A stretch of DNA of 64,000 nucleotides from a virus, in IMG/VR virus record IMGVR_UViG_3300049595_004364, positions 1 through 64,000 of that record; one strand, given 5' to 3'. The position numbers and the translations under genes are program-made. Of this stretch, positions 1-64,000 are shown one piece after another (position 1 is the stretch's first letter; each line of letters starts with the position of its first letter). The notes below the pieces were generated by a model. It did not search any database. It saw only the letters and a program-made list of their open reading frames with translations, and was not told the origin of the DNA.

Positions 1-2217
1 GAAGCACAGCGTGCTCTGGACTGGCGTAAAGAAGGTAATAGAGGTGGAACGCCGGTTGGAGTGGCTAGAGCCCGCCAACTAGTTAATAAACAGAATCTAT
101 CTCCTAGTACGGTAAAAAGGATGTTTTCTTTCTTCTCCCGTCATGAGGTTGATAAACAAGCACAGGGTTTTAGCCCCGGCGAAGAAGGGTACCCCTCACC
201 AGGTAGAGTAGCCTGGGGACTTTGGGGAGGTGATGCAGGTTTCTCCTGGTCTAGAACTAAAGTTAACCAGATGAACCGTATAGATGAGAAAAAAATGTTT
301 GTACTTAATGCTACAATTAAAAAGATTTCTGAGGATGCTGACTATATCACTATACGTGGCATGGCATCAACCAAGGACACTGATAGGGTAGGGGACATTA
401 TGGACCCGGATTGCTGGACAAAAGGCGGTCTGGATAACTATATGAATAATCCCATTATTCTATTTAACCACGACTACAATAGACCGATAGGTAGAGGTAC
501 CGACGTAAAGGTTACGAAAAATGGTTTAGAACTGACTGCTAAAATTAGCAAGGCAGATAGATACATTTCGAAGCTGATTCAAGACGGTGTACTTAGTACC
601 TTCTCTGTTGGGTTTAAAGTTAGGGAAGCAGACCACATGAAAGAAACAGGTGGGTTGCGTATTAAAGATGCGGAACTTTATGAAGTTTCCGTGGTTTCTA
701 TTCCGGCTAACCAAGCCGCAACATTTGAAATAGTAAAATGTTTTAGTCCTACTGAGTTTGAACTTTACAAGAGTGGACTGACTACACCGAAAGGTGAAAG
801 CGAGACGGACGTCTCAGAAAGAAAGATTAATATGAACGAAGAAGAACTCAAGGCTCTGGTTGCTAAGCAAACAGCTGCTGCCGTAAAGATGGCTATGGCT
901 GAAAGAGATGCGGCTGAAGAAAAAGCTCTTAAAGAAAAAGAAGAAGCCGGTAAGCTAGAAGACATCAAGCAAACTGTTGCAGTAGCTGCATCTGGAACTG
1001 AAAAGCTCCTAGCTGAAGTTAAAGCAACTTTTGAAGCTAACCGCGAAGCAACCCAGAGTGAGATTAGCGGCCTTAAAGCTGCTCTTCAAGATCGTGCTGA
1101 AGAAGTTAAAGCTCTTCAGAACTCCAAGCGTCAGTTTGTTGCCTCTGGTACCAACGACTGGAAAAAAGCCCACGAGGGCGAACTGCGTGATGCTTACCTC
1201 CTAGGTAGAGTCACAGGAAAAGGTTGGAACTCAACTTATGGCCAAGAAGTTGTTAACAAAATCAGCAACTTCTCCGGTGCAGAAATTCCTGCTGCTGCAA
1301 GCATTGCACTTTTTGAAACAATCGCCTCTACTTCAATTGAGCGCGACATTCAGAACGAGCTAATTTTAGCTACTCTTTTCCGTGAAATTCCAATGACGTC
1401 TGCAGCTATGACTCTTCCTATCCTGCCTGACGCAGGTTATGCTGAGTTTATCTCAACTAAGAATATCACGAACACGGGTGGAGATGCTCCGCATGGTAAC
1501 CTAGACGAGCGTAGCGATACTGCTGGTTCACCATACGAAGGTATTGACCTTGGTGCAAAGACGCTTACAACGAAGAAACTAGTTTCTCTCACGTTCCTAG
1601 CTAACGAGACAGAAGAAGACGCAATTCTTCCTATTCTCCCGCTTCTAACTGAGTCAATGGTTCGTGCACACTCACGCGCTGTTGAGCGTGCTATGCTTCG
1701 TGGAAGCAGCGGTATTGGTTCCTTCGATGGTCTAACCACAATTGCTACCACTAACTCTGACGTTGTTGCAAACACAACTGCATTTGCTTCTGATGCGCTT
1801 ACATCTGACCACCTCATTGGTCTCCGTAAAGCAATGGGCAAGTACGGCGTACGTCCTAGCGATGTTGTGTACGTTGTTTCTGAGCGTGCATACTTTGAAC
1901 TTCTCGAAGATCCTGAGTTCAAGGATGTCAGCCTAGTTGGTCAGACAGCTACAAAACTCCGTGGTGAAATTGGTAACGTTTATGGTTCACGCGTAGTACT
2001 TTGCGACGAGTTCGTAACGCCTGCCGTTAACGCTTTCTTCGCACTAGCCGTTAACCCGCGTAACTTTGTTGTACCGCGTCTACGTGGTGTAACACTTGAA
2101 TCTCAGTACGTTCCTCGCCTCCAGCACAGAGAGCTTATTGCTACTCAGCGCCTAGGATTCGATGAAATTATTTCTGGTGCTACTGCTGTAACGGCTCGTA
2201 AGTACCACTCAGCTTAA
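1..2217 (+). CDS. Prohead protease-scaffold-major capsid polyprotein (5' partial)
   Basis: The frame is open through the left edge of the window, so the true start lies upstream; the GTG at 61 is probably internal. Residue numbers below count the codon at 61 as 1. Residues 1-70 are a helical phage-head region with a GFSPGEEGYPS motif and a WALWGG-like WGLWGGDAG motif. Residues 80-230 look like an HK97-type (U35) prohead protease, with H137 in FNHDYNRPIGRG, S182 in STFSVGF and E208 in AELYEVSVVSIPANQAA. Residues 258-368 are an Ala/Glu/Lys coiled coil resembling a scaffold. Residues 375-718 look like an HK97-fold capsid protein. An in-frame ATG at 832 could yield the scaffold-capsid part alone. 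Protease, scaffold and shell are usually separate genes or pairs. The inferred role is self-processing during capsid assembly. Confidence 0.88.
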   Translation, partial: EAQRALDWRKEGNRGGTPVGVARARQLVNKQNLSPSTVKRMFSFFSRHEVDKQAQGFSPGEEGYPSPGRVAWGLWGGDAGFSWSRTKVNQMNRIDEKKMFVLNATIKKISEDADYITIRGMASTKDTDRVGDIMDPDCWTKGGLDNYMNNPIILFNHDYNRPIGRGTDVKVTKNGLELTAKISKADRYISKLIQDGVLSTFSVGFKVREADHMKETGGLRIKDAELYEVSVVSIPANQAATFEIVKCFSPTEFELYKSGLTTPKGESETDVSERKINMNEEELKALVAKQTAAAVKMAMAERDAAEEKALKEKEEAGKLEDIKQTVAVAASGTEKLLAEVKATFEANREATQSEISGLKAALQDRAEEVKALQNSKRQFVASGTNDWKKAHEGELRDAYLLGRVTGKGWNSTYGQEVVNKISNFSGAEIPAAASIALFETIASTSIERDIQNELILATLFREIPMTSAAMTLPILPDAGYAEFISTKNITNTGGDAPHGNLDERSDTAGSPYEGIDLGAKTLTTKKLVSLTFLANETEEDAILPILPLLTESMVRAHSRAVERAMLRGSSGIGSFDGLTTIATTNSDVVANTTAFASDALTSDHLIGLRKAMGKYGVRPSDVVYVVSERAYFELLEDPEFKDVSLVGQTATKLRGEIGNVYGSRVVLCDEFVTPAVNAFFALAVNPRNFVVPRLRGVTLESQYVPRLQHRELIATQRLGFDEIISGATAVTARKYHSA

Positions 2218-2230
2218 AGGAAGTAGACAG

Positions 2231-2800
2231 ATGGATCTGGTAACTGTTAATCAGTATAAATCATACCGTGGTATCTCAGGTAATACTGAGGATACTAAGC
2301 TTAACATTATCGTTCCATCTGTCTCCAACCTCGTAAAGAATTACTGTGGCAAAAGCTTCGTGGATCACTACACTACCAATAAGGTAGAGTATTTTTCCAT
2401 GAAGTGGCCTCAGAACACAGTATTTCTTTCGGAAATTCCTATCCTGCAAGTAGTAAGTGTAGAAGAGTTTGAGAGCGAAGAAGAGGGTTCTAGTTATACT
2501 ACCTTATCTGCTGCTCAATACACAGTTGATAGCAATCTAGACGCAGTTTACCGTATTGAAGGTGGACGCAGGCAGGACTTTCCGCAAGGGATAAATAGTG
2601 TACGTGTAACATACAAAGGGGGTTTTGCTACTATACCGCTAGATTTAAGACTAGCAGTTACCGACCTTATTACATATTATTTAAAAGAAGAGTGGAAGCC
2701 GGAGAAAAATCAGGGCGTATTTACTATTCGTAATGACAGTGCGGAAGCTAACTTCCCAGACCACATCAATCGTGTGTTGGACTTGTATCGTAATGGATGA
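2231..2800 (+). CDS. Head-tail connector (gp6-like adaptor)
   Basis: This 189-aa protein follows the capsid gene by 13 bases and has an AAGGA ribosome binding site. Its N-terminal part contains a helical DxxxLNxxVPSxxNLVxNYCGKSF pattern, with a TYKGGF segment and a closing helix. This is the pattern of HK97 gp6-like proteins that form the ring joining portal to neck. Position directly after the capsid gene supports that role. The gene end overlaps the start of the next one (ATGGATGA), suggesting coupled translation. The assignment rests on fold-type pattern and gene order. Confidence 0.78.
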   Translation: MDLVTVNQYKSYRGISGNTEDTKLNIIVPSVSNLVKNYCGKSFVDHYTTNKVEYFSMKWPQNTVFLSEIPILQVVSVEEFESEEEGSSYTTLSAAQYTVDSNLDAVYRIEGGRRQDFPQGINSVRVTYKGGFATIPLDLRLAVTDLITYYLKEEWKPEKNQGVFTIRNDSAEANFPDHINRVLDLYRNG

Positions 2801-4550
2801 TTGGAAAGAAAACGAAAAAGTTCTTTTTGATAAATTATCTAATGTTGCTGACTTAACAGAGCAAGAAATTGCTGATACGCTAAAAGCAGATATAGAAGCT
2901 GCTATTGCCCAGGGCTCTGGTCGTGAAAGAGTACTTCCACGACTTATACCTTATGATAAAAATGGCAATCGTATTGATCTAGAAAAATATACTGCGTTGG
3001 TAAAGAAACACGTTGATTCTATTGAAAACCTGGTTGGCGAAATTTTTCTTATAGCAGACCCAGAAGGCATAGCTTGGAGTGAACTTTCTGCTATTAATAC
3101 CTCAGTTGCTGGTACAGCTAGCGGCGGTGGCGCAGGTGCTCTGTACAAAAGAACTCTAAACAAGTCTAGTGGTAAAGCCAAAGAGCGAATGATCACTATA
3201 AATAAGCAGGGTATTGAAAATATTTCTGTAGATGATTTAGCTGCTGAAGCATACGCTGCTCATATTGCGGCTAAAAACGCTTCTGGTACTACTTTTCAAT
3301 ATGGCGCTTTAGGCGCTGTATTTCTTACTGAGTTTATAGATATCACAAAATCAGAGGCTGAAAATTACTATAAAGCTGTAGTAATTTTCAAAGGATTTAC
3401 TCCACCAGAAAGCAAAGGTACGCCTAACAGGTATAAACTATCGGAACTTACAATAACACAAGGTGAGGTTATATTTTGGGAAGTTCCTTCGAGTGCTACC
3501 TTAGCTTTAAACATAGAACACTCTTCTTCTGATGTAGGTAGGTACTCTGAAGAATACATAACTGATATTAGAAACTTTTTAGCTAAAGTTGAACAGTATG
3601 CAGCTAAAACAAATGACCCTAAAGCCTCAAAAGTTGTAGCAAATTTACGGCGTTCCGTACAGTTGATGGAAGTCCGCATAAAAGCGTTGGATATGCTATC
3701 TAACCAAGTAGGAGAGCAGTTTCCTAGTGGTAAAGTAGATGAAGTTATGGCGTTTTATACCGCAGCTATAGAGCGCGGCGAAGATCTAGGCTTTCATGTA
3801 CTATACAGGGATAGTATTACGCATTCCTTACAAGCAAGAAGTGTTAAAGTAGACGCTACTATCGAAGCAAAGTTAAAAAATAATAAAAATTTTTTCTTTT
3901 TAGGTAGAGCTAGAGCTAACGGTATAAAAGGTAACGTAGAAAAAGCATTCGTTAGAAGTCTTCCATCACTTTTGTGGAGAAGAAGATCACCTAGCCTAGT
4001 CGCTGTACAAATATATAATGCACTAATAGAAATATTTAATCTTAAAGCTAAAAATAAGTTTGCAAAAAACAAAAATAGCAAACAATTAGGCAAAGATTTA
4101 AATATATTTATTAAGTTTGCAAAAAAGGCTAAGTTAAACTTTAAGTATGATAAAGTACCTACTGAATTAGAAGGACGAGCTAAAAGAAAGAAAAGAAGTA
4201 ATCCAACTAGGGTTAATACTAGCAACTTTGGGGGTCAATCTATTCCTACACAACAAATGTTGCCAATACTAAACGCAGAAATTAAACAATACGTTATAAA
4301 TGAAATGGGCAGGCCTAGTCTAGAAAATCGCTCAGGAAGATTTGCAGGTAGTGTACGAGTATTAAGCGCGCAAGAAAACGCAGCTGTGCAGTATACTTAC
4401 CAAAAATTTCCTTATCAAGTTTTTTCACCCTCAAAAGGCAGAAGACCCTGGGCAACAGAAGAAAGGGACCCTGCAAAAATTATAGATAGGGCTATAAAGA
4501 AATTAGGCCAAGACAGGTTCCAGAAAGTGTTTAGGACAGAAGAAAGATGA
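2793..4550 (+). CDS. Large neck-position virion protein, function unknown
   Basis: I chose the ATG at 2793, which overlaps the connector stop by 8 bases, giving about 585 aa (MDDWKENEKV...). An upstream ATG at 2733 would lengthen the overlap to 68 bases. The protein sits between the head-tail connector and the tail terminator, where lambdoid phages usually have a much smaller gp10-like neck protein. The C-terminal 100 residues (INEMGRPSLENRSGRFAGSV, then KGRRPWATEERDP) look like a gp10/tail-completion-type domain. The N-terminal 400 residues are not recognised. They are Lys-rich between about 370 and 470 and have no membrane segment. A neck protein carrying an extra N-terminal module is the likeliest reading. 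Confidence 0.7.
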   Translation: MDDWKENEKVLFDKLSNVADLTEQEIADTLKADIEAAIAQGSGRERVLPRLIPYDKNGNRIDLEKYTALVKKHVDSIENLVGEIFLIADPEGIAWSELSAINTSVAGTASGGGAGALYKRTLNKSSGKAKERMITINKQGIENISVDDLAAEAYAAHIAAKNASGTTFQYGALGAVFLTEFIDITKSEAENYYKAVVIFKGFTPPESKGTPNRYKLSELTITQGEVIFWEVPSSATLALNIEHSSSDVGRYSEEYITDIRNFLAKVEQYAAKTNDPKASKVVANLRRSVQLMEVRIKALDMLSNQVGEQFPSGKVDEVMAFYTAAIERGEDLGFHVLYRDSITHSLQARSVKVDATIEAKLKNNKNFFFLGRARANGIKGNVEKAFVRSLPSLLWRRRSPSLVAVQIYNALIEIFNLKAKNKFAKNKNSKQLGKDLNIFIKFAKKAKLNFKYDKVPTELEGRAKRKKRSNPTRVNTSNFGGQSIPTQQMLPILNAEIKQYVINEMGRPSLENRSGRFAGSVRVLSAQENAAVQYTYQKFPYQVFSPSKGRRPWATEERDPAKIIDRAIKKLGQDRFQKVFRTEER

Positions 4551-4999
4551 CAGCACGTATATATTCTACCAGAAGATATGCTCTTGTGGACTCCTTGGTA
4601 ACCTTATTTAAGCGTATAGATGGCACAGGATCATATCTTTCTAGCCTAAATCAAAACGTTTTTAGCAAATTAAAATTCTACGATGAAGTAACTGATTTTC
4701 CCACAGTTTGTGTAACAGCATCCAATGAGTCCAGACAATACCAAGCAGGCGGATACAGAGATAGATATCTAGAAGTACGCCTGATGGTCTTTGTAAATGA
4801 AGAGAACCCATTGAAAAAATGTGAAGCAATTTTGGAAGATATAGAAACCCTTGTTGAAGATAACGGCAGACTAGCTTATACCGATAGGCAAGGAACTACA
4901 CAATTTACACATGATATAACAATTCTTTCAATCAGTACTGATGAAGGAACGCTGGATCCCATCTCCATTGGCGAGATGACACTAAGGGTTCATTATTAA
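4547..4999 (+). CDS. Tail terminator / tail completion protein
   Basis: A 150-aa protein that starts at an ATGA overlap with the neck gene. It has the alpha/beta pattern of minor tail (terminator) proteins: an N-terminal helix (ALVDSLVTLFKRI), a strand with PTVCVTASNE, then RYLEVRLMVFVN followed by a helix LKKCEAILEDIETLVED and a terminal strand ISIGEMTLRVHY. Such proteins cap the tail tube and dock it to the head. Its location directly before the tube gene fits. There is no unique motif, so the name rests on fold pattern plus order. Confidence 0.72.
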   Translation: MTARIYSTRRYALVDSLVTLFKRIDGTGSYLSSLNQNVFSKLKFYDEVTDFPTVCVTASNESRQYQAGGYRDRYLEVRLMVFVNEENPLKKCEAILEDIETLVEDNGRLAYTDRQGTTQFTHDITILSISTDEGTLDPISIGEMTLRVHY

Positions 5000-5007
5000 G
5001 GAAAAAT

Positions 5008-6474
5008 ATGGCTATATTTCTAAAACGCGATACTAAGGTGTATCTGCAAAAAACTGTGGGAGCAGTATCTGCAATCTGGGAAATCCCAGTACTGGATGGC
5101 TTCACATTTACGCAGGCTAACACCACCTCAGAAGTTACACTAAATGAAATGGAAAGCAGCAATGGTTACTCTAAGCGTGGACGTAGAGCTTTTAACGATG
5201 CTCTAGCTCCTGCTGATTGGTCATTTTCTACTTACATTCGCCCATTTAAATCTAGCATTGCTTACAGTTCAGTTGCTACTACTGGTACGGGTGCTGGTGG
5301 AAGCAACAATACATTTGCTGTCGAAGAACAACTTTGGGCAAACTTTGTTGGTAAAGGTGGCTGGACTACGTCAGCATCAGGTATCCTAACTCTGGGTACT
5401 ATTACTATTGCAAGTGGAGTTAACGGTACTTATCAAATAGATCAGAATGAGTTTACTACTAATGGACCTGGTTTTGGCGCTACTTTTATTGTAGAGGTTA
5501 CAGGGTTAACTACAGCTTCCGTAAGTGTTGTTAACCCTGGTACTGGTTATGTTGTTGGCAACTCAATTACTATTCCAGGGTCTGCTTTAGGTGGTTCAGG
5601 TAACTTAACAACTACCGTTGCAACTCTTACAGCTGGTGAAACCTCTGCCTACGATTCGGAATCAGAAAACTTTACTAGAGATTCTACTGACCTCAATATT
5701 AGTTTTGCAGGATCGGGTGTTGGAACACTGGGTACTTTCGACCTGTTTTTTGTTATGGGTGCTACTACTGCTACTAGCTTAAACTATGCAGCTAGTTCCA
5801 CAATTGAAATTTTCAAGCTAACAAACTGTGTTGTTAACGAAGCAACTATAAACTTTGAAGTTGATGGTATTGCTATGATTGACTGGTCAGGTAATGCTTC
5901 TACTCTTACAACTGAAGCAACTTTCAACGCTGGAGCAGCTATTACAGAAGGTACAACACTTACAAGTAACTTTATTCGCAATAAGCTAACAGCTCTTTCT
6001 CTTGTATCTAATACTGGCGTAACGAGAACAGCTTTCCCTGGCGCAGCTACAAATGGTGTTTATAACATCACGCTTACAGGTGGTTCAATTACTTTTAGCA
6101 ATAATGTTACGTATCTAACACCTGAAGTCCTAGGAGTTGTTAACCAGCCAATCGGCCACATTACAGGTAACAAATCGGTTTCTGGAAACTTTACAGCATA
6201 TGTAGACTTTGGCCTAGCAGGGGATTCCGGATCATTATTTGATGCAGCTACCAGCGCAAATGCTAGAAGCATTGTTACTAACTCGTTTGCTTTAACATTT
6301 AAAGTTGGTGGAACATCAGCAACTCCACGTTTTGAAATTTCCCTACCAACAGCTCACCTAGAAATTCCAACAATTCAGACTGAAGATGTTATAGCAGTTG
6401 ACGTTGCGTTTAGTGGTCTTCCATCTACTATTACAAGCAATGATGAAGCTACACTTACTTATGTCGGTGCATAG
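5008..6474 (+). CDS. Major tail tube protein with Ig-like insertion
   Basis: A 488-aa beta-rich, Thr/Ser/Gly-rich protein with an AAGG ribosome binding site, placed between the terminator and chaperone genes as tube proteins are. The N-terminal segment (FLKRDTKVYLQ, then VLDGFTFTQANTTSEVTLNEMESS) and the C-terminal segment (ENPLPTAHLEIPTIQTEDVIAVDVAF-like strands) resemble halves of a tube-protein barrel. The middle, roughly residues 90-240, holds Gly/Thr-rich repeats (TGAGGSNNTF, VNPGTGYVVGNSITIPG). It probably forms a surface-exposed domain on the tube. The length exceeds the 200-250 aa of lambda gpV and is closer to T5-type tube proteins. The product is expected to be one of the most abundant in the virion. 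Confidence 0.78.
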   Translation: MAIFLKRDTKVYLQKTVGAVSAIWEIPVLDGFTFTQANTTSEVTLNEMESSNGYSKRGRRAFNDALAPADWSFSTYIRPFKSSIAYSSVATTGTGAGGSNNTFAVEEQLWANFVGKGGWTTSASGILTLGTITIASGVNGTYQIDQNEFTTNGPGFGATFIVEVTGLTTASVSVVNPGTGYVVGNSITIPGSALGGSGNLTTTVATLTAGETSAYDSESENFTRDSTDLNISFAGSGVGTLGTFDLFFVMGATTATSLNYAASSTIEIFKLTNCVVNEATINFEVDGIAMIDWSGNASTLTTEATFNAGAAITEGTTLTSNFIRNKLTALSLVSNTGVTRTAFPGAATNGVYNITLTGGSITFSNNVTYLTPEVLGVVNQPIGHITGNKSVSGNFTAYVDFGLAGDSGSLFDAATSANARSIVTNSFALTFKVGGTSATPRFEISLPTAHLEIPTIQTEDVIAVDVAFSGLPSTITSNDEATLTYVGA

Positions 6475-6485
6475 AAAAATTTAAC

Positions 6486-6514
6486 TTGACAAAAAATTGT
6501 CAATAAGATATATT
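6486..6514 (+). promoter_or_regulatory. Sigma70-type promoter before tail chaperone
   Basis: TTGACA at 6486-6491, a 17-base spacer and TATATT at 6509-6514 form a strong vegetative-type promoter in the 85-base gap between tube and chaperone. The -35 box is the left arm of a perfect inverted repeat, TTGACAA-aaaa-TTGTCAA (6486-6503), which could be an operator. Transcription would start near 6521, inside the hairpin described next. Confidence 0.65.
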
Positions 6515-6517
6515 ATA

Positions 6518-6548
6518 GTGGCAGATTGACGTCTGCCACTATTTTTTT
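6518..6548 (+). terminator. Intrinsic terminator after tail tube gene
   Basis: An 8-bp perfect stem, GTGGCAGA (6518-6525) and TCTGCCAC (6532-6539), with a 6-base loop, is followed by TATTTTTTT. It would cap transcripts arriving from the tube gene. A transcript starting near 6521 at the adjacent promoter would lack the first bases of the stem and so could escape termination. The AAGGAG ribosome binding site of the next gene follows directly. Confidence 0.75.
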
Positions 6549-6559
6549 AAGGAGTAAAA

Positions 6560-6967
6560 ATGAAATTAACTACATATCTAAAAACAAAACTTGAGGCCTG
6601 GGTTCCATTAGAAGGCTTTGATGGCTTTGAAGTAAAAGTCGCTTATCTATCAAGAGAAGAGCTGACTAAACTTCGTAACTCAGTTACGAGAGTTGCTTTC
6701 AACCCAAAAACCAGACAAAGAGAAGATAATATTGATTCCGAACTTTTTGTAAAAGAGTTTGTTAAAGCTGTCGTACTTGATTGGAAGGGCCTAACACTTG
6801 ATATCGCATCAAAACTTCTGCCTCTAGACGTTCCTGCGGATGTTGATCTTTCTCAAGAAATTGAATTCTCACAAGAGAGTGCCTTGGATCTAAGCAAAAA
6901 CTCACCAGTGTTCGACGGTTGGTTAAATGATGTTACTTTTGATCTAGAACGCTTTCGTACAAGATGA
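6560..6967 (+). CDS. Tail assembly chaperone (gpG-like)
   Basis: A 135-aa protein with an AAGGAG site 7-10 bases upstream, located between tail tube and tape measure like lambda gpG. The N-terminal part (LKTKLEAWVPLEGFDGFEVKVAYLSREELTKLRN) is the usual beta-then-helix start of these chaperones. They hold the tape measure protein soluble during tail assembly. Its stop (TGA, 6965-6967) is overlapped by a second open frame that has no good start codon of its own. A programmed frameshift therefore probably makes the longer G-T-type product. Confidence 0.8.
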   Translation: MKLTTYLKTKLEAWVPLEGFDGFEVKVAYLSREELTKLRNSVTRVAFNPKTRQREDNIDSELFVKEFVKAVVLDWKGLTLDIASKLLPLDVPADVDLSQEIEFSQESALDLSKNSPVFDGWLNDVTFDLERFRTR

Positions 6968-7334
6968 AATCGAAGATTCTTTAGAAACTCTTGACAAGTT
7001 TCTAAAACAACCTGAAGGTCTTAGTAAAGATAAATACTATGCCCTAATGGAGCAGCTAGGCAAAGAGCCCGACAATCCGCCAATAGGTTATGAGGATTTG
7101 TGCCCAGATTGCCAAATAGCACTAAATATATATAATAGACTCGGTAACCGTGTTTACGGGGATGTAGGTTTTGTAGGTAAAGACTACACTAATCTCCCCA
7201 TTCTCATCGAAGTCTTTGAAATAACCAACAAGAATTATCTTATAGACCTGTTAAATGTGCTAGACTCATTTAACATAGATAAATCTCAAAAAGGTATGAA
7301 GAAGATGATGGATGATATAAAGAAGAAAAAATGA
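6966..7334 (+). CDS. Frameshift extension of tail chaperone (gpT-like)
   Basis: This frame is open from 6948 (after TAG at 6945-6947) to 7334 and reads EIEDSLETLDKFLKQPEGLS, then CPDCQIALNIYN. The first ATG is at 7047, internal to what looks like continuous coding sequence and without a ribosome binding site. Relative to the chaperone frame it is +1 (or -2), and the shift must happen between 6948 and 6967. One candidate is AGA-TGA-A at the zero-frame stop. A frameshifted G-T fusion is standard in siphovirus tail assembly. The tape measure gene overlaps its end by ATGA. If no shift occurs, a start at 7047 would give 95 aa. Confidence 0.72.
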   Translation, partial: EIEDSLETLDKFLKQPEGLSKDKYYALMEQLGKEPDNPPIGYEDLCPDCQIALNIYNRLGNRVYGDVGFVGKDYTNLPILIEVFEITNKNYLIDLLNVLDSFNIDKSQKGMKKMMDDIKKKK

Positions 7335-10300
7335 GTATTAGATTACGTGCAGTACTTGAAATGTTCACCAAAGGAACAGACAAGGCCCAAAAAGAAGTAG
7401 GTGGAATTAATCAGCAGCTTGATCAAGCTGCTGATAATGCTGCGCGTATGAATAAAACTCTTTCTCAAACTCGGGTTGGACAAGGTGCAATGGCTCGTGC
7501 GGGAGTACCCGACGTGAGCGATACACGAACCTATAGAACACAACGAGGCGTAACCGGCGCCAGAGGGGCGCAAGGTAGGGACTTTGCGGCTATGGCACAA
7601 AGTGGCGGCGGAACAGGCATTGTTGCAGCTTACGCTGAAGTAGCCTCGACCCTATTTGCTGTTACGGCCGGTTTTATGGCGCTGTCTAACGCAGCTAAAG
7701 TAGATCAAATTACTAAAGGCTTAGAAATAATGGGGGCCACTGCAGGGGTAACCCTTAGTAATACTGCTAAAGGGTTACAAGAAGTAACTGGATTTGGCAT
7801 TACTGCAGCAGAATCAATGAGAACAGTTGCTTTAGCTACATCTGCGGGTTTTTCAAAAGATGAAATAGAAGCTCTAGGTAAAGTTGCCAAGGGTGCTTCT
7901 ATTGCACTTGGTAGAGACTTAGGCGACTCTATGGATAGACTTATTAAAGGTACTGTTAAATTAGAACCAGAATTACTCGATGAATTGGGTATTATGGTTA
8001 GGTTAGACGATGCTGTACGAGACTACGCATTAGCTAATAATAAAACAGCTTCATCACTAACCCAATTAGAAAAAAGGCAGGCGTTTGCTAATGCTGTTGC
8101 AGCCGAAGGTTTAAAAAAGTTTGGAGATTTGGCAGAAAATGCTGACGCGAATCCTTATGATAAATTAGCTGCATCAGTTAAAGAGCTAGGTACAGAAGTA
8201 TTATCTTTTATTAATATAGTTCTTAAACCTTTTATAGATGCCATGATAGCTGTTCCAGCATTGGCTTTATTACCTTTTACGTATTTGTTACAAACTGTAT
8301 CATCTAAACTATTACCTACATTTGATTCAGCTATGGAAAAAGCTGGGGGTACTACAGAAAAATATGCTAGAAAATTAACTGTGATTCGTGATAGAAGTGA
8401 CGAAATTACAGGGTCTATGAAAGCTGCTAATGATTCATTAGTAGCCCAAGGGAAAGCATTTTCAAACTTACAAGCACAACCAGGTATGGCAAATCGTAAA
8501 AGTCAAATTATTGGCCCTGGACTAGTTTCCCCAGAACTATCGGGTATATCTGAGAAACAATTAATAAAAGCTATAGATGAAGAAATACTATCAATTAAAC
8601 AAAAGTTAGTTACTGCTGAAGGTGCCCATACTACTAGGTTAACGAACCAAAGAGATACGTTAGTTTCTATTAAACAAAAATTAACAGAAATAAAAAAAGA
8701 GCATAATGAAATTTTAAGAATTAGAAATCAAGAAATAGCGGCGCAAGCACAGTTGAACGCGCAAACGGCTCAGCAAGGTATACTTACAGAATTTAATAGC
8801 AATGTATTTTCTAAAGGGTTACTAGGAGCTACTTTAACTGGACTTGGAGATGTCTGGAGTGGTATTATAGTTCCAAACTTTAAAGAGGCAGATAAAGTAG
8901 GAAAAGGTCTAAACGGTACACTTACCGGAACTGCTATTAGATTTAAAGCTCTGGGTATTGCTGCTGCTACGGCTGGAAGACTTATAGGTATGGCGTTTCT
9001 TCAAGCTATACCTATTATAGGCCAGTTAGTAATGGTAGGAACCATAATTTTTTCAATTTTTGCCGCTTTTGAAAGTGAAGCTAGTAAACAAAAAAAGAAA
9101 CTATTAGAAAACTTAAAAAGTATAAATGAAAATGCTAAAGAAGTTGAAAAACAAATAGATAAAGCATTTGAGAGAAGGGACTATGGTGCTGGATTTCAGG
9201 CAGCAATTAATAGTTTAGTTGAGATTGTAGCTGCTTTAAAAGAAATAAATGATCTGGCTAATAAACCAATTGCACCTCAGGGAGGTATAAAAGGGTCTTC
9301 TTGGTTTGATCCTGCATGGCTACAAAAGATTTTTAATACTGATGCTGCTCTTGCTGCTACTGGAGATCTTCGCGCGCGTATGGATATTACCAAAGAAGAA
9401 GCAGCAGCCTTAAATAATATTGTATCTAGAGCTATAGATATAAAAGGTTTAGAATACGGAAGAAAAGTTCAAAGAGAAATTATAGAAGCAGGAAAAGATT
9501 ATCTTCCTATTGTAGAAAGAGAAAGCAAAAGTGTAGAAGGTATAGCAAATTCATGGTCTGCTGTTGGCGAAGAAGCTAGCAATGCGGCAAAAACGCTAAA
9601 AAAACTTTATGGCAAACCAATTACAGAAACAGAATACACCCCTGTTATCGCTTCATTAATTAGTATACAAAGAGAAGCTAATGCAATTACACTTGCTTTT
9701 AAAGAAGCAGAAGCAGATTCAACTACAGCTGTAGCAGGTATATACTCTAATATTGTCAAGGGAGGAGCAGACTTCTCTGCTGAGTTAGATAGAATTAATC
9801 AAGATTCATCATATAGCTTTTCAAAAACATTTAATCAGTATAAAGCTCTTGAGGCAGAAATACAAGCTATGCGAAAAGCGGGTGCGCCGGAAGCAGATGT
9901 TCAAAAAGTAATTAATGAACAAAACATATTAGCAGGTGAAGCTGTAGTAAGGCTTACAGAAGGCGAACTTATTATTAAAGGAAAAATCAGAGATACCGAA
10001 CAGTTTATACTTGATAGAAGAAAAGCAATATTAGACTTAACTAAAAAACAAAATGATTTAGAAAAAAGTATAGCGCAAAAAGTTTCCGATATTGCCAAAG
10101 ATAGTAGAGATATACAAAGGCTAAGATCTTTTGGTACTACGGAAGTTTCACCGGCTACTGCTTTACAGGATGAGCTGGATAACGCTAAAGAAAAAGCACG
10201 GATTGAAAATATCGGGTATAGTACTAGAGCAAAACTTATAGCCCTAGAATTTGAGTTAGAAGCTCTTAAGTTACAAAGAGCACAAATAACTCTTGAAAAT

Positions 10301-11989
10301 GCTGTTAATACTATAGCTGCTTTTAGTAGTGGGGCAAACAAAACTGGAAAAGAGATTGCTTCTGAAATTTTTAAAGGACTGGGGGAAGATAAATCCTTTG
10401 ATAATTTTGTAAAAGCAATCAAAAGCAAAACCTTTTTAGACCCTTCTACCTCTTTTGCAACTACCATTGATTTTAGCCCAGAACAGATAAATTCTTTGTG
10501 GGATTATGCTACAGGTTTAGACTACACAGCCAAATCTAAAGAAGCTTTAGCTGCAATATCTACGCTACAAACAACATTATTAGGGTTAGAAACAGACGCT
10601 AACCAGTCTGCAGTTGATGTTATACAAGCAAAAATTGAGGCCTATAATTCCCTACGTAATATTGAATTAAGAAGAATTGAAGACAATAAAAGAACTTTAG
10701 ATCAGGCTGAACAATTACTAGCTACTGAAAGAAAAACTCAAGAATCTCTTATTGAAACAGAAAGAATGCTTGAAGATATTAATAGACGCAGAGTAGGGGC
10801 ACCACTCCCTCCACAGTTAGATCTTACAAGGCAAATCGAAGACCAAAAAACACTAATAGCAAACTTGTTGCAAGATAGAAAAAATTTAGAAGATAAGCAA
10901 CAGCAAACAATTGCTACTGCGGGAGAAAATCTTATTTTATCTTTTAAAAGATATTTTGACGCTAAATTTGATGAAAATATTGATCCAACTGTATTACAAG
11001 AGGCAGCTGAAAACCTTACTAGGGCTAGAGACATTGCTGATGCTGCTACAATTCAAGGTGCTGCTACTATGAAAGACTTTGACGCTGCTATGGTAAAAGC
11101 AAAAATAGCATTAATCAGCTTAGAATCCTCTCTAGCTACTGTAGACAGCGTAATTAGAGATGCTAAAAATCAAGGGAGAGATAACCTCGCAATATCTAAA
11201 GCAGGAGCAGGAATGAGCTTGTTAGGAGCGGGGGGTACATTTAACTCTCTTGTAGAGCAAGCAGCCAAAGACCAAAAATATGGCGGTGATATATCCAAAT
11301 TACTTGCGGATGATGAAGCCATGGCTAAAATAAGACAAGCTTCTACAGAAATAGAGTTTATGAATATTCAAGCAGAAGGTCTAAAAAGTACTTTTGAAAA
11401 TATTAGAACAGGCATAGAAGGTGCATTTATGTCAATAATTGATGGATCCAAAAACGCTAAACAAGCATTTGGTGAAATGGCAGCAGCAATAATTAAAGAT
11501 ATTGCTGCTATGATTATTAAAATGTTAGTCTTTAAAACTATAGAGATGGGGTTAAATTTCCTGATGCCAGGGTTAGGTATAGGAGTTAGCACCGGAGCTA
11601 GTACTGCCATGCACGCTACTCCAGGTAGTAACATTAGAGGTAGAGCTAATGGAGGCCTTATTGCATTAGCTAACGGAGGCATAATGGATGCCAGAGGTGG
11701 TCTGCAAGGAATTGTTTCTAAACCAACATATCTTGTTGGCGAAGGTCGTTACAACGAAGCGGTAGTCCCACTTCCTAATGGCAAGTCAATTCCGGTTCAA
11801 ATGCACGGTGGTGGGCAGAGTAACAATGTGGCAGTTAACGTTAACATATCAAACTCTGGTCAAGTTCAAACAGAAACCCAGGGGCAAGATATGGGCAACC
11901 TAGGTCAGGCAATCGCAGTTGCAGTTCAAAAAGAGCTTATTGCTCAAAAGATGCCAGGAGGTATCCTGAATAGATATGGAGCTGCATGA
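7331..11989 (+). CDS. Tail tape measure protein
   Basis: A 1552-aa protein with long helical stretches and several hydrophobic segments: about residues 95-120 (IVAAYAEVASTLFAVTAGFMAL), 285-325 and 545-580. Glu/Lys coiled coils lie between about 850 and 1250, and the Gly-rich C-terminal region contains YLVGEGRYNEAVVPLP, a motif seen at tape measure C-termini. Size, composition and position directly after the chaperones are diagnostic. At roughly 0.15 nm per residue this length suggests a tail of about 230 nm (inference from the known ruler relation). The hydrophobic segments are expected to help DNA cross the host inner membrane. Confidence 0.93.
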   Translation: MSIRLRAVLEMFTKGTDKAQKEVGGINQQLDQAADNAARMNKTLSQTRVGQGAMARAGVPDVSDTRTYRTQRGVTGARGAQGRDFAAMAQSGGGTGIVAAYAEVASTLFAVTAGFMALSNAAKVDQITKGLEIMGATAGVTLSNTAKGLQEVTGFGITAAESMRTVALATSAGFSKDEIEALGKVAKGASIALGRDLGDSMDRLIKGTVKLEPELLDELGIMVRLDDAVRDYALANNKTASSLTQLEKRQAFANAVAAEGLKKFGDLAENADANPYDKLAASVKELGTEVLSFINIVLKPFIDAMIAVPALALLPFTYLLQTVSSKLLPTFDSAMEKAGGTTEKYARKLTVIRDRSDEITGSMKAANDSLVAQGKAFSNLQAQPGMANRKSQIIGPGLVSPELSGISEKQLIKAIDEEILSIKQKLVTAEGAHTTRLTNQRDTLVSIKQKLTEIKKEHNEILRIRNQEIAAQAQLNAQTAQQGILTEFNSNVFSKGLLGATLTGLGDVWSGIIVPNFKEADKVGKGLNGTLTGTAIRFKALGIAAATAGRLIGMAFLQAIPIIGQLVMVGTIIFSIFAAFESEASKQKKKLLENLKSINENAKEVEKQIDKAFERRDYGAGFQAAINSLVEIVAALKEINDLANKPIAPQGGIKGSSWFDPAWLQKIFNTDAALAATGDLRARMDITKEEAAALNNIVSRAIDIKGLEYGRKVQREIIEAGKDYLPIVERESKSVEGIANSWSAVGEEASNAAKTLKKLYGKPITETEYTPVIASLISIQREANAITLAFKEAEADSTTAVAGIYSNIVKGGADFSAELDRINQDSSYSFSKTFNQYKALEAEIQAMRKAGAPEADVQKVINEQNILAGEAVVRLTEGELIIKGKIRDTEQFILDRRKAILDLTKKQNDLEKSIAQKVSDIAKDSRDIQRLRSFGTTEVSPATALQDELDNAKEKARIENIGYSTRAKLIALEFELEALKLQRAQITLENAVNTIAAFSSGANKTGKEIASEIFKGLGEDKSFDNFVKAIKSKTFLDPSTSFATTIDFSPEQINSLWDYATGLDYTAKSKEALAAISTLQTTLLGLETDANQSAVDVIQAKIEAYNSLRNIELRRIEDNKRTLDQAEQLLATERKTQESLIETERMLEDINRRRVGAPLPPQLDLTRQIEDQKTLIANLLQDRKNLEDKQQQTIATAGENLILSFKRYFDAKFDENIDPTVLQEAAENLTRARDIADAATIQGAATMKDFDAAMVKAKIALISLESSLATVDSVIRDAKNQGRDNLAISKAGAGMSLLGAGGTFNSLVEQAAKDQKYGGDISKLLADDEAMAKIRQASTEIEFMNIQAEGLKSTFENIRTGIEGAFMSIIDGSKNAKQAFGEMAAAIIKDIAAMIIKMLVFKTIEMGLNFLMPGLGIGVSTGASTAMHATPGSNIRGRANGGLIALANGGIMDARGGLQGIVSKPTYLVGEGRYNEAVVPLPNGKSIPVQMHGGGQSNNVAVNVNISNSGQVQTETQGQDMGNLGQAIAVAVQKELIAQKMPGGILNRYGAA

Positions 11990-12384
11990 GCTATTTCATA
12001 ATACCAACATCAAGTGGATTAGTTAGCACTAACACTACTATTTACTTTGATAATGGACTCTCTATATCTAATACGCCTAATAAAAAAGTAATGAAATTTG
12101 GGGATGGATACTCGCTATCCATCCCCTTATCGCCCCTCAGAAGAGACTTTAATTTTTCATTATCTAATAGAGAGCCTGCTACTATAAATCTAGTAGAAAG
12201 TTACTTTAAATTTCTACAGGCACTTGTCAATGAAAGTACAGCAAGTAAACTAATCAATGGACTTAACATATTTGATAGAAACGTAAATGGAGAACTACTA
12301 TCCTTTAATAAAATTTATTCTAGGTATTATGAATCAAATGGAGCGTACACTATTAGTGGCTCAATAAGAGAGGTCTTTAGGTGA
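11986..12384 (+). CDS. Minor tail protein (gpM-like)
   Basis: A 132-aa protein overlapping the tape measure stop by ATGA. It contains the pattern KVMKFGDGYSLSIPLSPLRRDFNFSLSNRE, which resembles the FGDGY-type N-terminal region of lambda gpM-like distal tail proteins. It sits where gpM is expected, between tape measure and L-like protein. It likely forms part of the ring joining tube to tip complex. The next gene encodes a protein of similar size and start (xYFIIP), suggesting an old duplication. Confidence 0.68.
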   Translation: MSYFIIPTSSGLVSTNTTIYFDNGLSISNTPNKKVMKFGDGYSLSIPLSPLRRDFNFSLSNREPATINLVESYFKFLQALVNESTASKLINGLNIFDRNVNGELLSFNKIYSRYYESNGAYTISGSIREVFR

Positions 12385-12743
12385 TTTATTTTATTATACC
12401 CGCTGGCACATATGGCGGAATAACCACAGCAGAACTCACAGTAAATCTTGATAGGGAACTATCTAATAGTATTTCTATGAGTACTATACAGGATGGTCAA
12501 ATAATAGAGCAAAGTAGACCCGACGGTATTAATAACGTAAAAGAAGATTTGTCATTTACGATAAAAAACAACCTTAATGCTAAACTTATTGATAGGTACT
12601 TCACGACTTTAAATGGTACCGGAACAATAAATATAGTTTTTCCAGAAGTAACAAAAAAAGTAGTTATAAATAGCTGGACAGTAAATGTAAAGCATGCGCT
12701 ATACCCAGATATTTCTGTAAACGCTGAAAGAGTCTATCTATGA
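12381..12743 (+). CDS. Second small minor tail protein, probable paralogue
   Basis: A 120-aa protein beginning with GTG in a GTGA overlap with the preceding stop. It starts IYFIIPAG, close to the SYFIIPTS start of its neighbour, and has a similar all-beta, Asn/Thr-rich composition (DLSFTIKNNLNAKLIDRYFTTLNG versus INLVESYFKFLQAL). It probably belongs to the tail tip ring. No catalytic motif is visible. I infer duplication of the gpM-like gene, but sequence identity outside the ends is low. Confidence 0.6.
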   Translation: MIYFIIPAGTYGGITTAELTVNLDRELSNSISMSTIQDGQIIEQSRPDGINNVKEDLSFTIKNNLNAKLIDRYFTTLNGTGTINIVFPEVTKKVVINSWTVNVKHALYPDISVNAERVYL

Positions 12744-13828
12744 TACTTGATATTAATAAACAGAGAGTTACATCCGACTTAGTAGAGTTATACCAAGTCC
12801 AAGTACCCTCCGGGTATGTTTACTTTACTACTTATCCTACTTCAGTTACTTTTAGAGATTATTATTCTCCCTATACAACTCGCACGTATACCCCACTTCC
12901 AATTGCTTTTACGGGATACGAAAGCAAAGCGGATGGTGCGTACTCTAGACCTAGAGTTACTTTTGCTAATGTTCTTACAACATTTAAAGATGCACTAGGA
13001 TCTAATGACGATCTTATTGGTAGAAAAGTAATTAGAAGAAAAACACTATTTTCTCAGCTAACTACTGGCAGTGGCTCTACACCCCCTGTAGAATTACCCA
13101 AACAAATATTTATAATTGACAGAATAGAGTCTGAAAGCCCTACACAGGTAATATTTGAACTAGCTGCACCGTTTGATTTAGCTAATATAAAAGTTCCCGG
13201 TAGATACATCATTCCTAATACATGTGCCTGGATCTACCAGGGTAATGCTGCGGATAGGTCCCTTCAAAAAATAGGCGGGTGTACTTGGAGAGAAAATAAT
13301 TCTAACCCAGGATTTGCAGTTTACTATGATTATAATAACTATTTAATTGCCTCTTCATTCGCAACACATACGGGAGGCTCCTATACTAAAAACGTTCTGT
13401 ATAGAGTAACTAAAACTCTTACTAGAATAAATGAGAATGGATCCACTACTTCTGTTAGCGGCTTTGACTATTGGCAGGCTATTACTAATGGAAGTGGAGT
13501 TGTCGTACCTAGCAACTTTAGAAGATGCAGAGCTTATGTAGCTTATAATGCTAGCACAATATATTATAATTATAAAGAAGGTAGACTATATAGTGATGTA
13601 GTGCTTTATAATAATAAAATGTGGGCATGTACTAAAAGTCATTCAGGCCAGGCTCCTATAGAAGGATCTAACTTCTGGGAAAGAATAGATGTTTGCGCAA
13701 AAAAATTATCTTCTTGTGCAGTAAGGTTTAAAGCAACACAATCTGATGGTGTAACTCTCGTAGATCAAAATGAATCAATAGTACTACCCTATGGAGGTTT
13801 CCCTGCTGCAAGAAGATTTAATAGATAA
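12740..13828 (+). CDS. Minor tail protein L-like, Cys-rich metal-binding tip protein
   Basis: A 362-aa protein that overlaps its neighbour by ATGA and lies at the gpL position. The first 150 residues carry the beta pattern of L-like proteins (DLVELYQVQVPSGYVYFTTYP). The second half holds spaced cysteines: NTCAWIYQG, GGCTWRENN, RRCRAYV, WACTKSH and CAKKLSSCAVRF. In lambda, gpL binds an iron-sulfur cluster through C-terminal cysteines. The CxxxxSSCxxRF ending here fits that family. An inserted region around residues 190-310 is rich in Tyr/Asn. It is part of the tail tip initiator complex. Confidence 0.75.
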   Translation: MILDINKQRVTSDLVELYQVQVPSGYVYFTTYPTSVTFRDYYSPYTTRTYTPLPIAFTGYESKADGAYSRPRVTFANVLTTFKDALGSNDDLIGRKVIRRKTLFSQLTTGSGSTPPVELPKQIFIIDRIESESPTQVIFELAAPFDLANIKVPGRYIIPNTCAWIYQGNAADRSLQKIGGCTWRENNSNPGFAVYYDYNNYLIASSFATHTGGSYTKNVLYRVTKTLTRINENGSTTSVSGFDYWQAITNGSGVVVPSNFRRCRAYVAYNASTIYYNYKEGRLYSDVVLYNNKMWACTKSHSGQAPIEGSNFWERIDVCAKKLSSCAVRFKATQSDGVTLVDQNESIVLPYGGFPAARRFNR

Positions 13829-14516
13829 GTGTAAAGCATGGTTAAATAGTCATACTGACATTTCTGAACCTTGTGCTGCTATTATCACACAAAAAGGTAA
13901 GTATAAATTAGTACCCCTCAGCAATACTAGTGAGGACTCAGAAAACTTTTTTGTCCTTGGTGCAGACTATGTCAAACTGTCACTAAATAGCGATATACTG
14001 TTCATAGTACATGCGCACCCCGATAATTGTATTCCTAGCGAGTATGATATATCTTGCTGCAATACTATAAACATTCCTTATGTAGTTTTTAATAAAGAAA
14101 CGCTAGACCACTCTACGATATATCCTAGTAACTACAAAAACTTAATTGGGCGAGAATATAAGTTTGGCACTTATGATTGCTTTGAGGCGTGTAGAGACTG
14201 GTACATGTATCACAATGTTATATTGCCCGTTAGAAAAGACTGGAAGGATGACTGGTGGTTAGAAGGACTAGACTATATAAAAGACTTCGAGTCCTGGGGA
14301 TTTAAAGAAGTAACTTCATTACAATACGGCGACTTATTGGTATTTGGGCAAGACGTTTATAATCATATCGGTGTATATATTGATAATGATATATTTTTTC
14401 ATCATGCCGTCAATAGATTATCTTGCAGAGAAAGTATCTATCCTTTCTGGGGTAGTATGTTAAAAAAGGTTTACAGATATGAGAAAAGTAATATTGCAAG
14501 GAACTCTTGGAGATAA
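13791..14516 (+). CDS. Tail assembly protein K-like: JAMM protease plus NlpC/P60
   Basis: 241 aa. The N-terminal domain has the JAMM metallopeptidase motif HAHP...PSEYD (H74, H76, S83, D86). The C-terminal domain has NlpC/P60 features: C130 in TYDCFE, YGDLLVFG, H192 in NHIGVY and a further His pair at 204-205. This two-domain layout is that of lambda gpK, used in tip assembly and possibly cell-wall penetration. The ATG at 13791 overlaps the L-like gene by 38 bases and has no clear ribosome binding site. GGAGG at 13793-13797 could instead serve CTG at 13803 or 13806, so the exact start is unsure. Confidence 0.87.
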   Translation: MEVSLLQEDLIDKCKAWLNSHTDISEPCAAIITQKGKYKLVPLSNTSEDSENFFVLGADYVKLSLNSDILFIVHAHPDNCIPSEYDISCCNTINIPYVVFNKETLDHSTIYPSNYKNLIGREYKFGTYDCFEACRDWYMYHNVILPVRKDWKDDWWLEGLDYIKDFESWGFKEVTSLQYGDLLVFGQDVYNHIGVYIDNDIFFHHAVNRLSCRESIYPFWGSMLKKVYRYEKSNIARNSWR

Positions 14517-15279
14517 GTTTGGGTCTTTTTGGGAGATAGATGCCAATACGTATCAGGAAATTTTTTCTTGCATCGAAGCTAACTACCCTTCGTTCAGAAA
14601 GGAATTAATAGATATAGCTGAAGCAGGCGGCGACCTTGATATACAAACTGGAGAAAAGTTTCTAGAGGTAGAAGATATGTTTTACCCCGTTGATGCCGAT
14701 ACAGTAGTTATTACTCCTATTCCTGCTGGAGCCAAGTCAGGTGGCGCTAAGATAATGGCTGCTATTGCTATTGTCGTTCTTGCTTTTGTTATATCACCTG
14801 TTTTAGGTACATTTGCTGCTGCTAGTGCCGGTACTGTCGGCGCAACTTATTTTGCACTAACAGCTGCTTTCTTATTGGCAGCCAATCTTGCACTAACAGG
14901 CATAGCCCAATTGTTAGCACCAGATCCTTCTGTTGATACCAATGACCAAGATTATTTATTTTCTGGCCCGGAAAATACCATTGCTGCCGGCAACGTTGTA
15001 CCTGTATTATTTGGTGAGATGATAGTTGGTGGAGTAGTAATCAGCTCGGGCATTGGGGCTAGCTATGCACCTTCTGGGCATGTAGGAATTGGGGGTATAC
15101 CCACAAATCCTTTTACACTTGGAGTGCTGCCTTCTAACTTCCCGATAGTTTCTATACCAATGCCAGGAATTATTACTATTACTCCTCACTATCCTTCTTC
15201 TACGGGTATTGTGGAAAACCCAATTACTATTATTATTGATACGCCTTACCCGGCATATGATGGAACAGAAGCACGATGA
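14479..15279 (+). CDS. Tail assembly protein I-like
   Basis: 266 aa. The N-terminal 80 residues show the ubiquitin-like fold pattern of gpI (KVILQGTLGDKFGSFWEIDANTYQEIFSCIEANYP). A strongly hydrophobic hairpin follows at about residues 95-145 (MAAIAIVVLAFVISPVLG and ALTAAFLLAANLALTG). The C-terminal part is Gly/Pro/Ile-rich. Gene order K-I-J is conserved in lambdoid tails, and the end overlaps the J-like gene by ATGA. gpI is needed for tip assembly and is not usually kept in the mature particle. The C-terminal tail, about 70 residues, is longer than in lambda. Confidence 0.82.
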   Translation: MRKVILQGTLGDKFGSFWEIDANTYQEIFSCIEANYPSFRKELIDIAEAGGDLDIQTGEKFLEVEDMFYPVDADTVVITPIPAGAKSGGAKIMAAIAIVVLAFVISPVLGTFAAASAGTVGATYFALTAAFLLAANLALTGIAQLLAPDPSVDTNDQDYLFSGPENTIAAGNVVPVLFGEMIVGGVVISSGIGASYAPSGHVGIGGIPTNPFTLGVLPSNFPIVSIPMPGIITITPHYPSSTGIVENPITIIIDTPYPAYDGTEAR

Positions 15280-18200
15280 GATATTATAAAAACTCTACTG
15301 GAATAGTTTTTGACCTTATTAGCGAAGGACCTATCAGCCTTGTTAATGGATTAAATTCTATATATTTAAATAGACGTCCAATAGCTAATGCATCTTTAGG
15401 CAGGGCCGCTTTAGGAGGCCCAGCATTAGTATTTTTAAATAATAATGGATCTTCCATATACTTAGGGGAACAAAGATTAGGTATTGGAACTGAGATTCCT
15501 ATACTAATTAAAAAAGCGGCTAAACAAAGCACAACTACTGTAGTAGCTGGTGCTTTTACTATAAATGCTGCCTCCTTTTTTACTTCTAATATGTTAGCCA
15601 GCAATTCTGACGGGGATGGAGGGCTATATCAAAAAGTTCGTATTCCAGGTGCCGGTGTAGGCGGTGAAGAATATGAGGGAGAAATTTTAAGTATTAGTGG
15701 TAACATTGCTACAATGGATACCCCTATTGGTACTAGTATAACCGGCCCAGTATATTGGGATCACTTTACTTATGGAATTGAATTTAATAATAATGGAGTG
15801 TACAGCATTACTTTAAATGTAGCGGCGGCTAACTCAACTTTTTGGAACGCAAATTTTACGCCGCCAAGCAGTAACTGGACTAGTGTTGAAGCTATCATTG
15901 GAGCAGGAAGATTAAATATAAATGCTGACAATACTAGCCTTAATTTTAAGGACGTAAAAGTTAATTTTAGAAATGGTGCGGCTAATCAGCCCCCTGTAAT
16001 AAATACAACAGGTTTTTCTTCCGCAAGCTATGGCATAAATCTAAATGCAGAATTAACTCAGGTTACAACAGCTATTCAAGAAGATGGAACGTCTGTAGCA
16101 ATTTATAATAATAAAACTAATCCTTGGTGGACTTCTGATAGTATAGGTGAAGTACAGCCAGAATCCGGTGGGTCTGTTTTTGTTTTAAATACAGGATCGG
16201 GTGCTAATGGATTAAATATAGGTTCTCCTTCTGAAGTGGATGAAGTAGTTATTACTATAAATACTCCTGAAGGGTTGTATGGAATTAAGGAAAATGAAGA
16301 TCAAAGTAAAACAAATGCAGGTGCTGTTTTCCAGGTATTTCTAAAATATAAAGTAAATGCTGCAGCAGACTGGCAAAGAAAACTAATACTAGGTCCTTCT
16401 AAAGAAGCTCTAACAGCTTCCACTGGTTATTTTGTTCATAACCAAGGTGCTTTGCGTAATGGAGGAAATTATTCTGGGGTACTTAAAGCCGAAGTAGACT
16501 CTGCAGTTAACTTTGATTTTAGAATAAATCTACAAGAATTTAGACCTTTTGATAATTTTGAAATAGAAATTTATAAGATTACCCCCGATAGATTTAAAGT
16601 TGGAAAGTGGACTTATTTTCAAAAGACTGTAGTTACTTCTGCCCAGGCTTATGTTCATGACAAGTTATCTTACCCTTACTCTGCGTATGCCGCAATAGAA
16701 TTTGATTCCCAAGAATTTCAAGGCAATATTCCAGAAAGAGCCTATCATTGTTATGGGGTCGATATGGATCTGCCAACAAATTATATAACAAGAGAAGAAT
16801 CTGCTAATGGTATTGCTAATTATAACAGATCAGGTGGTGTAGATACCGGGGTTTACCAGGTTTGGAACGGAACTTTTAGAAGGGGTTACTGTAACAACCC
16901 GGTTTGGAACCTTAGAGAGATCTTACTAAATAATAGATGGGGGTTAGGTAACTGGCTTACTGCTGATCAAATAAATAAGTACTCTTTATACTCTTTAGCA
17001 AGATACTGTGATGAACTAGTGCCAGATGGTAAAGGCGGATTAGAACCTCGATTTACCTGTGGTGTATACTTAACTCAATCTACAGAAGCTTACAAAGTAA
17101 TTAAAGACTTTGCAACAACAATGCTAGCCTTGCCCTACTGGGTTGATGGAGAGTTTATTTTAGAGGGAGATAGGCCTGCTGAGCCTGTTTATACATTTAC
17201 TAAAGGTAACATAGAAGGAGGCATTTTTTCTTATGAAGGCACAGGTAATAGAACTAGAGCCAATCAGATAGCTGTTACTTTCAATGATAAAGATAACTTT
17301 TATGAGCAAAGCGTAGAATTAATAGACGATATAGATAATATTGTTTCAACTAATAGACTAATAACTGAAGAAGTTGTTGCATTCGGCGCCACTACAAGAA
17401 GTCAGGCTATACGATATGGTAAGTGGAAGCTTTTAACTGCTAAGCTACAAAAAGAATTAGTATCTTTTAAAACTGGAGAAAATGCGGGGTATTTAAAACC
17501 AGGAAGCGTTATAAATATTCAGGATGCAGATAGGGACAGAGTTAGATACTCAGGTAGAGTTGTTAGTGCTACTACGGGGCAAGTAACAATTGATAAGCCC
17601 GTAACATTAAATGTAGGAGAAACATATCAACTACACGTTTTTGTTTCTGGGTCTGCTACGTATCTTTTACAAGAAACAGCTATTATAGGAGGAATATCTT
17701 ATAGCTATGGAAACATACTACCTATTTATACGGAGGCTGAAGCCGAAGTTTTAAGAGATGATAGTAATAATCCGGTTAGTGTTCAATTCAGCCCAGATTC
17801 TCACCTCCAAACTAGAACTATAACAAGTAGTGTTGGGTCCGTGTTAAATGTTGAGTCGTTCACTGCAGCTCCCGAGTCAGAAGTAATTTGGGCAATCACA
17901 GCAAAAAATAATACGGGTACTCTAGTAGGAAGCCCTAAAACGTATAGAATTTTAGGTATTGGAGAAGATAATAACTCTTATACAATTACTGCTGTTGAGC
18001 ACTTTAACGCAAAATTTGATAGTATAGATGAGGATTATCTTGCGGACCCCCCAGAGTATGTTAGAAGATACACAGAGGTACCTTCTGTAACTAACTTTAC
18101 AGCAACTTTGCAATTTAATTCCGAGGGTATTTCAGAAGCTAATTCTAGCGTAACCCCAAACATCGTGCTAAGCTGGGATCCCCCAGTAGAAAATGGAACT

Positions 18201-18545
18201 ATATATTCCGATTTTAATAGGTATGAAGTTAAGTACAATAAACCTGACGGCTCTCTTACTATAATTGATGTACCAAAAGACTCAATTTATTATGAGCTAA
18301 AAAATGCGCCAGAGGGACTACATAATTTTTCAATTCAAGCTGTAAGTAATACGGGTCCCGTATCAGTATCAAAAATTTCTAGTATTGTAGTATCAAGGGA
18401 TAATTTTGTGCCCGGAGTATTTAAACAGTCGTCCTTGCTAAAAGGAGGAGTATTTAATAAAACTATATCCTTCTCTGGTGGAACCCTTACAACTCCTAGC
18501 ACCTATACATTTGTAGCACCTTCGGGGGCTCAGAAAGTTTTATAA
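15276..18545 (+). CDS. Tail tip attachment protein J-like
   Basis: A 1089-aa protein beginning YKNSTGIVFDLISEGPISLVNGLNSIYLNRRP, the hallmark start of lambda gpJ-type host-specificity proteins. A central tip-hub region contains GVDMDLPTNY, a segment rich in NPVWNLREILLNNRWG, and TRANQIAVTFNDKDN, all characteristic of this family. A fibronectin type III-like domain lies near residues 935-1040 (VTNFTATLQFN through LKNAPEGLHNFSIQAVSNTG). The extreme C-terminus usually sets receptor binding. The end overlaps the fibre gene start by TAATG, so the two are probably translated together and may interact. Confidence 0.9.
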   Translation: MRYYKNSTGIVFDLISEGPISLVNGLNSIYLNRRPIANASLGRAALGGPALVFLNNNGSSIYLGEQRLGIGTEIPILIKKAAKQSTTTVVAGAFTINAASFFTSNMLASNSDGDGGLYQKVRIPGAGVGGEEYEGEILSISGNIATMDTPIGTSITGPVYWDHFTYGIEFNNNGVYSITLNVAAANSTFWNANFTPPSSNWTSVEAIIGAGRLNINADNTSLNFKDVKVNFRNGAANQPPVINTTGFSSASYGINLNAELTQVTTAIQEDGTSVAIYNNKTNPWWTSDSIGEVQPESGGSVFVLNTGSGANGLNIGSPSEVDEVVITINTPEGLYGIKENEDQSKTNAGAVFQVFLKYKVNAAADWQRKLILGPSKEALTASTGYFVHNQGALRNGGNYSGVLKAEVDSAVNFDFRINLQEFRPFDNFEIEIYKITPDRFKVGKWTYFQKTVVTSAQAYVHDKLSYPYSAYAAIEFDSQEFQGNIPERAYHCYGVDMDLPTNYITREESANGIANYNRSGGVDTGVYQVWNGTFRRGYCNNPVWNLREILLNNRWGLGNWLTADQINKYSLYSLARYCDELVPDGKGGLEPRFTCGVYLTQSTEAYKVIKDFATTMLALPYWVDGEFILEGDRPAEPVYTFTKGNIEGGIFSYEGTGNRTRANQIAVTFNDKDNFYEQSVELIDDIDNIVSTNRLITEEVVAFGATTRSQAIRYGKWKLLTAKLQKELVSFKTGENAGYLKPGSVINIQDADRDRVRYSGRVVSATTGQVTIDKPVTLNVGETYQLHVFVSGSATYLLQETAIIGGISYSYGNILPIYTEAEAEVLRDDSNNPVSVQFSPDSHLQTRTITSSVGSVLNVESFTAAPESEVIWAITAKNNTGTLVGSPKTYRILGIGEDNNSYTITAVEHFNAKFDSIDEDYLADPPEYVRRYTEVPSVTNFTATLQFNSEGISEANSSVTPNIVLSWDPPVENGTIYSDFNRYEVKYNKPDGSLTIIDVPKDSIYYELKNAPEGLHNFSIQAVSNTGPVSVSKISSIVVSRDNFVPGVFKQSSLLKGGVFNKTISFSGGTLTTPSTYTFVAPSGAQKVL

Positions 18546-21500
18546 TGAGTTTTACTAGTTTAGATTTTACAAGTATGGGTTCAAATGCCTATATTGTTTA
18601 TAATGTTGACACTGGCTTTAAGCTTCTAACAGAAGTGTTAGACGGGCCTGTTGCTTACTTATCGGATGGTGCAGCAGTATCACTTGGTAACTGTTATATG
18701 CAGGGACCCGTACTTACGACACTAACAGGGTCTTTTTCTACACTTAGCAGTAGAGATAGACCTATTGTAAAAGTCGGGTCTTCTTGGGCAGTAGTAACGC
18801 AATTTTTGGATAATTCTAATGTTGTTTTAGATAGAACGTTTGATAAAGGTAGACTCTGCACTATACTTAGTGGTACAGTTACTACTGTAAACAACTATAC
18901 TGCTGGCACTGCAATTACCTTTGAAAGCACTGGTGTACTACCCACAAATATTACAGCGGGTCAAATTTATTATGTTTTAACTGCAACTACACAAACTTTT
19001 ACGTTTAGCGCTACTGTAGGTGGGTCTGCTATAACTACGTCAGGAGGGTCTGGACTTCATTCTGTTTATAGAGTGTTTAGCGCTATTACGCCTTCTTATG
19101 CCCCAGATACTATAAAAGACACTATTATTGCTACTGTTACAAAAACAGGCACAAGCCCTAATTTTGTATACAATATAGACCCTTACTATTCAGTTAATAA
19201 TGAGTCAACCACTATTATTACTACTGTTACTGCTCTACCTGTATCAGGAGAGTACGTAGGTCAGTTAGTACTATTTACTAACCTAATCTACACTTGGAAT
19301 GGAACTAGCTGGGTTACTTCTTACGGAGAAGATGGGGCTACCGTAACTTTAACGACCTCAAGCCAAGCTTTTACATACACTACAAGCGGAACCACACCTA
19401 CTCCTGCATCTGCAACTATTACTGCAAACGTATTAAATGTAACTAATCCCCAGTACAGATTTCTTCTAAACGGCAGCGAAGTTCAGGCTTGGGGAATTAC
19501 GCCTAACTACCCTTATACACCTCAAGCTAACTTTACTAATATGCCTGACTTAATAAAGGTAGAAGTTAGAGAAGGTACCGGCTCTGTTATAGCTTCTGAT
19601 ATTTTAAGTACTTTTGGCGTCAAACCCGGAGAGAACGGAGATGACGCTGTAACAGTGATAATGACTAATGAAGCGCATACTTTAGCTAGAGATGGTGCTT
19701 CTGTTGACTATAGTAACTCTGGTACTTCATTTATTGTATATATTGGCACCACTGTTTGTGCTTTTGGAGCTTCTGGTGCATATACCTATAGTGTATCTGC
19801 TACTAACAATAATATAGTTGCCGCAACTCCTACTAGTGGTGTCTATGGAAATGCTAGTGGACTTGCAACGGGAGTACTTTCGGCAACTATTACATTTACT
19901 ATCACTATACGCGGACCGGATGCACAAATATATGCTACGGTGACTAAAGTACAAAGTTTTTCCGTTTCCGAAGCGGGTAGAGATGTGCAAGTTTCTACCG
20001 GAGCTACAGCTCCTTCTAGCCCAAGTACAGGGGATATATGGTACAACGGTGACGTAGCTTTTTATTACAATGGCACTGTTTGGGTACAAATTGTTAATGC
20101 CCCCACAGGTACCAGAAGTTTATCTTCGCTATCTGATGAGGGTATTTATACTGGTGAAATTGCATATTATTCTGGGGATTATTATATTTGGGACGGTGCT
20201 CTGTGGCTATTAGCAATTGATGGAATAACTTTAGCCTTATCTAATCAAACTCATACGCTACCAGCTAGTTCTGCTGGTGTTCCTAGCACTTATGTAGGGG
20301 CTAGTACAAGGGTTTATGTTTATTCCTCTGGAACCGACGATACAGCTAATTGGACTTTAAGTGCTTCTACTACCAATGTTACCGGCTCGTTTGGGTCCGG
20401 TGCTAATAGTAATCTTTATACTGTTACTAACTTGTCACAGCCTGCAGGATTTGTTGATATAACGGCAACTAAAGGTTCAAGAACTAAAACAGCTAGATTT
20501 AGTTTAAGCACTTCTAATGCAGGAACTAACGGAGTTGCAATTAGACTAAGAGGCAACGTTCTTGCTGTTAAACAAAATAATAGTGGTGGACGTTCCCCTG
20601 GTACTATAATATTTAAAGCAGAAAATGTTTCTTCTTCTGGGGTTACTACTTACACCGGAGATATAAAAATAGAAAGCGGTACCAATGGTACAGTTTTTGG
20701 TACAAATCACGGAACAGTTAATGGTACGGAGTCTTCCTTAGACATAACGGGTTCGAGCAATACATTTTTTAGAGGTATACTGTACGTTACGGGTACCTCA
20801 ACCATTATTGACGAGCAAGTTATTTCAGTTATATCTGATGGCTTAGACGGTAACTCAGGTGGAACGGTATCTAGATTAGATCTATCGAACGATAGCCACT
20901 CTATTCCAGCAACTTCTGATGGTACTGTACTATCCTACGATGGTGCAGATACAGAGCTACGAATTTACAAGGGGCAAGCTTTAGACACTGGGTGGACATT
21001 TTCTGAGATTTCGGAAACTAACGTTTTAGGCTCTTTCCCAGGTAGCAGTTCAACCTCTACAGCAAACCCCGCTGTTTGGACAGTATCTAGTTGGAACGGA
21101 ACGGCTGATGTAGCCTATGTAGATTTTCAAGCGACAAAAACTGGGGAGGCTACACAGTATGCGACTTTTAGCTTAACAAGAGTTAGAGGAGGTGCAAATG
21201 GAAGCAGCCCCACGGTATATAAGTTAGTACTTTCTAGGAATTCTGTAATAAAAAACCCTTCAGGTGTATTTACTCCAGCCTCTTTAACTTTTTCTGCTGT
21301 AAGCATTACTGGAAATAACTTGCCTGTATCTTATGCAGGCACTATAAAGTATCAAATTGATACTGGTAGCGGATTTGGCTCCGAAATTACAGGCACTTCT
21401 TACACACCAAGTGGTAACGTTAGAGATATAAAAGTTAACTTATACGATGGAACAACTCTACTAGACTCGGAAACTATACCTGTTATTGTAGACGGACCTC

Positions 21501-23920
21501 CTGGAATAAATACCGCTACTATTAGCTTATATAACAAAAATACAAGTGCTGTTACACCTCCAGCTGCATTTACTGGCACTGCAACTTATACATTTGCTAC
21601 TAGTGCAGTTACAGGGCTAACCTTAAATGGGTGGTCTACAAGCGTACCAGCTATAGCTAACGGAGAGTACTTGTGGGTTAGGCAAGCGGTAGCGTCTTCT
21701 AATGTTGCTACCGATGATATTGCAATTGGTGAGTGGTCTGGTGCTGTTGTACTGTCAAACGGAGGCATAGATGGGTTGAATACAACACCTTTATTTTTAT
21801 ACAATAAAAATACAAGTGCTGTTACACCTCCAACTGCGTTTACTGGTACTGCAACTTATACATTTGCTACAGACTCTCTAACTAATCTTACCTTAAATGG
21901 TTGGACACGTACAGCGCCTTCTTTAATTGCCGGAGAGTACCTGTGGGTTAGACAAGCAGTAGCGTCTTCTAATACTGCTACTGATACCATTGCAATTGGA
22001 GAGTGGTCTGCAGCCGTAGTAGCAGGAGTAGCAGGTACTAATGGGCCCGCTGGGTTAAATAATACCACTATTAGCTTATACAACAAAAATACAAGCGCTG
22101 TTACACCCCCAACTGCGTTTACTGGTACTGCAACCTATACATTTGCTACTAGTGCAGTTACAGGACTAACTTTAAATGGGTGGTCCACAAGCGTGCCAGC
22201 CATAACTAACGGAGAGTACTTATGGGTTAGACAAGCAGTAGCATCTTCTAATACTGCTACTGACACTATTGCAATTGGTGAATGGTCTGGGGCTGTTGTG
22301 CTTTCAAATGGGGGCATAGATGGGCTAAATACAACGCCTTTATTTTTATATAATAAAAACACTAGCGCTGTTACACCTCCGACCGCATTTACAGGCACTG
22401 CAACTTATACTTTTGCTACAGATTCATTAACCGGTCTTACTCTTAATAGCTGGGCACGAACTGCTCCTTCTTTATCCGCAGGAGAATACTTATGGGTTAG
22501 ACAAGCGGTAGCATCTTCTAATACTGCTACTGATACTATTGCAATTGGAGAGTGGTCTGTAGCAGCAGTAGCAGGAGTAGCAGGTACTAATGGACCTGCT
22601 GGACTAAATAATGCTACCATTAACTTGTATAATAAAAATACAAGTGCTGTTACACCCCCAGCTGCATTTACTGGTACTGCAACTTATACATTTGCTACTG
22701 CTACAATTACAGGGCTAACCTTAAATGGATGGTCTACAAGCGTACCAGCCATAACTAACGGAGAGTACTTATGGGTTAGACAAGCAACAGCGTCTTCTAG
22801 TACTGCTACTGATGATATCGCAATTGGTGAATGGTCTGGTGCTATTGTGCTTTCAGTTGGGGGTACAAACGGTACCTCTGCAGTGAGTGGCTATCTAACT
22901 AATGAGTCCCAAGCTTTATTTGCATATGCTAATGGAACTATTACTTCTTATACACCCGCTACAGGGTCTTTTGTTATAGTGAGTGGTACCACAGATATTA
23001 GTGCTAGCTTTACATTGTCTACTCTCTCAAACCCACAAAACTTAACTGTTGCTTATGTTAACAGAACCTATACGGTTAGTGCGGGGTTTGATGCAAACGA
23101 AGATACAGCAAGTTTAACTATAAGGGCTACAGGGTCTGGTGCTTACGCAGGCATTACTATAGATAAAGTTTTTTCTTTATCTAAAACTAGAGGTGGGTAT
23201 GAAATTGTCGCTACTTTACCCGCAGGAGGAGACCCTAGAAATTTTGCAGGTAGTATAGTTTTTCTAACTACAGATAATAAGCTTTATAGATATAATGGCA
23301 CAGCATGGGTAGCTACTGTCCCTGCTGGAGACATAACGGGCCAGTTAATTGCTGCTCAAATTGCTTCGTTGGCCGCTTCACAGGTTACTGGTCAGTTAAC
23401 TGATGCTCAGTTGGCGGGTATTGCAGCAGCTAAACTTACTGGCACGATAGCAAACACACAAATAGCAGATGGGGCAATATCTACCGCCAAAATAGCTGCG
23501 GGAGCTGTAACTGCCGCTAGTATTGCTGCAGATACTATTACGGCCGCTAATATTGCTGCTGGTGCAATTACTGCATCTGAACTTGCGGCTGGATCTGTTA
23601 CCGCCGCTAGTATTGCTGCTGGTACAATAACTGCTACTCAAATTGCAGCTGATACTATTACAGCAAATCAAATAGCAGCTAATGCTATTACTGCAACCGA
23701 GCTCAATGCTAATGCGGTTACAGCGGATAAAATAAATGCTGGGGCTGTAACAGCGGGTAAAATTTCTGTCACAGAACTTAGCGCAATTAGCGCAAATATG
23801 GGTACTGTTACAGCAGGCTTAATTCGTAGTGGGACAGGCGGAGATAGAACAGAAATAACACCACAGCGCATAGAGGTATATGCAGGCGGCACTTTACGTG
23901 TTAGATTAGGAATATGGTAA
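18545..23920 (+). CDS. Long repeat-rich tail fibre
   Basis: A 1791-aa protein, Ser/Thr/Gly-rich and all-beta, directly after the J-like protein. Residues about 255-980 hold Ig-like and bacterial-adhesin-like segments with DG-rich linkers (YGEDGATVTL, GLDGNSGGTV). Residues about 990-1440 are five near-identical 90-93-residue units of the type YNKNTSAVTPPTAFTGTATY...LTLNGWSTSVPAI...GEYLWVRQAVASS...IAIGEWS. Residues about 1600-1760 are a hendecad-like series (AAGAITASELAAGSVTAASIAAGTITA) expected to form a trimeric coil. The C-terminus is short (RIEVYAGGTLRVRLGIW). It is probably the central or side fibre used for host recognition. The repeats make it prone to length variation. Confidence 0.85.
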   Translation: MSFTSLDFTSMGSNAYIVYNVDTGFKLLTEVLDGPVAYLSDGAAVSLGNCYMQGPVLTTLTGSFSTLSSRDRPIVKVGSSWAVVTQFLDNSNVVLDRTFDKGRLCTILSGTVTTVNNYTAGTAITFESTGVLPTNITAGQIYYVLTATTQTFTFSATVGGSAITTSGGSGLHSVYRVFSAITPSYAPDTIKDTIIATVTKTGTSPNFVYNIDPYYSVNNESTTIITTVTALPVSGEYVGQLVLFTNLIYTWNGTSWVTSYGEDGATVTLTTSSQAFTYTTSGTTPTPASATITANVLNVTNPQYRFLLNGSEVQAWGITPNYPYTPQANFTNMPDLIKVEVREGTGSVIASDILSTFGVKPGENGDDAVTVIMTNEAHTLARDGASVDYSNSGTSFIVYIGTTVCAFGASGAYTYSVSATNNNIVAATPTSGVYGNASGLATGVLSATITFTITIRGPDAQIYATVTKVQSFSVSEAGRDVQVSTGATAPSSPSTGDIWYNGDVAFYYNGTVWVQIVNAPTGTRSLSSLSDEGIYTGEIAYYSGDYYIWDGALWLLAIDGITLALSNQTHTLPASSAGVPSTYVGASTRVYVYSSGTDDTANWTLSASTTNVTGSFGSGANSNLYTVTNLSQPAGFVDITATKGSRTKTARFSLSTSNAGTNGVAIRLRGNVLAVKQNNSGGRSPGTIIFKAENVSSSGVTTYTGDIKIESGTNGTVFGTNHGTVNGTESSLDITGSSNTFFRGILYVTGTSTIIDEQVISVISDGLDGNSGGTVSRLDLSNDSHSIPATSDGTVLSYDGADTELRIYKGQALDTGWTFSEISETNVLGSFPGSSSTSTANPAVWTVSSWNGTADVAYVDFQATKTGEATQYATFSLTRVRGGANGSSPTVYKLVLSRNSVIKNPSGVFTPASLTFSAVSITGNNLPVSYAGTIKYQIDTGSGFGSEITGTSYTPSGNVRDIKVNLYDGTTLLDSETIPVIVDGPPGINTATISLYNKNTSAVTPPAAFTGTATYTFATSAVTGLTLNGWSTSVPAIANGEYLWVRQAVASSNVATDDIAIGEWSGAVVLSNGGIDGLNTTPLFLYNKNTSAVTPPTAFTGTATYTFATDSLTNLTLNGWTRTAPSLIAGEYLWVRQAVASSNTATDTIAIGEWSAAVVAGVAGTNGPAGLNNTTISLYNKNTSAVTPPTAFTGTATYTFATSAVTGLTLNGWSTSVPAITNGEYLWVRQAVASSNTATDTIAIGEWSGAVVLSNGGIDGLNTTPLFLYNKNTSAVTPPTAFTGTATYTFATDSLTGLTLNSWARTAPSLSAGEYLWVRQAVASSNTATDTIAIGEWSVAAVAGVAGTNGPAGLNNATINLYNKNTSAVTPPAAFTGTATYTFATATITGLTLNGWSTSVPAITNGEYLWVRQATASSSTATDDIAIGEWSGAIVLSVGGTNGTSAVSGYLTNESQALFAYANGTITSYTPATGSFVIVSGTTDISASFTLSTLSNPQNLTVAYVNRTYTVSAGFDANEDTASLTIRATGSGAYAGITIDKVFSLSKTRGGYEIVATLPAGGDPRNFAGSIVFLTTDNKLYRYNGTAWVATVPAGDITGQLIAAQIASLAASQVTGQLTDAQLAGIAAAKLTGTIANTQIADGAISTAKIAAGAVTAASIAADTITAANIAAGAITASELAAGSVTAASIAAGTITATQIAADTITANQIAANAITATELNANAVTADKINAGAVTAGKISVTELSAISANMGTVTAGLIRSGTGGDRTEITPQRIEVYAGGTLRVRLGIW
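21517..22857 (+). repeat. Tandem A-B-A-B-A repeat inside fibre gene
   Basis: Five units recur with the landmark TACAAGTGCTGTTACACC-like sequence at 21541, 21811, 22090, 22360 and 22639. The spacings are 270, 279, 270 and 279 bases. Two unit types alternate: one ends IAIGEWSGAVVLSNGGIDGLNTTP, the other ends with AGVAGTNGPAGLNN. The larger period is therefore 549 bases (183 residues). High nucleotide identity, including third positions, points to recent duplication. Confidence 0.9.
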
Positions 23921-24180
23921 TGCCACAAGGATTACAGATTTTCAATGCATCAGGTCAAATAACATTAGATATAGGCTCTAGACCTATGAAACTTTTGCAG
24001 GTAAATAGCCTAACTGCGGGTACAAATCTTAGCGTTTCTGTCTCGGGTACTATAGTGCCTATAGTAGCAAACTCTTCACTAAACTACACACCAATTATTA
24101 CAGTTTCAAGTAGTTCAGTAGATGTTACCTGGAGATCGGGGTCTACTGGCGTTGCGACATTACTTTTACAGGAGTATTAA
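23920..24180 (+). CDS. Small fibre-associated beta protein
   Basis: An 86-aa protein. I take the ATG at 23920 (TAATG overlap with the fibre stop), giving MPQGLQIFNASGQITLDIGSR; an in-frame ATG at 23914 is also possible. The MPxGLQIFNxxGQxxLD start is a common theme in small proteins encoded after J-like and fibre genes in siphophages. The rest is short beta strands rich in Ser/Val/Thr, with no signal peptide. It probably decorates the tail tip or fibre. Function is unknown. Confidence 0.72.
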   Translation: MPQGLQIFNASGQITLDIGSRPMKLLQVNSLTAGTNLSVSVSGTIVPIVANSSLNYTPIITVSSSSVDVTWRSGSTGVATLLLQEY

Positions 24181-24855
24181 ATGCCGATAGGATTTCAAAG
24201 TTTTATACCTGGAGGGTCTATTGTACAAATAGATTCAGAAAGGTTTACTTATATGTTAAAACAAAAAGGCACATTAACAGGGACTTTTACAAGTGGAAGT
24301 TTTGGCGGAGGGTTTTATGTTGCTAGTGTTACTATTACAGGTTGTAATACTCCAATAATGTTTTCTGCTGCGGGCTCTGCAGTTTCAGGTTCTACTAATA
24401 ATGGGGGAGGTAGTTGGACTTTTAGTTTTCGCGCTAACTCTTCTAGTATATCATATGCTTTATTTGATATTGGCCTAAGTAGTGGCTCTACTTTTGGATT
24501 ACAGCTTTTTAACTCATCAAATCAGTTAACTTTCGATTCTAACTTGGTTCCTTTAACAATAGTTTTTTCTGGGACTGAAAATATATTTACAGGCGTTTTT
24601 ACACCCGCGTTTTTTACAGGAGAGTCGGGGAGAGTATATTACGCGTCAGGTATGGATAGTTATAGTTCTATAGCAGGTACCGAAGTATTTCCTGGAGATT
24701 TTGAAGACTATCAATCTTATGCGATCATGGAAAAAACTGGAAATGATTATAGTATAGGGTCAGTAGGTTTGGTAGGAAGTACTAATGACGGAAATAAAAA
24801 TGATGGAACAGTTGGAAATATACCTTGGCTTTTAGCCGATGTAACTTATACATAG
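24181..24855 (+). CDS. Putative tail tip / fibre accessory protein
   Basis: A 224-aa protein starting immediately after the previous stop. Its first residues (MPIGFQSFIPGGSIVQIDSERF) echo the MPQGLQIFNASGQITLD start of its neighbour, suggesting shared origin. The body is Gly/Ser/Thr/Phe-rich, probably a beta sandwich, with segments SGSFGGGFYVASVTITGC and FSGTENIFTGVFTPAFF. No enzymatic motif is visible. The location and the shared N-terminal signature suggest attachment to the same tip structure. Confidence 0.68.
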   Translation: MPIGFQSFIPGGSIVQIDSERFTYMLKQKGTLTGTFTSGSFGGGFYVASVTITGCNTPIMFSAAGSAVSGSTNNGGGSWTFSFRANSSSISYALFDIGLSSGSTFGLQLFNSSNQLTFDSNLVPLTIVFSGTENIFTGVFTPAFFTGESGRVYYASGMDSYSSIAGTEVFPGDFEDYQSYAIMEKTGNDYSIGSVGLVGSTNDGNKNDGTVGNIPWLLADVTYT

Positions 24856-24862
24856 GAGAAAA

Positions 24863-25012
24863 ATGAAATATTTACTATTATTATTACTAGTTGGTTGTGC
24901 TACAGTTGAACCAAAAAGACTACCAGAAGCAAAAGATAAAGTAAACGTACCACAATGGGAAGAGTATTGCTCACGTAATGAATGGATTGATCCCGCTTGT
25001 GAGGTAAAGTAA
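24863..25012 (+). CDS. Tiny lipoprotein, 49 aa
   Basis: ATG at 24863 follows an AGGAGA site by 4-6 bases. The N-terminus is MKYLLLLLLVGCATVEP: a Leu-rich signal sequence with a perfect lipobox (LVGC, C12). The mature part is only about 38 residues, with two more cysteines. The stop overlaps the start of the next gene (TAATG). Phage lipoproteins of this size can be outer spanins or superinfection-exclusion proteins. A separate spanin pair is present at 57556-58153, so exclusion or envelope targeting with the adjacent peptidase is more attractive. This is inference only. Confidence 0.78.
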   Translation: MKYLLLLLLVGCATVEPKRLPEAKDKVNVPQWEEYCSRNEWIDPACEVK

Positions 25013-25422
25013 TGTTTGAATTGCAAGACAACAAAGTGAAAGAAACTTCAGAGCTATCTACTCTTTTACGTACTATTAATAACAAAGTCAATAAAATTAA
25101 ATACATTGAAGATAAAAGGGTGCACAATCAAGTAGATTACTGGACGGCATATATGAATAAGTATGACGCCGGAGATTGTGATGACTATGCTCTAACAAAA
25201 CGTAGACTACTTATAGAAGCAGGAGTACCTTATCAGTGTCTTTTACCTACTGTGTGTATGGTTGGAGAAGAAGGCCACCTAGTACTTGTCATACGAACGG
25301 AAAATGCTGACCTTGTTATGGATAACGTAGAACCACAAGTATTGTCCGTAGATAAATTTAATTATAAGTGGCTTTTTAGATTAGAACCCACAACAAAAAA
25401 ATGGATTAAACTGTATAAGTAA
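25012..25422 (+). CDS. LapG/BTLCP-type transglutaminase-like cysteine peptidase
   Basis: 136 aa with the bacterial transglutaminase-like cysteine peptidase signature: C56 in GDCDDYALTKRRLL, H89 in GHLVLVI and D104 in DLVMDN form a plausible triad in the right order. The KR..L...G...P pattern after the Cys is typical of this family. LapG-type enzymes cleave surface adhesins near the membrane. A phage copy might trim host surface proteins or process virion components. There is no signal peptide. It is translationally coupled to the 49-aa lipoprotein and is the last gene before a strong terminator. Confidence 0.78.
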   Translation: MFELQDNKVKETSELSTLLRTINNKVNKIKYIEDKRVHNQVDYWTAYMNKYDAGDCDDYALTKRRLLIEAGVPYQCLLPTVCMVGEEGHLVLVIRTENADLVMDNVEPQVLSVDKFNYKWLFRLEPTTKKWIKLYK

Positions 25423-25426
25423 TAAA

Positions 25427-25458
25427 AACCCGCCGAGGCAACTCGGCGGGTTTCTTTT
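25427..25458. terminator. Bidirectional terminator between convergent blocks
   Basis: An 11-bp perfect GC-rich stem, AACCCGCCGAG (25427-25437) and CTCGGCGGGTT (25442-25452), with a GCAA loop, is followed by TTCTTTT on the plus strand. The minus strand has a T-run from the A-stretch at 25424-25428. It ends the late plus-strand transcript and the minus-strand nrd transcript. Confidence 0.92.
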
Positions 25459-25603
25459 ACTCTTTAGTTAACTCAGCAATTTGTTTTTGTAGCTTACTTA
25501 TAATAGCAGAAGCTTGGGCTAACTGATCATAAGCTTGGTTTCTTTGTGCTTGAAGGCTCTGAATAATTGCGTTAACTTCGTCTATGTTTACTTCATTTTC
25601 CAT
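25457..25603 (-). CDS. Small coiled-coil protein, 48 aa
   Basis: The ATG at 25603 overlaps the nrdB stop (TAATG) and the stop codon is at 25457-25459, next to the terminator. The product, MENEVNIDEVNAIIQSLQAQ followed by RNQAYDQLAQASAIISKLQK and a short end, is almost entirely heptad-like helix. It is therefore likely an oligomerising coiled coil. It is the last gene of the nrd operon. Function is unknown; similar short helical proteins are common in phages. Confidence 0.7.
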   Translation of the reverse strand: MENEVNIDEVNAIIQSLQAQRNQAYDQLAQASAIISKLQKQIAELTKE

Positions 25604-26556
25604 TAAAATATATCTTCCCAGTTTCCAGTAGTGGATGCTTTTGCGTACTCCGTAGGTCTATTTTCAAAGAAGTTAGTGTGCTCAACCGCATTAATCATAG
25701 CGTCAATCCAAGGCAGCGGATTATGCTCAATCTTGAAGATATTCTTGAGACCCAACTGACTTAGTCTTCTACCAGTAATATACCTAATGTACATTTTAAC
25801 ATCATTAGGTACAAGACCCGGCACACTTGCACCCTCAAAGCAGGTGTCAATAAAAGCATCTTCTAGCTCTACAATACGTTCTGCAATAGAGTATAGTGAG
25901 GATTTAAGAGCATCTGTCCATAGCTCCGGATTTTCTTCGATGTACGTTCTAAACAGTTTTGTCATACCTTCTACATGAAGGGCTTCGTCTCTTACAGACC
26001 AGGATACGATCTGTCCCATATTCTTCATAAGATTATGACGAGGGAAATTAAGCAGAATAGCAAAACTACTAAAAAGTTGAACTCCTTCGGTAAACCCGCT
26101 ATATACTGCTAGCGATTTAGCAATATCTGCAGGCGTATCCATATTAAACTTTTCTAGATACTCATGTTTGTCCCGCATAGCTTTATAATTGCTAAACATC
26201 TTATATTCATCATCTGAAAGACCAAGACTTTCAATAAGGAGACTATAAGCGTCAATGTGTACGGCTTCCATGCCAGCAAATGCACTCATCATCATGCGAA
26301 TTTCAGGAGCTTTGAAAGTAGGAAGATAGTGCTGGCAGTATCCGCCAGCAACATCAATGTCCCCTTGCGTAAAGAACCTAAAAATTTGCGTAATAAGTTT
26401 ACGATTTTCTGGTTTTAGCTTTTGATTGTAATCTTTAATATCGTCTGCAAGAGGCACTTCTGCAGGTGACCAATGCATGTTTTGTTGAGCTTTATAAAGA
26501 TCGTATGCCCAAGGGTACTTAAACGGTTTAAAGTAGTCTCTAGTTTCTGTTAACAT
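25603..26556 (-). CDS. nrdB: Ribonucleotide reductase class Ia small subunit
   Basis: A 317-aa radical-generating subunit. All six metal ligands are visible: D66, E97, H100, E157, E191 and H194. The radical tyrosine is Y104, spaced as ExxHxxxY. The C-terminus (GNWEDIF) is the usual tail that docks into the large subunit. It makes the diferric-tyrosyl cofactor that lets NrdA reduce NDPs to dNDPs, supplying precursors for phage replication. It directly follows nrdA (stop of nrdA at 26557), so the two are co-expressed. Confidence 0.95.
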   Translation of the reverse strand: MLTETRDYFKPFKYPWAYDLYKAQQNMHWSPAEVPLADDIKDYNQKLKPENRKLITQIFRFFTQGDIDVAGGYCQHYLPTFKAPEIRMMMSAFAGMEAVHIDAYSLLIESLGLSDDEYKMFSNYKAMRDKHEYLEKFNMDTPADIAKSLAVYSGFTEGVQLFSSFAILLNFPRHNLMKNMGQIVSWSVRDEALHVEGMTKLFRTYIEENPELWTDALKSSLYSIAERIVELEDAFIDTCFEGASVPGLVPNDVKMYIRYITGRRLSQLGLKNIFKIEHNPLPWIDAMINAVEHTNFFENRPTEYAKASTTGNWEDIF

Positions 26557-28323
26557 TTATCCCTCACATGCTAGACACTCAGTGTCTACTGGCTTTGAGA
26601 AGTCAAAGTTATATCTTTCCATTTTCTGAGAAAGATTATCTGACCGCCTCCAAGCTTCTGATCTTAAATAGTATAGTGTCTTTACTTCTTTTTTCCAAGC
26701 TAGCATATGTATATAATGCAATTCTTGTTTGCTTACGTCAGCCGGAAAGAAGAGATTTAAAGATTGAGACTGGCAGATATATTGTTGTCTATCTGCAGCG
26801 TGCTCAATAACCCATCTTTGGTCGATCTCTACTGCCGTTTTAAATACTTCTTTTAGCTGTTCAGGAATATCTAGATGTTGAACACTTCCCCTGTTTGCCA
26901 TAATGCTTGTCCATACTGCTTCAGTATTCATACCTAGTCTCTCTAGTTGAGCTTCTAGGTACTTATTCTTCAACATGAACGTACCGCTCATTGTTTTCTG
27001 ATTAAAAGCATTTGCTCTAAAAGGTTCAATTCCAGGACTTGTATTACCACAGATAATGCTAGAAGAAGCATTAGGTGCAATTGCTAGCAGATGCGCGTTT
27101 CTAACGTTGTGCCCTTTAGCGTCTGGGCAAGCACCTCTCTCAATTGCTAGTCTAGTTGTTTCTTCTACAGCCTGGTCTTTAATGTTTTTAAAGATAGCGT
27201 TGTTAATGCTTTTAGCAATTGCACTCTCAAATGCAACGCCTTTGGATTGCAGGTAGGAGTGAAAACCCATTGCGCCAAGGCCGATGGATCTTTCTCTAGT
27301 TGCAGAGTAAATAGCTTTATATAGCTGCTCTGGAGCGTTGTCAATAAAATACTGTAGTACGTTATCAAGCATACGAATTAGATCAGGAATAAAATTCTTA
27401 TTATTTTTCCACTCGTCATACTTCTCGATGTTTACAGAGGATAGGCAACATACAGCGGTCCTATTCTGATCGGTAGGTAAGGTAATTTCAGAGCAGAGAT
27501 TGCTCTGTCTTACTTTGAGACCTAGACGCGCTTGGAAATCTGGCAATGCATCGTTGACGGTATCTTCCCACATAATATATGGTTCGCCCGTCTCAGCTCT
27601 GTTTTGGATAATTTTAATCCACAAGGCTTTAGCCGATACTGTCTTTATTGTTTTCTTGCTGTGCGGATCAATAAGAGGCCAAGAGTCATCAAAAGTTTTA
27701 TCAACTGTAGCCTTCTCAATAACCCTCATAAACTTATCAGAGATAACAATTCCTTGGTGTATATTGAGACACTTACGATTTGCATCACCTGTGGGTTTTC
27801 TGATGTCAAGAAACTCTTCGATCTCAGGGTGGGAGACATGCAGGTAGGCTGCGTTAGAACCACGTCTAGTAACCCCCTGCGAGAAAGCTAGCATCAACGA
27901 GTCAGTTACCTTAATGAAAGGAATAACCCCAGTACTCTCCGAACCGCTGGAAGTTTTGACCCCCGAGGATCTAACATCTCCCCAATAGGATCCAATTCCT
28001 CCACCTACTGAGGACAAAAATGCATCTTCAGTAAATACTTCAGTGATACCATGTCTGCTATCTTCAATATAGTTCAGAAAGCAACTGATAGGCAGACCGC
28101 GTGACGACCCACCATTAGACAAAATAGGGGTTGCAAACATAAACCAGTGCTGACTGGCATAGTCGTAAATTCTTTGAGCGTGCTCTTCGTCGTCAGAAAA
28201 AGCCTTTGCTGCTCTAGCAAAGGCTTCCTGGGGTGATTTCTCTTCTGGCAGCATGTACCTATCTGCTAGGGTTTTTATGCTAAACTCGCCTAAGAGATTA
28301 TCTCTAGAATAATCTATAATCAT
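26557..28323 (-). CDS. nrdA: Ribonucleotide reductase class Ia large subunit
   Basis: 588 aa, shorter than the roughly 760 aa of E. coli NrdA because the N-terminal ATP-cone is missing, so dATP feedback through that domain is lost. Visible catalytic residues are C81 (PISCFLN) paired with C292/C293 (VCCLSSVN), the radical cysteine C277 with E279 (NLCSEIT), and the C-terminal redox pair C583/C586 (CLACEG). With NrdB it reduces ribonucleotides in the cytoplasm. The gene starts 14 bases after the flap exonuclease gene ends and is probably in the same operon, with no promoter of its own seen. Confidence 0.95.
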   Translation of the reverse strand: MIIDYSRDNLLGEFSIKTLADRYMLPEEKSPQEAFARAAKAFSDDEEHAQRIYDYASQHWFMFATPILSNGGSSRGLPISCFLNYIEDSRHGITEVFTEDAFLSSVGGGIGSYWGDVRSSGVKTSSGSESTGVIPFIKVTDSLMLAFSQGVTRRGSNAAYLHVSHPEIEEFLDIRKPTGDANRKCLNIHQGIVISDKFMRVIEKATVDKTFDDSWPLIDPHSKKTIKTVSAKALWIKIIQNRAETGEPYIMWEDTVNDALPDFQARLGLKVRQSNLCSEITLPTDQNRTAVCCLSSVNIEKYDEWKNNKNFIPDLIRMLDNVLQYFIDNAPEQLYKAIYSATRERSIGLGAMGFHSYLQSKGVAFESAIAKSINNAIFKNIKDQAVEETTRLAIERGACPDAKGHNVRNAHLLAIAPNASSSIICGNTSPGIEPFRANAFNQKTMSGTFMLKNKYLEAQLERLGMNTEAVWTSIMANRGSVQHLDIPEQLKEVFKTAVEIDQRWVIEHAADRQQYICQSQSLNLFFPADVSKQELHYIHMLAWKKEVKTLYYLRSEAWRRSDNLSQKMERYNFDFSKPVDTECLACEG

Positions 28324-28337
28324 TAGTGTCCTTCTTC

Positions 28338-29174
28338 TTATGCTAACTTAGCATTATAAATAGTGTTTAGTTTTTGCTTTAGCTCTGGTAGCTTGTCGCC
28401 AATTGCATCTTCGTGAAAAGAGCGTAGGTCAATTAGTTGGTAAGCAAGCATCATAGACTCTTCGGATGCGTTTAGATTAGCAATATACTTAGCTGTGCCT
28501 TTCAAAGGCAAGTTACCAATAATATCAAAAACAGACCCATACTGTTCGATAAGATCTACAGCACGTTTAGGACCAATGCCATCAACACCCGGAATATCGT
28601 CACCGGGGTCACCAACTAGTGTTTTAAAGTGCACATAGTTTTCAATAGATACTGGGTATTCCCAGTTATCAAAGGTAGTCTCTTTCCTAGTAACTGTAGA
28701 AAATCTACTGACATCTTCTTCGATGAGAAGATCCCAGTCTTTATCAGAGCTAATAAGCCAGATACCATTAATATCTAGCCCGTACTTGTTTTCTACGATG
28801 AAAGCCGCAATATCGTCAGCTTCTACGCCACCCAACTTAATAACGGGGTAGCCACACTTATCGAGGGCCTCCTGAAAAGTCCTGAAGAAATCTTCTGAGC
28901 TTTCTTTCTCGGCCTCAGTCTGATTCTCATGCCGCAATTTTCTACTTAGCTTATAGCCTGGATGGAGGCTCTTACGCCATGTAGAGCCTCCATCAGCAAG
29001 TATTACAACCTGCCCACAATCATATGACTTAGCCAATGATCGCACAGTATCTTTGAAACCGCTTACAAGTTCGTAGTCGTTACCTGCAATCTTCCAGCGG
29101 TACGCTAAGTTAAGCGCATCCACCAGTAGAGTGTTCTTTGGATCTCTGGGTTCTTCAACCATTGACTTAGCCAT
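28338..29174 (-). CDS. 5'-3' exonuclease / flap endonuclease
   Basis: 278 aa of the FEN/Pol I 5'-nuclease family. Acidic metal-binding motifs are D19 in LLVDALNLAYR, GGVEADD in the middle and SSDKDWDLL. The H3TH DNA-binding motif LVGDPGDDIPGVDGIGPKRAVDLIEQYG follows. In phages such enzymes (T5 D15-like) remove RNA primers and resect DNA. The family A polymerase of this phage has no 5'-nuclease domain, so this gene likely supplies that activity in trans. A CTTGAC-type promoter lies 19-47 bases upstream of its start. Confidence 0.93.
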   Translation of the reverse strand: MAKSMVEEPRDPKNTLLVDALNLAYRWKIAGNDYELVSGFKDTVRSLAKSYDCGQVVILADGGSTWRKSLHPGYKLSRKLRHENQTEAEKESSEDFFRTFQEALDKCGYPVIKLGGVEADDIAAFIVENKYGLDINGIWLISSDKDWDLLIEEDVSRFSTVTRKETTFDNWEYPVSIENYVHFKTLVGDPGDDIPGVDGIGPKRAVDLIEQYGSVFDIIGNLPLKGTAKYIANLNASEESMMLAYQLIDLRSFHEDAIGDKLPELKQKLNTIYNAKLA

Positions 29175-29192
29175 AATAATCTCCTATTAGCC

Positions 29193-29221
29193 ATCATACT
29201 ACTTTTTATCTTTTAAGTCAA
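29193..29221 (-). promoter_or_regulatory. Minus-strand promoter, CTTGAC type
   Basis: On the minus strand, TTGACT (29216-29221), a 17-base spacer and TATGAT (29193-29198), preceded by C. It lies just upstream of the flap exonuclease gene and could drive the exonuclease-nrdA-nrdB unit. It is one of ten near-identical promoters on this strand. Confidence 0.7.
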
Positions 29222-29675
29222 GATCTAATTTAGACATAGCTGTCTTAAATACACCCCACTCGTTTTTTAGCCACTCTTCTGCTACCATACTATAGCAGTC
29301 TAGCGGCCCCACATATAAATAATTTTTATTCTTAGTGGGCTCAATATTTGTAACTACAAACCACTTACTTCTATCATACTTATAGAATAGTAGTGGGATA
29401 CACTTAGCTGTTTGAGCCTGCAGCTTTAATTTGGGCCACCACTTTTGTAGGTTAGCTGTTTTAGAAGTTAGAAGTTTATCATTTAGTGTGGGATCTTTGT
29501 AGTTCTTAACTTCAATAACAGCTAGCTGTTTTTCGTTAGGAATATAAATATCACCTTTTAAATACTCTAAGGCTCCGGAAGCAGGAGTTCTTTCCCAACC
29601 GTCTCCCGTTGCTTCTCTCAGCATATCTCTAACTGCGTATTCTCCTCTTAGTCCTTTAGTTCTGGTATCAACCAT
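29199..29675 (-). CDS. Hjc-like Holliday junction resolvase / PDDEXK nuclease
   Basis: 158 aa with the archaeal-type resolvase layout: KGLRGEYAVRDML (helix with the first Glu), ERTPASGALEYLKGDIYIP (catalytic Asp) and AVIEVKNYKD (ExK motif). These give the PDDEXK metal site. Such nucleases cleave four-way junctions or branched DNA made during recombination-dependent replication and packaging. It overlaps the end of the SbcC-like gene by 8 bases. Together with the SbcCD-like pair and flap nuclease it forms a DNA-processing cluster. Confidence 0.8.
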   Translation of the reverse strand: MVDTRTKGLRGEYAVRDMLREATGDGWERTPASGALEYLKGDIYIPNEKQLAVIEVKNYKDPTLNDKLLTSKTANLQKWWPKLKLQAQTAKCIPLLFYKYDRSKWFVVTNIEPTKNKNYLYVGPLDCYSMVAEEWLKNEWGVFKTAMSKLDLDLKDKK

Positions 29676-31458
29676 ATTTTAACCTCGATATATTATTAGT
29701 TTTCTGTACCAGAACTTCTTGAAGTAAAGGATGCGCCCATGCATGTGAAACTAGAAATGTGTTCAGCCCTTCTTCATTTAGTAGTACTTCGACCAACTTT
29801 TCTCTACCAAATTCGTCTAGAACGTTAATAACCTCGTCCAAGAATAGAATGTTGATTTGTGTTTTGGAAATAGAATTCATCATTTTTCTGATTGCTAGAA
29901 GAGTTGCAGTATTGACTCTAGCCAACTCCCCACTTGAAAGAGCTGATATATCAATCTCTGTCCCCTCATCAGTCAGGGTTACATTTAACTTATCAGAGCT
30001 AACTGAGAACGATAAAGTAAATCTACCGTCTGATAGTTCTCCTAGATAAGCGTTAGTTAATTCTTCAATATCTTTTACAAGATTCTCTAGTTTATGTGCT
30101 ACTAGACCATTTGTAGAAAACGCTTTCTTTAGTATTTCTACTATCGAAAGAGTATTCATGGTGTCATGTAACCCTTGTTGTAATTTGCTCAGTTCGGCGC
30201 GATGTTCATCTAATTGCTGTAAGATTACGCTGATACGAGAATTGTGTTTTTCAACTTCAATATTCTGCTTAAGAAGGCTATTGTACTGTTCTTTTTGCTT
30301 TACAATGTCTTGCTCGATATCAGATATTTTCTTAGCTAAATCGCCCATGTTTTCTACATCGGTAGTTAGCGTTCTATCTACCTGAACAAAAATAGATTCC
30401 CACTCTTGCTTTTTAGACTTATTACGCTCTATAAGCTCGTTTAGGGTAGTAGCTTCTTTAATTTCATCAGATATTTGATCATGTTGTTTTTCTAGTGCTT
30501 CTAGTTCTTTGGTTGCATCAGAGATAAATTTACTCTGCAATTCTTTTTGAATATCCTGCTCACAAGTAGGGCACTTATCTCCTAGATTTTGTATCTTAGT
30601 TAGAAAAGTTTTTAAGTTCTTAGTACTAGATTTAATTTCTCCTAGCTTAGAAGACATCTTACTAGTATCAACTTTTTGTAGACCTACATAGTTTTCATCA
30701 AACTTTATTTGAGACAACATATTTTTTAGCTGATTGTTGTTGTTTATTCTTTTATTGATTTCTTTAATGTTTGCTGCACGCTCTTTTAGCGACCAAAGCT
30801 CGTCTTCGTTAAGATCGGGCTCTTCTATGTTGATAAGCTCTTTAGGACCTTCTGTTAGTCTATTCTTTTCGATCCAACGCTCTACTGAGTCTATAGATCC
30901 TTTTACTCGGGATACTTCTGAATTACTATCTTGTAATAGCTTTTTAAATATATCATGATACTTTTCGTATTCGTCTAGACTAAACAGATCAATGAGAAAC
31001 TTTTTTCTATTGGTATCTGTGGCTGTTAAGAACGATAAGCCCTCTGTGGTGCTTTGATACATAAGTTGCACGAATATTTTAAAGTCTATGCCTAACACTT
31101 TTTCTATCGTTTTAAAAGTGTCAGTAGCAGTATGCGAAGAAATATCTACGCCATCTTCTTTTAGTTTAACCTTTAGAGTAGATTTTCTTTCTAGGTGTAC
31201 TTCGTAGGCTTTATCTTCATATGTAAAAACTAACTGTATCCAATAATTGCCCGTAGTATTTCTATTACCTATATCAGCTTTTTTTATGCCCTTAGAATTT
31301 TTATTAAATAATGCTTCTTGAATTATAAGAGCTATACTGCTTTTTCCAGAACCATTTTCTCCGCGTAGCTGAGTTATAGTATTTTCGTTTAGAGATAAAA
31401 CATTATTATCGCCGTAACTAAAACAATTTCCCCACTTAAGCTCTTGCAGAATTAGCAT
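29668..31458 (-). CDS. SbcC/gp46-like recombination nuclease ATPase
   Basis: 596 aa. Walker A is at residues 33-41 (GENGSGKSS). Long coiled-coil arms flank a zinc hook (CPTC near residue 300). The signature ALSSGELARVN and Walker B NILFLDEVINVLDEFGR follow near the C-terminus. This is the Rad50/SbcC/T4 gp46 plan in compact phage size. It works with the overlapping SbcD-like gene to resect DNA ends for recombination and replication. It overlaps that gene by 23 bases. Confidence 0.93.
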   Translation of the reverse strand: MLILQELKWGNCFSYGDNNVLSLNENTITQLRGENGSGKSSIALIIQEALFNKNSKGIKKADIGNRNTTGNYWIQLVFTYEDKAYEVHLERKSTLKVKLKEDGVDISSHTATDTFKTIEKVLGIDFKIFVQLMYQSTTEGLSFLTATDTNRKKFLIDLFSLDEYEKYHDIFKKLLQDSNSEVSRVKGSIDSVERWIEKNRLTEGPKELINIEEPDLNEDELWSLKERAANIKEINKRINNNNQLKNMLSQIKFDENYVGLQKVDTSKMSSKLGEIKSSTKNLKTFLTKIQNLGDKCPTCEQDIQKELQSKFISDATKELEALEKQHDQISDEIKEATTLNELIERNKSKKQEWESIFVQVDRTLTTDVENMGDLAKKISDIEQDIVKQKEQYNSLLKQNIEVEKHNSRISVILQQLDEHRAELSKLQQGLHDTMNTLSIVEILKKAFSTNGLVAHKLENLVKDIEELTNAYLGELSDGRFTLSFSVSSDKLNVTLTDEGTEIDISALSSGELARVNTATLLAIRKMMNSISKTQINILFLDEVINVLDEFGREKLVEVLLNEEGLNTFLVSHAWAHPLLQEVLVQKTNNISRLKYG

Positions 31459-32374
31459 TGAATACCTCCATAGCTGCTTCTACAGATTCGTTACTTAATT
31501 CTAAAACTTCTGTCAAATAAATAGCAAGTTCTTCTTCTAAAGTTTTTTCCAATAGATTTATAGTAACTTCACTATTTCTTTTAACGATCTTTTTATCTAG
31601 TAATTCTGTATTAACAACTGTACTTAATTGTTGTAAATCTCCCTCGATCTCATATATAGTATGATCGTAATCAGTAGCTATCATATCAGCGGGATCTGTA
31701 ATAGTTTTACGAATAAGTTGCGGTAGATCAAACTTATGCCAGGTCCATTTTGTTAAGTCGTTTTCATCTATAAGTAGATAACCTGTTTCTACTCTATTTC
31801 TATGGAAGCTAGTTGTCATAGGGCTGCCAGGGTACACAATGTTTCTTTGTGTATTAGAGTGGCTATGTAGATCACCAGCATATACAATAGGAAAATCTTT
31901 AAACCGATCTAAGTCTACTTCGGGTTTTACGTGTGGAGGTATTTCGCCTCTAACGTGAGTAAATAATGCCTTACCTTTATTGCACTTTTCAATACTGTCT
32001 TTTTTATGGAGGTCAGCATAGGGTAAAATTGTGAAGTCATCTAACTCGGTAGTTTTAGTTATAATTTTTACTTTGTTATTTAAGCTTTCTGTGACTACTC
32101 TAAGAGAGTCAAAGAAGGTCTCATTCTTTTTAGTTGCTTCATGGTTGCCGTCATATAGTATTGTATAGGACGTACATTTGGCTACCATGTCAAAATATAT
32201 TGCTAGCTCGGGTAGTGAAGGTAGCCTGTCAAATATATCTCCTCCCATAATGTGTAAGGAGCAAGGAACGTTACTTACATCATTAATAAATTTGTAGTAT
32301 CTTTTCGAAGCCCACTCTACAGGTATATTTTTAGCTCCCAGCTTTATATGTAAATCTGCTGTAAATAGTATCAT
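31436..32374 (-). CDS. SbcD/gp47-like nuclease subunit (Mre11 family)
   Basis: A 312-aa calcineurin-like phosphoesterase. Metal motifs are in order: TADLHIK, GGDIFD, YDGNHE and YAGDLHSH. This matches Mre11/SbcD/T4 gp47 nucleases, which partner the ATPase encoded next. The start codon lies just after a strong terminator, so the pair is probably expressed from elsewhere or from residual readthrough; I see no clear promoter between. Function: end resection of double-stranded DNA. Confidence 0.93.
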   Translation of the reverse strand: MILFTADLHIKLGAKNIPVEWASKRYYKFINDVSNVPCSLHIMGGDIFDRLPSLPELAIYFDMVAKCTSYTILYDGNHEATKKNETFFDSLRVVTESLNNKVKIITKTTELDDFTILPYADLHKKDSIEKCNKGKALFTHVRGEIPPHVKPEVDLDRFKDFPIVYAGDLHSHSNTQRNIVYPGSPMTTSFHRNRVETGYLLIDENDLTKWTWHKFDLPQLIRKTITDPADMIATDYDHTIYEIEGDLQQLSTVVNTELLDKKIVKRNSEVTINLLEKTLEEELAIYLTEVLELSNESVEAAMEVFNANSARA

Positions 32375-32392
32375 ATACTCTTTCTGTGAAAA

Positions 32393-32422
32393 TAGGGAGG
32401 CAAGAGTTTTCTTGCCTCCCTA
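32393..32422 (-). terminator. Terminator after ssDNA-binding protein gene
   Basis: A 13-bp perfect stem, TAGGGAGGCAAGA (32393-32405) and TCTTGCCTCCCTA (32410-32422), with a 4-base loop. In the minus direction it is followed by TTTTC. It lies 8 bases beyond the stop of the ssDNA-binding protein gene and before the SbcD-like gene. It likely makes the upstream mRNA abundant and separate. Confidence 0.85.
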
Positions 32423-32429
32423 AATTTAC

Positions 32430-33071
32430 TTAGGTAAATTCTTCCGGAATCTCATCATCAATTCCTTCACCCTTGCTAGTAGCTCCAACACTACGAAGCT
32501 CATCAAGATACTTCTTAATGTCTTCAGCAGGAGCACGACGCAGTACTTCGTCGATTGTAGGGTAGTTAGCGAGGATGCTTAGCTCATCAGCCGTAAGTGG
32601 ACGATTTTTGCACTTAAGTTGCATCGCTACATACTCAACGTTGTAGACTTTAGGGCCGTTCTTGGCGCGAGAGAATACGACATCCCAACCTTCTTTGGGG
32701 TCAGAAGGATCCCCAAGGTCTTCGACCATATTAACAATGGTGCTAAAGAGCTTCTTTTTGTGGTTGAAGATCAGTACTTTGCCGGGATCTTTAAGGTCGA
32801 TACAGAGGCTAGCGTAGGCCCACTCGGGGCTAAGATCCGGGTAATACTCTTTCACCCAGTCTTTTTCTACGTTGTCAAACTTCTCTGTGTCCCGGTTAAA
32901 TGACAAGCACTCAACTGGGCTCTTCATACCATCTTTGTTAGGGACCCAGTAAATATATCTAGCAAGAACTCCACCATACAGGCGAACTTTGTTTTCGCCA
33001 TCCCGCATTTTGTAGCTGGGAGTTTTTTCTTTGCTTGCTTCGCCTTTTACTTTGTTGAATGATAGTGCCAT
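32430..33071 (-). CDS. Single-stranded DNA-binding protein (gp32-like)
   Basis: 213 aa, starting MALSFNKVKGEAS, with a basic/aromatic OB-like core (KMRDGENKVRLYGGVLARYIYWVPNKDG, then LSPEWAYASLCIDLKDPGKVLIFNHKKKLF). It ends with an acidic tail (GEGIDDEIPEEFT), typical of replication SSBs that recruit partners through the tail. The class is recognised from this layout and from its place in the replication cluster, not from a unique motif. It should coat single strands during phage replication. A dedicated terminator follows, and a CTTGAC-type promoter lies about 370 bases upstream. Confidence 0.75.
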   Translation of the reverse strand: MALSFNKVKGEASKEKTPSYKMRDGENKVRLYGGVLARYIYWVPNKDGMKSPVECLSFNRDTEKFDNVEKDWVKEYYPDLSPEWAYASLCIDLKDPGKVLIFNHKKKLFSTIVNMVEDLGDPSDPKEGWDVVFSRAKNGPKVYNVEYVAMQLKCKNRPLTADELSILANYPTIDEVLRRAPAEDIKKYLDELRSVGATSKGEGIDDEIPEEFT

Positions 33072-33083
33072 TGTTGTTTTTCC

Positions 33084-33446
33084 TTATTCGTAAGCAAAAT
33101 GTAATTTGCCGTCTATAGTTGTTGTGAGTTTATTTTCCGTAGAATTTGCTAGTCTACAGTCTAGTCGTGAGTCCCCGGTTATTATGTAATCTGCATAGCT
33201 TCTCCTAGACGCTAGCATAATATACTCTACTATAACTTTAGGGGGTAGATCACTTCGTATTAACAATTCTTCAGGGTTTATTAAGTAGGAGAACCCTGTA
33301 AAATCGTAATCGTAATACTTATTATACTTTCTTTGGTTTTTAGTAGGTAAAGTTACTGGCCATGTTATAGCTTCCATAATTTTCAGGATATTTCTATTAC
33401 TTCCAGCACTTACGCTTTTTACTTTTTCCCAGGAGAATAGAATCAT
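33084..33446 (-). CDS. Conserved-looking phage protein, unknown function
   Basis: 120 aa with an AAGGA site 6 bases before the ATG at 33446. It reads MILFSWEKVKSVSAGSNRN, with a central region rich in Tyr/Asp (KNQRKYNKYYDYDFTGFSYL) and an end NKLTTTIDGKLHFAYE. No known motif or membrane segment is seen. The start codon sits inside the -10 box of a predicted promoter, so transcripts from that promoter would miss this start and serve the SSB gene instead. It lies between helicase and SSB genes, so a replication role is possible but unproven. Confidence 0.65.
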   Translation of the reverse strand: MILFSWEKVKSVSAGSNRNILKIMEAITWPVTLPTKNQRKYNKYYDYDFTGFSYLINPEELLIRSDLPPKVIVEYIMLASRRSYADYIITGDSRLDCRLANSTENKLTTTIDGKLHFAYE

Positions 33447-33470
33447 AGCATATCCTTAATCTAAAGTCAA
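33442..33470 (-). promoter_or_regulatory. Minus-strand promoter, CTTGAC type
   Basis: TTGACT (33465-33470 on the minus strand), a 17-base spacer and TATGAT (33442-33447). The predicted start of transcription (near 33435) is downstream of the ATG of the 120-aa gene, so the likely target is the ssDNA-binding protein gene. Confidence 0.62.
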
Positions 33471-33480
33471 GGACAATTTT

Positions 33481-34758
33481 TCAAATGTCTTTGATATCGT
33501 AACCTTGCTTCATATAATAGGCTTTTCTACCTGCTGCTTGTTTAGCTACTGTACGACCATCGAGCTGTACATCTACAATAATTGGAGTTTGTTTACCTGG
33601 ATGCTTTCTGATAACACGACCTATAAGCTGTTCAAGTAAAGGTTCGTTATTTATTGGCGTAGCTAAAATTAAACAAGATAGTTCGCTAACCGATACTCCT
33701 TCCGCAAAAATATTTGTACTGCCGTATAGTATTTTTGCATCGCCTGATTTAATTTTAGCAATAAGACTATCTCTATCTTTGGTCGGCCCTACCACACAAA
33801 CACTATTTGGTGTAACTTCATGACACCTTTCTAGTAATTTTGTTCTGGCTGCTACCACTAGTACTTTATGCCCTTTAGCTGCGTAAGAAGCTGCTATTAG
33901 TGCAATATACTTTTGGTAGTCTTCTGATGCACATAAATCGTTAACCTTTTCTGCCCAAGATTGTGTACCGTCCGCAACGCGGATGGGAACACTAACTCTG
34001 TGTATACTGGGGGTAATGTAATTTTCTCTGGGCGGCGTGAAAGTTCTCTTGCTAAAGTAATCGCCGAATAGGAGGTGAAGACCGTCTTTTCTTTTATTGG
34101 AGGCAGAAAGGCCAATTTTGTACTTGGCATAACTGGAATCAATAAGTGCAGAAAACGTTTTAGAAGGGATATGATGGCATTCGTCAACGATAAGCGTTCC
34201 AAAAGTTTTCTCCAAAATAGACTTAGGGATCTTAGTAAGGCTTTGTATATTACCAATTGTTATTGGAGCAGAAAAATCAATTTTACCACTACCAATAATT
34301 GATGGAGTAAAGCCGTATACTTTTTTTACCTCTTCTACCCACTGATCCCTCAATGCTAGGGTATGAACTATAACTAAAGTTTTTTGCGCAAGCTTGCCTG
34401 CTATTGCCAAAGCTGTAAATGTTTTACCAAAACTAGTCCAAGCGTTAATAAAAGCATCCGAGTTAATTTGGGTATAGATCTCCTGTTGAGATTCCCTAAG
34501 CTCAAATTTGAACGGAGGGAACTCAGCAGGAACTTCAACACGCTTATTAATTATATCATAATACTCAGGTATAAGGTCAACCCTACCACTAGGTATTGAT
34601 AAAAGTCCTGGGCGTATTATTCTAGCTGTAGTTATAATTTTTGGAGGCAGTTCTGGCCGGTAAGCATCAATACTATATGTTAGGCTCTTTAATATTTCTT
34701 TTTCTACTTCTAGATCAGTTTCTATAAAGATCCTATTAGTAATGATTGCTTTAGTCAT
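33481..34758 (-). CDS. UvsW-like superfamily 2 DNA helicase
   Basis: 425 aa. Motif I is WTSFGKTFTALAIAGKL (residues 107-123), with Ser-Phe-Gly-Lys-Thr replacing the usual GxGKT. The DECHH box, GLSASNKRKDG, and C-terminal motifs ILYGSTNIFAEGVSV and LIGRVIRKHPGK follow. This is the RecG/UvsW-type SF2 arrangement. Such helicases remodel branched DNA and R-loops and help shift from origin- to recombination-dependent replication. It overlaps the PhoH gene by ATGA. Confidence 0.9.
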   Translation of the reverse strand: MTKAIITNRIFIETDLEVEKEILKSLTYSIDAYRPELPPKIITTARIIRPGLLSIPSGRVDLIPEYYDIINKRVEVPAEFPPFKFELRESQQEIYTQINSDAFINAWTSFGKTFTALAIAGKLAQKTLVIVHTLALRDQWVEEVKKVYGFTPSIIGSGKIDFSAPITIGNIQSLTKIPKSILEKTFGTLIVDECHHIPSKTFSALIDSSYAKYKIGLSASNKRKDGLHLLFGDYFSKRTFTPPRENYITPSIHRVSVPIRVADGTQSWAEKVNDLCASEDYQKYIALIAASYAAKGHKVLVVAARTKLLERCHEVTPNSVCVVGPTKDRDSLIAKIKSGDAKILYGSTNIFAEGVSVSELSCLILATPINNEPLLEQLIGRVIRKHPGKQTPIIVDVQLDGRTVAKQAAGRKAYYMKQGYDIKDI

Positions 34759-35417
34759 TTTTTACTCATATTATATTTTAAAGTTAAGTAGTTTTTAACT
34801 AGAGCGCTTCTAACTATGTGCTCTACCTTAAACTCAACAAAATCAAACTCTGGCATTTTCTTTAAAATTCTAATAAAGTCTTTTAAACCGTTATCAGATA
34901 AGTCAGATTGATCTATATCGCCACAGAAGTTAATCATAGAATTTTTACCTACTCTTGTGATAACTGAATCAAGCTCATGGAAGTTCATGTTTTGAAACTC
35001 GTCCACGATTATGAAACAATTTTCTAGTGTTACACCTCTTACATAAGAAGTAGATATAAATTCTATCTTTTTTAGGCCTTTAAGTTGCCTATATACATTA
35101 CCTGATTTATATAGAAATTGAAAGATTTCTTCATAAGGTAACTCGTAGATTTTAGTTTTATCTTGTAATGATCCTGGCAAGAATCCTACATCTCTAGTAG
35201 GTACTGCGCTTCGAATAATTACTATCTTATCGATATTATCTTTTTCTAATTCTAGTAGCGCTTTATATACTAAAAGTAGAGATTTACCTGTACCAGCAGA
35301 CCCACATACAATTAAATTCTTAGGGCTGCTTAGAACAAGCTTCTGTGGATCATTTAAGGGTTTTAAACGCATAAGTTGAGCTTGATGCGTTTTCTGAGTT
35401 GGCTTTTGTTTCGCCAT
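34755..35417 (-). CDS. phoH: PhoH-like ATPase
   Basis: 220 aa with Walker A GSAGTGKSLL (residues 39-48), IIRSAVPTRDVGFLPGS (the PhoH-specific segment), Walker B CFIIVDEFQNM and NFCGDIDQSDL. This is the compact phage PhoH form common in marine phages. PhoH proteins are ATPases related to SF1 helicases, with a proposed RNA-related role. The physiological task in phages is unsettled. Start and stop overlap both neighbours, so it belongs to one operon running from primase to helicase. Confidence 0.9.
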   Translation of the reverse strand: MAKQKPTQKTHQAQLMRLKPLNDPQKLVLSSPKNLIVCGSAGTGKSLLLVYKALLELEKDNIDKIVIIRSAVPTRDVGFLPGSLQDKTKIYELPYEEIFQFLYKSGNVYRQLKGLKKIEFISTSYVRGVTLENCFIIVDEFQNMNFHELDSVITRVGKNSMINFCGDIDQSDLSDNGLKDFIRILKKMPEFDFVEFKVEHIVRSALVKNYLTLKYNMSKK

Positions 35418-35926
35418 TACACTTTCTTTAAAGCGGGTGATACTGCTTCAGGCACTATATCGTATAGTTTCCAGGGAAAGTCACCAAAATATAAAATTTT
35501 AGCGTATGAACCTGTTGGAGGGCTGTCTACAATTATAGGAAAGTTTATGTCTTTTACTGTAATAATGGAATAAGTATCCCTATACATTATTGAGGAAATT
35601 TTATGACATTTAACTTTTTCTGTTGTTGTTTTTCTATACCGAAATACGTTACCTATGTGATCAATATACCACTCTTCCGTGGACGTACTGTCCTTTATTA
35701 AATCTACTAAGTCTTTTCTATATGTTTTTATTATATTAAGTTTTACCGGACTTTTTAGTCTTCTGGCTCCAAGAGTACTACCTTCTACATTAGTATCATC
35801 AATTATTCTACCCTCGCTAACCAGGAGACCATCTACTAATTGTGGTTCTCCTGGCAGCTTAAATACGGGAAAATTAATCGTATGATAGTTCTGTACTGTT
35901 TTTAAAGCGCTTTTCAAATTTGCCAA
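35417..35926 (-). CDS. Hypothetical protein between polymerase and PhoH
   Basis: About 169 aa from TTG at 35926, chosen because GGGGAGG lies 9 bases upstream. The ATG at 35962 would overlap the polymerase gene by 89 bases. The clearly non-overlapping part begins INFPVFKLPGEPQLVDGLLV and includes LGARRLKSPVKLNIIKTYRK and EEWYIDHIGNVFRYRKT. No known domain is recognised. It appears to be a soluble alpha/beta protein. Its stop overlaps the phoH start, indicating coupled translation within the replication operon. Confidence 0.65.
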   Translation of the reverse strand: MANLKSALKTVQNYHTINFPVFKLPGEPQLVDGLLVSEGRIIDDTNVEGSTLGARRLKSPVKLNIIKTYRKDLVDLIKDSTSTEEWYIDHIGNVFRYRKTTTEKVKCHKISSIMYRDTYSIITVKDINFPIIVDSPPTGSYAKILYFGDFPWKLYDIVPEAVSPALKKV

Positions 35927-38159
35927 ATGAATAGTCCTCCCCAACCTCAAACTCTGTTCCAATTGGGCAGCCCGGTATAGTCAGTCCTCTGTCAGTCTCA
36001 ATACAGCTCTTAAGGTAAGAGCAGTACTTTTCGACTTCTTCTTCTTTTACTTCAGCTAGAATAGAGTCATGCACTAGTGCAAACATTCTAGCATCAATAT
36101 TGTACGAATCAATCATATTTTGCATATCAATAGCACCCATCAGGTTAATATCTGATGAAGGAGATTGAATAAGGAAGTTAATACCTGACCGAATCTCGTG
36201 TGCAACAGTTCCTGCATCACTACTTGTGATATTTCTTAGTCGTCTTTTTCTACCGAAGTGACTATATACAAACCCGTTAGCAGCAATTTCTTCTTCAGCT
36301 TTTTTGAGCCAACGCTTGAGAGCTTTGAAAGTACCAAAGTATTCATTGATAACTTCTTGTGCTTCTTGCTTAGAGAAATAACTACCTGAGTCTTTAGTAA
36401 CTTGAGCAGAAATCTTATTAGCTCCTGCTCCATATAGAATACCGAAGGTAACAGCTTTGGCTGCCTGTCTTCTATCTGGATAAAGTTTTACTACTTCATC
36501 AACTTCGCATGGAAGTGCGAAAACTTTTTTAGCAATTGTACTGTGGAAGTTACCTTTTGATTGAAATACTTCCATAAGTTCTTTATCTTTGGAGAGCACT
36601 GCAGCAATATACACTTCTGCAGTTGTCAAGTCCATTGATACAATTTTGTAGCCCGCTTTAGCTTTGATACAGCCTTTTACAGCAGGATTATCTCTAGGAA
36701 GCTGCTGCATGTTTAGTTTGCCTGAGGAGGACAAACGACCTGAAGTAGTTCCATGTAGATTGAAGTTTGTTCTAAGTCTACTGTCCCTATCTAGCTCAGG
36801 AATAATCTTGTCTAGATAAGTGTTCTTAATCTTGGAATCTTGTCTGATTTTAAGAATAAGAGCAGGAACTGGATGTTCTTCGGCTAGTTGCTCTAGAACG
36901 TCTGCGTTAGTAGAATCTGCTCCAGTGCCCGTTTTAACACCTGTAGGAGTTAAGTTTAGGTAATCAAAAAGTAATTTTCTAAGTTGTTGAACTGAGTTAG
37001 GATTGAATTTATCTTCTTGAGCTTTTTCGAAAGCAAGAACCTCAGGATATTCATATAGCTTAGCTACTGATTCATCAATACCATCAGTCATTACTTGTTG
37101 TGCAAGTTTTAGACGTTCCATATCAAATGGCACACCATTATCCTGCATTTTCAAAAGAAGTCTAACTCCTGGAATAAGGATAGTGTTATAAACTTTAGCT
37201 AGTCTAGGGTTTTTGTCTACAGCACGTTTAAACTTATCATAAAGCATAAATGTTACGCAAGCATCAATAGCTGCGTATTCTACCATAGTATCGAAAGGTA
37301 TATAAGACCAATTAAAATCGCTTCGCAGTATGCCGTTAGCGCTGCAGTATGCAGCAATCCAGTCATATAGAGCTGCTTCATAATCTCCGTACTCCGTGTG
37401 TTGCAAGGCTAGTTGTTTAAGCCCGTGGTTGCCTGGCCTCTCATCGAGGAGATAATGAAGTAACATTGTGTCTTCAAAGTCAGGAAACTCAAAGTTAAAG
37501 TGGTACTGAAAAAACGCCAAGTCAAACTTAGCATTATGAAATACTACTGTTTTCCTCTTAATAAGACGCTGAAGCGCGTCAGCAACTTCATCGTCAATAC
37601 AGTCGCTTGAGATATAAGCACCAGTATTATGAATACCACAAAGAGAAATACCCAACATGTGACCATTCCTAGGATAAAGGGCAGTCGTTTCAGAGTCGAG
37701 ACCAAAGTACGGATACGGCTGGTCTTCGACGAATTTGATATAATCAAGAGCTCGTTGTTTGTCATTTATACCTAAGAACTTACTAGCATCATATTTTCTA
37801 GACACTTTCTTGCCACTAACATATTCGTTAATAGACTTAACCGAATCCTCCCAAAGCTTCCTAGCTTCGGGCTTGAAAGCCAACATGCCAGGATTAATTG
37901 TTGGGATAAATTTATCATCAACAATTTTACCTGCATATTCGGTAACGGAACTTTTACCCGTAAAAAATTTAAAGGGTTCCGAACCTACCAAGACAACCCA
38001 TTCGTACTTATCGGCTATCGACTTTTCAATTACTACGTCTTTACGTAGTACTTTTTTAATTGCAGCATCTTCTGCAAGAGTTACCCTATCGTACTCAAAG
38101 GTAAAATCCTTAAAAGTATTTTTGGAGGGTTTAGTTTCTACTACTAATACGTTGGCCAT
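35874..38159 (-). CDS. DNA polymerase, family A, with 3'-5' exonuclease
   Basis: 761 aa. The proofreading domain has ExoI D155-S-E157, ExoII with N209 and D213, and ExoIII with Y295 and D299. The polymerase domain shows motif A (IVSMDLTTAEVYIAA), motif B (RRQAAKAVTFGILYGAGANK) and motif C (HDS at 697-699). There is no 5'-nuclease domain; the separate flap nuclease gene supplies it. In motif B the residue after Thr is Phe (VTFGILYG), as in E. coli Pol I. This is the phage replicase and is flanked by primase and helicase genes in an overlapping operon. Confidence 0.96.
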   Translation of the reverse strand: MANVLVVETKPSKNTFKDFTFEYDRVTLAEDAAIKKVLRKDVVIEKSIADKYEWVVLVGSEPFKFFTGKSSVTEYAGKIVDDKFIPTINPGMLAFKPEARKLWEDSVKSINEYVSGKKVSRKYDASKFLGINDKQRALDYIKFVEDQPYPYFGLDSETTALYPRNGHMLGISLCGIHNTGAYISSDCIDDEVADALQRLIKRKTVVFHNAKFDLAFFQYHFNFEFPDFEDTMLLHYLLDERPGNHGLKQLALQHTEYGDYEAALYDWIAAYCSANGILRSDFNWSYIPFDTMVEYAAIDACVTFMLYDKFKRAVDKNPRLAKVYNTILIPGVRLLLKMQDNGVPFDMERLKLAQQVMTDGIDESVAKLYEYPEVLAFEKAQEDKFNPNSVQQLRKLLFDYLNLTPTGVKTGTGADSTNADVLEQLAEEHPVPALILKIRQDSKIKNTYLDKIIPELDRDSRLRTNFNLHGTTSGRLSSSGKLNMQQLPRDNPAVKGCIKAKAGYKIVSMDLTTAEVYIAAVLSKDKELMEVFQSKGNFHSTIAKKVFALPCEVDEVVKLYPDRRQAAKAVTFGILYGAGANKISAQVTKDSGSYFSKQEAQEVINEYFGTFKALKRWLKKAEEEIAANGFVYSHFGRKRRLRNITSSDAGTVAHEIRSGINFLIQSPSSDINLMGAIDMQNMIDSYNIDARMFALVHDSILAEVKEEEVEKYCSYLKSCIETDRGLTIPGCPIGTEFEVGEDYSFGKFEKRFKNSTELSYD

Positions 38160-38986
38160 TTACTGTTGCGTAGCCTTTCTATTTGTTTTGTGCTTAAGCT
38201 GCCGGGGTCTTGTTCATTGTAAACTATGTTTTCAACGGTAAAACCTAGGCTTTCACATAGTGGGATAAGTTTTTCTGCTGCTTTTTGTCCAGCGGTATCG
38301 CCGTCAAAAAATATATAAATTTTGTGTATACCTAGTAGCTGTAATAGCTGTAGTTTTTCTTCTGTTACGGTCTGTGTACCAAGTGTTGCCATAACATGTT
38401 TAACGCCTTTATCCCACAAATTTAGCATATCAAATATGCCTTCTACCAGAATAATAGACCCTTGATATGGTTTTGCAACCATAGGGAAAAAAGGTACTTG
38501 AGCTTTAGTAGGGTAGACCTTATACTTTGCTTTTTCAAACTGATCAAAAGATCTGCCCAAGAAACAGCTTATTTTACCAGTAATATCGTAAATAGGTATT
38601 ACAAGTCGGTTTAGCAAAGAAGGTTCTAAGTCATACGTAAATGCTTTAAAGTGCAAATACGTAGATGCAGAAATTCCTCGATATTCTTGATCGAAGAACT
38701 CTGCTTTTTCGGGTATTTGTAACCCTACTGTCTCTACTTTTTTTACTTCTATTTTATCTTTTAAACGAACCCGCGCTTTATGAAGTCTAGAGACTGCTAC
38801 ATTATAGCGAGAATAAACATTCCCTTTAAATCCACAAGAAAAGCAATGATAAACACCTGTAGATTTGTTTATCCGCATAGAAGGATTTGAGTCCTCGTGA
38901 TCCGGATTAAAACAATGCACTAGTAAATCATTGCCGCTAGTTCTAAAAACTATCTTGTGTTTATGTAGCAGTTCATCAACATTCAT
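38144..38986 (-). CDS. DNA primase (CHC2 zinc finger plus TOPRIM)
   Basis: 280 aa. A zinc-binding motif lies at C25, H30, C48 and C51. The RNA-polymerase-type core follows, with the TOPRIM motif VEGIFD (E182) and DGD (D228, D230). It is shorter than DnaG and lacks a helicase domain, so it corresponds to the primase half of T7 gp4. The helicase is encoded separately at 39610. It overlaps the polymerase gene by 16 bases, so primer synthesis and extension proteins are made together. Confidence 0.93.
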   Translation of the reverse strand: MNVDELLHKHKIVFRTSGNDLLVHCFNPDHEDSNPSMRINKSTGVYHCFSCGFKGNVYSRYNVAVSRLHKARVRLKDKIEVKKVETVGLQIPEKAEFFDQEYRGISASTYLHFKAFTYDLEPSLLNRLVIPIYDITGKISCFLGRSFDQFEKAKYKVYPTKAQVPFFPMVAKPYQGSIILVEGIFDMLNLWDKGVKHVMATLGTQTVTEEKLQLLQLLGIHKIYIFFDGDTAGQKAAEKLIPLCESLGFTVENIVYNEQDPGSLSTKQIERLRNSKWPTY

Positions 38987-39261
38987 TTCTTACGTCCAAT
39001 AGATGTTAGGTCTTCTGAGTCACCAATATACTGATAAGCACCCTTGCTGTACAGAGGTGCAGTACGTGAACACTTGCGCGCGATCTCGGCTTGTACTTCT
39101 TCAGACTCTTCATGAATCTTGCTAAGCATGCCAGTAGGAGCAGTAGACCCGGACAAGTTATTGCTACACGGAGGCAGATTAGGTTTGCGGTAATCTGACC
39201 AGTCTGGAAGATTACGAGCAGAACCGCGAAGGGGTTTACGGCGGGTAGTCTTGGCTTTCAT
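38983..39261 (-). CDS. Small basic protein, unknown function
   Basis: I take the ATG at 39261, which has a GGAG site 8 bases upstream. It reads MKAKTTRRKPLRGSARNLPD and is 92 aa; an upstream codon at 39291 would overlap the promoter. The N-terminus is strongly basic. The middle has LSKIHEESEEVQAEIARKC, and the end is YQYIGDSEDLTSIGRKK. It is translationally coupled to primase (ATGA-type overlap). It is perhaps a nucleic-acid-binding accessory of the replisome, but there is no recognised domain. Confidence 0.68.
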   Translation of the reverse strand: MKAKTTRRKPLRGSARNLPDWSDYRKPNLPPCSNNLSGSTAPTGMLSKIHEESEEVQAEIARKCSRTAPLYSKGAYQYIGDSEDLTSIGRKK

Positions 39262-39282
39262 TGCTTTTCTCCATAAAAAACC

Positions 39283-39311
39283 AATATACAACAGGTTCTA
39301 ATCCGAGTCAA
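39283..39311 (-). promoter_or_regulatory. Minus-strand promoter, CTTGAC type
   Basis: TTGACT (39306-39311), a 17-base spacer and TATATT (39283-39288), preceded by AGTTC. The -35 overlaps the stop of the cupin gene. It is positioned to transcribe the basic protein, primase, polymerase, 35417, phoH and helicase genes. Confidence 0.8.
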
Positions 39312-39616
39312 GAACTTTTTAAAGCGTGTTCAATTTCTATTAGCGTAAGATTGTGTGGGCCACTGTTTGTAATTTTAAAAGTTATGCCAACAGATACATA
39401 AACGGTATTTCTAGCAATTAAAGTGCTTTTCTTTTTTATAAAGCCTAGTTCAAGCTCACATTTGCCGGTACCATTAACTACATAAAATAATTTACTAGTG
39501 TCATAGTCTCTACCAGTAATACTTTCTCCTGGGTCAACAGTTAAGTACGTTAAAGATAGCGTTTTACCTACGGACGCCATAAACTCTGAGTGTCCCCATT
39601 CTGTGTACATTACCAC
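39308..39616 (-). CDS. Small cupin-domain protein
   Basis: A 102-aa single-domain cupin. The start is GTG at 39616, with GGAGG 7 bases upstream, overlapping the helicase stop. Cupin motif 1 corresponds to LTVDPGESITGRDYDTSKLFYVVNGTG, and motif 2 to NTVYVSVGITFKITNSGPHNLTLIEIE. The usual metal-binding His pair of motif 1 is replaced, so catalysis is doubtful; a sugar-binding or structural role is possible. The family resembles the C-terminal cupin of mannose-6-phosphate isomerase/GDP-mannose pyrophosphorylase. Its role in a replication operon is unclear. Confidence 0.75.
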   Translation of the reverse strand: MVMYTEWGHSEFMASVGKTLSLTYLTVDPGESITGRDYDTSKLFYVVNGTGKCELELGFIKKKSTLIARNTVYVSVGITFKITNSGPHNLTLIEIEHALKSS

Positions 39617-40944
39617 GGCGTATCCTCCATATTTTCTGTTTCTTCCTTTTCTTTAACAATAGCAGATTCTGGGCCAATCTTTAGAGTTTCCCAGTCCATA
39701 TGAGAGGTAAAGTTTACCTCTGCAAAGTTTCGCATTTTAGTACATGTCAAAGTAATCGCATTGTCTTCTTTTGCATGAGGATCAATCGTAAATGCCGCAT
39801 CTGCAGCATCTAGAATACCTTTGGCAAATCTAGCTTCTCCACTAGCGTCAATTTGATATGGGGATACAATTGGAATCTTAAACTTCTGTGCCATAGTTTT
39901 TAAAAACTTAGATACTTCTATTTGTTCTGTCCAATCGTACTGCCCCTTTTTAGAGGGCATCTTACTTAACTTTATTTGATTTATATAGTCTACAATAATT
40001 ACGCTAGGTTTAATAATTGGTACTTTGCGTTCTAGTTCAGATCGTATCTTTGATACAGTCAATTCTGCATCGTATATGATCTCGAAACGTGCGTCTTTTA
40101 GAGGTAGAGTAGAGAGCTTTTTGTGATAATCATCAAAAGACACCCCAATAGAGTACTCTTTTACAAAAAACTCCTCACCGCCCTGATATCTTTTAGACCA
40201 CCACTTTGCAACTTTTACTAGCTCATCAGAAGATAAAGTTCTATTTTTTAGCCTGTAATGAGAAACACCCGCACCTACAGAAGTAATTCGCTGCAAAATT
40301 TCTCTTTGGTTCATCTCTATAGTAAAATAAAGAGAGGATTCATCGCGCTCATACGCAGAAGCAACTATATTACTACAGGTAAGCGACTTGCCTGACCCTC
40401 GTTTACCCCCAATAAGAATTAAATCTTCCGGGCTAAACATAATATTGTTATCAAATTCTTTATTAAGCCCTAGCCCAACGTGTCTACTAAGCAAATCTTC
40501 AGACTCGAATAGCTCTATTTTTTGCATAGTTTCTTGGTCAGCATTGATATCAATCTTTTTCTCAATATCAAGTATAATATTTTGTAATGCTTCCACACTA
40601 TCTGTTACTGTTTCAAATGCAACAGAAGATTCAATTACTTTTTCAATGCCTTCAAATACTAGTTGTTGTGCATAATCACTTTTTAGAAATTCTAATAAGA
40701 GATCTGCATCTGTATCAACTTCTACTAGCTCTACAATAGCAACTTTTTGTAGAAGTTGTTTATTTTTAGCGTCAAATTTTAGCTCTTCAAACGTAGGTAC
40801 TTTAGAGAATCTATCGATAAAAGATTGTATCTTATCATGTAGAATGTGGTATTCAGGGGGTAGATAGTTTTTCCTGACAGCCGTCCATGTAGCTATGTCT
40901 TGCTGGCTTATAATTTGTTTTAATAGTGCGCTAGCAAGATCCAC
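39610..40944 (-). CDS. Replicative DNA helicase (DnaB-like)
   Basis: About 444 aa from GTG at 40944, with GGAG 6 bases upstream; a TTG at 40956 is the alternative. The N-terminal 150 residues are helical. The RecA-like core has Walker A GGKRGSGKS (179-187), TIEMNQREILQRI, Walker B KPSVIIVDYINQIK and a motif with FKIPIVSPYQID. This matches DnaB/gp41-type hexameric helicases that unwind the fork and recruit primase. The expected primase partner is encoded 600 bases downstream. A strong terminator separates it from the upstream HTH gene. Confidence 0.88.
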   Translation of the reverse strand: MDLASALLKQIISQQDIATWTAVRKNYLPPEYHILHDKIQSFIDRFSKVPTFEELKFDAKNKQLLQKVAIVELVEVDTDADLLLEFLKSDYAQQLVFEGIEKVIESSVAFETVTDSVEALQNIILDIEKKIDINADQETMQKIELFESEDLLSRHVGLGLNKEFDNNIMFSPEDLILIGGKRGSGKSLTCSNIVASAYERDESSLYFTIEMNQREILQRITSVGAGVSHYRLKNRTLSSDELVKVAKWWSKRYQGGEEFFVKEYSIGVSFDDYHKKLSTLPLKDARFEIIYDAELTVSKIRSELERKVPIIKPSVIIVDYINQIKLSKMPSKKGQYDWTEQIEVSKFLKTMAQKFKIPIVSPYQIDASGEARFAKGILDAADAAFTIDPHAKEDNAITLTCTKMRNFAEVNFTSHMDWETLKIGPESAIVKEKEETENMEDTPW

Positions 40945-40961
40945 GAGTTTCTCCAATAAAA

Positions 40962-40991
40962 AACGGGAGGTAAGTTTCCCTACTTCCCGTT
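40962..40991 (-). terminator. Terminator after HTH-repeat gene
   Basis: Minus-strand stem AACGGGAAGTA pairs with TACCTCCCGTT (one wobble) across an 8-9-base loop and is followed by a run of T. It lies just beyond the stop of the HTH-repeat gene and ahead of the helicase ribosome binding site. Confidence 0.82.
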
Positions 40992-41012
40992 TTCTCAGTT
41001 GCTAAATTAAGA

Positions 41013-41744
41013 TTAAGCGCTGGCGACGCGAGCAGCTTTTTCTTTCTTGGCAGCGCCGTCATAGTCCTTAGCAACAAGGCCGCGACGGGTGAGCATTGTT
41101 TTTACACCGCGTTCAGTACGATCAGTTTTTTCAGCAAGCTCTGTTACCGTGTAAGCAGAGACATCGAGGCCTTCAAAAGCGTCTTCGGCTTTGGCAACTT
41201 TTTGAGTTGCAGGGATGCTTTCAATAGCGCCCGAGCGAAGAAGCGAGAGGGCTTTGCCGCGAACAGAAGCGACCGAACGATTCAGTTTTTCTGCGATTTC
41301 TTCAAGCATAGCGCCTGCATTAGCCATCTTTACAAACTTTTCCTGCTCAGCGTCAGAGAAGGTACGCTCGTAAGCTTTTTTCTCTGCGGCTTTAACATGC
41401 GAAGTAAGTTCCATCGAAAGAACCTTACCCTGAATTTGCTTTGCGGTGAAAGTGCCTTCTGCAAAAACGTCTGCAATCTCAGCAAAGGTGTATTCGCCAG
41501 AGTTGTTATTCAGAAACTTACGAAGGTAAGCTTCCTGCTCTTCGCTGAAAGTTTTGCTGGTGCTTGTACCAACTTTTTCTACTTCGTATTCCATTTTGCG
41601 AAGTTTTGCAGCAATTGAGCGCTCGCTTGTTCCAAGCTGTTCAGCGGCTGCTTTTACTGTTTCGATCGAAACAGGGCTCTCATCGCCTACATAGGCTTCG
41701 AGTTCTGCGGTGCGGGCTTCATCCCACTTAGGTAGATTTGTCAT
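41013..41744 (-). CDS. Multi-HTH DNA-binding protein
   Basis: 243 aa containing about four successive helix-turn-helix-like units: ETVKAAAEQLGTSERSIAAKLRKM, FAEIADVFAEGTFTAKQIQGKVLSM, LEEIAEKLNRSVASVRGKALSLL and VTELAEKTDRTERGVKTMLTRRG. Each ends in a recognition-type helix starting with S/T. The spacing resembles Myb/SANT-like repeats. Higher GC and a dedicated terminator suggest strong, independent expression. Its likely role is phage transcription control or DNA coating. A related domain occurs in the 54613-54954 protein. The target sites are unknown. Confidence 0.75.
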   Translation of the reverse strand: MTNLPKWDEARTAELEAYVGDESPVSIETVKAAAEQLGTSERSIAAKLRKMEYEVEKVGTSTSKTFSEEQEAYLRKFLNNNSGEYTFAEIADVFAEGTFTAKQIQGKVLSMELTSHVKAAEKKAYERTFSDAEQEKFVKMANAGAMLEEIAEKLNRSVASVRGKALSLLRSGAIESIPATQKVAKAEDAFEGLDVSAYTVTELAEKTDRTERGVKTMLTRRGLVAKDYDGAAKKEKAARVASA

Positions 41745-42457
41745 TATAACTCCAATATATTGTTAACAATTAACGTGCCATTAGCACTAGCTTTTTTAGT
41801 TTTATCACTTTCAATGCCAGACTCATTTACTAGAATATTTGTAGTTTTGGTTACGCTATCAACGACTTTGTAACCTTTGTCTTGCAAATACTTAGCTGCT
41901 TCTGCTTTAGTCTTGAAAGTTCTAAGTTTTCCTGTTATGCATACAGTTTGCCCATTTTTAATTTCTTCCGCCGTAAAAGAGAATGGTAACTCCTCCCACG
42001 ATTGTGTTTCTAGCCATGTAACAAGGTTACTAGCTGCTTTAGGCCCTAGAGCTTTAACTGCTATATCACTTGTAATTTGACTAATGTGTTTGACGTAGAC
42101 GCATATCTTTTCAGAAGCTGTCTTGCCAATCAAAGGTATACCAAGCGCAGCAAGCACTTGATTAAGTGGCGCATTTTTGGATGTCTCTATACTTGAGTAT
42201 AGCTTTGTTCCAAGTGCATTACCTAAGCAGTCGATGATATCCTGTTCAGTTAAGGTATAAATGTCATATATCGACTGTAGATTTAGCTTTGAAATTGCAG
42301 CAGGTCCCAAACCGTTAATCTTCATAACCTTGGCAAAATTTTCAACAAGTTTATAAGATTGCGCGGGACATGCGCTATTTTTGCAATAAAGGATACAGTT
42401 TTCAGAAACTAGCGTTGAGTCGCAAGATGGACAAGTGTGTGGTGCTATAATCTTCAT
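41744..42457 (-). CDS. NAD+-dependent DNA ligase, C-terminal subunit (Zn, HhH, BRCT)
   Basis: 237 aa corresponding to the C-terminal third of LigA. A zinc finger has C9, C12, C25 and C30. Helix-hairpin-helix repeats follow (INGLGPAAISKL, ALGIPLIGKTASEKI, LGPKAASNLVTWLE). A BRCT domain comes last, at about 155-237 (QTVCITGKLRTFKTKAEAAKYLQDKGYKVV). No adenylation domain is present; that is encoded separately at 43856-44776. Split NAD+ ligases (subunits A and B) are known in T5-like phages. The stop overlaps the start of the HTH-repeat gene by one base. A CTTGAC-type promoter lies 20-50 bases upstream. Confidence 0.88.
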   Translation of the reverse strand: MKIIAPHTCPSCDSTLVSENCILYCKNSACPAQSYKLVENFAKVMKINGLGPAAISKLNLQSIYDIYTLTEQDIIDCLGNALGTKLYSSIETSKNAPLNQVLAALGIPLIGKTASEKICVYVKHISQITSDIAVKALGPKAASNLVTWLETQSWEELPFSFTAEEIKNGQTVCITGKLRTFKTKAEAAKYLQDKGYKVVDSVTKTTNILVNESGIESDKTKKASANGTLIVNNILEL

Positions 42458-42477
42458 AACTCTATCCTTAAGCTAAG

Positions 42478-42506
42478 AGTATACTATAAAGAGCAGCAAA
42501 TGTCAA
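42478..42506 (-). promoter_or_regulatory. Minus-strand promoter, CTTGAC type
   Basis: TTGACA (42501-42506), a 17-base spacer and TATACT (42478-42483), preceded by GTTC. It is in the 59-base gap before the ligase C-terminal subunit gene and likely drives that gene and the HTH-repeat gene. Confidence 0.82.
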
Positions 42507-42516
42507 GAACAATTTT

Positions 42517-43188
42517 TCAGGGTTGTTCTTGTTGCCAATATTCTGATAACACAGGGAAGTGATACAAAATAATTTCTTTACATTTTTCTGCAATAATTTG
42601 ATGCTCTTTTTGCGTACCATTGCCCGCTCTAAGATCAACATAGTGTATCCAACTACGTAGTGTACCTGCCATATATAAGGTAGTCTCTGTAAGACCTTCA
42701 GGCAGAAGAGCTCTAGCTTGTTCTTTAGCTATACCCAACGCTAAAGCAGCATCATAATTTTTTTGCGCTACTTCTACCACTTCTCTTTGCATTCTACTAA
42801 ATGCTAGATATAGTGGTATTGCTTCATCATTTTCAGGGTACACACTATTTTGTCTATTTTTTGGGTCTTGTAGCCTTGGCTCCCTGTTTGTAACAAAGTC
42901 AGTTGCTTTAGCGTACCTTTGGCTAAACTCTTGAAAACTAAAGCTTCTGTGCCTAATAATCTGCCTAGAGATATCTCTGGTGGTCTTAATTTCCATGGTA
43001 AGATGTACCATTTCAAAAGGAGACCAGTGATTTTCTTTAATAAGATATTTTAGCAGTTTAGCAGAAGTTTCTTTATTGTTTTGATTGGCGGGATTTGAGA
43101 CTCTTGCCGTGTAGCTTACTAAGTCTGCAGCAGTATTACAGTCTGTAATTGCACTAGGTTTAGTAATTCCAATTAAACTAACACTCAT
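42517..43188 (-). CDS. thyX: Flavin-dependent thymidylate synthase
   Basis: About 223 aa. The ThyX signature RHRSFSFQEFSQRY (around residues 79-92) is intact, and GTLRSWIHYVDLR near the C-terminus is the usual substrate/FAD-binding segment. It methylates dUMP to dTMP using methylenetetrahydrofolate and FAD. I prefer the ATG at 43188, which overlaps the previous stop as ATGA; ATG at 43194 is equally possible. With NrdAB it gives the phage its own dTTP supply, fitting an AT-rich genome. It lies between the two ligase subunit genes. Confidence 0.95.
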   Translation of the reverse strand: MSVSLIGITKPSAITDCNTAADLVSYTARVSNPANQNNKETSAKLLKYLIKENHWSPFEMVHLTMEIKTTRDISRQIIRHRSFSFQEFSQRYAKATDFVTNREPRLQDPKNRQNSVYPENDEAIPLYLAFSRMQREVVEVAQKNYDAALALGIAKEQARALLPEGLTETTLYMAGTLRSWIHYVDLRAGNGTQKEHQIIAEKCKEIILYHFPVLSEYWQQEQP

Positions 43189-43376
43189 ATGCAAATTCTT
43201 TCATTAACGTATACAGTTGATTCGTCAGATAATTTATTTAACGAATCATACATTACTGTATAGTTATCTCCAACTGAAACTACTGATGTTAATTTAGAGT
43301 TAGGGTATAAATCAATAAGAGTAAAAATAGTTTTAAGTTCTAGTTCGCCTACATTTCTAGCAATCCATTTAGTCAT
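43185..43376 (-). CDS. Small hypothetical protein, 63 aa
   Basis: Both ends overlap neighbours by ATGA, so it is part of the ligase-thyX operon. The sequence (MTKWIARNVGELELKTIF, then SVVSVGDNYTVMYDSLNKLSD) suggests a small alpha/beta fold. There is no membrane segment, cysteine pair or recognisable motif. No function can be assigned. Confidence 0.65.
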   Translation of the reverse strand: MTKWIARNVGELELKTIFTLIDLYPNSKLTSVVSVGDNYTVMYDSLNKLSDESTVYVNERICI

Positions 43377-43738
43377 TCTATTCCTTTTTTAATATCTTCT
43401 AATACTGCTTTTAGTATGCCAATGTTAAAGCACTCGGTGTGTCCCCCAAATTTATGAGCAGGGTGAAATCTGTGCTCAGCGTACTTTTCGTGTAGGTATT
43501 GTTCTAGAAAGTACACTTTTTCTAATGTTGATTCTATAATTTTTTGTATTCGTATTTCGTAACCATCGAAACCTTTTGCTCGCTTTACGGCATCTTTCCA
43601 AGTTTTACCTTTAGTAATACCTATCTTTATACACTCACGCTCAGAAGTTTTTTTGTTTACAAGAACAACTAGGTATAACACTCCTGGGGAGGAGGCTTTA
43701 TCCGGGTCGTTCTGAAAAGAGGTCTGGTTGTACGACAC
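43373..43738 (-). CDS. GIY-YIG-like nuclease-domain protein (T5orf172 type)
   Basis: 121 aa starting with GTG. The order of motifs fits a GIY-YIG-like fold of the T5orf172/Mug113 kind: VLYLVVLVN (replacing GIY), IKIGITKGK (replacing YIG), a helix with WKDAVKRAKGFDGYE, EKVYFLEQYLHEKYAEHRF (Glu helix) and FGGHTECFNI at the end. Phages use such domains as homing or repair nucleases, or fused to regulators. Alone, at this length, the role is uncertain. It overlaps the 53-aa gene upstream by 41 bases. Confidence 0.7.
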   Translation of the reverse strand: MSYNQTSFQNDPDKASSPGVLYLVVLVNKKTSERECIKIGITKGKTWKDAVKRAKGFDGYEIRIQKIIESTLEKVYFLEQYLHEKYAEHRFHPAHKFGGHTECFNIGILKAVLEDIKKGIE

Positions 43739-43859
43739 GTAAAATTAACTTTCCTTCTTCTAATAGCCACTCTAGCTCATCATGAGGGTTAAAGGGGCAC
43801 TCTCCTTCTGGGAAAACTAAGCATAGCTCTCCATCAATTTCTTCAATTGTAGCTTTCAT
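43698..43859 (-). CDS. Small AbrB-like protein, 53 aa
   Basis: The ATG at 43857-43859 overlaps the ligase A stop as ATGA. It reads MKATIEEIDGELCLVFPEGE, then FNPHDELEWLLEEGKLILRV. The dG-x-l-x-lvfP ... (d)ele-W ... G-k-l-i-l-r pattern resembles short AbrB/SpoVT-type swapped-hairpin DNA-binding proteins seen in phages. The last 41 bases overlap the GIY-YIG gene in another frame. Coupled translation on both sides supports it being real. The DNA-binding role is inferred from pattern only. Confidence 0.62.
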   Translation of the reverse strand: MKATIEEIDGELCLVFPEGECPFNPHDELEWLLEEGKLILRVVQPDLFSERPG

Positions 43860-44776
43860 ACTCTCCTCACAATTCTAGGGATAATCTCCCCCGACCGGAT
43901 TACCTCAACATCGCAGCCTAGTTCTAGGTTTAGAAGGTTGATGTATTCCATATTATGTAGCGTTGCGCGCGAAATAGTAGCTTCACCTATAGTAACGGGC
44001 TCCAATATTGCTACTGGAGATACTACTCCGCTCCGACCAACTTGCCAAACCACGTCAAGTAACTTAGTTACTTTAGCTTCTGGCTTTGGTTTTAGAGCAT
44101 AGGCAGCTCTAGGATGCTTACTAGTAAACCCAGCCTCAAGATACAACTTGTAAGAGTTTTCTCTAACTACGTAACCGTCTTTAGGAAAAATGTCAGTGTT
44201 ATCTAAAACTGTGTTAAAATTAGTAGATAGAAACTCTAGATTTTCCCTATAGGTAGACCCATAGTTTAGTGCTTCATACGCAAATACATGCAAATCTCTT
44301 GATTTTATCTCTGCAAGATCCTTAAGATTAAGAGCACCCGAAGCATAGTTTCTAGAATTAGGAATACTACTAGGAGCAACAACCTCTGCATTAATTTGCA
44401 TAGGTGTTGCTCCGTTGATAAAGTCTGGCACGAGGTGCCGTAATTTATCTGTAATATTTAGACCTCGTATACCATTGCCACGAGTTAAGATTTTGTAAAG
44501 AACCAATTTGTTGTTACTAGGTATATACAAAAGCGAGATAGCTGCGCCATCTAGCTTTGGAGTTTTTACTGGGTCGATTAGAATTGGTTCTTCTTCACCG
44601 TATTGTACTTTTTGCAGTGAGTACATTTTATGCAGATGCGGCTCCGTATTATCGAAGCTAGCACCTAACACTGAATACCCGCACATCTCTGCCAAGGAAT
44701 CAAACTCTTCGTCTGATATAATTGGTGAGCCGCTATAGTATGCTTTACTGGCTTTATCTAAAAATTCGTGTATCAT
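43856..44776 (-). CDS. NAD+-dependent DNA ligase, adenylation subunit
   Basis: 306 aa corresponding to the adenylation domain plus OB-fold of LigA. K74 in KLDGAAIS is the AMP-accepting lysine. Further motifs are TRGNGIRGLNIT, INAEVVAPSS, RNYASGALNLKD and LKPKPEAKVTKLLDVVWQVGRSGVVSPVAILEPV (OB start), ending SRATLHN...DVEVIRSGEIIPRIVRRV. The N-terminal NMN-binding (Ia) region is shortened. Zn, HhH and BRCT parts are in the separate gene at 41744-42457, and four other genes lie between. Together they should seal nicks during replication. A CTTGAC-type promoter lies directly upstream. Confidence 0.92.
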   Translation of the reverse strand: MIHEFLDKASKAYYSGSPIISDEEFDSLAEMCGYSVLGASFDNTEPHLHKMYSLQKVQYGEEEPILIDPVKTPKLDGAAISLLYIPSNNKLVLYKILTRGNGIRGLNITDKLRHLVPDFINGATPMQINAEVVAPSSIPNSRNYASGALNLKDLAEIKSRDLHVFAYEALNYGSTYRENLEFLSTNFNTVLDNTDIFPKDGYVVRENSYKLYLEAGFTSKHPRAAYALKPKPEAKVTKLLDVVWQVGRSGVVSPVAILEPVTIGEATISRATLHNMEYINLLNLELGCDVEVIRSGEIIPRIVRRV

Positions 44777-44782
44777 TTGTAT

Positions 44783-44811
44783 ACTATATACTATCCATAA
44801 AAGTAAGTCAA
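44783..44811 (-). promoter_or_regulatory. Minus-strand promoter, CTTGAC type
   Basis: TTGACT (44806-44811), a 17-base spacer and TATAGT (44783-44788), preceded by AGTTC. It ends 7 bases before the ligase A start codon, so its transcript would have almost no leader. Confidence 0.8.
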
Positions 44812-44820
44812 GAACTATTT

Positions 44821-45090
44821 TTACTGATATATATTTTCTAATAGTTCACTAAAATGCTCTTGAATTGCGCCTTTACTTTCAGCTAAAGAAAGTATTTCTA
44901 GCATAGCTATAAATAACTCTCTTACATTATTTAGGTCTAGAGGGAAGGATACTCCCTCTTTTATGGGCACCCAATTTTCATCGAAATCTAAGATATATTT
45001 TCTTAGGTGAAAATATTCTTTTTCTCGAAAAACATTGACGCTAACCCTCCACTGGTACGTTTCATCTTCGTAGACTACCCTGTCATACAT
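44821..45090 (-). CDS. PC4/YdbC-like ssDNA-binding protein
   Basis: 89 aa. The core YQWRVSVNVFREKEYFHLRKYILD, then WVPIKEGVSFPLDLNNVRELFIAML, matches the p15/PC4 coactivator fold: strands with W-R-V-S-V-N/E-F-x-x-K/R-x-Y-x-x-x-R, then the KGxSFPLD turn and a closing helix. Bacterial YdbC and phage T5-type homologues bind single-stranded DNA as dimers. A role in recombination or in opening promoters is likely. Its start overlaps the preceding gene by 8 bases. Confidence 0.82.
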   Translation of the reverse strand: MYDRVVYEDETYQWRVSVNVFREKEYFHLRKYILDFDENWVPIKEGVSFPLDLNNVRELFIAMLEILSLAESKGAIQEHFSELLENIYQ

Positions 45091-45349
45091 GCGCGTTTTT
45101 TAAGACGGCCGCAAGTGGGACTATAGAAGTTATTAAATCTACTCTAATTAATCTAAACGTATCTGTGTCCCAAGAAAATGTTAATATAGTATTATCATCT
45201 TCTCTAGCATGGGTTCTTTTTTTAGCTATATAGCCACAAAAGTTTAAGGTTACGACGTTGTATTTTAACTTATTGGAGTTTTCTGCCCTATAAGTTACAA
45301 TTGCGTCACCCGCTTCTTCTATTTTTTTCCTTGCTTCTTCTTTATTCAT
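45083..45349 (-). CDS. WYL_2 / Sm-like SH3-fold protein
   Basis: 88 aa. A helix (EEARKKIEEAGDAIVTYRAENSNKLKYNVVTLN) is followed by ILTFSWDTDTFRLIRVDLITSIVPL, which matches the end of small Sm-like WYL_2 (DUF2693-type) domains where the strand pair W-D-x-x-x-x-x-R-x-x-R-x-D-x-I-x-x is conserved. These domains are thought to bind nucleic acids or nucleotides. It is in an overlapping pair with the PC4-like gene, suggesting joint function. A second member of this fold is at 55917-56147. Confidence 0.65.
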   Translation of the reverse strand: MNKEEARKKIEEAGDAIVTYRAENSNKLKYNVVTLNFCGYIAKKRTHAREDDNTILTFSWDTDTFRLIRVDLITSIVPLAAVLKNAHV

Positions 45350-45383
45350 AGTGCTCCCAACGAGTCAGTAAAAACTCTTTTAC

Positions 45384-46547
45384 TTATTCGTAGAAATACT
45401 CCGAACAGGTTTTGCTATCTACACCTAGTAGATTTTCTGTAAAAATAGATTTGTGTACCCACCAATCCTCAAATATTCCGGTTTTATCAAATCCAACATT
45501 TGGTACGGTAAGAACATAGTCCTTACTCAATAAATTTCTGGACTTTTCCCTATACTCTCCACCTTCCTTGTAGGCGTCATGTTCAAAAGTTATAACCTTA
45601 AACTTTTTATTTTCCATAACTTTTTCTAGTATTGTATAGGAAATACTAGCAGGTTCGCAGTCTACTTGTAAGTAGTCATATTCTTTCTCTAATAGGCTAT
45701 AATTAAAAAGAACTCCATCTGCGTGTATGGCTGGATTTTTTCTATGTAGTCTGAATTTGCTAATTTGTTTAGGATCGATATCTATAGAAATACCACTCCA
45801 ACCAAAATCTTTCTCTAGTAAATAAGTGTTATTAAACATAATAGGATCCGCAGAACCTATTTCTAAGTAAGTACCATACTTTTTACCATTTAAAGCAGTC
45901 AATACAAACATATCCTGCATTACTTGACTATAATTAGTAATTTTTTCCGCCCCAGGAAATTTTCTTTTTAGGCTATTATATTTACTAGGTGTATACATAT
46001 TTAAAGATCTTGGATACCCAATGCTTCTTAAATTAGTATATGCTAAAGCAGTGTACCTTGGACTGTAATTACTTGTATAGATATCATACATAATTATTCT
46101 GGCGTCTTCAGTATAACCCAACCACCAAGAAGCCGCACCTTTTTCAAACAGTATAGAGTGTATACCTTCATATTCACAGTCTATTTCGATTTGTTTAGTT
46201 GTAAATTTTGTTAGTTGAATTTCGCTCAAAAGATACGCTTCATGATATCTTCTTAAACTGTTTAGTATTCTCACTATATGAAAAAAAGCTTCATATCTTT
46301 CTGGCAGTATAGATGCCGCTTTGTATAGCAGGTCTAAAACAGTACCAATTCTATCTCCTTGTTTTTCAAAGCATAATGCGGCTTTTATTAAACATGTATA
46401 ATCGTTTAAATTAGAATACTGCTTATTCGCTGCTTCTAGGTAAAATGAAATTGCTGCGGCATACTGTTGGTTAAGTCTATAAAACTCGGCTAAATTATAC
46501 GCTGTTTTTGCGGATTTATTATTTACATAATCAATTAAAGGTGACAT
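45384..46547 (-). CDS. TPR repeat plus FkbM-type methyltransferase
   Basis: 387 aa. Residues about 15-110 are TPR-like helical pairs (AYNLAEFYRLNQQYAAAISFYLEAA). Residues about 205-370 are a FkbM-like SAM-dependent methyltransferase: YLEIGSADPIMFNNTYLLEKDFGWSGISIDIDPK (SAM-binding Gly loop with Asp) and YDYLQVDCE. FkbM enzymes often O-methylate sugars or lipids. It overlaps the GH130-like gene by 13 bases. The pair may modify glycans on the virion or host surface. The TPR-methyltransferase fusion is unusual for a replication-side operon. Confidence 0.75.
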   Translation of the reverse strand: MSPLIDYVNNKSAKTAYNLAEFYRLNQQYAAAISFYLEAANKQYSNLNDYTCLIKAALCFEKQGDRIGTVLDLLYKAASILPERYEAFFHIVRILNSLRRYHEAYLLSEIQLTKFTTKQIEIDCEYEGIHSILFEKGAASWWLGYTEDARIIMYDIYTSNYSPRYTALAYTNLRSIGYPRSLNMYTPSKYNSLKRKFPGAEKITNYSQVMQDMFVLTALNGKKYGTYLEIGSADPIMFNNTYLLEKDFGWSGISIDIDPKQISKFRLHRKNPAIHADGVLFNYSLLEKEYDYLQVDCEPASISYTILEKVMENKKFKVITFEHDAYKEGGEYREKSRNLLSKDYVLTVPNVGFDKTGIFEDWWVHKSIFTENLLGVDSKTCSEYFYE

Positions 46548-47470
46548 AGCTGATCCAATTTATTAAAGGGAATTTTAAGTATATAAGCAGAATTATCCTG
46601 GTGCCCAAAACTAACTAGTAGTGACCTTTTATATAAAGCCGCACCAGTACAAAACTCTATTTCTCCCCCTAAGAAAGAAAAAGGTTCACCTATATACTCT
46701 ATATCCCAGTTTTTATTCCAAACTACAAAGCGGTGTAAATAAGTAGCATCCTTTTGCTTCATTTCGGTTTCATAAAGAGCTACTTCATGCATAATAGCTA
46801 TGTAATGATCTTTATAAGGAATTATGTGTGAGCTACCTCTTAGGTCTCTAGGAAGTTCCTTATAGTTATCTTTAAGAATAGTTGTTTTAGTTTTTTCTTC
46901 TACGTTTACGATTTCCGTGGGGTTTGTCCACTTAACAAAAGTATACGGTTGATCTAGTACTGGCACCCAATTTTTTTCACAATAAGAAGTATCGATCGGC
47001 GCCGGCAATCTGCGACGAGAAATTTCTTTGAAATTCTCATCCAACTCTGATAGTTCCATACGCCCCTGCCCATTAGTTGTAGTATCGCGTCTTACTCCAC
47101 AAAGATAAAGCTTGCCTTCCCATCTAAAAAGTCTAGCATCTTCTAGCCCTATAAACTCCCACACAGGGGTGTGCAGTTCTAGCATTTTTACTTCTCTATG
47201 CTGGGCAATAGATAGATCGTCGTTTAGCTCCGCAATATAATTTACTGTTCTTAAAGTTCTATCACTTTCACCATGAATATACTGTAGAGGCCCATAAATA
47301 TGGGGATATTTTCTAGAATGGTATATAGTGTATTTTACATGCCGTATATTGCAGAGTAATTTACCATTGTCATTATAAATAGAAGGGTTCATAACTCCAC
47401 CATCTCTACCTTCCGGTAAGATAAGTGGGGCTATAAACCCTCCTGTATTTAATACTTCTTTTACTAACAT
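46535..47470 (-). CDS. GH130-like five-bladed propeller glycosidase/phosphorylase
   Basis: 311 aa with repeated beta-propeller blades and the family landmarks NPSIYNDNGKLLCNIR, FIGLEDARLFRWEGKLYLCGVRRDT, CEKNWVPV, SSHIIPYKDHYIAIMHE and GGEIEFCTGAALYKRSLLVSFG. These are the spacing and motifs of GH130 mannoside phosphorylase-like proteins, including viral relatives fused or linked to glycosyltransferases. The catalytic Asp of canonical GH130 may correspond to the D in GLEDAR. Substrate is unknown. It is coupled to the FkbM-type methyltransferase. A role in building or trimming a glycan on fibres or host LPS is inferred. Confidence 0.72.
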   Translation of the reverse strand: MLVKEVLNTGGFIAPLILPEGRDGGVMNPSIYNDNGKLLCNIRHVKYTIYHSRKYPHIYGPLQYIHGESDRTLRTVNYIAELNDDLSIAQHREVKMLELHTPVWEFIGLEDARLFRWEGKLYLCGVRRDTTTNGQGRMELSELDENFKEISRRRLPAPIDTSYCEKNWVPVLDQPYTFVKWTNPTEIVNVEEKTKTTILKDNYKELPRDLRGSSHIIPYKDHYIAIMHEVALYETEMKQKDATYLHRFVVWNKNWDIEYIGEPFSFLGGEIEFCTGAALYKRSLLVSFGHQDNSAYILKIPFNKLDQLCHL

Positions 47471-47527
47471 TTTCTTTCCTTAATCAGGAGGGGTTAAGGT
47501 GGCGTTTTTTAAGCGCCACCTATATAA

Positions 47528-47701
47528 TTATTCTTCTTGAGTTACCTCTTTTAGTTTATGTATAGTTGCTAGTGTAGTTAACAGATCTCCTTCTAGTAAG
47601 ATTACTTGTGGTAAATCTCCTACAGAAATAGCGTGCTTTTTGGCTTCATTTAATGTTAATACTCTATTATTCATAATTACTAATAAATCGTCTAATTTCA
47701 T
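47528..47701 (-). CDS. Small hypothetical protein, 57 aa
   Basis: The ATG at 47699-47701 follows AAGAAAG and sits 12 bases after the stop of the large structural gene. It reads MKLDDLLVIMNNRVLTLNEAKKHAIS, then VGDLPQVILLEGDLLTTLA and a short end. The NxRVLTLxEAKxxAxxxGDLxxVxxLExDLLxT pattern with a closing helix is seen in small phage proteins encoded after fibre or virion genes, where they may be assembly chaperones. There is no membrane segment. Confidence 0.68.
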   Translation of the reverse strand: MKLDDLLVIMNNRVLTLNEAKKHAISVGDLPQVILLEGDLLTTLATIHKLKEVTQEE

Positions 47702-47712
47702 ATAGCGCTTTC

Positions 47713-50700
47713 TTAGTAGAAAACTAGTTGCCTGAAGTTTTCTACAGCAGCTTTGCGGTTAACCCACAAGTATTTTAGTCCATCTTTAGTTTTAAACACT
47801 TCCATCATATTACCGATACCGGCGGTACCAGCAAGATATGGGAACACGCCAGCTCCTTGAATCATGAGGGTATTTAGATCTAAATAATATACCCGGTTTG
47901 TAACATCTCTTGTAAAATAGATTCTGTCTAAACCATCATACGCATAAGAACTTCCTGTTGATAGTAATTCAAAGTTTGGTGTAATAGAAGTAAAATAAAA
48001 TAAATCATCAGTTAGATCTATTCTATCTACACCAATTGCAGTTGATCCCCTAAATCTATAAAGATTCCTGCCTCTATTTGCAGGAATTGTACTATTTGCG
48101 TTCCACCTTAAATGGCTACCTGTTCCTGGTACAATTGTAGGTAGGATTGAGTATGTAGAAACAGCAGTCAATGCTGCTACGGCAGTTGCAAAAGTTAAAG
48201 TTCCCGTTCCAGGAGTTACTGCTGTAATTGGTAAATCCTGATTAGCTCCCGTTGACGTAGTAATTCTTAAACGTCTACCAACAAGACTTTGAGCGCTCCA
48301 AGCGGTAAATGTTATTGTACCAGAAACAGCACCTGTGTGTGGTGTATCAACTGTAATAGTTGTTGTACCACCACCACTAACTACCCTTGCACCAAGAGCA
48401 ATTCCTGTTCCTGAAACAAACCAACCATTATGAATAGGGGATCCAATAGCACTTAATGTTATTGTTGTACCAGCACTAGCTCCTGTTCCAGTTGCTGTAG
48501 CCCAAAAACTATTAGTATCAACAAGTGATGTGACAGCCTGAGTTCCTAGGGCTACTCCAGAGAGATAATTTAACCTTTGTCCAGCGTAGTGTTGTCCTAT
48601 CATATCTCTTTTTGCTATGACATATCTGGTTACACCCGCTACTGCACCTGCTAAGGCACCAATGGGGGTCATTATAGACCCATTAGCGGTATTTTGTGCT
48701 ACAAGTTGCATGTGAGTTCCTGCACCTAATAAACCTGTTGCTGCTGCTGCGGGGGCAGCCGCTTGTGCGTAAATCATGGCTGGAACTTGAGTCGGGGCAT
48801 AGAATGTAATTGTGCCAGCAGGTGTTCCTGATGTGGCCGTAGAAAGTACAAGTGTATTTGTACCGGCACCACTAACTACAGTTGTTCCGTTGGCTATATT
48901 AGTACCTGAAACAGACCAGCCAGTAATATAAGTAGGGGTATTACCACTAAGTACAATTGTAGTACCAGTTCCAGAACTATAAGTAGCTGTAGTTGGAAGA
49001 GGCAAATTAGTTGGGTGACTTAATATAAGAGTACCTGCTACTGTACCAGAATTTTGAATAGATACGTTTGGAGTTGTTGTACCTTCTCCTCCAGTAATAT
49101 AAGTACCTATACCAGTGTTTGTTGCTGATGCTAGCCAACCTTTACAGTAGCCAGGAATAGCCTGTGCACTAGTAAAAGTAAAAGTACCCGCACCGCCACC
49201 TGATGGGGTGCCTAACGACACCGGTCTTGGGTACTTTGTGAATACAATAGTACCAGAGGGAGTTCCTGCTCCTGTTAAGTTAAATGTAAGTGTGGTTGTT
49301 CCGGCGCCACTTTGAACTTGAGCGCCTGCAGCAACGTTAGTTCCATAAGCATACCACCCATTAATATTTGATGGAGTAGCTCTGGTAAATGTAGCTGTTG
49401 TTGTAGAACCGCCTGTTGTAAGATCCGCAAAATGTTTTGAAGCATCTGGTAAAACAGAAACGCCAAGAGTTACGTTTTCAGAATATTGATATGTACCAGT
49501 TCCAGCAGCATTTGGGGTATACGTAAATGTTGTAGTTGAAGGTACAGTAGCAATTTGAACTTTTCCTGTGACGTTATACACGTCAGCGGCGGCAGATGTT
49601 ACTCCACGAATAGAAACCCACTGTCCAACTTTTAACATATGCGGCTGAGCCGTTGTTGCTGTAATTGTTGTTGTACCTGCTAATCCAGTAATCGCAATAG
49701 GTTTTTGTTCTGATATAACATGCGTTGCTGTAGAAGTTCCATCTGTTGGTAATGCACAGGCAACCTGTAAAGTACCTTCGTCTAAAATCCTACCATGAGA
49801 TATAAGGTTACAATCAGCTGCACGATATAAAAATGTTTCAGAATTATTACCTACTAGCGCTACCATGTCATCTGTGTAAGCTTGTATTACGTATATAGAG
49901 GTAGAGTCTGGTTGAATATTCCAAGTATCATACAAAACGATACTATCGGTTCCATTAGACATAATCTGTCTCATTTGACCATCGCCTGTTCCTGCTATGA
50001 TACGAAGACCATAGTTAGCCCAGCGATTTACGTCCCATGTTTTTGTAGAATCACTAACTATTCTACCAACTGAAGATGTTAATGTACCGGCATCATAACC
50101 TATAATGCTATATCTACTAGTGCTATCTGGGGCAGTGCTTAAAGTACTCGCAAGAGTTAAAACTGTTCCTGTATTACTAGTAATAGCAGAAATTTGTGCT
50201 CTTCCTGTTCCGGTCCAGATAAACACATAATAACCAGCCCACTGATTAGTGGTCCAACTAGCTGTTGCGTCTGTAATAGTTGTTGTAGTTCCTGCTGTGG
50301 CTTTTCCTGTGTACCAAATTGAAGAATTTTCGGTAAATCTTTCTAGAGAAAGATCTGTTGCAACCACAGGAATACTACTATTGTTAATAGGTTTTGAGTA
50401 CCAAACATCTTCAAGAACGCTATAATATTGTAAGGTTATACCACCTAAAGCAACTGTTGCGCCCGACGCAAGCCAAATGCCACCAGATTGAATAACATAA
50501 CGCGAAGTATTATCAGGAATAACAGTCCAGGGGGTGTCTACTGTAACAGTATGTGCTTCGATTTGATACTGCGTGCCCGCTGCTAGTGCAACACCAAATC
50601 CTGCTGTACCCGCTGTCTGAGACATGGGCATGGCATTTCCATCCCAAGCAAGAACAGCCGGGTCTGCAACTGTTAATACGGTGCTAGTATTATATAAAAT

Positions 50701-51255
50701 TTTACGTGCAGAATTTAAACCTGTACCACCCGTAGTACGAGCAACATAGCCTATCCAGTTATTAACCGGCCAAGCTTTTGCCGCGTCAGTTAAGCTTACT
50801 GAACCCACGGCAGAAGCACCGCCCCAATCTGCTACAGTTGGATCTGAGACAGAAGTAATAATTCTTTCCTGTCCAGCTCCTCTGCCAGATATAATACGAA
50901 TTCTAAATCCCACAGCAGCTCTGTTAGGAAGTCCTGTTGTAATTGTTGTTGATGTTCCACTAATCACACGACCATAATAACCTTGAGCACCTGCAAATTG
51001 CATTGATGACGCAGTAAGAGGTGTAATACCCGGGGATGCTAGCTGCTGATAAGAATCCGCAACAGTATCATAACGCCAAAAGTTAGTGGCGTTTAACAGT
51101 AGGTAGACAAATCTACCAGAAATTTCATTGAAGTCTACATTGTCAGCATTGCAAACGCAGGATAAACCAGCAGTTGCTACCACAGGAAGGGGTCTTGTCC
51201 ACTCCCAGACTGGCAAATCAACTTGCTTAACTAATTGATTAGATACAAGTGCCAT
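47713..51255 (-). CDS. Large repetitive virion protein, minus-strand module
   Basis: 1180 aa, Thr/Gly/Ala/Ser-rich and all-beta. It starts ALVSNQLVKQVDLPVWEWTRPLPVV and contains many short repeats of two kinds: RIISGTGxGQxRxIxSNTxxxLTLxxxWxxxPDSTSxYxI (residues about 90-480) and GWxVSGTNIAxGxxVxSGAGTxTLxxxTxxTGTPSGTITF (residues about 600-930). The C-terminal part (FELLSTGSSYAYDGLDRIYFTRDVTNRVYYLD) looks like propeller or fibre-tip strands. Such proteins form capsid or tail appendages in marine phages. It lies with three other structural genes on the strand opposite the main virion block. Confidence 0.75.
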   Translation of the reverse strand: MALVSNQLVKQVDLPVWEWTRPLPVVATAGLSCVCNADNVDFNEISGRFVYLLLNATNFWRYDTVADSYQQLASPGITPLTASSMQFAGAQGYYGRVISGTSTTITTGLPNRAAVGFRIRIISGRGAGQERIITSVSDPTVADWGGASAVGSVSLTDAAKAWPVNNWIGYVARTTGGTGLNSARKILYNTSTVLTVADPAVLAWDGNAMPMSQTAGTAGFGVALAAGTQYQIEAHTVTVDTPWTVIPDNTSRYVIQSGGIWLASGATVALGGITLQYYSVLEDVWYSKPINNSSIPVVATDLSLERFTENSSIWYTGKATAGTTTTITDATASWTTNQWAGYYVFIWTGTGRAQISAITSNTGTVLTLASTLSTAPDSTSRYSIIGYDAGTLTSSVGRIVSDSTKTWDVNRWANYGLRIIAGTGDGQMRQIMSNGTDSIVLYDTWNIQPDSTSIYVIQAYTDDMVALVGNNSETFLYRAADCNLISHGRILDEGTLQVACALPTDGTSTATHVISEQKPIAITGLAGTTTITATTAQPHMLKVGQWVSIRGVTSAAADVYNVTGKVQIATVPSTTTFTYTPNAAGTGTYQYSENVTLGVSVLPDASKHFADLTTGGSTTTATFTRATPSNINGWYAYGTNVAAGAQVQSGAGTTTLTFNLTGAGTPSGTIVFTKYPRPVSLGTPSGGGAGTFTFTSAQAIPGYCKGWLASATNTGIGTYITGGEGTTTPNVSIQNSGTVAGTLILSHPTNLPLPTTATYSSGTGTTIVLSGNTPTYITGWSVSGTNIANGTTVVSGAGTNTLVLSTATSGTPAGTITFYAPTQVPAMIYAQAAAPAAAATGLLGAGTHMQLVAQNTANGSIMTPIGALAGAVAGVTRYVIAKRDMIGQHYAGQRLNYLSGVALGTQAVTSLVDTNSFWATATGTGASAGTTITLSAIGSPIHNGWFVSGTGIALGARVVSGGGTTTITVDTPHTGAVSGTITFTAWSAQSLVGRRLRITTSTGANQDLPITAVTPGTGTLTFATAVAALTAVSTYSILPTIVPGTGSHLRWNANSTIPANRGRNLYRFRGSTAIGVDRIDLTDDLFYFTSITPNFELLSTGSSYAYDGLDRIYFTRDVTNRVYYLDLNTLMIQGAGVFPYLAGTAGIGNMMEVFKTKDGLKYLWVNRKAAVENFRQLVFY

Positions 51256-51274
51256 TATTTATAATCTCCTAAAA

Positions 51275-51601
51275 CTAAGAAAAACTTAGCCATCTTCTTA
51301 CGCCTGTGTTATAGGCTGCTCTTGCGGGATCGACAAACATTTGCTGATTCCATCCGTTTAATGCTGCAATGTTGGTTATGCTACTAACTGTACTAACTGT
51401 AGTAACTGTACTAACTGTAGTAACTGCGGCTAGTGTTGGCAACGTCTCTACAACAACCCTCTGTCTCTGGGCTGAATCAGTAGCTGCCTGAGACTCCATT
51501 AATTTTACTATTCTACGAAGTAGTAAATTTGATTCTTCCGTTGCCGGGTTAATTTTATTATTATCTACATCTACTAAATTGGTAGATTCAAAGTATGCCA
51601 T
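51275..51601 (-). CDS. Small virion-module protein, 108 aa
   Basis: MAYFESTNLVDVDNNKINPA, then TEESNLLLRRIVKLMESQAA, forms an N-terminal structural motif. This is followed by a Val/Thr repeat (VTTVSTVTTVSTVSSIT) and an end TGVRRWLSFS. The xINPATEExxxLLRRIVKLMES helix is typical of proteins that sit between phage fibre/appendage genes and bind through their N-terminal part. It is probably an adaptor between the large virion protein and the collagen-like fibre. This is based on context and the helix-plus-beta layout. Confidence 0.68.
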   Translation of the reverse strand: MAYFESTNLVDVDNNKINPATEESNLLLRRIVKLMESQAATDSAQRQRVVVETLPTLAAVTTVSTVTTVSTVSSITNIAALNGWNQQMFVDPARAAYNTGVRRWLSFS

Positions 51602-51608
51602 GTTATCC

Positions 51609-53405
51609 TTAAAAAACTACCCATCTGGTAGCACTTGCTATTAGCCCTACTGCCGAGTGTTGATATTGCAAGACAAGACTATTTTCATTATTTATAGTTT
51701 CAACTCCTGTCCCAACTATGTTTATTTGCCCTAGTCCTACATTTTGTATATGAAATATTTTTCCTGTATTTGCAACAATTGTAGGTAGGGTAAGAGTAAT
51801 ATTGTTTGTAGCAAATATAAATTCGTCGGACAAAGTTAAGGTATCATTGGTAGACACATTTCTAGTAGCCCCGGATCCACCACCGCCACCACCTCCACTA
51901 CCCGTAGGGCCTATTGGTCCTTGAATACCCTGTATTCCAGCACCCGTAGCACCTTGAATACCGTCAAAGCCTTGTATACCTTGAATACCCTGACTTCCAG
52001 CGCCCGTAGCGCCTTGAATACCCGTTCCAGTAGCACCCTGTGAGCCAGTAATACCCTGTATACCCTGAGTTCCAGCTCCCGTAGCGCCTTGTATACCTTG
52101 AGCTCCTTGAGAGCCAGTAGAATTAATTAATACTGCAAGGTGAACATTATTAGCAAATCCTGTTGTTCCAACTCCCCCAGAAGAAAGTAAAGTAACAGGA
52201 TATATAATATATGCGTTGGAGGTGTTGGCATTTACAACAGTTGGGTTACCAGTAAGTTGCCAACTTTGAAAATCAGCACTTTCAGTTATAGACTGTATTC
52301 TAAATTGACTACCTGTAACTAGAGCAGCTAAAATAAATTCTATATCAACGTTATCATGGCTAATATGAAATAAATTAATTTCTGTTGCACTAGTTTGAGT
52401 TGCGTTATTCCATAATAGGTGACCAGAAGCAGGTTGGCCACTAGTATCTGTGGCATTAGCTCTATAGGTAAAAACAGAGGTAGATCCTCCTAGTACACCT
52501 TGAATACCCTGTATGCCTTGAGTTCCGGCTCCAGTAGCTCCTTGAGTTCCAGCCCCAGTAGTACCTTGAATACCTTGAGTTCCTGTGCCAGTAATACCTT
52601 GTATACCCTGAGTTCCGGCACCCGTAGCGCCTTGAATACCATTGAAACCTTGAATACCATCAAAGCCTTGAATACCTTGTATTCCAGCACCCGTAGCACC
52701 TTGAATACCATCAAAGCCTTGTATACCTTGAGCACCTTGAATACCATCAAAGCCTTGTATACCTTGAGCACCTTGAATACCATCAAAACCTTGAGTACCT
52801 TGGGTACCCTGAATACCTTGAGTTCCAGCACCGATAGCGCCTTGGGTACCTAAAGCACCTTGAGACCCTGTAATACCCTGTATGCCTTGAGTTCCGGCGC
52901 CAGTAGCACCTTGAGTACCTTGAGTTCCTGTACCAGTAATACCTTGAGTACCTTGAGTCCCAACGCCAGTAGCGCCCTGAGCACCTAAAATACCTTGAGT
53001 ACCTAAAGTACCTTGAGAACCAGTAATACCCTGTATACCCTGAGTACCTAAAGTACCTTGAGAACCAGTAATACCCTGCGTGCCTTGAGAACCAGTAATA
53101 CCCTGTGTGCCTTGTGAGCCAGTGATACCCTGTGTGCCTTGTGAGCCAGTGATACCCTGTGTGCCTTGTGAGCCAGTGATACCCTGTGTGCCTTGTGGAC
53201 CAATAATACCTTGAGCTCCGACACTACCTTGAGTACCTAAAGCACCTTGGGACCCTGTAATACCTTGAGAGCCCATAGTACCCTGAGTACCTTGAGGCCC
53301 TGTAATACCCTGCGGGCCCGCTGGCCCGATAGGACCAGCTGCACCCGGTAATGTAAGCTCTAGCGTTACCGGAGGAGTTACATAAACTTGGACTACATCA
53401 CCCAT
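51609..53405 (-). CDS. Collagen-like fibre protein
   Basis: 598 aa. After a short N-terminal strand region come about 285 residues of G-x-y repeats, mostly GTQGITGSQG and GIQGFDGIQG. A globular beta domain follows at about 315-430 (FTYRANATDTSGQPASGHLLWNN), then a second G-x-y stretch at about 432-500, a Gly run, and a C-terminal beta domain (LTLPTIVANTGKIFHIQNVGLGQINI). Collagen-like phage proteins trimerise into rigid fibres. The Gln/Thr/Ile-rich repeats are recently expanded at DNA level. It is placed upstream of the large repetitive virion protein and is likely part of the same appendage. Confidence 0.88.
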   Translation of the reverse strand: MGDVVQVYVTPPVTLELTLPGAAGPIGPAGPQGITGPQGTQGTMGSQGITGSQGALGTQGSVGAQGIIGPQGTQGITGSQGTQGITGSQGTQGITGSQGTQGITGSQGTQGITGSQGTLGTQGIQGITGSQGTLGTQGILGAQGATGVGTQGTQGITGTGTQGTQGATGAGTQGIQGITGSQGALGTQGAIGAGTQGIQGTQGTQGFDGIQGAQGIQGFDGIQGAQGIQGFDGIQGATGAGIQGIQGFDGIQGFNGIQGATGAGTQGIQGITGTGTQGIQGTTGAGTQGATGAGTQGIQGIQGVLGGSTSVFTYRANATDTSGQPASGHLLWNNATQTSATEINLFHISHDNVDIEFILAALVTGSQFRIQSITESADFQSWQLTGNPTVVNANTSNAYIIYPVTLLSSGGVGTTGFANNVHLAVLINSTGSQGAQGIQGATGAGTQGIQGITGSQGATGTGIQGATGAGSQGIQGIQGFDGIQGATGAGIQGIQGPIGPTGSGGGGGGGSGATRNVSTNDTLTLSDEFIFATNNITLTLPTIVANTGKIFHIQNVGLGQINIVGTGVETINNENSLVLQYQHSAVGLIASATRWVVF

Positions 53406-53757
53406 GAGTTACCCTTGGTGTAAGAGAAATTCTTCCCTCCATAGCTCTTGTTATATCTCCCCCAACTTTAGTGACTAAAATATCAAAAAAATATGTTGTG
53501 GGCTCAATTGCTATTGTATCTGCTGGTAGTAAAGTAAAGCCAAAAATCCAAGTATCTTGTTCTAAAAAAGCTTTACCATTAGCTAACGTACAATCTATAG
53601 CGGGTACAGTTTCTTCAAATTGTTTACGTAACTGGGCTCGAATAGTGGCTCCAGAAAGGTTTATAGGATTATTACTACTGTCTAGATAACGCATCTTAAT
53701 AGGATACGTTACGCCTTGAGGTATGATAAAATCCCTTTTAACTGGTTCGGCAATCAT
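53398..53757 (-). CDS. Virion-module Ig-like protein, 119 aa
   Basis: It starts MIAEPVKRDFIIPQGVTYPIKMRYLDSSNNPINLSGATIRAQLRK. The D-F-x-I-x-Q-G-x-T-Y/F-x-x-x-x-x-x-x-x-x-x-x-P-I-N/D-L-T/S-G pattern is typical of small Ig-like structural proteins (BppU-N/tail-fibre base type). It ends with ITRAMEGRISLTPRVTHG. It is the first gene of the four-gene structural module and overlaps the fibre start by 8 bases. It probably anchors the collagen-like fibre to the particle. Confidence 0.72.
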   Translation of the reverse strand: MIAEPVKRDFIIPQGVTYPIKMRYLDSSNNPINLSGATIRAQLRKQFEETVPAIDCTLANGKAFLEQDTWIFGFTLLPADTIAIEPTTYFFDILVTKVGGDITRAMEGRISLTPRVTHG

Positions 53758-53790
53758 GTTATCTCCAACGACGTATCTTAATACGCAATT

Positions 53791-53818
53791 AAGGCTGAAA
53801 GCTACCGCTTTCAGCCTT
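53791..53818. terminator. Hairpin between tRNAs and structural module
   Basis: An 11-bp perfect stem, AAGGCTGAAAG (53791-53801) and CTTTCAGCCTT (53808-53818), with a 6-base loop. It lies just beyond the tRNA genes on the minus strand and would separate the tRNA transcript from the structural module. The trailing T-run is better on the plus strand (CCTTTT) than on the minus strand (CCTTAATT). Confidence 0.7.
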
Positions 53819-53828
53819 TTAAAAAATG

Positions 53829-53922
53829 TGGTGCCCCCGATAGGATTCGAACCTATGACGCTCTCTAATCTGGAGACGATGCTGGATATAAGCCAGGTGT
53901 TTTACCTCTAAACTACAGGGGC
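53829..53922 (-). tRNA. tRNA with anticodon TAT (Ile-type) and long variable arm
   Basis: A 94-base cloverleaf: acceptor GCCCCTG/CGGGGGC with encoded ACCA, D arm GTTT/AAAC, anticodon loop CTTATAT (anticodon TAT, reading AUA), and T arm ATAGG-TTCGAAT-CCTAT. The region between anticodon stem and T stem is 24 bases and contains a TCTC/GAGA mini-stem flanked by CGTC direct repeats. Long variable arms belong to Leu, Ser and Tyr tRNAs, not Ile. The anticodon stem has one C-C mismatch at its top. CCA is encoded. Confidence 0.82.
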
Positions 53923-53923
53923 T

Positions 53924-54011
53924 TGGCGGTAGAGGTAGGATTCGAACCCACGGTACCGTTAGGTACATCTGTTTTCAAGACAGGAGCCTTAAACCACTCG
54001 GCCACTCTACC
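53924..54011 (-). tRNA. tRNA-Ser(TGA)
   Basis: An 88-base class II tRNA: acceptor GGTAGAG/CTCTACC with encoded GCCA, GGCCGAGTGGTTTAAGGC D region, anticodon loop CTTGAAA (TGA, reading UCA), long variable arm and GTGGGTTCGAATCCTAC T arm. It lies one base from the next tRNA. Its 5' end overlaps the stop codon of the 44-aa gene upstream. UCA codons are frequent in this AT-rich phage. Confidence 0.95.
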
Positions 54012-54141
54012 CTTTTTTCTTTTCCCATATAGAATAGCATATAGCTACTGCCTGGTCTTTTGGTTTACCTTCTTCAATAATGACAGGTATACAGCGAGCT
54101 ACAAACTCTTCCTTAGTTTCCTTTTTTCTAGGTTTAGGCAT
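54007..54141 (-). CDS. Small conserved phage protein, 44 aa
   Basis: The ATG at 54139-54141 overlaps the end of the hydrolase gene by 8 bases. It reads MPKPRKKETKEEFVARCIPV, then EEGKPKDQAVAICYSIWEKK. The EFVxRCIPxxxxEGKPxDQAVAICYSxWE pattern is widespread in short phage proteins and in N-terminal extensions of virion proteins. Its function is unknown. The TAG stop lies within the acceptor stem of tRNA-Ser, so tRNA processing would cut this mRNA at its very end. Confidence 0.8.
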   Translation of the reverse strand: MPKPRKKETKEEFVARCIPVIIEEGKPKDQAVAICYSIWEKKKG

Positions 54142-54523
54142 AAAATATATGGTCCTTAATCTTTTTTACTTTTCGTTTTTTACTAGCCCATCCTGGGCTA
54201 ACGTAGTCGGCGTGGAAGTGTGTTGCTGAAATTCTATCAGAACTCAGTAAGGAATGAAGCGCTACTTCTTTTGCGCGGCGCCATGCTTTTCCTTTTGGTT
54301 TTTCACTTACGTTTCCTACCCAACTAAATTGGTTTTTTTGCTCTACTACACCACAAATAGTATCGGGCCATCTAGGGTCTTCTACCCTATTAAGCGTAAC
54401 ATCAGCTACTGCTAGCTGTCCCTCGATGGGTTGGTTACGAGCCTCATAATACACATTTTGTGCGAGACAATTAAATTCTGTTGGTGCAAAGAGCATAACT
54501 AGGGACAAGATCATGTCCTTCAT
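54134..54523 (-). CDS. SleB-type cell wall hydrolase (endolysin candidate)
   Basis: 129 aa. A short hydrophobic N-terminus (MKDMILSLVMLFAP) is followed by the Hydrolase_2/SleB core: CLAQNVYYEARNQPIEGQLAVADVTLNRV with the catalytic Glu in YYEARNQ, then WPDTICGVVEQKNQFSW. This family cleaves peptidoglycan glycan strands. It is probably the phage endolysin, exported as a signal-anchor type. The spanins lie about 3 kb away. An AGGAGGTAAC ribosome binding site follows a pair of stable hairpins upstream. Confidence 0.85.
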   Translation of the reverse strand: MKDMILSLVMLFAPTEFNCLAQNVYYEARNQPIEGQLAVADVTLNRVEDPRWPDTICGVVEQKNQFSWVGNVSEKPKGKAWRRAKEVALHSLLSSDRISATHFHADYVSPGWASKKRKVKKIKDHIFYA

Positions 54524-54540
54524 GTTACCTCCTTATAAGG

Positions 54541-54560
54541 GGCGAGGGTTTCCCCTCGCC
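54541..54560 (-). terminator. Stable hairpin before hydrolase ribosome binding site
   Basis: An 8-bp stem, GGCGAGGG (54541-54548) and CCCTCGCC (54553-54560), with a 4-base loop, lies a few bases upstream of the AGGAGG of the hydrolase gene. There is no T-run, so it may protect or regulate the mRNA rather than end it. A palindrome CCTTATAAGG follows. Confidence 0.55.
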
Positions 54561-54568
54561 AAATAGTA

Positions 54569-54605
54569 ACCCCCCGGTATTGCGCTATAAGGAAGCGTGG
54601 GGGGT
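54569..54605 (-). terminator. Second hairpin, nested stem
   Basis: ACCCCCC (54569-54575) pairs with GGGGGGT (54599-54605). Inside it CGCT pairs with AGCG. It sits just after the stop of the 113-aa HTH gene. With the neighbouring hairpin it forms a structured leader or a weak terminator between the two genes. Confidence 0.5.
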
Positions 54606-54612
54606 GTTGTTA

Positions 54613-54954
54613 TTAAAATAGTGAAGCAAAATACTGTGCGGCTTTGCCCGTAAGCTTAGAAATAACTTCTTCGTTAACTTCTTTGCCCGCTGCTTCCAGC
54701 TTCTCAATAAGAGAGGCATGAGCAGCTTCTTTGCTAACGCGAGTACCGCTAGCTGCTTTTTTCTCTTTACCAGGGCCAGCTGACTTGGTGATATATACCC
54801 CAGCTTTGCTGAGAATCATACGAACACTGTTTGGGGAAAAGCCTAGCTCTGCTCCTACATCCCCAACAATATCCATTGATGTTTCGGGTGTGGGCTTAGC
54901 TTTGAGATACATTGCTACAGCTTCTGCTTTTAGTTCATCGGTCCAAGTTGCCAT
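54613..54954 (-). CDS. HTH DNA-binding protein, 113 aa
   Basis: The first 55 residues (WTDELKAEAVAMYLKAKPTP, then DIVGDVGAELGFSPNSVRMILSKAGVYI) form a helix-turn-helix like the units of the 41013-41744 protein: a W-T-x-E start, then a recognition helix with SPNSVRMILSKAG. The rest is Ala/Lys/Glu-rich, with a second helical segment (HASLIEKLEAAGKEVNEEVISKLTGK). It is probably a nucleoid-like or regulatory phage protein. A CTTGAC-type promoter directly precedes it. Confidence 0.75.
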   Translation of the reverse strand: MATWTDELKAEAVAMYLKAKPTPETSMDIVGDVGAELGFSPNSVRMILSKAGVYITKSAGPGKEKKAASGTRVSKEAAHASLIEKLEAAGKEVNEEVISKLTGKAAQYFASLF

Positions 54955-54976
54955 TAATAGTCTCCTTTTATAGTGT

Positions 54977-55005
54977 ATAATATCATTAGGTGATCACAAA
55001 GTCAA
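54977..55005 (-). promoter_or_regulatory. Minus-strand promoter, CTTGAC type
   Basis: TTGACT (55000-55005), a 17-base spacer and TATTAT (54977-54982), preceded by AGTTC. It lies in the 60-base gap before the 113-aa HTH gene. Confidence 0.8.
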
Positions 55006-55014
55006 GAACTTTTT

Positions 55015-55662
55015 TTAACTTGTGATCTGTTCGATTGTAATATATTTTTTGAGATGTTCTAAAGAGCCCAGCTCTTCTATTCGCTGATTTGCGTAGAAAC
55101 CAGCTTTACGCCTTCCCTCACTAGGTTGAAATACGTAAATTTGATATATAGGAGTCTTATCTCTAGACAATCCTACATATTTAATAACTTCTGCTGCTGC
55201 GTCATAAAACGCTGACCATACAACATCTCCCGGTTTTACACTAGTTACTATACATTCTTCTGGTAGAAGACTTGGGGTATAGTTATCTTTGCCGCGGGGA
55301 CGGCGAGGCACCCCAAGATTCTCTAGTATCTTATTGATAGCAGAGCTAGGGCGGAAAAGAAGGGCAGCAATCTCAGTTACCTCAGTACCCTGTAGATACC
55401 ACTTGATAATGTTAGATACTTCTGCTGCTTCAAAAGCGGTGCCTTTTTTAGCTTCGTACAGCTTCTTACGACGCGCTACTTTTTCTTCATGCTCTACAAT
55501 GATAGAGTTAAGTCGGGTAGTATTATACGAAATATTTAGAATCTCGCACGCTTCTTTCTTAGTAATAGGCGGCGTAGATTTAAGTAAGGAAATAACTCGG
55601 GTAATAGAAGCTTCATCTAGCTTCTCGTGCTCTTTAGCTTTAACGCCCTTTTTCAAGTTCAA
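55015..55662 (-). CDS. HTH-containing putative regulator, 215 aa
   Basis: The N-terminal half holds two HTH-like segments: ITKKEACEILNISYNTTRLNSII and EVTEIAALLFRPSSAINKILENLGVPRRPRG. The C-terminal half is beta-rich (CIVTSVKPGDVVWSAFYDAAAEVIKYV, then TPIYQIYVFQPSEGRRKAGFYANQRIEELG), with no known domain. The basic GVPRRPRGKDN loop resembles phage DNA-binding linkers. It overlaps the DUF5664-type gene by 23 bases. A regulatory role is inferred; target is unknown. Confidence 0.7.
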   Translation of the reverse strand: MNLKKGVKAKEHEKLDEASITRVISLLKSTPPITKKEACEILNISYNTTRLNSIIVEHEEKVARRKKLYEAKKGTAFEAAEVSNIIKWYLQGTEVTEIAALLFRPSSAINKILENLGVPRRPRGKDNYTPSLLPEECIVTSVKPGDVVWSAFYDAAAEVIKYVGLSRDKTPIYQIYVFQPSEGRRKAGFYANQRIEELGSLEHLKKYITIEQITS

Positions 55663-55927
55663 TCTCCAACAAAAACATTAGGCAGCAAATTGCATGTGCA
55701 TAATGATGCATATCCGTTTCCGGGTCATGTGCCTCACCTAGTTGTACCATGTTGATGTGGCGTCTAGCAGCAGAAAGGTAGCGAGAAAACGGATCATTTA
55801 CATATCTCCAATTATCAGGAGCATACTTTTCTGCCCCAAAGGTGAGTACTTTAGCAACTTCTAGTTCTGCTAGAGGTGGAATAAGTGCAAACATGGGCTT
55901 ACCTTTATCGTACTTCTTACCCTCCAA
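55640..55927 (-). CDS. DUF5664 / dATP-dGTP diphosphohydrolase N-domain-like protein
   Basis: 95 aa: KYDKGKPMFALIPPLAELEVAKVLTFGAEKYAPDNWRYV, then YLSAARRHINMVQLGEAHDPETDMHHYAHAICCLMFLLE. This matches the DUF5664 (dGTP_diPhyd_N) all-alpha family: the KYxxGKPxxxLxPP start, TFGAxKYxxxNW and a helix with H-x-x-H/A-x-x-x-x-x-L. The family is linked to phage dNTP pyrophosphohydrolases. It may trim the purine dNTP pool. No PurZ-like gene is seen in the window, so diaminopurine use is not supported here. Confidence 0.78.
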   Translation of the reverse strand: MEGKKYDKGKPMFALIPPLAELEVAKVLTFGAEKYAPDNWRYVNDPFSRYLSAARRHINMVQLGEAHDPETDMHHYAHAICCLMFLLEIELEKGR

Positions 55928-56147
55928 TACTAAACCCTCCCGACAGATTGATACTACGCCAATCTTGCTTGTCTAGGTCAAACACTGTAATGAGGTGTTC
56001 TGGGCCTGGAACAGACTTACCATAAATGGAAGGAATTACACCCTCTTGAAGGGAGCACCGCATGATACGTTGGCTACCGTCTTTTTTGGTAAAGGTAACA
56101 AGAAGTTCTTTTTGCTTGAGCAGATCTTTTAGTTCTTCAACTGTCAT
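55917..56147 (-). CDS. WYL_2 / Sm-like small protein
   Basis: 76 aa. MTVEELKDLLKQKELLVTFTKKDGSQRIMRCSLQ is followed by HLITVFDLDKQDWRSINLSG. The helix, then V-T-F-T-K-x-D-G-x-x-R-x-M-x-C/T-x-L, then the V-F-D-L-x-x-x-x-W-R-S-x-x motif is typical of phage WYL_2 (Sm-like SH3 barrel) proteins. These are proposed nucleic-acid or ligand sensors. Coupled with the DUF5664-type gene by an 11-base overlap. Confidence 0.8.
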   Translation of the reverse strand: MTVEELKDLLKQKELLVTFTKKDGSQRIMRCSLQEGVIPSIYGKSVPGPEHLITVFDLDKQDWRSINLSGGFSIGG

Positions 56148-56158
56148 TTTCTCTCCAG

Positions 56159-56296
56159 TTATGTTTTCAAACGATTACACTTAGAGCAAACATAAATACG
56201 TTGCACTCTGGTTCCAGCGATAAAAAAGAAATTTGTTTTCCAACTATGGTCTTTCCATTGGCATTTGGGGCGCGTTTCGCCTTTCTTTGTCAACAT
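56159..56296 (-). CDS. Zinc-ribbon-like mini-protein, 45 aa
   Basis: The ATG at 56294-56296 has GGAGG 8 bases upstream. It reads MLTKKGETRPKCQWKDHSWK, then RVQRIYVCSKCNRLKT. A C-x4-H and C-x2-C arrangement (KCQWKDH, VCSKC) could bind one zinc. It is the first gene after a CTTGAC-type promoter. Such mini zinc-ribbons in phages often bind host RNA polymerase or nucleic acids, but the target here is unknown. Confidence 0.75.
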   Translation of the reverse strand: MLTKKGETRPKCQWKDHSWKTNFFFIAGTRVQRIYVCSKCNRLKT

Positions 56297-56316
56297 ATTT
56301 TATCCTCCATGTAGGT

Positions 56317-56345
56317 AATCTACTACACAACTAGCGTGCGGTCAA
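56317..56345 (-). promoter_or_regulatory. Minus-strand promoter, CTTGAC type
   Basis: TTGACC (56340-56345), a 17-base spacer and TAGATT (56317-56322), preceded by GCTC. It is a slightly weaker member of the family and lies upstream of the zinc-ribbon gene. Confidence 0.68.
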
Positions 56346-56348
56346 GAG

Positions 56349-56969
56349 CTATTTTTTAAGTCGTCCTTCATAATTTGCTAGGTTCTCGTTCCACCAGGGG
56401 GGCTTCTCGCGGCTTTTCCAAGATGCGAACGTTGCCTTATCAAGGTGGTAAAAGTTGCGGTAAGACCATATAGGGTCATCTTCATTAACAAGATCTGGCC
56501 TAGCCTCCCTCATCACATTCATTGCTAGTGCAAACTTAGTAAAGCCTACATCAGGTATGGTAGGCAGGGGCATATCGCGCAGGAAGGCGACAGCTCGGTG
56601 CTGCGGCACCCCGTTCGGGTTGCGATATTTACGCTCTGCTTCTAGTGATTCCATGTAGCAGTAAGTCCACGCGTAGTTTTCAAAGCTAGAGCGAACCCAT
56701 ATTGTAGAAGGGTGATTTAGGTGTGTATCATAACCTAAATAGGGAATTGGCCGCTCTTCGAGAGGTGTACCTTTATAAGGGGCACGCAACTTTCGAACAA
56801 CAGCCAACTCTTCTTTATTTAAGAATCTAGGAACAAACCCTATCGCTTGCTCTACCCAGTGACACTGACACAGCATTTCTGCCGCCTCTAATATCATTTT
56901 TACTACATGTTTATCAACGTGATACCTTGCATTTGTGTCGTGATCTTCATCTAGGTAGAAAAGATTCAT
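56349..56969 (-). CDS. Conserved phage protein, 206 aa, unknown function
   Basis: It begins MNLFYLDEDHDTNARYHVDKHVVKMILEAAEMLCQCH. This xFYLDxDxxxxAxxHxDKHVVKMILExAxxL start is characteristic of a family spread through large phages and viruses. It also has LNHPSTIWVRSSFENYAWTYCYM and an end YRNFYHLDKATFASWKSREKPPWW. The conserved His and Asp/Lys near the N-terminus suggest an enzyme, but no function is established to my knowledge. It overlaps the 65-aa gene by one base. Confidence 0.8.
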   Translation of the reverse strand: MNLFYLDEDHDTNARYHVDKHVVKMILEAAEMLCQCHWVEQAIGFVPRFLNKEELAVVRKLRAPYKGTPLEERPIPYLGYDTHLNHPSTIWVRSSFENYAWTYCYMESLEAERKYRNPNGVPQHRAVAFLRDMPLPTIPDVGFTKFALAMNVMREARPDLVNEDDPIWSYRNFYHLDKATFASWKSREKPPWWNENLANYEGRLKK

Positions 56970-57166
56970 TACTCTAGACCATCTGCAATTTCTTCGAGAA
57001 TTTCATAGGCGGTCTCATCGTCGTACTGATCTGCAAGATAGTCGCGAAGGGCAACAAGCAGTGCAATAGCAAAATCTGCTTCTTTATTTTGCATAAGCTC
57101 ATTCACTGCTTCTTTTGCTTGCCCAAGCAAGATGTCATCTTCTAGCATTTCTTCAAATTCGGTCAT
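56969..57166 (-). CDS. Small acidic protein, 65 aa
   Basis: Very acidic helical protein (MTEFEEMLEDDILLGQAKEA, then ADQYDDETAYEILEEIADGL). It overlaps neighbours at both ends (ATGA with 57163). Acidic mini-proteins in phages often act as DNA mimics or inhibitors of host enzymes. That is only a possibility here, as no motif is recognised. Confidence 0.65.
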   Translation of the reverse strand: MTEFEEMLEDDILLGQAKEAVNELMQNKEADFAIALLVALRDYLADQYDDETAYEILEEIADGLE

Positions 57167-57552
57167 TTGTTGTTCTCATAGTTAAATTTAACATAAATGG
57201 ATTCTATGCCATTATCAATAATAAAGGCATCAATACTATCAAAGTATTTTCTAGCAATAGTAATTCGTTGATTACCAATTATTGCTAAATAAGGTTTGCT
57301 AGGGTCGTAAGGAAGTTTATTACTTAGCCCTTGCACTGCTTTTTCATGCTCTTGAATAGTATTCTTACATACTATAACAGGAAACTTCATGCCTGTCAAG
57401 ATAGATTTTTCAAGTTCTTCACTGGGAGACTGAAGTACAGCATCTGCTATATCTGATAGAGGAATAGCAACTGCTTTTAGTTCTTTGATTTGAATTCCTT
57501 CATCAAAGAAATAATAAGTAAGCTCTTGTAACCCAGCATTTAAATTAGACAC
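57163..57552 (-). CDS. ParB-N-like domain protein, 129 aa
   Basis: It starts with GTG at 57552. The central part, VAIPLSDIADAVLQSP, then FPVIVCKN and YLAIIGNQRITIARKYFDSIDAFI, follows the ParB/sulfiredoxin N-domain scheme: an L-x-D-I region, P-V-x-V and a G-N-x-R motif with a following helix. This fold in phages can be a nuclease, CTPase or methyltransferase adaptor. The usual GHRR/DGNHR residues are only partly kept (GNQR). A CTTGAC-type promoter lies inside the gene. Confidence 0.6.
   Translation of the reverse strand: MSNLNAGLQELTYYFFDEGIQIKELKAVAIPLSDIADAVLQSPSEELEKSILTGMKFPVIVCKNTIQEHEKAVQGLSNKLPYDPSKPYLAIIGNQRITIARKYFDSIDAFIIDNGIESIYVKFNYENNK
57371..57399 (-). promoter_or_regulatory. 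Internal minus-strand promoter, CTTGAC type
   Basis: TTGACA (57394-57399), a 17-base spacer and TATAGT (57371-57376), preceded by C, inside the ParB-like gene. It could drive the acidic protein and the 206-aa conserved gene separately. It may also be a chance match, but both boxes and spacing equal the consensus of the other copies. Confidence 0.55.
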
Positions 57553-57555
57553 GAC

Positions 57556-57846
57556 CTACTTCTCCGTTGCTGTGTCTTCAAGGTACTTCCAGCCTTCCTG
57601 CAAGAGTTTAATATAAGTGTCTAGTTCTTGCATATTTGACCTATACTTATCAAAGTTTTCGGCATCTAGTGCAAAGTACTCTTGCTCTGGTAAATATTGC
57701 CAGGTTAGTTCTTCTAGAGCTACTTCTGGTCTTGTTGGCGCATCAACAACATATACGGGAACTTCCACATATTTAGTTGTTGTGCACGCCCCCAAAAATA
57801 CTGGAAGAATTAGTGATGCTGGTAATAAATTCGTTTGTATCTTCAT
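57556..57846 (-). CDS. Outer-membrane spanin lipoprotein (Rz1-like)
   Basis: 96 aa with a signal sequence and lipobox LGAC (C21), then CTTTKYVEVPVYVVDAPTRP. Pro/Val-rich mature part typical of o-spanins, with a C-terminal helix (NMQELDTYIKLLQEGWKYLED). It overlaps the end of the i-spanin gene by 74 bases in another frame, the classic Rz/Rz1 overlapping arrangement. The pair would fuse inner and outer membranes at lysis of a Gram-negative host. Confidence 0.85.
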   Translation of the reverse strand: MKIQTNLLPASLILPVFLGACTTTKYVEVPVYVVDAPTRPEVALEELTWQYLPEQEYFALDAENFDKYRSNMQELDTYIKLLQEGWKYLEDTATEK

Positions 57847-58153
57847 TTGCGGTCTCTACTATCACCTCTGCTGGCGCTGTCTTTACAATCTCTCTGTACC
57901 GTATAACAGGCTTTTCAACAATTTTTATTTGTTCTACTCTACTATTATATTCTTCTAGCTTTTTAGCTTGATCGTCTATAATCTTTTTTTCAAACTTAAT
58001 ACGCGCTTGAAGCTCTTCTATTGTATCAAGCTGCGTGTTTAATAAGGCTTTTTGTGTCGCTATTGTTTCACTAAAGCTATTGCTCTGAGCATAAAAGTAG
58101 TAACACGCTAGCGACAAAGCTGCAAAAGAGCCACTAATTATCCAAATTTTCAT
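57773..58153 (-). CDS. Inner-membrane spanin (Rz-like)
   Basis: 126 aa. An N-terminal membrane segment at residues 3-22 (IWIISGSFAALSLACYYFYA) is followed by a long coiled coil (residues 28-80, ALLNTQLDTIEELQARIKFEKKI) and a Pro-containing C-terminal region. This matches i-spanins, which bridge the periplasm to the o-spanin encoded within and after its 3' end. It overlaps the 85-aa membrane protein gene by 20 bases. Confidence 0.86.
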   Translation of the reverse strand: MKIWIISGSFAALSLACYYFYAQSNSFSETIATQKALLNTQLDTIEELQARIKFEKKIIDDQAKKLEEYNSRVEQIKIVEKPVIRYREIVKTAPAEVIVETANEDTNEFITSITNSSSIFGGVHNN

Positions 58154-58391
58154 TTAACATTTCCTCTATCTTTTCGTGCACTTCTAGATTTCTGTCGTCA
58201 AGCAACAAAAATTCTTTTTCTCGCTCCTCTACTTCCTCTAGCACAGTCATATAGTACGCTGCACTATCGCGATATGCAAGAAAAATTATAGCGTATAATA
58301 CTAATAAAACAAAAGAAAAAGTAAGCAATACTTCACGTATGCCTACTTTTCTTTTGTTAAATTCAGTTTCAATGTAAAACATTTGATCCAC
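58134..58391 (-). CDS. Single-pass membrane protein, lysis-cassette neighbour
   Basis: 85 aa with one clear membrane segment (residues about 20-43: VLLTFSFVLLVLYAIIFLAY). A basic N-terminal part (ETEFNKRKVGIREV) precedes it and an acidic coiled coil (VLEEVEEREKEFLLLDDRNLEVHEKI) follows. It overlaps the i-spanin gene. It could be a holin, antiholin or spanin accessory. A one-TM protein with a cytoplasmic N-terminus is not diagnostic. A terminator lies directly upstream, so it heads the spanin unit. Confidence 0.7.
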   Translation of the reverse strand: MDQMFYIETEFNKRKVGIREVLLTFSFVLLVLYAIIFLAYRDSAAYYMTVLEEVEEREKEFLLLDDRNLEVHEKIEEMLNENLDN

Positions 58392-58421
58392 ATAAAAATG
58401 CCACCATTTATGGCTGGTGGC
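58392..58421 (-). terminator. Terminator after 130-aa gene
   Basis: Minus-strand stem GCCACCA/TGGTGGC (58400-58406 with 58415-58421), 8-base loop, followed by ATTTTTAT. It lies 12 bases beyond the stop of the 130-aa gene and just upstream of the membrane-protein gene. Confidence 0.7.
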
Positions 58422-58432
58422 CCACCAAAATA

Positions 58433-58825
58433 TTACTCTTCTACTACTGGGTCAGCAAAAGCTTCAAAGACGCCGAACTCTTCAACAAGAGTTTCTTCGT
58501 CCATATCAACTGTGCCACCCGAAGTATTCTCGAACGTAAGTCCATCCAGATCTACAGTTGTAAATACAGGAATTTCTGCTTCTGGGGGCAGAGTTGTGTC
58601 CACTGTCTCAGGTGAGATAGGGGCAGGGTCTGCAACAACAGGGTTGAGGTAGTCATCAATAAATTTAACGGCAGCGGCAGACTCATATGCAACTGTCTCG
58701 CGACCTGCTACTAGGTCCTCAATTGCGCTAGCTAGCTCAACTCGGGCCCGCTTTACACGGTCTACTTTGGCCTGGACTTGCGCGTGTACATGCGCTAGTC
58801 CTTCGGTTAGGGTTACTTCAGTCAT
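58433..58825 (-). CDS. Hypothetical acidic protein, 130 aa
   Basis: The N-terminal 50 residues are helical (HVHAQVQAKVDRVKRARVELASAIEDLVAGRE). The rest is acidic, Pro/Val/Thr/Glu-rich and probably disordered (PVVADPAPISPETVDTTLPPEAEIPVF), ending VFEAFADPVVEE. The GC-richer base use resembles the 64-aa lipoprotein gene next to it, and both have V/E-rich tails. No domain is recognised. It has its own terminators on both sides, suggesting independent, possibly strong, expression. Confidence 0.68.
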   Translation of the reverse strand: MTEVTLTEGLAHVHAQVQAKVDRVKRARVELASAIEDLVAGRETVAYESAAAVKFIDDYLNPVVADPAPISPETVDTTLPPEAEIPVFTTVDLDGLTFENTSGGTVDMDEETLVEEFGVFEAFADPVVEE

Positions 58826-58839
58826 TTTAGTCTCCTATA

Positions 58840-58857
58840 AAAGCTAGAATTAGCTTT
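58840..58857 (-). terminator. Weak terminator after lipoprotein gene
   Basis: Stem AAAGCTA/TAGCTTT with a GAAT loop (58840-58857), T-rich on both sides (minus strand TTTTATAGG). It separates the 64-aa lipoprotein gene from the 130-aa gene. Confidence 0.45.
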
Positions 58858-58865
58858 TTCTTTTT

Positions 58866-59060
58866 TTACGGCGTAACTTCAGTTACAACTTCTTCAGTAA
58901 CTTCAGTGGGGATTTCAGCCACAACTTCTTCGGCTACAGCTTCCGCTACAACTTCTTCAGCTACAACTTCCGTTACAACTTCTTCAGCTACAACTTCTTG
59001 AGTAGGCTCAGCACAAGCGGCCAGTGCAGCCAATGCGGCTACTGCAAATACAAATTTCAT
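58866..59060 (-). CDS. Lipoprotein with Val/Glu repeat tail
   Basis: 64 aa. A typical lipoprotein signal, MKFVFAVAALAALAACAEP, with lipobox LAAC (C16), is followed by about 45 residues of EVVAEEVV/TEVVAEE repeats only. The tail is highly acidic and could be an extended beta or disordered rod on the outer membrane. Its ribosome binding site (AGGAG) lies right at the 3' end of the tmRNA gene. Its role may be surface modification or superinfection exclusion; nothing firm is known. Confidence 0.75.
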   Translation of the reverse strand: MKFVFAVAALAALAACAEPTQEVVAEEVVTEVVAEEVVAEAVAEEVVAEIPTEVTEEVVTEVTP

Positions 59061-59070
59061 TTTTTCTCCT

Positions 59071-59397
59071 ATGGGTTAAGCGGGTCCGTTCTGTTGCTAG
59101 GTGGAACCCATACCCCCGAAAATTAAGCGGCTAGCGCGTAATCCTCAACAATGCTGTTATCGTTTGCATTTATAACGTTTGATCTTTTAGGGAAATCACT
59201 CCCAGTTGTCCACTATCGTTGTTCGTCTGTCGAAACTATATCTGGCCCATCAAATATATACTACTGCGCTACATCCACATGCGCGTACTTATGACTCCAT
59301 GCTTCCAACCACTCTGGAGTACCCTTTGGGTAGGGTAGTATATATTTGGTGGACCAGCTGGGTACTGCCCCCAGGTCCAAATCGACTTATTGTCGCT
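59071..59397 (-). ncRNA. ssrA: Circularly permuted tmRNA (ssrA)
   Basis: The strand reads first an acceptor piece: GTCGATTTGGAC, a CTGGG-GGCAGTA-CCCAG T-arm-like hairpin, then CTGGTCC-A-CCA ending at 59347. A 98-base spacer follows. The coding piece begins at 59248 with GGGCCAGATATAGTTTCGAC, the conserved tmRNA 5' end. GGGCCAG pairs with CTGGTCC as the acceptor stem. After TAAAT comes the tag frame 59167-59123: GCA AAC GAT AAC ... GCT TAA, giving ANDNSIVEDYALAA-stop. The order acceptor-spacer-coding is that of alphaproteobacterial two-piece tmRNA. It would rescue stalled ribosomes and mark the products for ClpXP-type proteolysis. Exact 5' and 3' ends are estimates. Confidence 0.93.
59247..59352 (-). 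repeat. Inverted repeat extending the tmRNA acceptor stem
   Basis: CCATCAAATATATACTAC (59247-59264) and GTAGTATATATTTGGTGG (59335-59352) pair with one wobble. They continue the acceptor stem of the tmRNA outward into the spacer. The precursor would thus fold into a long helix closed by a loop that holds smaller hairpins (ACCCT/AGGGT, CTCCA/TGGAG, GCGC/GCGC). This is expected for a permuted tmRNA awaiting processing. Confidence 0.85.
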
Positions 59398-59694
59398 TCA
59401 TACAACTATATCTTCTCTAGGAACAATTCCAAGAGAGGATTGCTGGTTACTAATTACTACGTTCATAGCTATATCAGACGAATCTTCTACAGTACATAGA
59501 ATTAGTGCAATACTATCTATTGCTTTAACTATATCTTCTTTATCTAGACCAAGTTTACTTTGGTGGATAAATAGTTTGTGAGAGAAGTTCGCGGCGTACT
59601 GAGCGTACACCGCGTTCATCACATGCAGTTCCTGAGCTAGCTCATTCACTTCTGCCGGCCAAGCCGACGGATTACCTATAATTTCTTTTAGCAT
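59398..59694 (-). CDS. Hypothetical helical protein, 98 aa
   Basis: I take the ATG at 59694, which follows the TAA of the Ig-like gene by one base, giving MLKEIIGNPSAWPAEVNELAQ. The body is helical (LHVMNAVYAQYAANFSHKLFIHQSKLG, then DIVKAIDSIALILCTVED), and its stop abuts the tmRNA acceptor piece. The helical pattern resembles small phage proteins found in virion or packaging regions. Function is unknown. The tmRNA may be co-transcribed with this gene because no promoter is visible between them. Confidence 0.68.
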   Translation of the reverse strand: MLKEIIGNPSAWPAEVNELAQELHVMNAVYAQYAANFSHKLFIHQSKLGLDKEDIVKAIDSIALILCTVEDSSDIAMNVVISNQQSSLGIVPREDIVV

Positions 59695-59695
59695 A

Positions 59696-60190
59696 TTACA
59701 CATTCGTATTAGTGATAGTGAAAGTTCCTGAGGCAGTACGCCCATAAATATCCGCTGCTGTTACTCTAACAGTTATAACTTCTGTTGCAGTAACTGCTGG
59801 TCTAGTACCTGCAAAGGTTCTAGTTGATGGCGTAAACGTAATCCACGTTGGTAGTGGTGCACCACCATCTAGTGTTGCAGTATACGTAATAGGAGCAGCT
59901 TCAGGGTCGTTGAAAGTATTCAGCGCAAAAGTGTAGTTGAGAGCCGAAAGTTCATTGCCTGTTTGGTTAACAAGAGCATTCTGTAGGGTAGGGGCTACAT
60001 TTACAGCTCTACCTGCATAAATAAGAGAATGTTTCATACCTCTTATAAAGCTACCAAATACGCGTCTAACACGCATTGGTGTCGCACCGGTATTTAAGGC
60101 TACAAATTCTGCTCGTGTTGGCACAGCGCCAATATCGTTGGAAACAAAAGATGCTGCAATGGTATCTCTAAGTCTAGAAAGTCTACCCAT
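59696..60190 (-). CDS. Ig-like (He_PIG-type) domain protein
   Basis: 164 aa. The N-terminal 70 residues contain a basic stretch (MRVRRVFGSFIRGMKHSLIYAG). The C-terminal 95 residues are a cadherin-like Ig domain: NYTFALNTFNDPEAAPITYTATLDGGAPLPTWITFTPSTRTFAGTRP, then ITVRVTAADIYGRTASGTFTI. The pattern P-L-P-x-W-I-x-F-x-x-x-x-R-x-F-x-G-x-P is typical of putative Ig (He_PIG) modules. Phage virions use such domains as surface decoration. It overlaps the 56-aa gene by one base. Confidence 0.78.
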   Translation of the reverse strand: MGRLSRLRDTIAASFVSNDIGAVPTRAEFVALNTGATPMRVRRVFGSFIRGMKHSLIYAGRAVNVAPTLQNALVNQTGNELSALNYTFALNTFNDPEAAPITYTATLDGGAPLPTWITFTPSTRTFAGTRPAVTATEVITVRVTAADIYGRTASGTFTITNTNV

Positions 60191-60360
60191 TATACGCCTT
60201 CCAGCAACGCGTCTCTAACCATTGCAACAATTTTATTGTCAATATCATTACCAGTCGTTTCAGCATAACGCTCTAGTAGAGTTACAACCATCTCTTTTAC
60301 TTCTCTACGGTTAAACATCGCCGTAATAAAAGGGACGATAATGTTAAAAATGATTTTCAT
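60190..60360 (-). CDS. Small protein with hydrophobic N-terminus, 56 aa
   Basis: The ATG at 60358-60360 follows AGGAGA. It reads MKIIFNIIVPFITAMFNRRE, then VKEMVVTLLERYAETTGND and a helical end. The first 15 residues could insert in a membrane, followed by a basic patch. The stop overlaps the next start as TAATG. It could be a small holin-like or membrane-tethered virion protein. The evidence is only hydrophobicity and coupling to the Ig-like gene. Confidence 0.68.
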   Translation of the reverse strand: MKIIFNIIVPFITAMFNRREVKEMVVTLLERYAETTGNDIDNKIVAMVRDALLEGV

Positions 60361-60403
60361 AAATCTCCTTTATAGTCTGGCAAGTTTATCCTAGCCTGAG
60401 GAG

Positions 60404-60432
60404 ATTATGACACAAGGGAACTCAAAAGTCAA
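60404..60432 (-). promoter_or_regulatory. Minus-strand promoter, CTTGAC type
   Basis: TTGACT (60427-60432), a 17-base spacer and CATAAT (60404-60409), preceded by AGTTC. It overlaps the end of the MazG-like gene and precedes the 56-aa gene. It could drive the 56-aa, Ig-like and 98-aa genes and the tmRNA. Confidence 0.72.
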
Positions 60433-60941
60433 GAACTTTTTTTCTGGACAAAGGGTTCCAAGTGAGGCTTACTATAGTTAGGCCCTTTAAGGATCTTACC
60501 ATCAAGTCTACGGACTGGTCTGCCATCCGTACCGAGTTTGCTCATATTTGACCTGTGTACTTCTCTAAACGCACCCTCAAAATCCATATCTTTGGTGTAG
60601 CTATAGATAAGCGTTAAGATCCCGTCCAAGTCTTGGTCAATAGTTTCTTTTTCCACCGCAAGAGCTATATCAATAATATCTACCTTAGCACAGTCAAGCG
60701 TCTTAGCTTCTTCAATGTGCTCAGGGTCAATCATTGGGATATCAAGAGCATAATACGCACCGTACACCACATACGCCAGATCAACAAGAGCATCAAGCTC
60801 TTCGATGTCTGACGCAGCGGCGTCCAGCTCGTTGGCTTCTTCTTCAATGAGAGCTACTCGAAGATCATAAGTTGCTTTTTCACTCATTGTGTTTGGAAGT
60901 TGACCATAAACTTCCATAAATTCTTTTACTAGTTCGTGCAT
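60429..60941 (-). CDS. MazG/HisE-like nucleotide pyrophosphohydrolase
   Basis: 170 aa, all helical. VALIEEEANELDAAASDIEELDALVDLAYVVYGAYYAL carries the E-E-x-x-E ... D-x-x-x-D metal-binding pattern of MazG-type enzymes. AFREVHRSNMSKLGTDGRPVRRLDGKILKGPNY near the end is a signature of phage/PRA-PH members of this fold. It should hydrolyse (d)NTPs to monophosphates, or lower signalling nucleotides as proposed for phage MazG. It follows the metallophosphoesterase gene at once. Confidence 0.85.
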   Translation of the reverse strand: MHELVKEFMEVYGQLPNTMSEKATYDLRVALIEEEANELDAAASDIEELDALVDLAYVVYGAYYALDIPMIDPEHIEEAKTLDCAKVDIIDIALAVEKETIDQDLDGILTLIYSYTKDMDFEGAFREVHRSNMSKLGTDGRPVRRLDGKILKGPNYSKPHLEPFVQKKSS

Positions 60942-61676
60942 TTAGACCTCAAATGTTGCTGTAGGGTTAAAGTGTGCATTTTCACTGTGATCACCTTTTG
61001 GGTAGCCACGTGGGTTGCAAAGCACCCGTGTGTTACTCACAGTGTAATCACTGTTGTCGTGCATATGACCGTGGACCCACACCGGGGCGGTCATGAGATG
61101 CTCCAGATTGGAAGCATATGCTGTATTAAGTTTATCACCAGCATACTTAGGATGCACACTAAGAAAGCTAGGTGCATGATGTGTCACCACCACTGTGCGA
61201 TCATAGGGCTCTAGTGTGTCTAGGAAATACACTGTTTCATGGTGCCAACGAAGGGCATCATCAGTGCTAAACACTCTAAAATCGTTCATGCCATGCTGTG
61301 CAAGATTTTTATGATACTCTGTACCACCAAAGTTAGTCCACAGAGTTCCACCCACAAATCGCACGCCGTCAAGCATGACAGCTTCGTTATCGAGAAGATG
61401 CACGTTAGCTGGCAGCTCTCTACGGATTGCTGCAAGGTAGGACTTTTTAGTATTCTTCCAGCCGTACAGCTCGTGATTGCCACCCACGTAGACAACGTGC
61501 TTGTAAGTGCTGGACACGTGGTCCAGAAACTTACGATAGCGATTCTTTTTGCTATCCGTGTTCACAAAGCCGTGAGCAGTAAAGATATCACCCGCAAGCA
61601 CAAGCACATCCGCTGCCTTCTCAGGCAGGTAGAGGTGGCCAAACTCCAGATGGAGATCACTCATGTACTGGATCAT
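60942..61676 (-). CDS. Metallophosphoesterase
   Basis: 244 aa with all motifs of the calcineurin-like family: SDLHLEFG (D7, H9), LAGDIF, VGGNHELYGW, VTHHAPS and HGHMHDN. The absence of a cap domain and the length suggest a single-domain phosphodiesterase acting on nucleotides or nucleic acid ends. It is distinct from the SbcD-like gene. It lies between a MazG-like gene and a small conserved gene, overlapping the latter by ATGA. Substrate is unknown. Confidence 0.9.
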   Translation of the reverse strand: MIQYMSDLHLEFGHLYLPEKAADVLVLAGDIFTAHGFVNTDSKKNRYRKFLDHVSSTYKHVVYVGGNHELYGWKNTKKSYLAAIRRELPANVHLLDNEAVMLDGVRFVGGTLWTNFGGTEYHKNLAQHGMNDFRVFSTDDALRWHHETVYFLDTLEPYDRTVVVTHHAPSFLSVHPKYAGDKLNTAYASNLEHLMTAPVWVHGHMHDNSDYTVSNTRVLCNPRGYPKGDHSENAHFNPTATFEV

Positions 61677-61894
61677 AGCATACTCCTGATTTTCTTAAAC
61701 ACTACCTTGCGATCGGTCCAAACAACATCATTGACCCACATAAATACTGTGAAGCCATGATTGCCACCAAAGCGCTCTGTAACTACCTTACCATTAACAG
61801 TAGCAAGGTACACCCAGGGTATATTGCCCTGAAGCGTAACATTGATACCAATCTTGGCAAGCTTCTCTACGAAAGATTTTACTTTGTATGTCAT
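61673..61894 (-). CDS. Small hypothetical protein, 73 aa
   Basis: MTYKVKSFVEKLAKIGINVT, then PWVYLATVNGKVVTERFGGN and GFTVFMWVNDVVWTDRKVVF. The Kxxxx-F-x-x-x-L-x-x-x-G-I-x-V-x-x-x-G-x-x-P-W-x-Y-L pattern is recurrent in small phage proteins. It appears to be a compact alpha/beta fold with many aromatic residues. Function is not known. It begins 7 bases after a CTTGAC-type promoter. Confidence 0.7.
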   Translation of the reverse strand: MTYKVKSFVEKLAKIGINVTLQGNIPWVYLATVNGKVVTERFGGNHGFTVFMWVNDVVWTDRKVVFKKIRSML

Positions 61895-61900
61895 CTAGGT

Positions 61901-61929
61901 AATGTACTCTATTTCTAGGAGTATGTCAA
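61901..61929 (-). promoter_or_regulatory. Minus-strand promoter, CTTGAC type
   Basis: TTGACA (61924-61929), a 17-base spacer and TACATT (61901-61906), preceded by CTC. It overlaps the 3' end of the bS21 gene and lies just before the 73-aa gene, metallophosphoesterase and MazG-like gene. Confidence 0.72.
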
Positions 61930-62126
61930 GAGTTATCTTCAGATCTTTGTTGGGCTTCTTTACGCGCGCGTACTTTAGCTCTTGCTAGACGCTTTCGGCG
62001 CTTTAGACCCTTCGATTCAAAATGTGCTCTCTCAGTAGCGCGACGGAGGTCGCCATCCTCGCGTACTTTTTTATTGAGAAGCGCAATAGCTTTATTTACA
62101 TTATTTTTACGAACAATTACTTCCAT
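61926..62126 (-). CDS. rpsU: Ribosomal protein bS21
   Basis: 66 aa: MEVIVRKNNVNKAIALLNKK, then VREDGDLRRATERAHFESKG and a KRRKRLARAKVRARKEAQQR tail. The V-x-V-R-x-N-N-V-x-x-A-x-x-x-L-x-K-K start, the Gly-Asp-Leu turn and the basic C-terminal helix are those of bacterial S21, and resemble alphaproteobacterial forms more than E. coli. bS21 sits on the small subunit near the anti-Shine-Dalgarno site and affects initiation. Phage-encoded bS21 is known from other aquatic phages. It may replace host S21 to favour phage mRNAs. It overlaps the next upstream gene by one base. Confidence 0.93.
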   Translation of the reverse strand: MEVIVRKNNVNKAIALLNKKVREDGDLRRATERAHFESKGLKRRKRLARAKVRARKEAQQRSEDNS

Positions 62127-62554
62127 TAGTCATCTACCATTACTATGTTAAAATAAAATTTGACATCGTCTTCTTCTTCTTCGACGTCCATGTGTATATG
62201 TTTTACAAGCTGTTTAGACATTTCCTCGGCAGCTATAGCCATTAGTTTATCTTCATCTAGATTAAACATGACTTCTTTACTACCCGTAAGAAAAAACTGA
62301 ACTACTTTAATATTTTTTTGTATTAGGGATAAAGCCTTAGCATACTCTTCTAGAACGGGTTCTATGTCATCTGGGTATTCCCCTTTATTCATAGCTTCTA
62401 GTTTAGCATGGACACTTTTTACTCCTTCAGCGTACCCACTAGCCCATATAGGATTCTGGAAAGTTTCCATAAGGAGTGAACCCCATTTTTTAGACCAAGC
62501 TAAAAGCTCTTCGTCTGATTTTATTTCTTTCCATTCTCTTCTAACACTTATCAT
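62126..62554 (-). CDS. Hypothetical protein, 142 aa
   Basis: MISVRREWKEIKSDEELLAW is followed by FQNPIWASGYAEGVKSVHAKLEAM, an acidic helical region, and a strongly acidic loop (VEEEEDDVKFYFNIVMVDD). It is probably soluble and helical. It is coupled to bS21 downstream (one-base overlap) and to a 44-aa HTH-like gene upstream (ATGA). No domain is recognised. Confidence 0.68.
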   Translation of the reverse strand: MISVRREWKEIKSDEELLAWSKKWGSLLMETFQNPIWASGYAEGVKSVHAKLEAMNKGEYPDDIEPVLEEYAKALSLIQKNIKVVQFFLTGSKEVMFNLDEDKLMAIAAEEMSKQLVKHIHMDVEEEEDDVKFYFNIVMVDD

Positions 62555-62685
62555 TTACTGCCTTTAATAGGGAATGTCCACCCTCTTTTGCGTAAGTAGT
62601 GCACTTGACTACGAATAGCAATATTTGTTTTTTGAAGTTTCTCACTAAGTTCATCAATAGATAAGATGTTATAGTTCCTCTTCAA
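62551..62685 (-). CDS. Small HTH-like protein, 44 aa, TTG start
   Basis: The frame runs from a TTG at 62685 to TGA at 62551-62553, which overlaps the next gene as ATGA. It reads (M)KRNYNILSIDELSEKLQKTN, then IAIRSQVHYLRKRGWTFPIK. The SIDELSEKLQKTNIAIRSQVHYLRKRG part is a compact winged-helix-type helix-turn-helix seen in mini phage regulators. The 5' 17 bases overlap the 112-aa gene. The TTG start lacks a strong Shine-Dalgarno, so it is likely coupled. Confidence 0.62.
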   Translation of the reverse strand: MKRNYNILSIDELSEKLQKTNIAIRSQVHYLRKRGWTFPIKGSK

Positions 62686-63007
62686 AAATATTCTCTGATC
62701 TCTGGTCCATTGTTCCGCCATGATAATTAATTTCTGCTACTATAAGTTCTACGGGGACCCAAGGATATACTGTATTAGTATAATCCGGTTGGTCAGCATA
62801 GTCAGCAAAATAAGTGGGCTGTTCCGACGGAAAGCCCACTTCATAATGTGTATATACTTTTAGCCCATCTTCTCTAGGGTGAGAGTAATGTTTAGAGCTA
62901 GCTTGGACAGACATTGCAAATCCATCTAGACAAATTATTGGAGTATAATAAGACATATCACCAACAAGTTCTCTATGCATCGCGTTGTAAAATTCAGCTA
63001 TTGTCAA
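62669..63007 (-). CDS. Hypothetical protein, 112 aa
   Basis: It starts with TTG at 63007, with AAGG 7 bases upstream (TTG ACA ATA GCT). It reads MTIAEFYNAMHRELVGDMSY, then CLDGFAMSVQASSKHYSHPRE and YTHYEVGFPSEQP. A Ser/His/Tyr-rich strand region and an acidic Asn-Tyr end. The layout is seen in small conserved phage proteins of unknown role. It overlaps both neighbours. Confidence 0.66.
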   Translation of the reverse strand: MTIAEFYNAMHRELVGDMSYYTPIICLDGFAMSVQASSKHYSHPREDGLKVYTHYEVGFPSEQPTYFADYADQPDYTNTVYPWVPVELIVAEINYHGGTMDQRSENIFEEEL

Positions 63008-63287
63008 TTGCCAACCTTAAAATATATTCGATATAATCGTTTAGCTTCATGTCTTTTTCATGGGCTTCCATGGCAAGATCAAGCCACATATAGTCTGGAA
63101 GTTCTACCTCTAGAGACGCGTTTTCAAATGGTAACCCTTGTTCAATAAGAAGAATTTTTGCCTCAAATGTTTCTTCATCAATTTCAAACGCATCATCTTC
63201 TAGACAATTACAAGTGTAGGTTACCGTAGGACCTCTAATAACGCCACAAAATTTATTATCAACATAATTCTTTTCAATTACGACCAT
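62994..63287 (-). CDS. Hypothetical protein, 97 aa, RHH-like C-terminus
   Basis: MVVIEKNYVDNKFCGVIRGP is followed by a CNCLEDDAFEIDEETFEAKILLI region. The C-terminal part (DYMWLDLAMEAHEKDMKLNDYIEYILRLAI) resembles the ribbon-helix-helix/Arc-type helical pair found in small regulators. The N-terminal Cys-x-Cys could bind metal, but no partner pair is seen. It overlaps neighbours at both ends. Confidence 0.64.
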   Translation of the reverse strand: MVVIEKNYVDNKFCGVIRGPTVTYTCNCLEDDAFEIDEETFEAKILLIEQGLPFENASLEVELPDYMWLDLAMEAHEKDMKLNDYIEYILRLAIDNS

Positions 63288-63559
63288 CCTAAACTCTTCA
63301 AATCCTTTTTAATTTCTTCTGTAATAGTACCTTCTGGAAAACCTTCATTGAACCCACTAAGGTAAAAGTCCAGATAGTTTTCGTTTAAACCTCTCAGCCT
63401 AGCAACTAGGCCACCGGCGTACCTCCAGGTGCAGCTCCAGTCTTCGCCATCTTTGCTAAACTCATTATTGCACAGTGCAGCATAAAGTGCCCGTGCATAA
63501 TTTATATCTACTAACTTATGCCTAAGTTGCTCTAGGTCTTTTTCTAAGCTGTGACCCAT
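63278..63559 (-). CDS. Hypothetical protein, 93 aa
   Basis: MGHSLEKDLEQLRHKLVDIN, then YARALYAALCNNEFSKDGED and WSCTWRYAGGLVARLRGLNENYLDFYLSG, ending EEIKKDLKSLGWS. The W-x-C-T/S-x-R-x-A-G-G-x-V-A-x-L-R-G-x-x-E-x-Y-x-D-F-Y pattern recurs in small phage proteins. No function is known. It overlaps neighbours by 10-16 bases. Confidence 0.66.
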   Translation of the reverse strand: MGHSLEKDLEQLRHKLVDINYARALYAALCNNEFSKDGEDWSCTWRYAGGLVARLRGLNENYLDFYLSGFNEGFPEGTITEEIKKDLKSLGWS

Positions 63560-63858
63560 GTTACTTCTTCTTTCAATTCGATATACTCGTGGCCGTCATA
63601 TTCACATATACGAAACTCAGTTCCAACAGGAACCCAAAACACTACTAGGTTTTCTACAGCAGAGCTATAATAGGACGGATACGTGTCTTTTGCATACTTA
63701 AGTGCAGCATCCCACTTGCTAGCCAGCACAAGATCTACAAGGGTTGGATCAAATAGTGCTTCTTTTTCCGCTAGTTCGGTAGACCATCCAGCTCCATATC
63801 CTGGGGATACTAAGACGGCTACTTTACCATCAACAATTTTTTTAGGAACAGGGGACAA
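63544..63858 (-). CDS. Hypothetical protein, 104 aa, TTG start
   Basis: I choose TTG at 63858 because AAGGAG lies 7 bases upstream (63867-63872); longer alternatives begin at 63885 (ATG) or 63906 (TTG). It reads (M)SPVPKKIVDGKVAVLVSPGYGAGW, a common phage motif, then STELAEKEALFDPTLVDLVL, ending WVPVGTEFRICEYDGHEYIELKEE. The KVAVLVSPGYGAGWSTW-like segment is widespread in small phage proteins of unknown function. It overlaps both neighbours. Confidence 0.7.
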   Translation of the reverse strand: MSPVPKKIVDGKVAVLVSPGYGAGWSTELAEKEALFDPTLVDLVLASKWDAALKYAKDTYPSYYSSAVENLVVFWVPVGTEFRICEYDGHEYIELKEEVTWVTA

Positions 63859-64000
63859 AGTGTAACTCCTTTGTGTTTGGATCATGTTGAATTGCACCTG
63901 CGTCAATCCATTGCTGCTGTTGGCCTCTCATATGAGTTAAGCCAACGAATAGATATATAGAAACGCCTAGTAAAAGTACTAAAGCATAGGTGTATTTACG
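63842..64000 (-). CDS. Membrane protein, 5' end off the window
   Basis: Open to the right edge. The visible part reads RKYTYALVLLLGVSIYLFVG, then LTHMRGQQQQWIDAGAIQHD and ELHFVPCS. One membrane segment (about 17 residues) is followed by a short periplasmic or cytoplasmic tail with a C-terminal Cys. Small one-TM proteins in such regions are often of unknown role. Its stop overlaps the next gene, whose ribosome binding site lies inside it. Confidence 0.65.
   Translation of the reverse strand, partial: RKYTYALVLLLGVSIYLFVGLTHMRGQQQQWIDAGAIQHDPNTKELHFVPCS

Follow-up and report, generated by a model that had tools for sequence, protein, structure and literature searches.

A complete permuted tmRNA of alphaproteobacterial type in a T5-like phage record, and a helix closing the spacers of phage permuted tmRNA genes

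The window, by which the whole analysed stretch of 64,000 nucleotides is meant, carries on its minus strand a permuted tmRNA gene at about 59409-59079, recognized by RF04321, RF01849 and ARAGORN, in which an acceptor piece is followed by an intervening spacer and then by a coding piece. The acceptor piece (59347..59409, minus strand, delimited from the sequence and the covariance-model alignment) comprises the 5' strand of a joining helix, a D-like part, a T arm, the acceptor 3' strand, A73 and CCA. Its joining-helix strand AGTTGT (59402..59407, minus strand), which according to the ORF list falls within the end of the upstream ORF 59398-59745, pairs in the covariance-model alignment with ACAACT at 59204-59209, and the two pieces are thereby joined by the helix AGUUGU/ACAACU. 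The T arm CTGGG-GGCAGTA-CCCAG (59358..59374, minus strand) forms 5/5 pairs in the same alignment. The acceptor 3' strand CTGGTCC (59351..59357, minus strand) is directly followed by A73 at 59350 and by an encoded CCA at 59349-59347, and together with the acceptor 5' strand GGGCCAG (59242..59248, minus strand) it forms a 7-bp acceptor stem with 7/7 pairs, including the alanine-identity wobble G3.U70. Between the two lies the spacer of 98 nt (59249..59346, minus strand), which is expected to be removed and whose predicted fold is a long stem carrying three inner arms. The coding piece, before which (ahead of 59248) an RNase P cut is predicted, continues after GGGCCAG with ATATAGTTTCGAC up to the resume codon GCA at 59167, from where the tag reading frame ANDNSIVEDYALAA-stop (59123..59167, minus strand) runs open to its stop codon. 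Further downstream, the conserved alphaproteobacterial 3' motif ACCTAGCAACAGAA (consensus ACCuGGCAACAGAA) can be located at 59089..59102 (minus strand) from the RF01849 alignment.

The identity of the gene was established with two Rfam covariance models, both of which aligned to it over their full length. RF04321 (tmRNA_permuted) gave 113.1 bits against a cut-off of 47 (E=2.7e-21 for the 64 kb searched against 4227 families; match 59123-59407) and RF01849 (alpha_tmRNA) gave 108.8 bits against a cut-off of 50 (E=9e-29; match 59079-59463), with alpha being the best tmRNA subtype. ARAGORN independently called a permuted tmRNA (tmRNA* 59032-59439) with the tag ANDNSIVEDYALAA. A sequence-only reading of this DNA had proposed the alphaproteobacterial permuted order with an own tag, naming the acceptor 3' strand, spacer, coding start, resume codon and tag with stop on the minus strand as well as the 7-bp pairing of the acceptor strands, and had suggested a covariance-model search as a check; each of these elements is present and the search returned the above-threshold scores given here. 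The right end of its limits, 59071-59397, falls about 12 nt short and omits the joining-helix strand at 59407-59402. The permuted order sets the gene apart from the one-piece Bxz1 type, whose coding piece is enclosed in a single continuous RNA with an acceptor strand at either end. The same reading also held that truncated products would be marked with a variant tag; a changed function of the tag finds no support, as the tag retains both the ANDN start and the ALAA end. The gene is thus a complete, phage-encoded, circularly permuted tmRNA of alphaproteobacterial type.

The record from which the window derives is a linear IMG/VR virus contig of 67,321 bases. It encodes a capsid/protease fusion, a tape measure protein, a major tail protein, SbcCD, helicases, spanins and a T5-like DNA polymerase, in addition to the ribonucleotide reductase large subunit, ThyX, PhoH and an NAD-dependent ligase; judged by this gene content it is a T5-like dsDNA phage and not misfiled host DNA. 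The nearest named relatives of the DNA polymerase are T5-like phages at 44% identity, and viral contigs reach about 61%. The tmRNA gene is one of a series of minus-strand genes; at its 5' end it shares sequence with the final codons of the upstream ORF 59398-59745, and its 3' end is followed by a start codon at 59060 with a ribosome-binding site. Since the gene is bounded in this manner, its transcription within a minus-strand operon is probable. Neither SmpB nor SspB could be recognized in the 67 kb of this possibly incomplete record, so trans-translation would have to use the proteins of the host. The gene relatives do not agree on a host, as NrdA is nearest to pelagiphages while polymerase and capsid are nearest to enterobacterial or Aeromonas T5-like phages; the one clue to an alphaproteobacterium is the type of the tmRNA.

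Several other features of the window may be recorded here. Directly after the tmRNA lies a predicted 64-aa lipoprotein with VVAEE/VVTE repeats and no family match (58866-59060, minus strand), and a lysis module, made up of two Rz-like spanin genes that overlap (57556-58153, minus strand), is close by at 1-1.5 kb downstream. A 94-nt tRNA with anticodon TAT (53829-53922, minus strand; called Ile) has an unusually long variable region of ~20 nt and adjoins a tRNA-Ser(TGA). An ORF of 718 aa (61-2217, plus strand) combines capsid protein and head maturation protease, which are two annotated genes in the T5-like relatives listed, and a 1180-aa ORF near the tail-fibre gene (47713-51255, minus strand) gave no Pfam or PHROGs match.

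The spacer of the gene folds better than 200/200 shuffled versions (z = -3.8), because its ends form a 12-bp helix, with AATATATACTAC (59335..59346, minus strand) as the 5' strand and GTAGTATATATT (59253..59264, minus strand) as the 3' strand. This long stem was at first considered peculiar to the window phage, a notion that was abandoned because viral genes generally have it. IMG/VR was scanned with two patterns, and one parser read from these scans at least 56 (named phages added) and at least 97 distinct permuted genes; for the first sample the search motif was one that is rare in hosts (2/115), for the second it was a T-arm motif, and the helix comparison is based on the second. Other viral genes whose spacer is 37 nt or longer have its first 11 bases paired with positions -5 to -15 ahead of the coding piece, as exemplified by the loci L036, L085, L093, L385 and L404. 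The register is fixed, with 91-97% of cells pairing against 30-60% when the strands are slid by 1-2. The paired fraction, computed for 105 distinct end pairs, amounts to 0.927; exchanging the 3' ends among genes lowers it to 0.637 (sd 0.010, maximum 0.673 in 2000 exchanges). Five or more standard pair types occur at most helix positions. The helix therefore reflects real covariation, beyond what a shared consensus would give, and the window gene fits it with 12/12 closing-helix pairs in the viral register.

Between this helix and the coding piece of the window gene stands the leader TGAT (59249..59252, minus strand; positions -4 to -1), which faces A73-C-C-A and thereby allows pairing of A73, C75 and A76, so that an almost unbroken helix of ~22 bp would span both cut sites. 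TGAT precedes the coding piece in 66/97 viral against 11/104 host genes (same T-arm filter, among the matches listed). The closing helix occurs in 69/97 viral genes (T-arm filter, matches listed) against 15/104 alphaproteobacterial genes (Fisher p about 1e-16, a value that ignores relatedness), and one of the later sets of host genes was selected for long spacers, a bias favouring the hosts. The viral form of the helix is also found in some host genes (e.g. L500 and L501), and it may therefore descend from particular host clades; in one betaproteobacterial gene (L344) a spacer stem likewise continues the acceptor stem. It is well supported that a helix of ~11 bp, continuing the acceptor stem, closes the spacers of phage permuted tmRNAs.

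This conserved precursor helix may be the new part of the present work. The structure lines of RF01849, RF04321 and RF01850 in Rfam leave the spacer unpaired, and no description of the helix was found in the literature, of which our coverage for the two-piece tmRNA lineage papers is incomplete, apart from a mention of complementary sequences in the Hodgkinia spacer of 129 nt (PMC6581868). A tRNA or riboswitch fragment was considered for the three inner arms of the window spacer, but Rfam at E up to 1 has no match inside the spacer and the inner parts differ between genes, so that the claim is confined to the closing helix. On the cutting of permuted precursors, a review goes no further than naming RNase P and tRNase Z as probably involved (PMC3985003). 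The closing helix is most likely a processing signal that would present both cut sites. Tentatively, and with odds that we put slightly below even, the ~11-bp helix and TGAT of phage permuted tmRNAs could be a built-in processing signal, for example for RNase P plus an RNase III-like enzyme or a tRNA 3' nuclease, sustaining maturation across hosts, while most alphaproteobacterial chromosomal spacers are short and unstructured. The helix offers a testable handle on how a permuted precursor becomes two pieces.

Phage-encoded permuted tmRNA is in itself already known. The sequence-only reading was aware of no well-studied permuted phage version, and this claim of novelty fails because both the Melnitz ssrA gene and a set of predicted two-piece tmRNAs from a 2021 phage database had been published in 2022 (PMC9004378); the set comprises 53 cases among 133 unique phage tmRNA structures, 50 of them aquatic (PMC9004378). 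A tmRNA database holds 79 unique phage sequences (PMC11915505), and phages of Bradyrhizobium elkanii also carry tmRNAs (PMC12656738). Melnitz ssrA (MZ577097, PMC9004378), from a marine Methylophilales phage, is likewise a permuted two-piece tmRNA of alphaproteobacterial type, scores 106.7 bits with RF01849 and 113.4 bits with RF04321, encodes the tag ANDNYVPVDYALAA and has a spacer closed by a helix with TGAT like that of the window gene. The two phages differ in that Melnitz is a T4-like myophage of 141 kb and the window record is T5-like, and in that a glutamine riboswitch follows the gene in Melnitz while none was found in the window.

Our scans place permuted tmRNAs in well over 100 IMG/VR contigs and in isolated phages, most of these genes lacking such annotation. 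Among isolated phages, the gene is annotated in Melnitz and is also found in RcSimone-Hastad (Rhodobacter phage; L247:2474-2761), Phosso (Sinorhizobium phage; L248:1892-2494, spanning about 600 nt) and the Caulobacter phages CcrColossus (L249:2472-2765) and CcrBL9 (L251:2479-2784). For none of these four does the deposited annotation have a tmRNA at that position, although the genes score above the Rfam tmRNA_permuted cut-offs, with 73-113 bits; their tags differ from that of the window. Permuted tmRNA is near-universal in the host class, with 349/385 alphaproteobacterial genomes above the cut-off. The chromosomal genes of these bacteria (e.g. Caulobacter) share with the window gene the order of pieces, the G3.U70 stem, T arm and joining helix, a tag of the form ANDN...LAA and the 3' motif; they differ in the spacer, which has a median length of about 32 nt in hosts (98 nt in the window) and is closed by the helix in 16/120 host genes. 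The beta-type permuted tmRNA (RF01850) has the same permuted order but differs in the joining region, tag and 3' part, and L344, the single host example of it considered here, also has the spacer stem that continues the acceptor stem.

In the viral genes, G3.U70 is retained in 48/49, and compensatory changes occur in the acceptor stem at position 4 (G-C/C-G), position 5 (G-C/A-U/C-G) and position 6 (C-G/U-A), and the unusual stem GGGCCAG/CTGGTCC of the window is one such compensated variant. A tree built from 100 genes and 161 columns pairs the window gene with Melnitz at support 97/89, although its own branch is long (0.8) and the two sequences are well separated (path 0.97), owing to which the gene may be decaying faster or have an altered function. 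A split of viruses and hosts into two lineages on this tree was not accepted, as the first viral sample had been drawn with the host-rare motif (2/115).

The long branch bears on whether the gene is still in use. Phage integration at tmRNA genes is frequent, and prophages have been reported to contain fragments of ssrA (PMC9004378), so that the window gene could be a decaying remnant or passenger of a host ssrA, left for example by imprecise prophage excision or by an integration site, and functionless in the phage. The absence of a close phage relative with the gene would agree with this: no tmRNA match was obtained in relatives by DNA polymerase or capsid (about 61%) among 68 partial contigs, most of them short fragments (0/68). 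Searches for relatives by way of the upstream gene and of tag patterns gave none, and the locus has no DNA similarity to named phages at E 1e-5. We nevertheless regard an origin as remnant or passenger as improbable, given that the G3.U70 stem, CCA, joining helix, open tag frame with ALAA end and 3' motif are all intact, that the whole gene sits inside a phage operon, that its nearest neighbour on the tree is a phage gene and not a host gene, and that its spacer helix fits the viral pattern at 12/12 pairs.

The window gene very probably encodes a working tmRNA: transcribed with its operon, cut in two and alanylated, it would act together with host SmpB in releasing ribosomes stalled on broken mRNA and in tagging their products for host proteases. 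Following established tmRNA biology for processing, charging and tagging, a single precursor would be transcribed, probably as part of the minus-strand operon, and the spacer excised from between CCA and GGGCCAG; the resulting acceptor and coding pieces would stay associated through the acceptor stem and the joining helix. Host AlaRS would then charge the molecule by virtue of G3.U70 and A73, and host SmpB and EF-Tu would carry it to stalled ribosomes, where ANDNSIVEDYALAA would be appended, the truncated product destroyed by host ClpXP-type proteases and the ribosome freed for phage translation. A benefit during phage takeover, when mRNA is degraded, is plausible; the statement of the sequence-only reading that the phage controls ribosome rescue goes as far as inference only. 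The opposite role, that of a decoy which binds SmpB or AlaRS and inhibits host trans-translation without productive tagging, has a parallel in mycobacteriophage DS6A, whose tmRNA is tag-less, and a phage tmRNA without a tag frame was reported to inhibit the endogenous tmRNA when expressed in E. coli (PMC11915505). Such a decoy would have no need of the full tag frame, conserved resume region and degron of the window gene, and we consider this role very improbable.

As a side observation on tags, those encoded by the tmRNAs of Micavibrio MAGs (L157, L159 and L165) are long and contain the ANDN/SNDN motif repeatedly (e.g. ANDNFAFVAANDNSVVSGEGKIAA), which gives the impression of a duplicated tag start.
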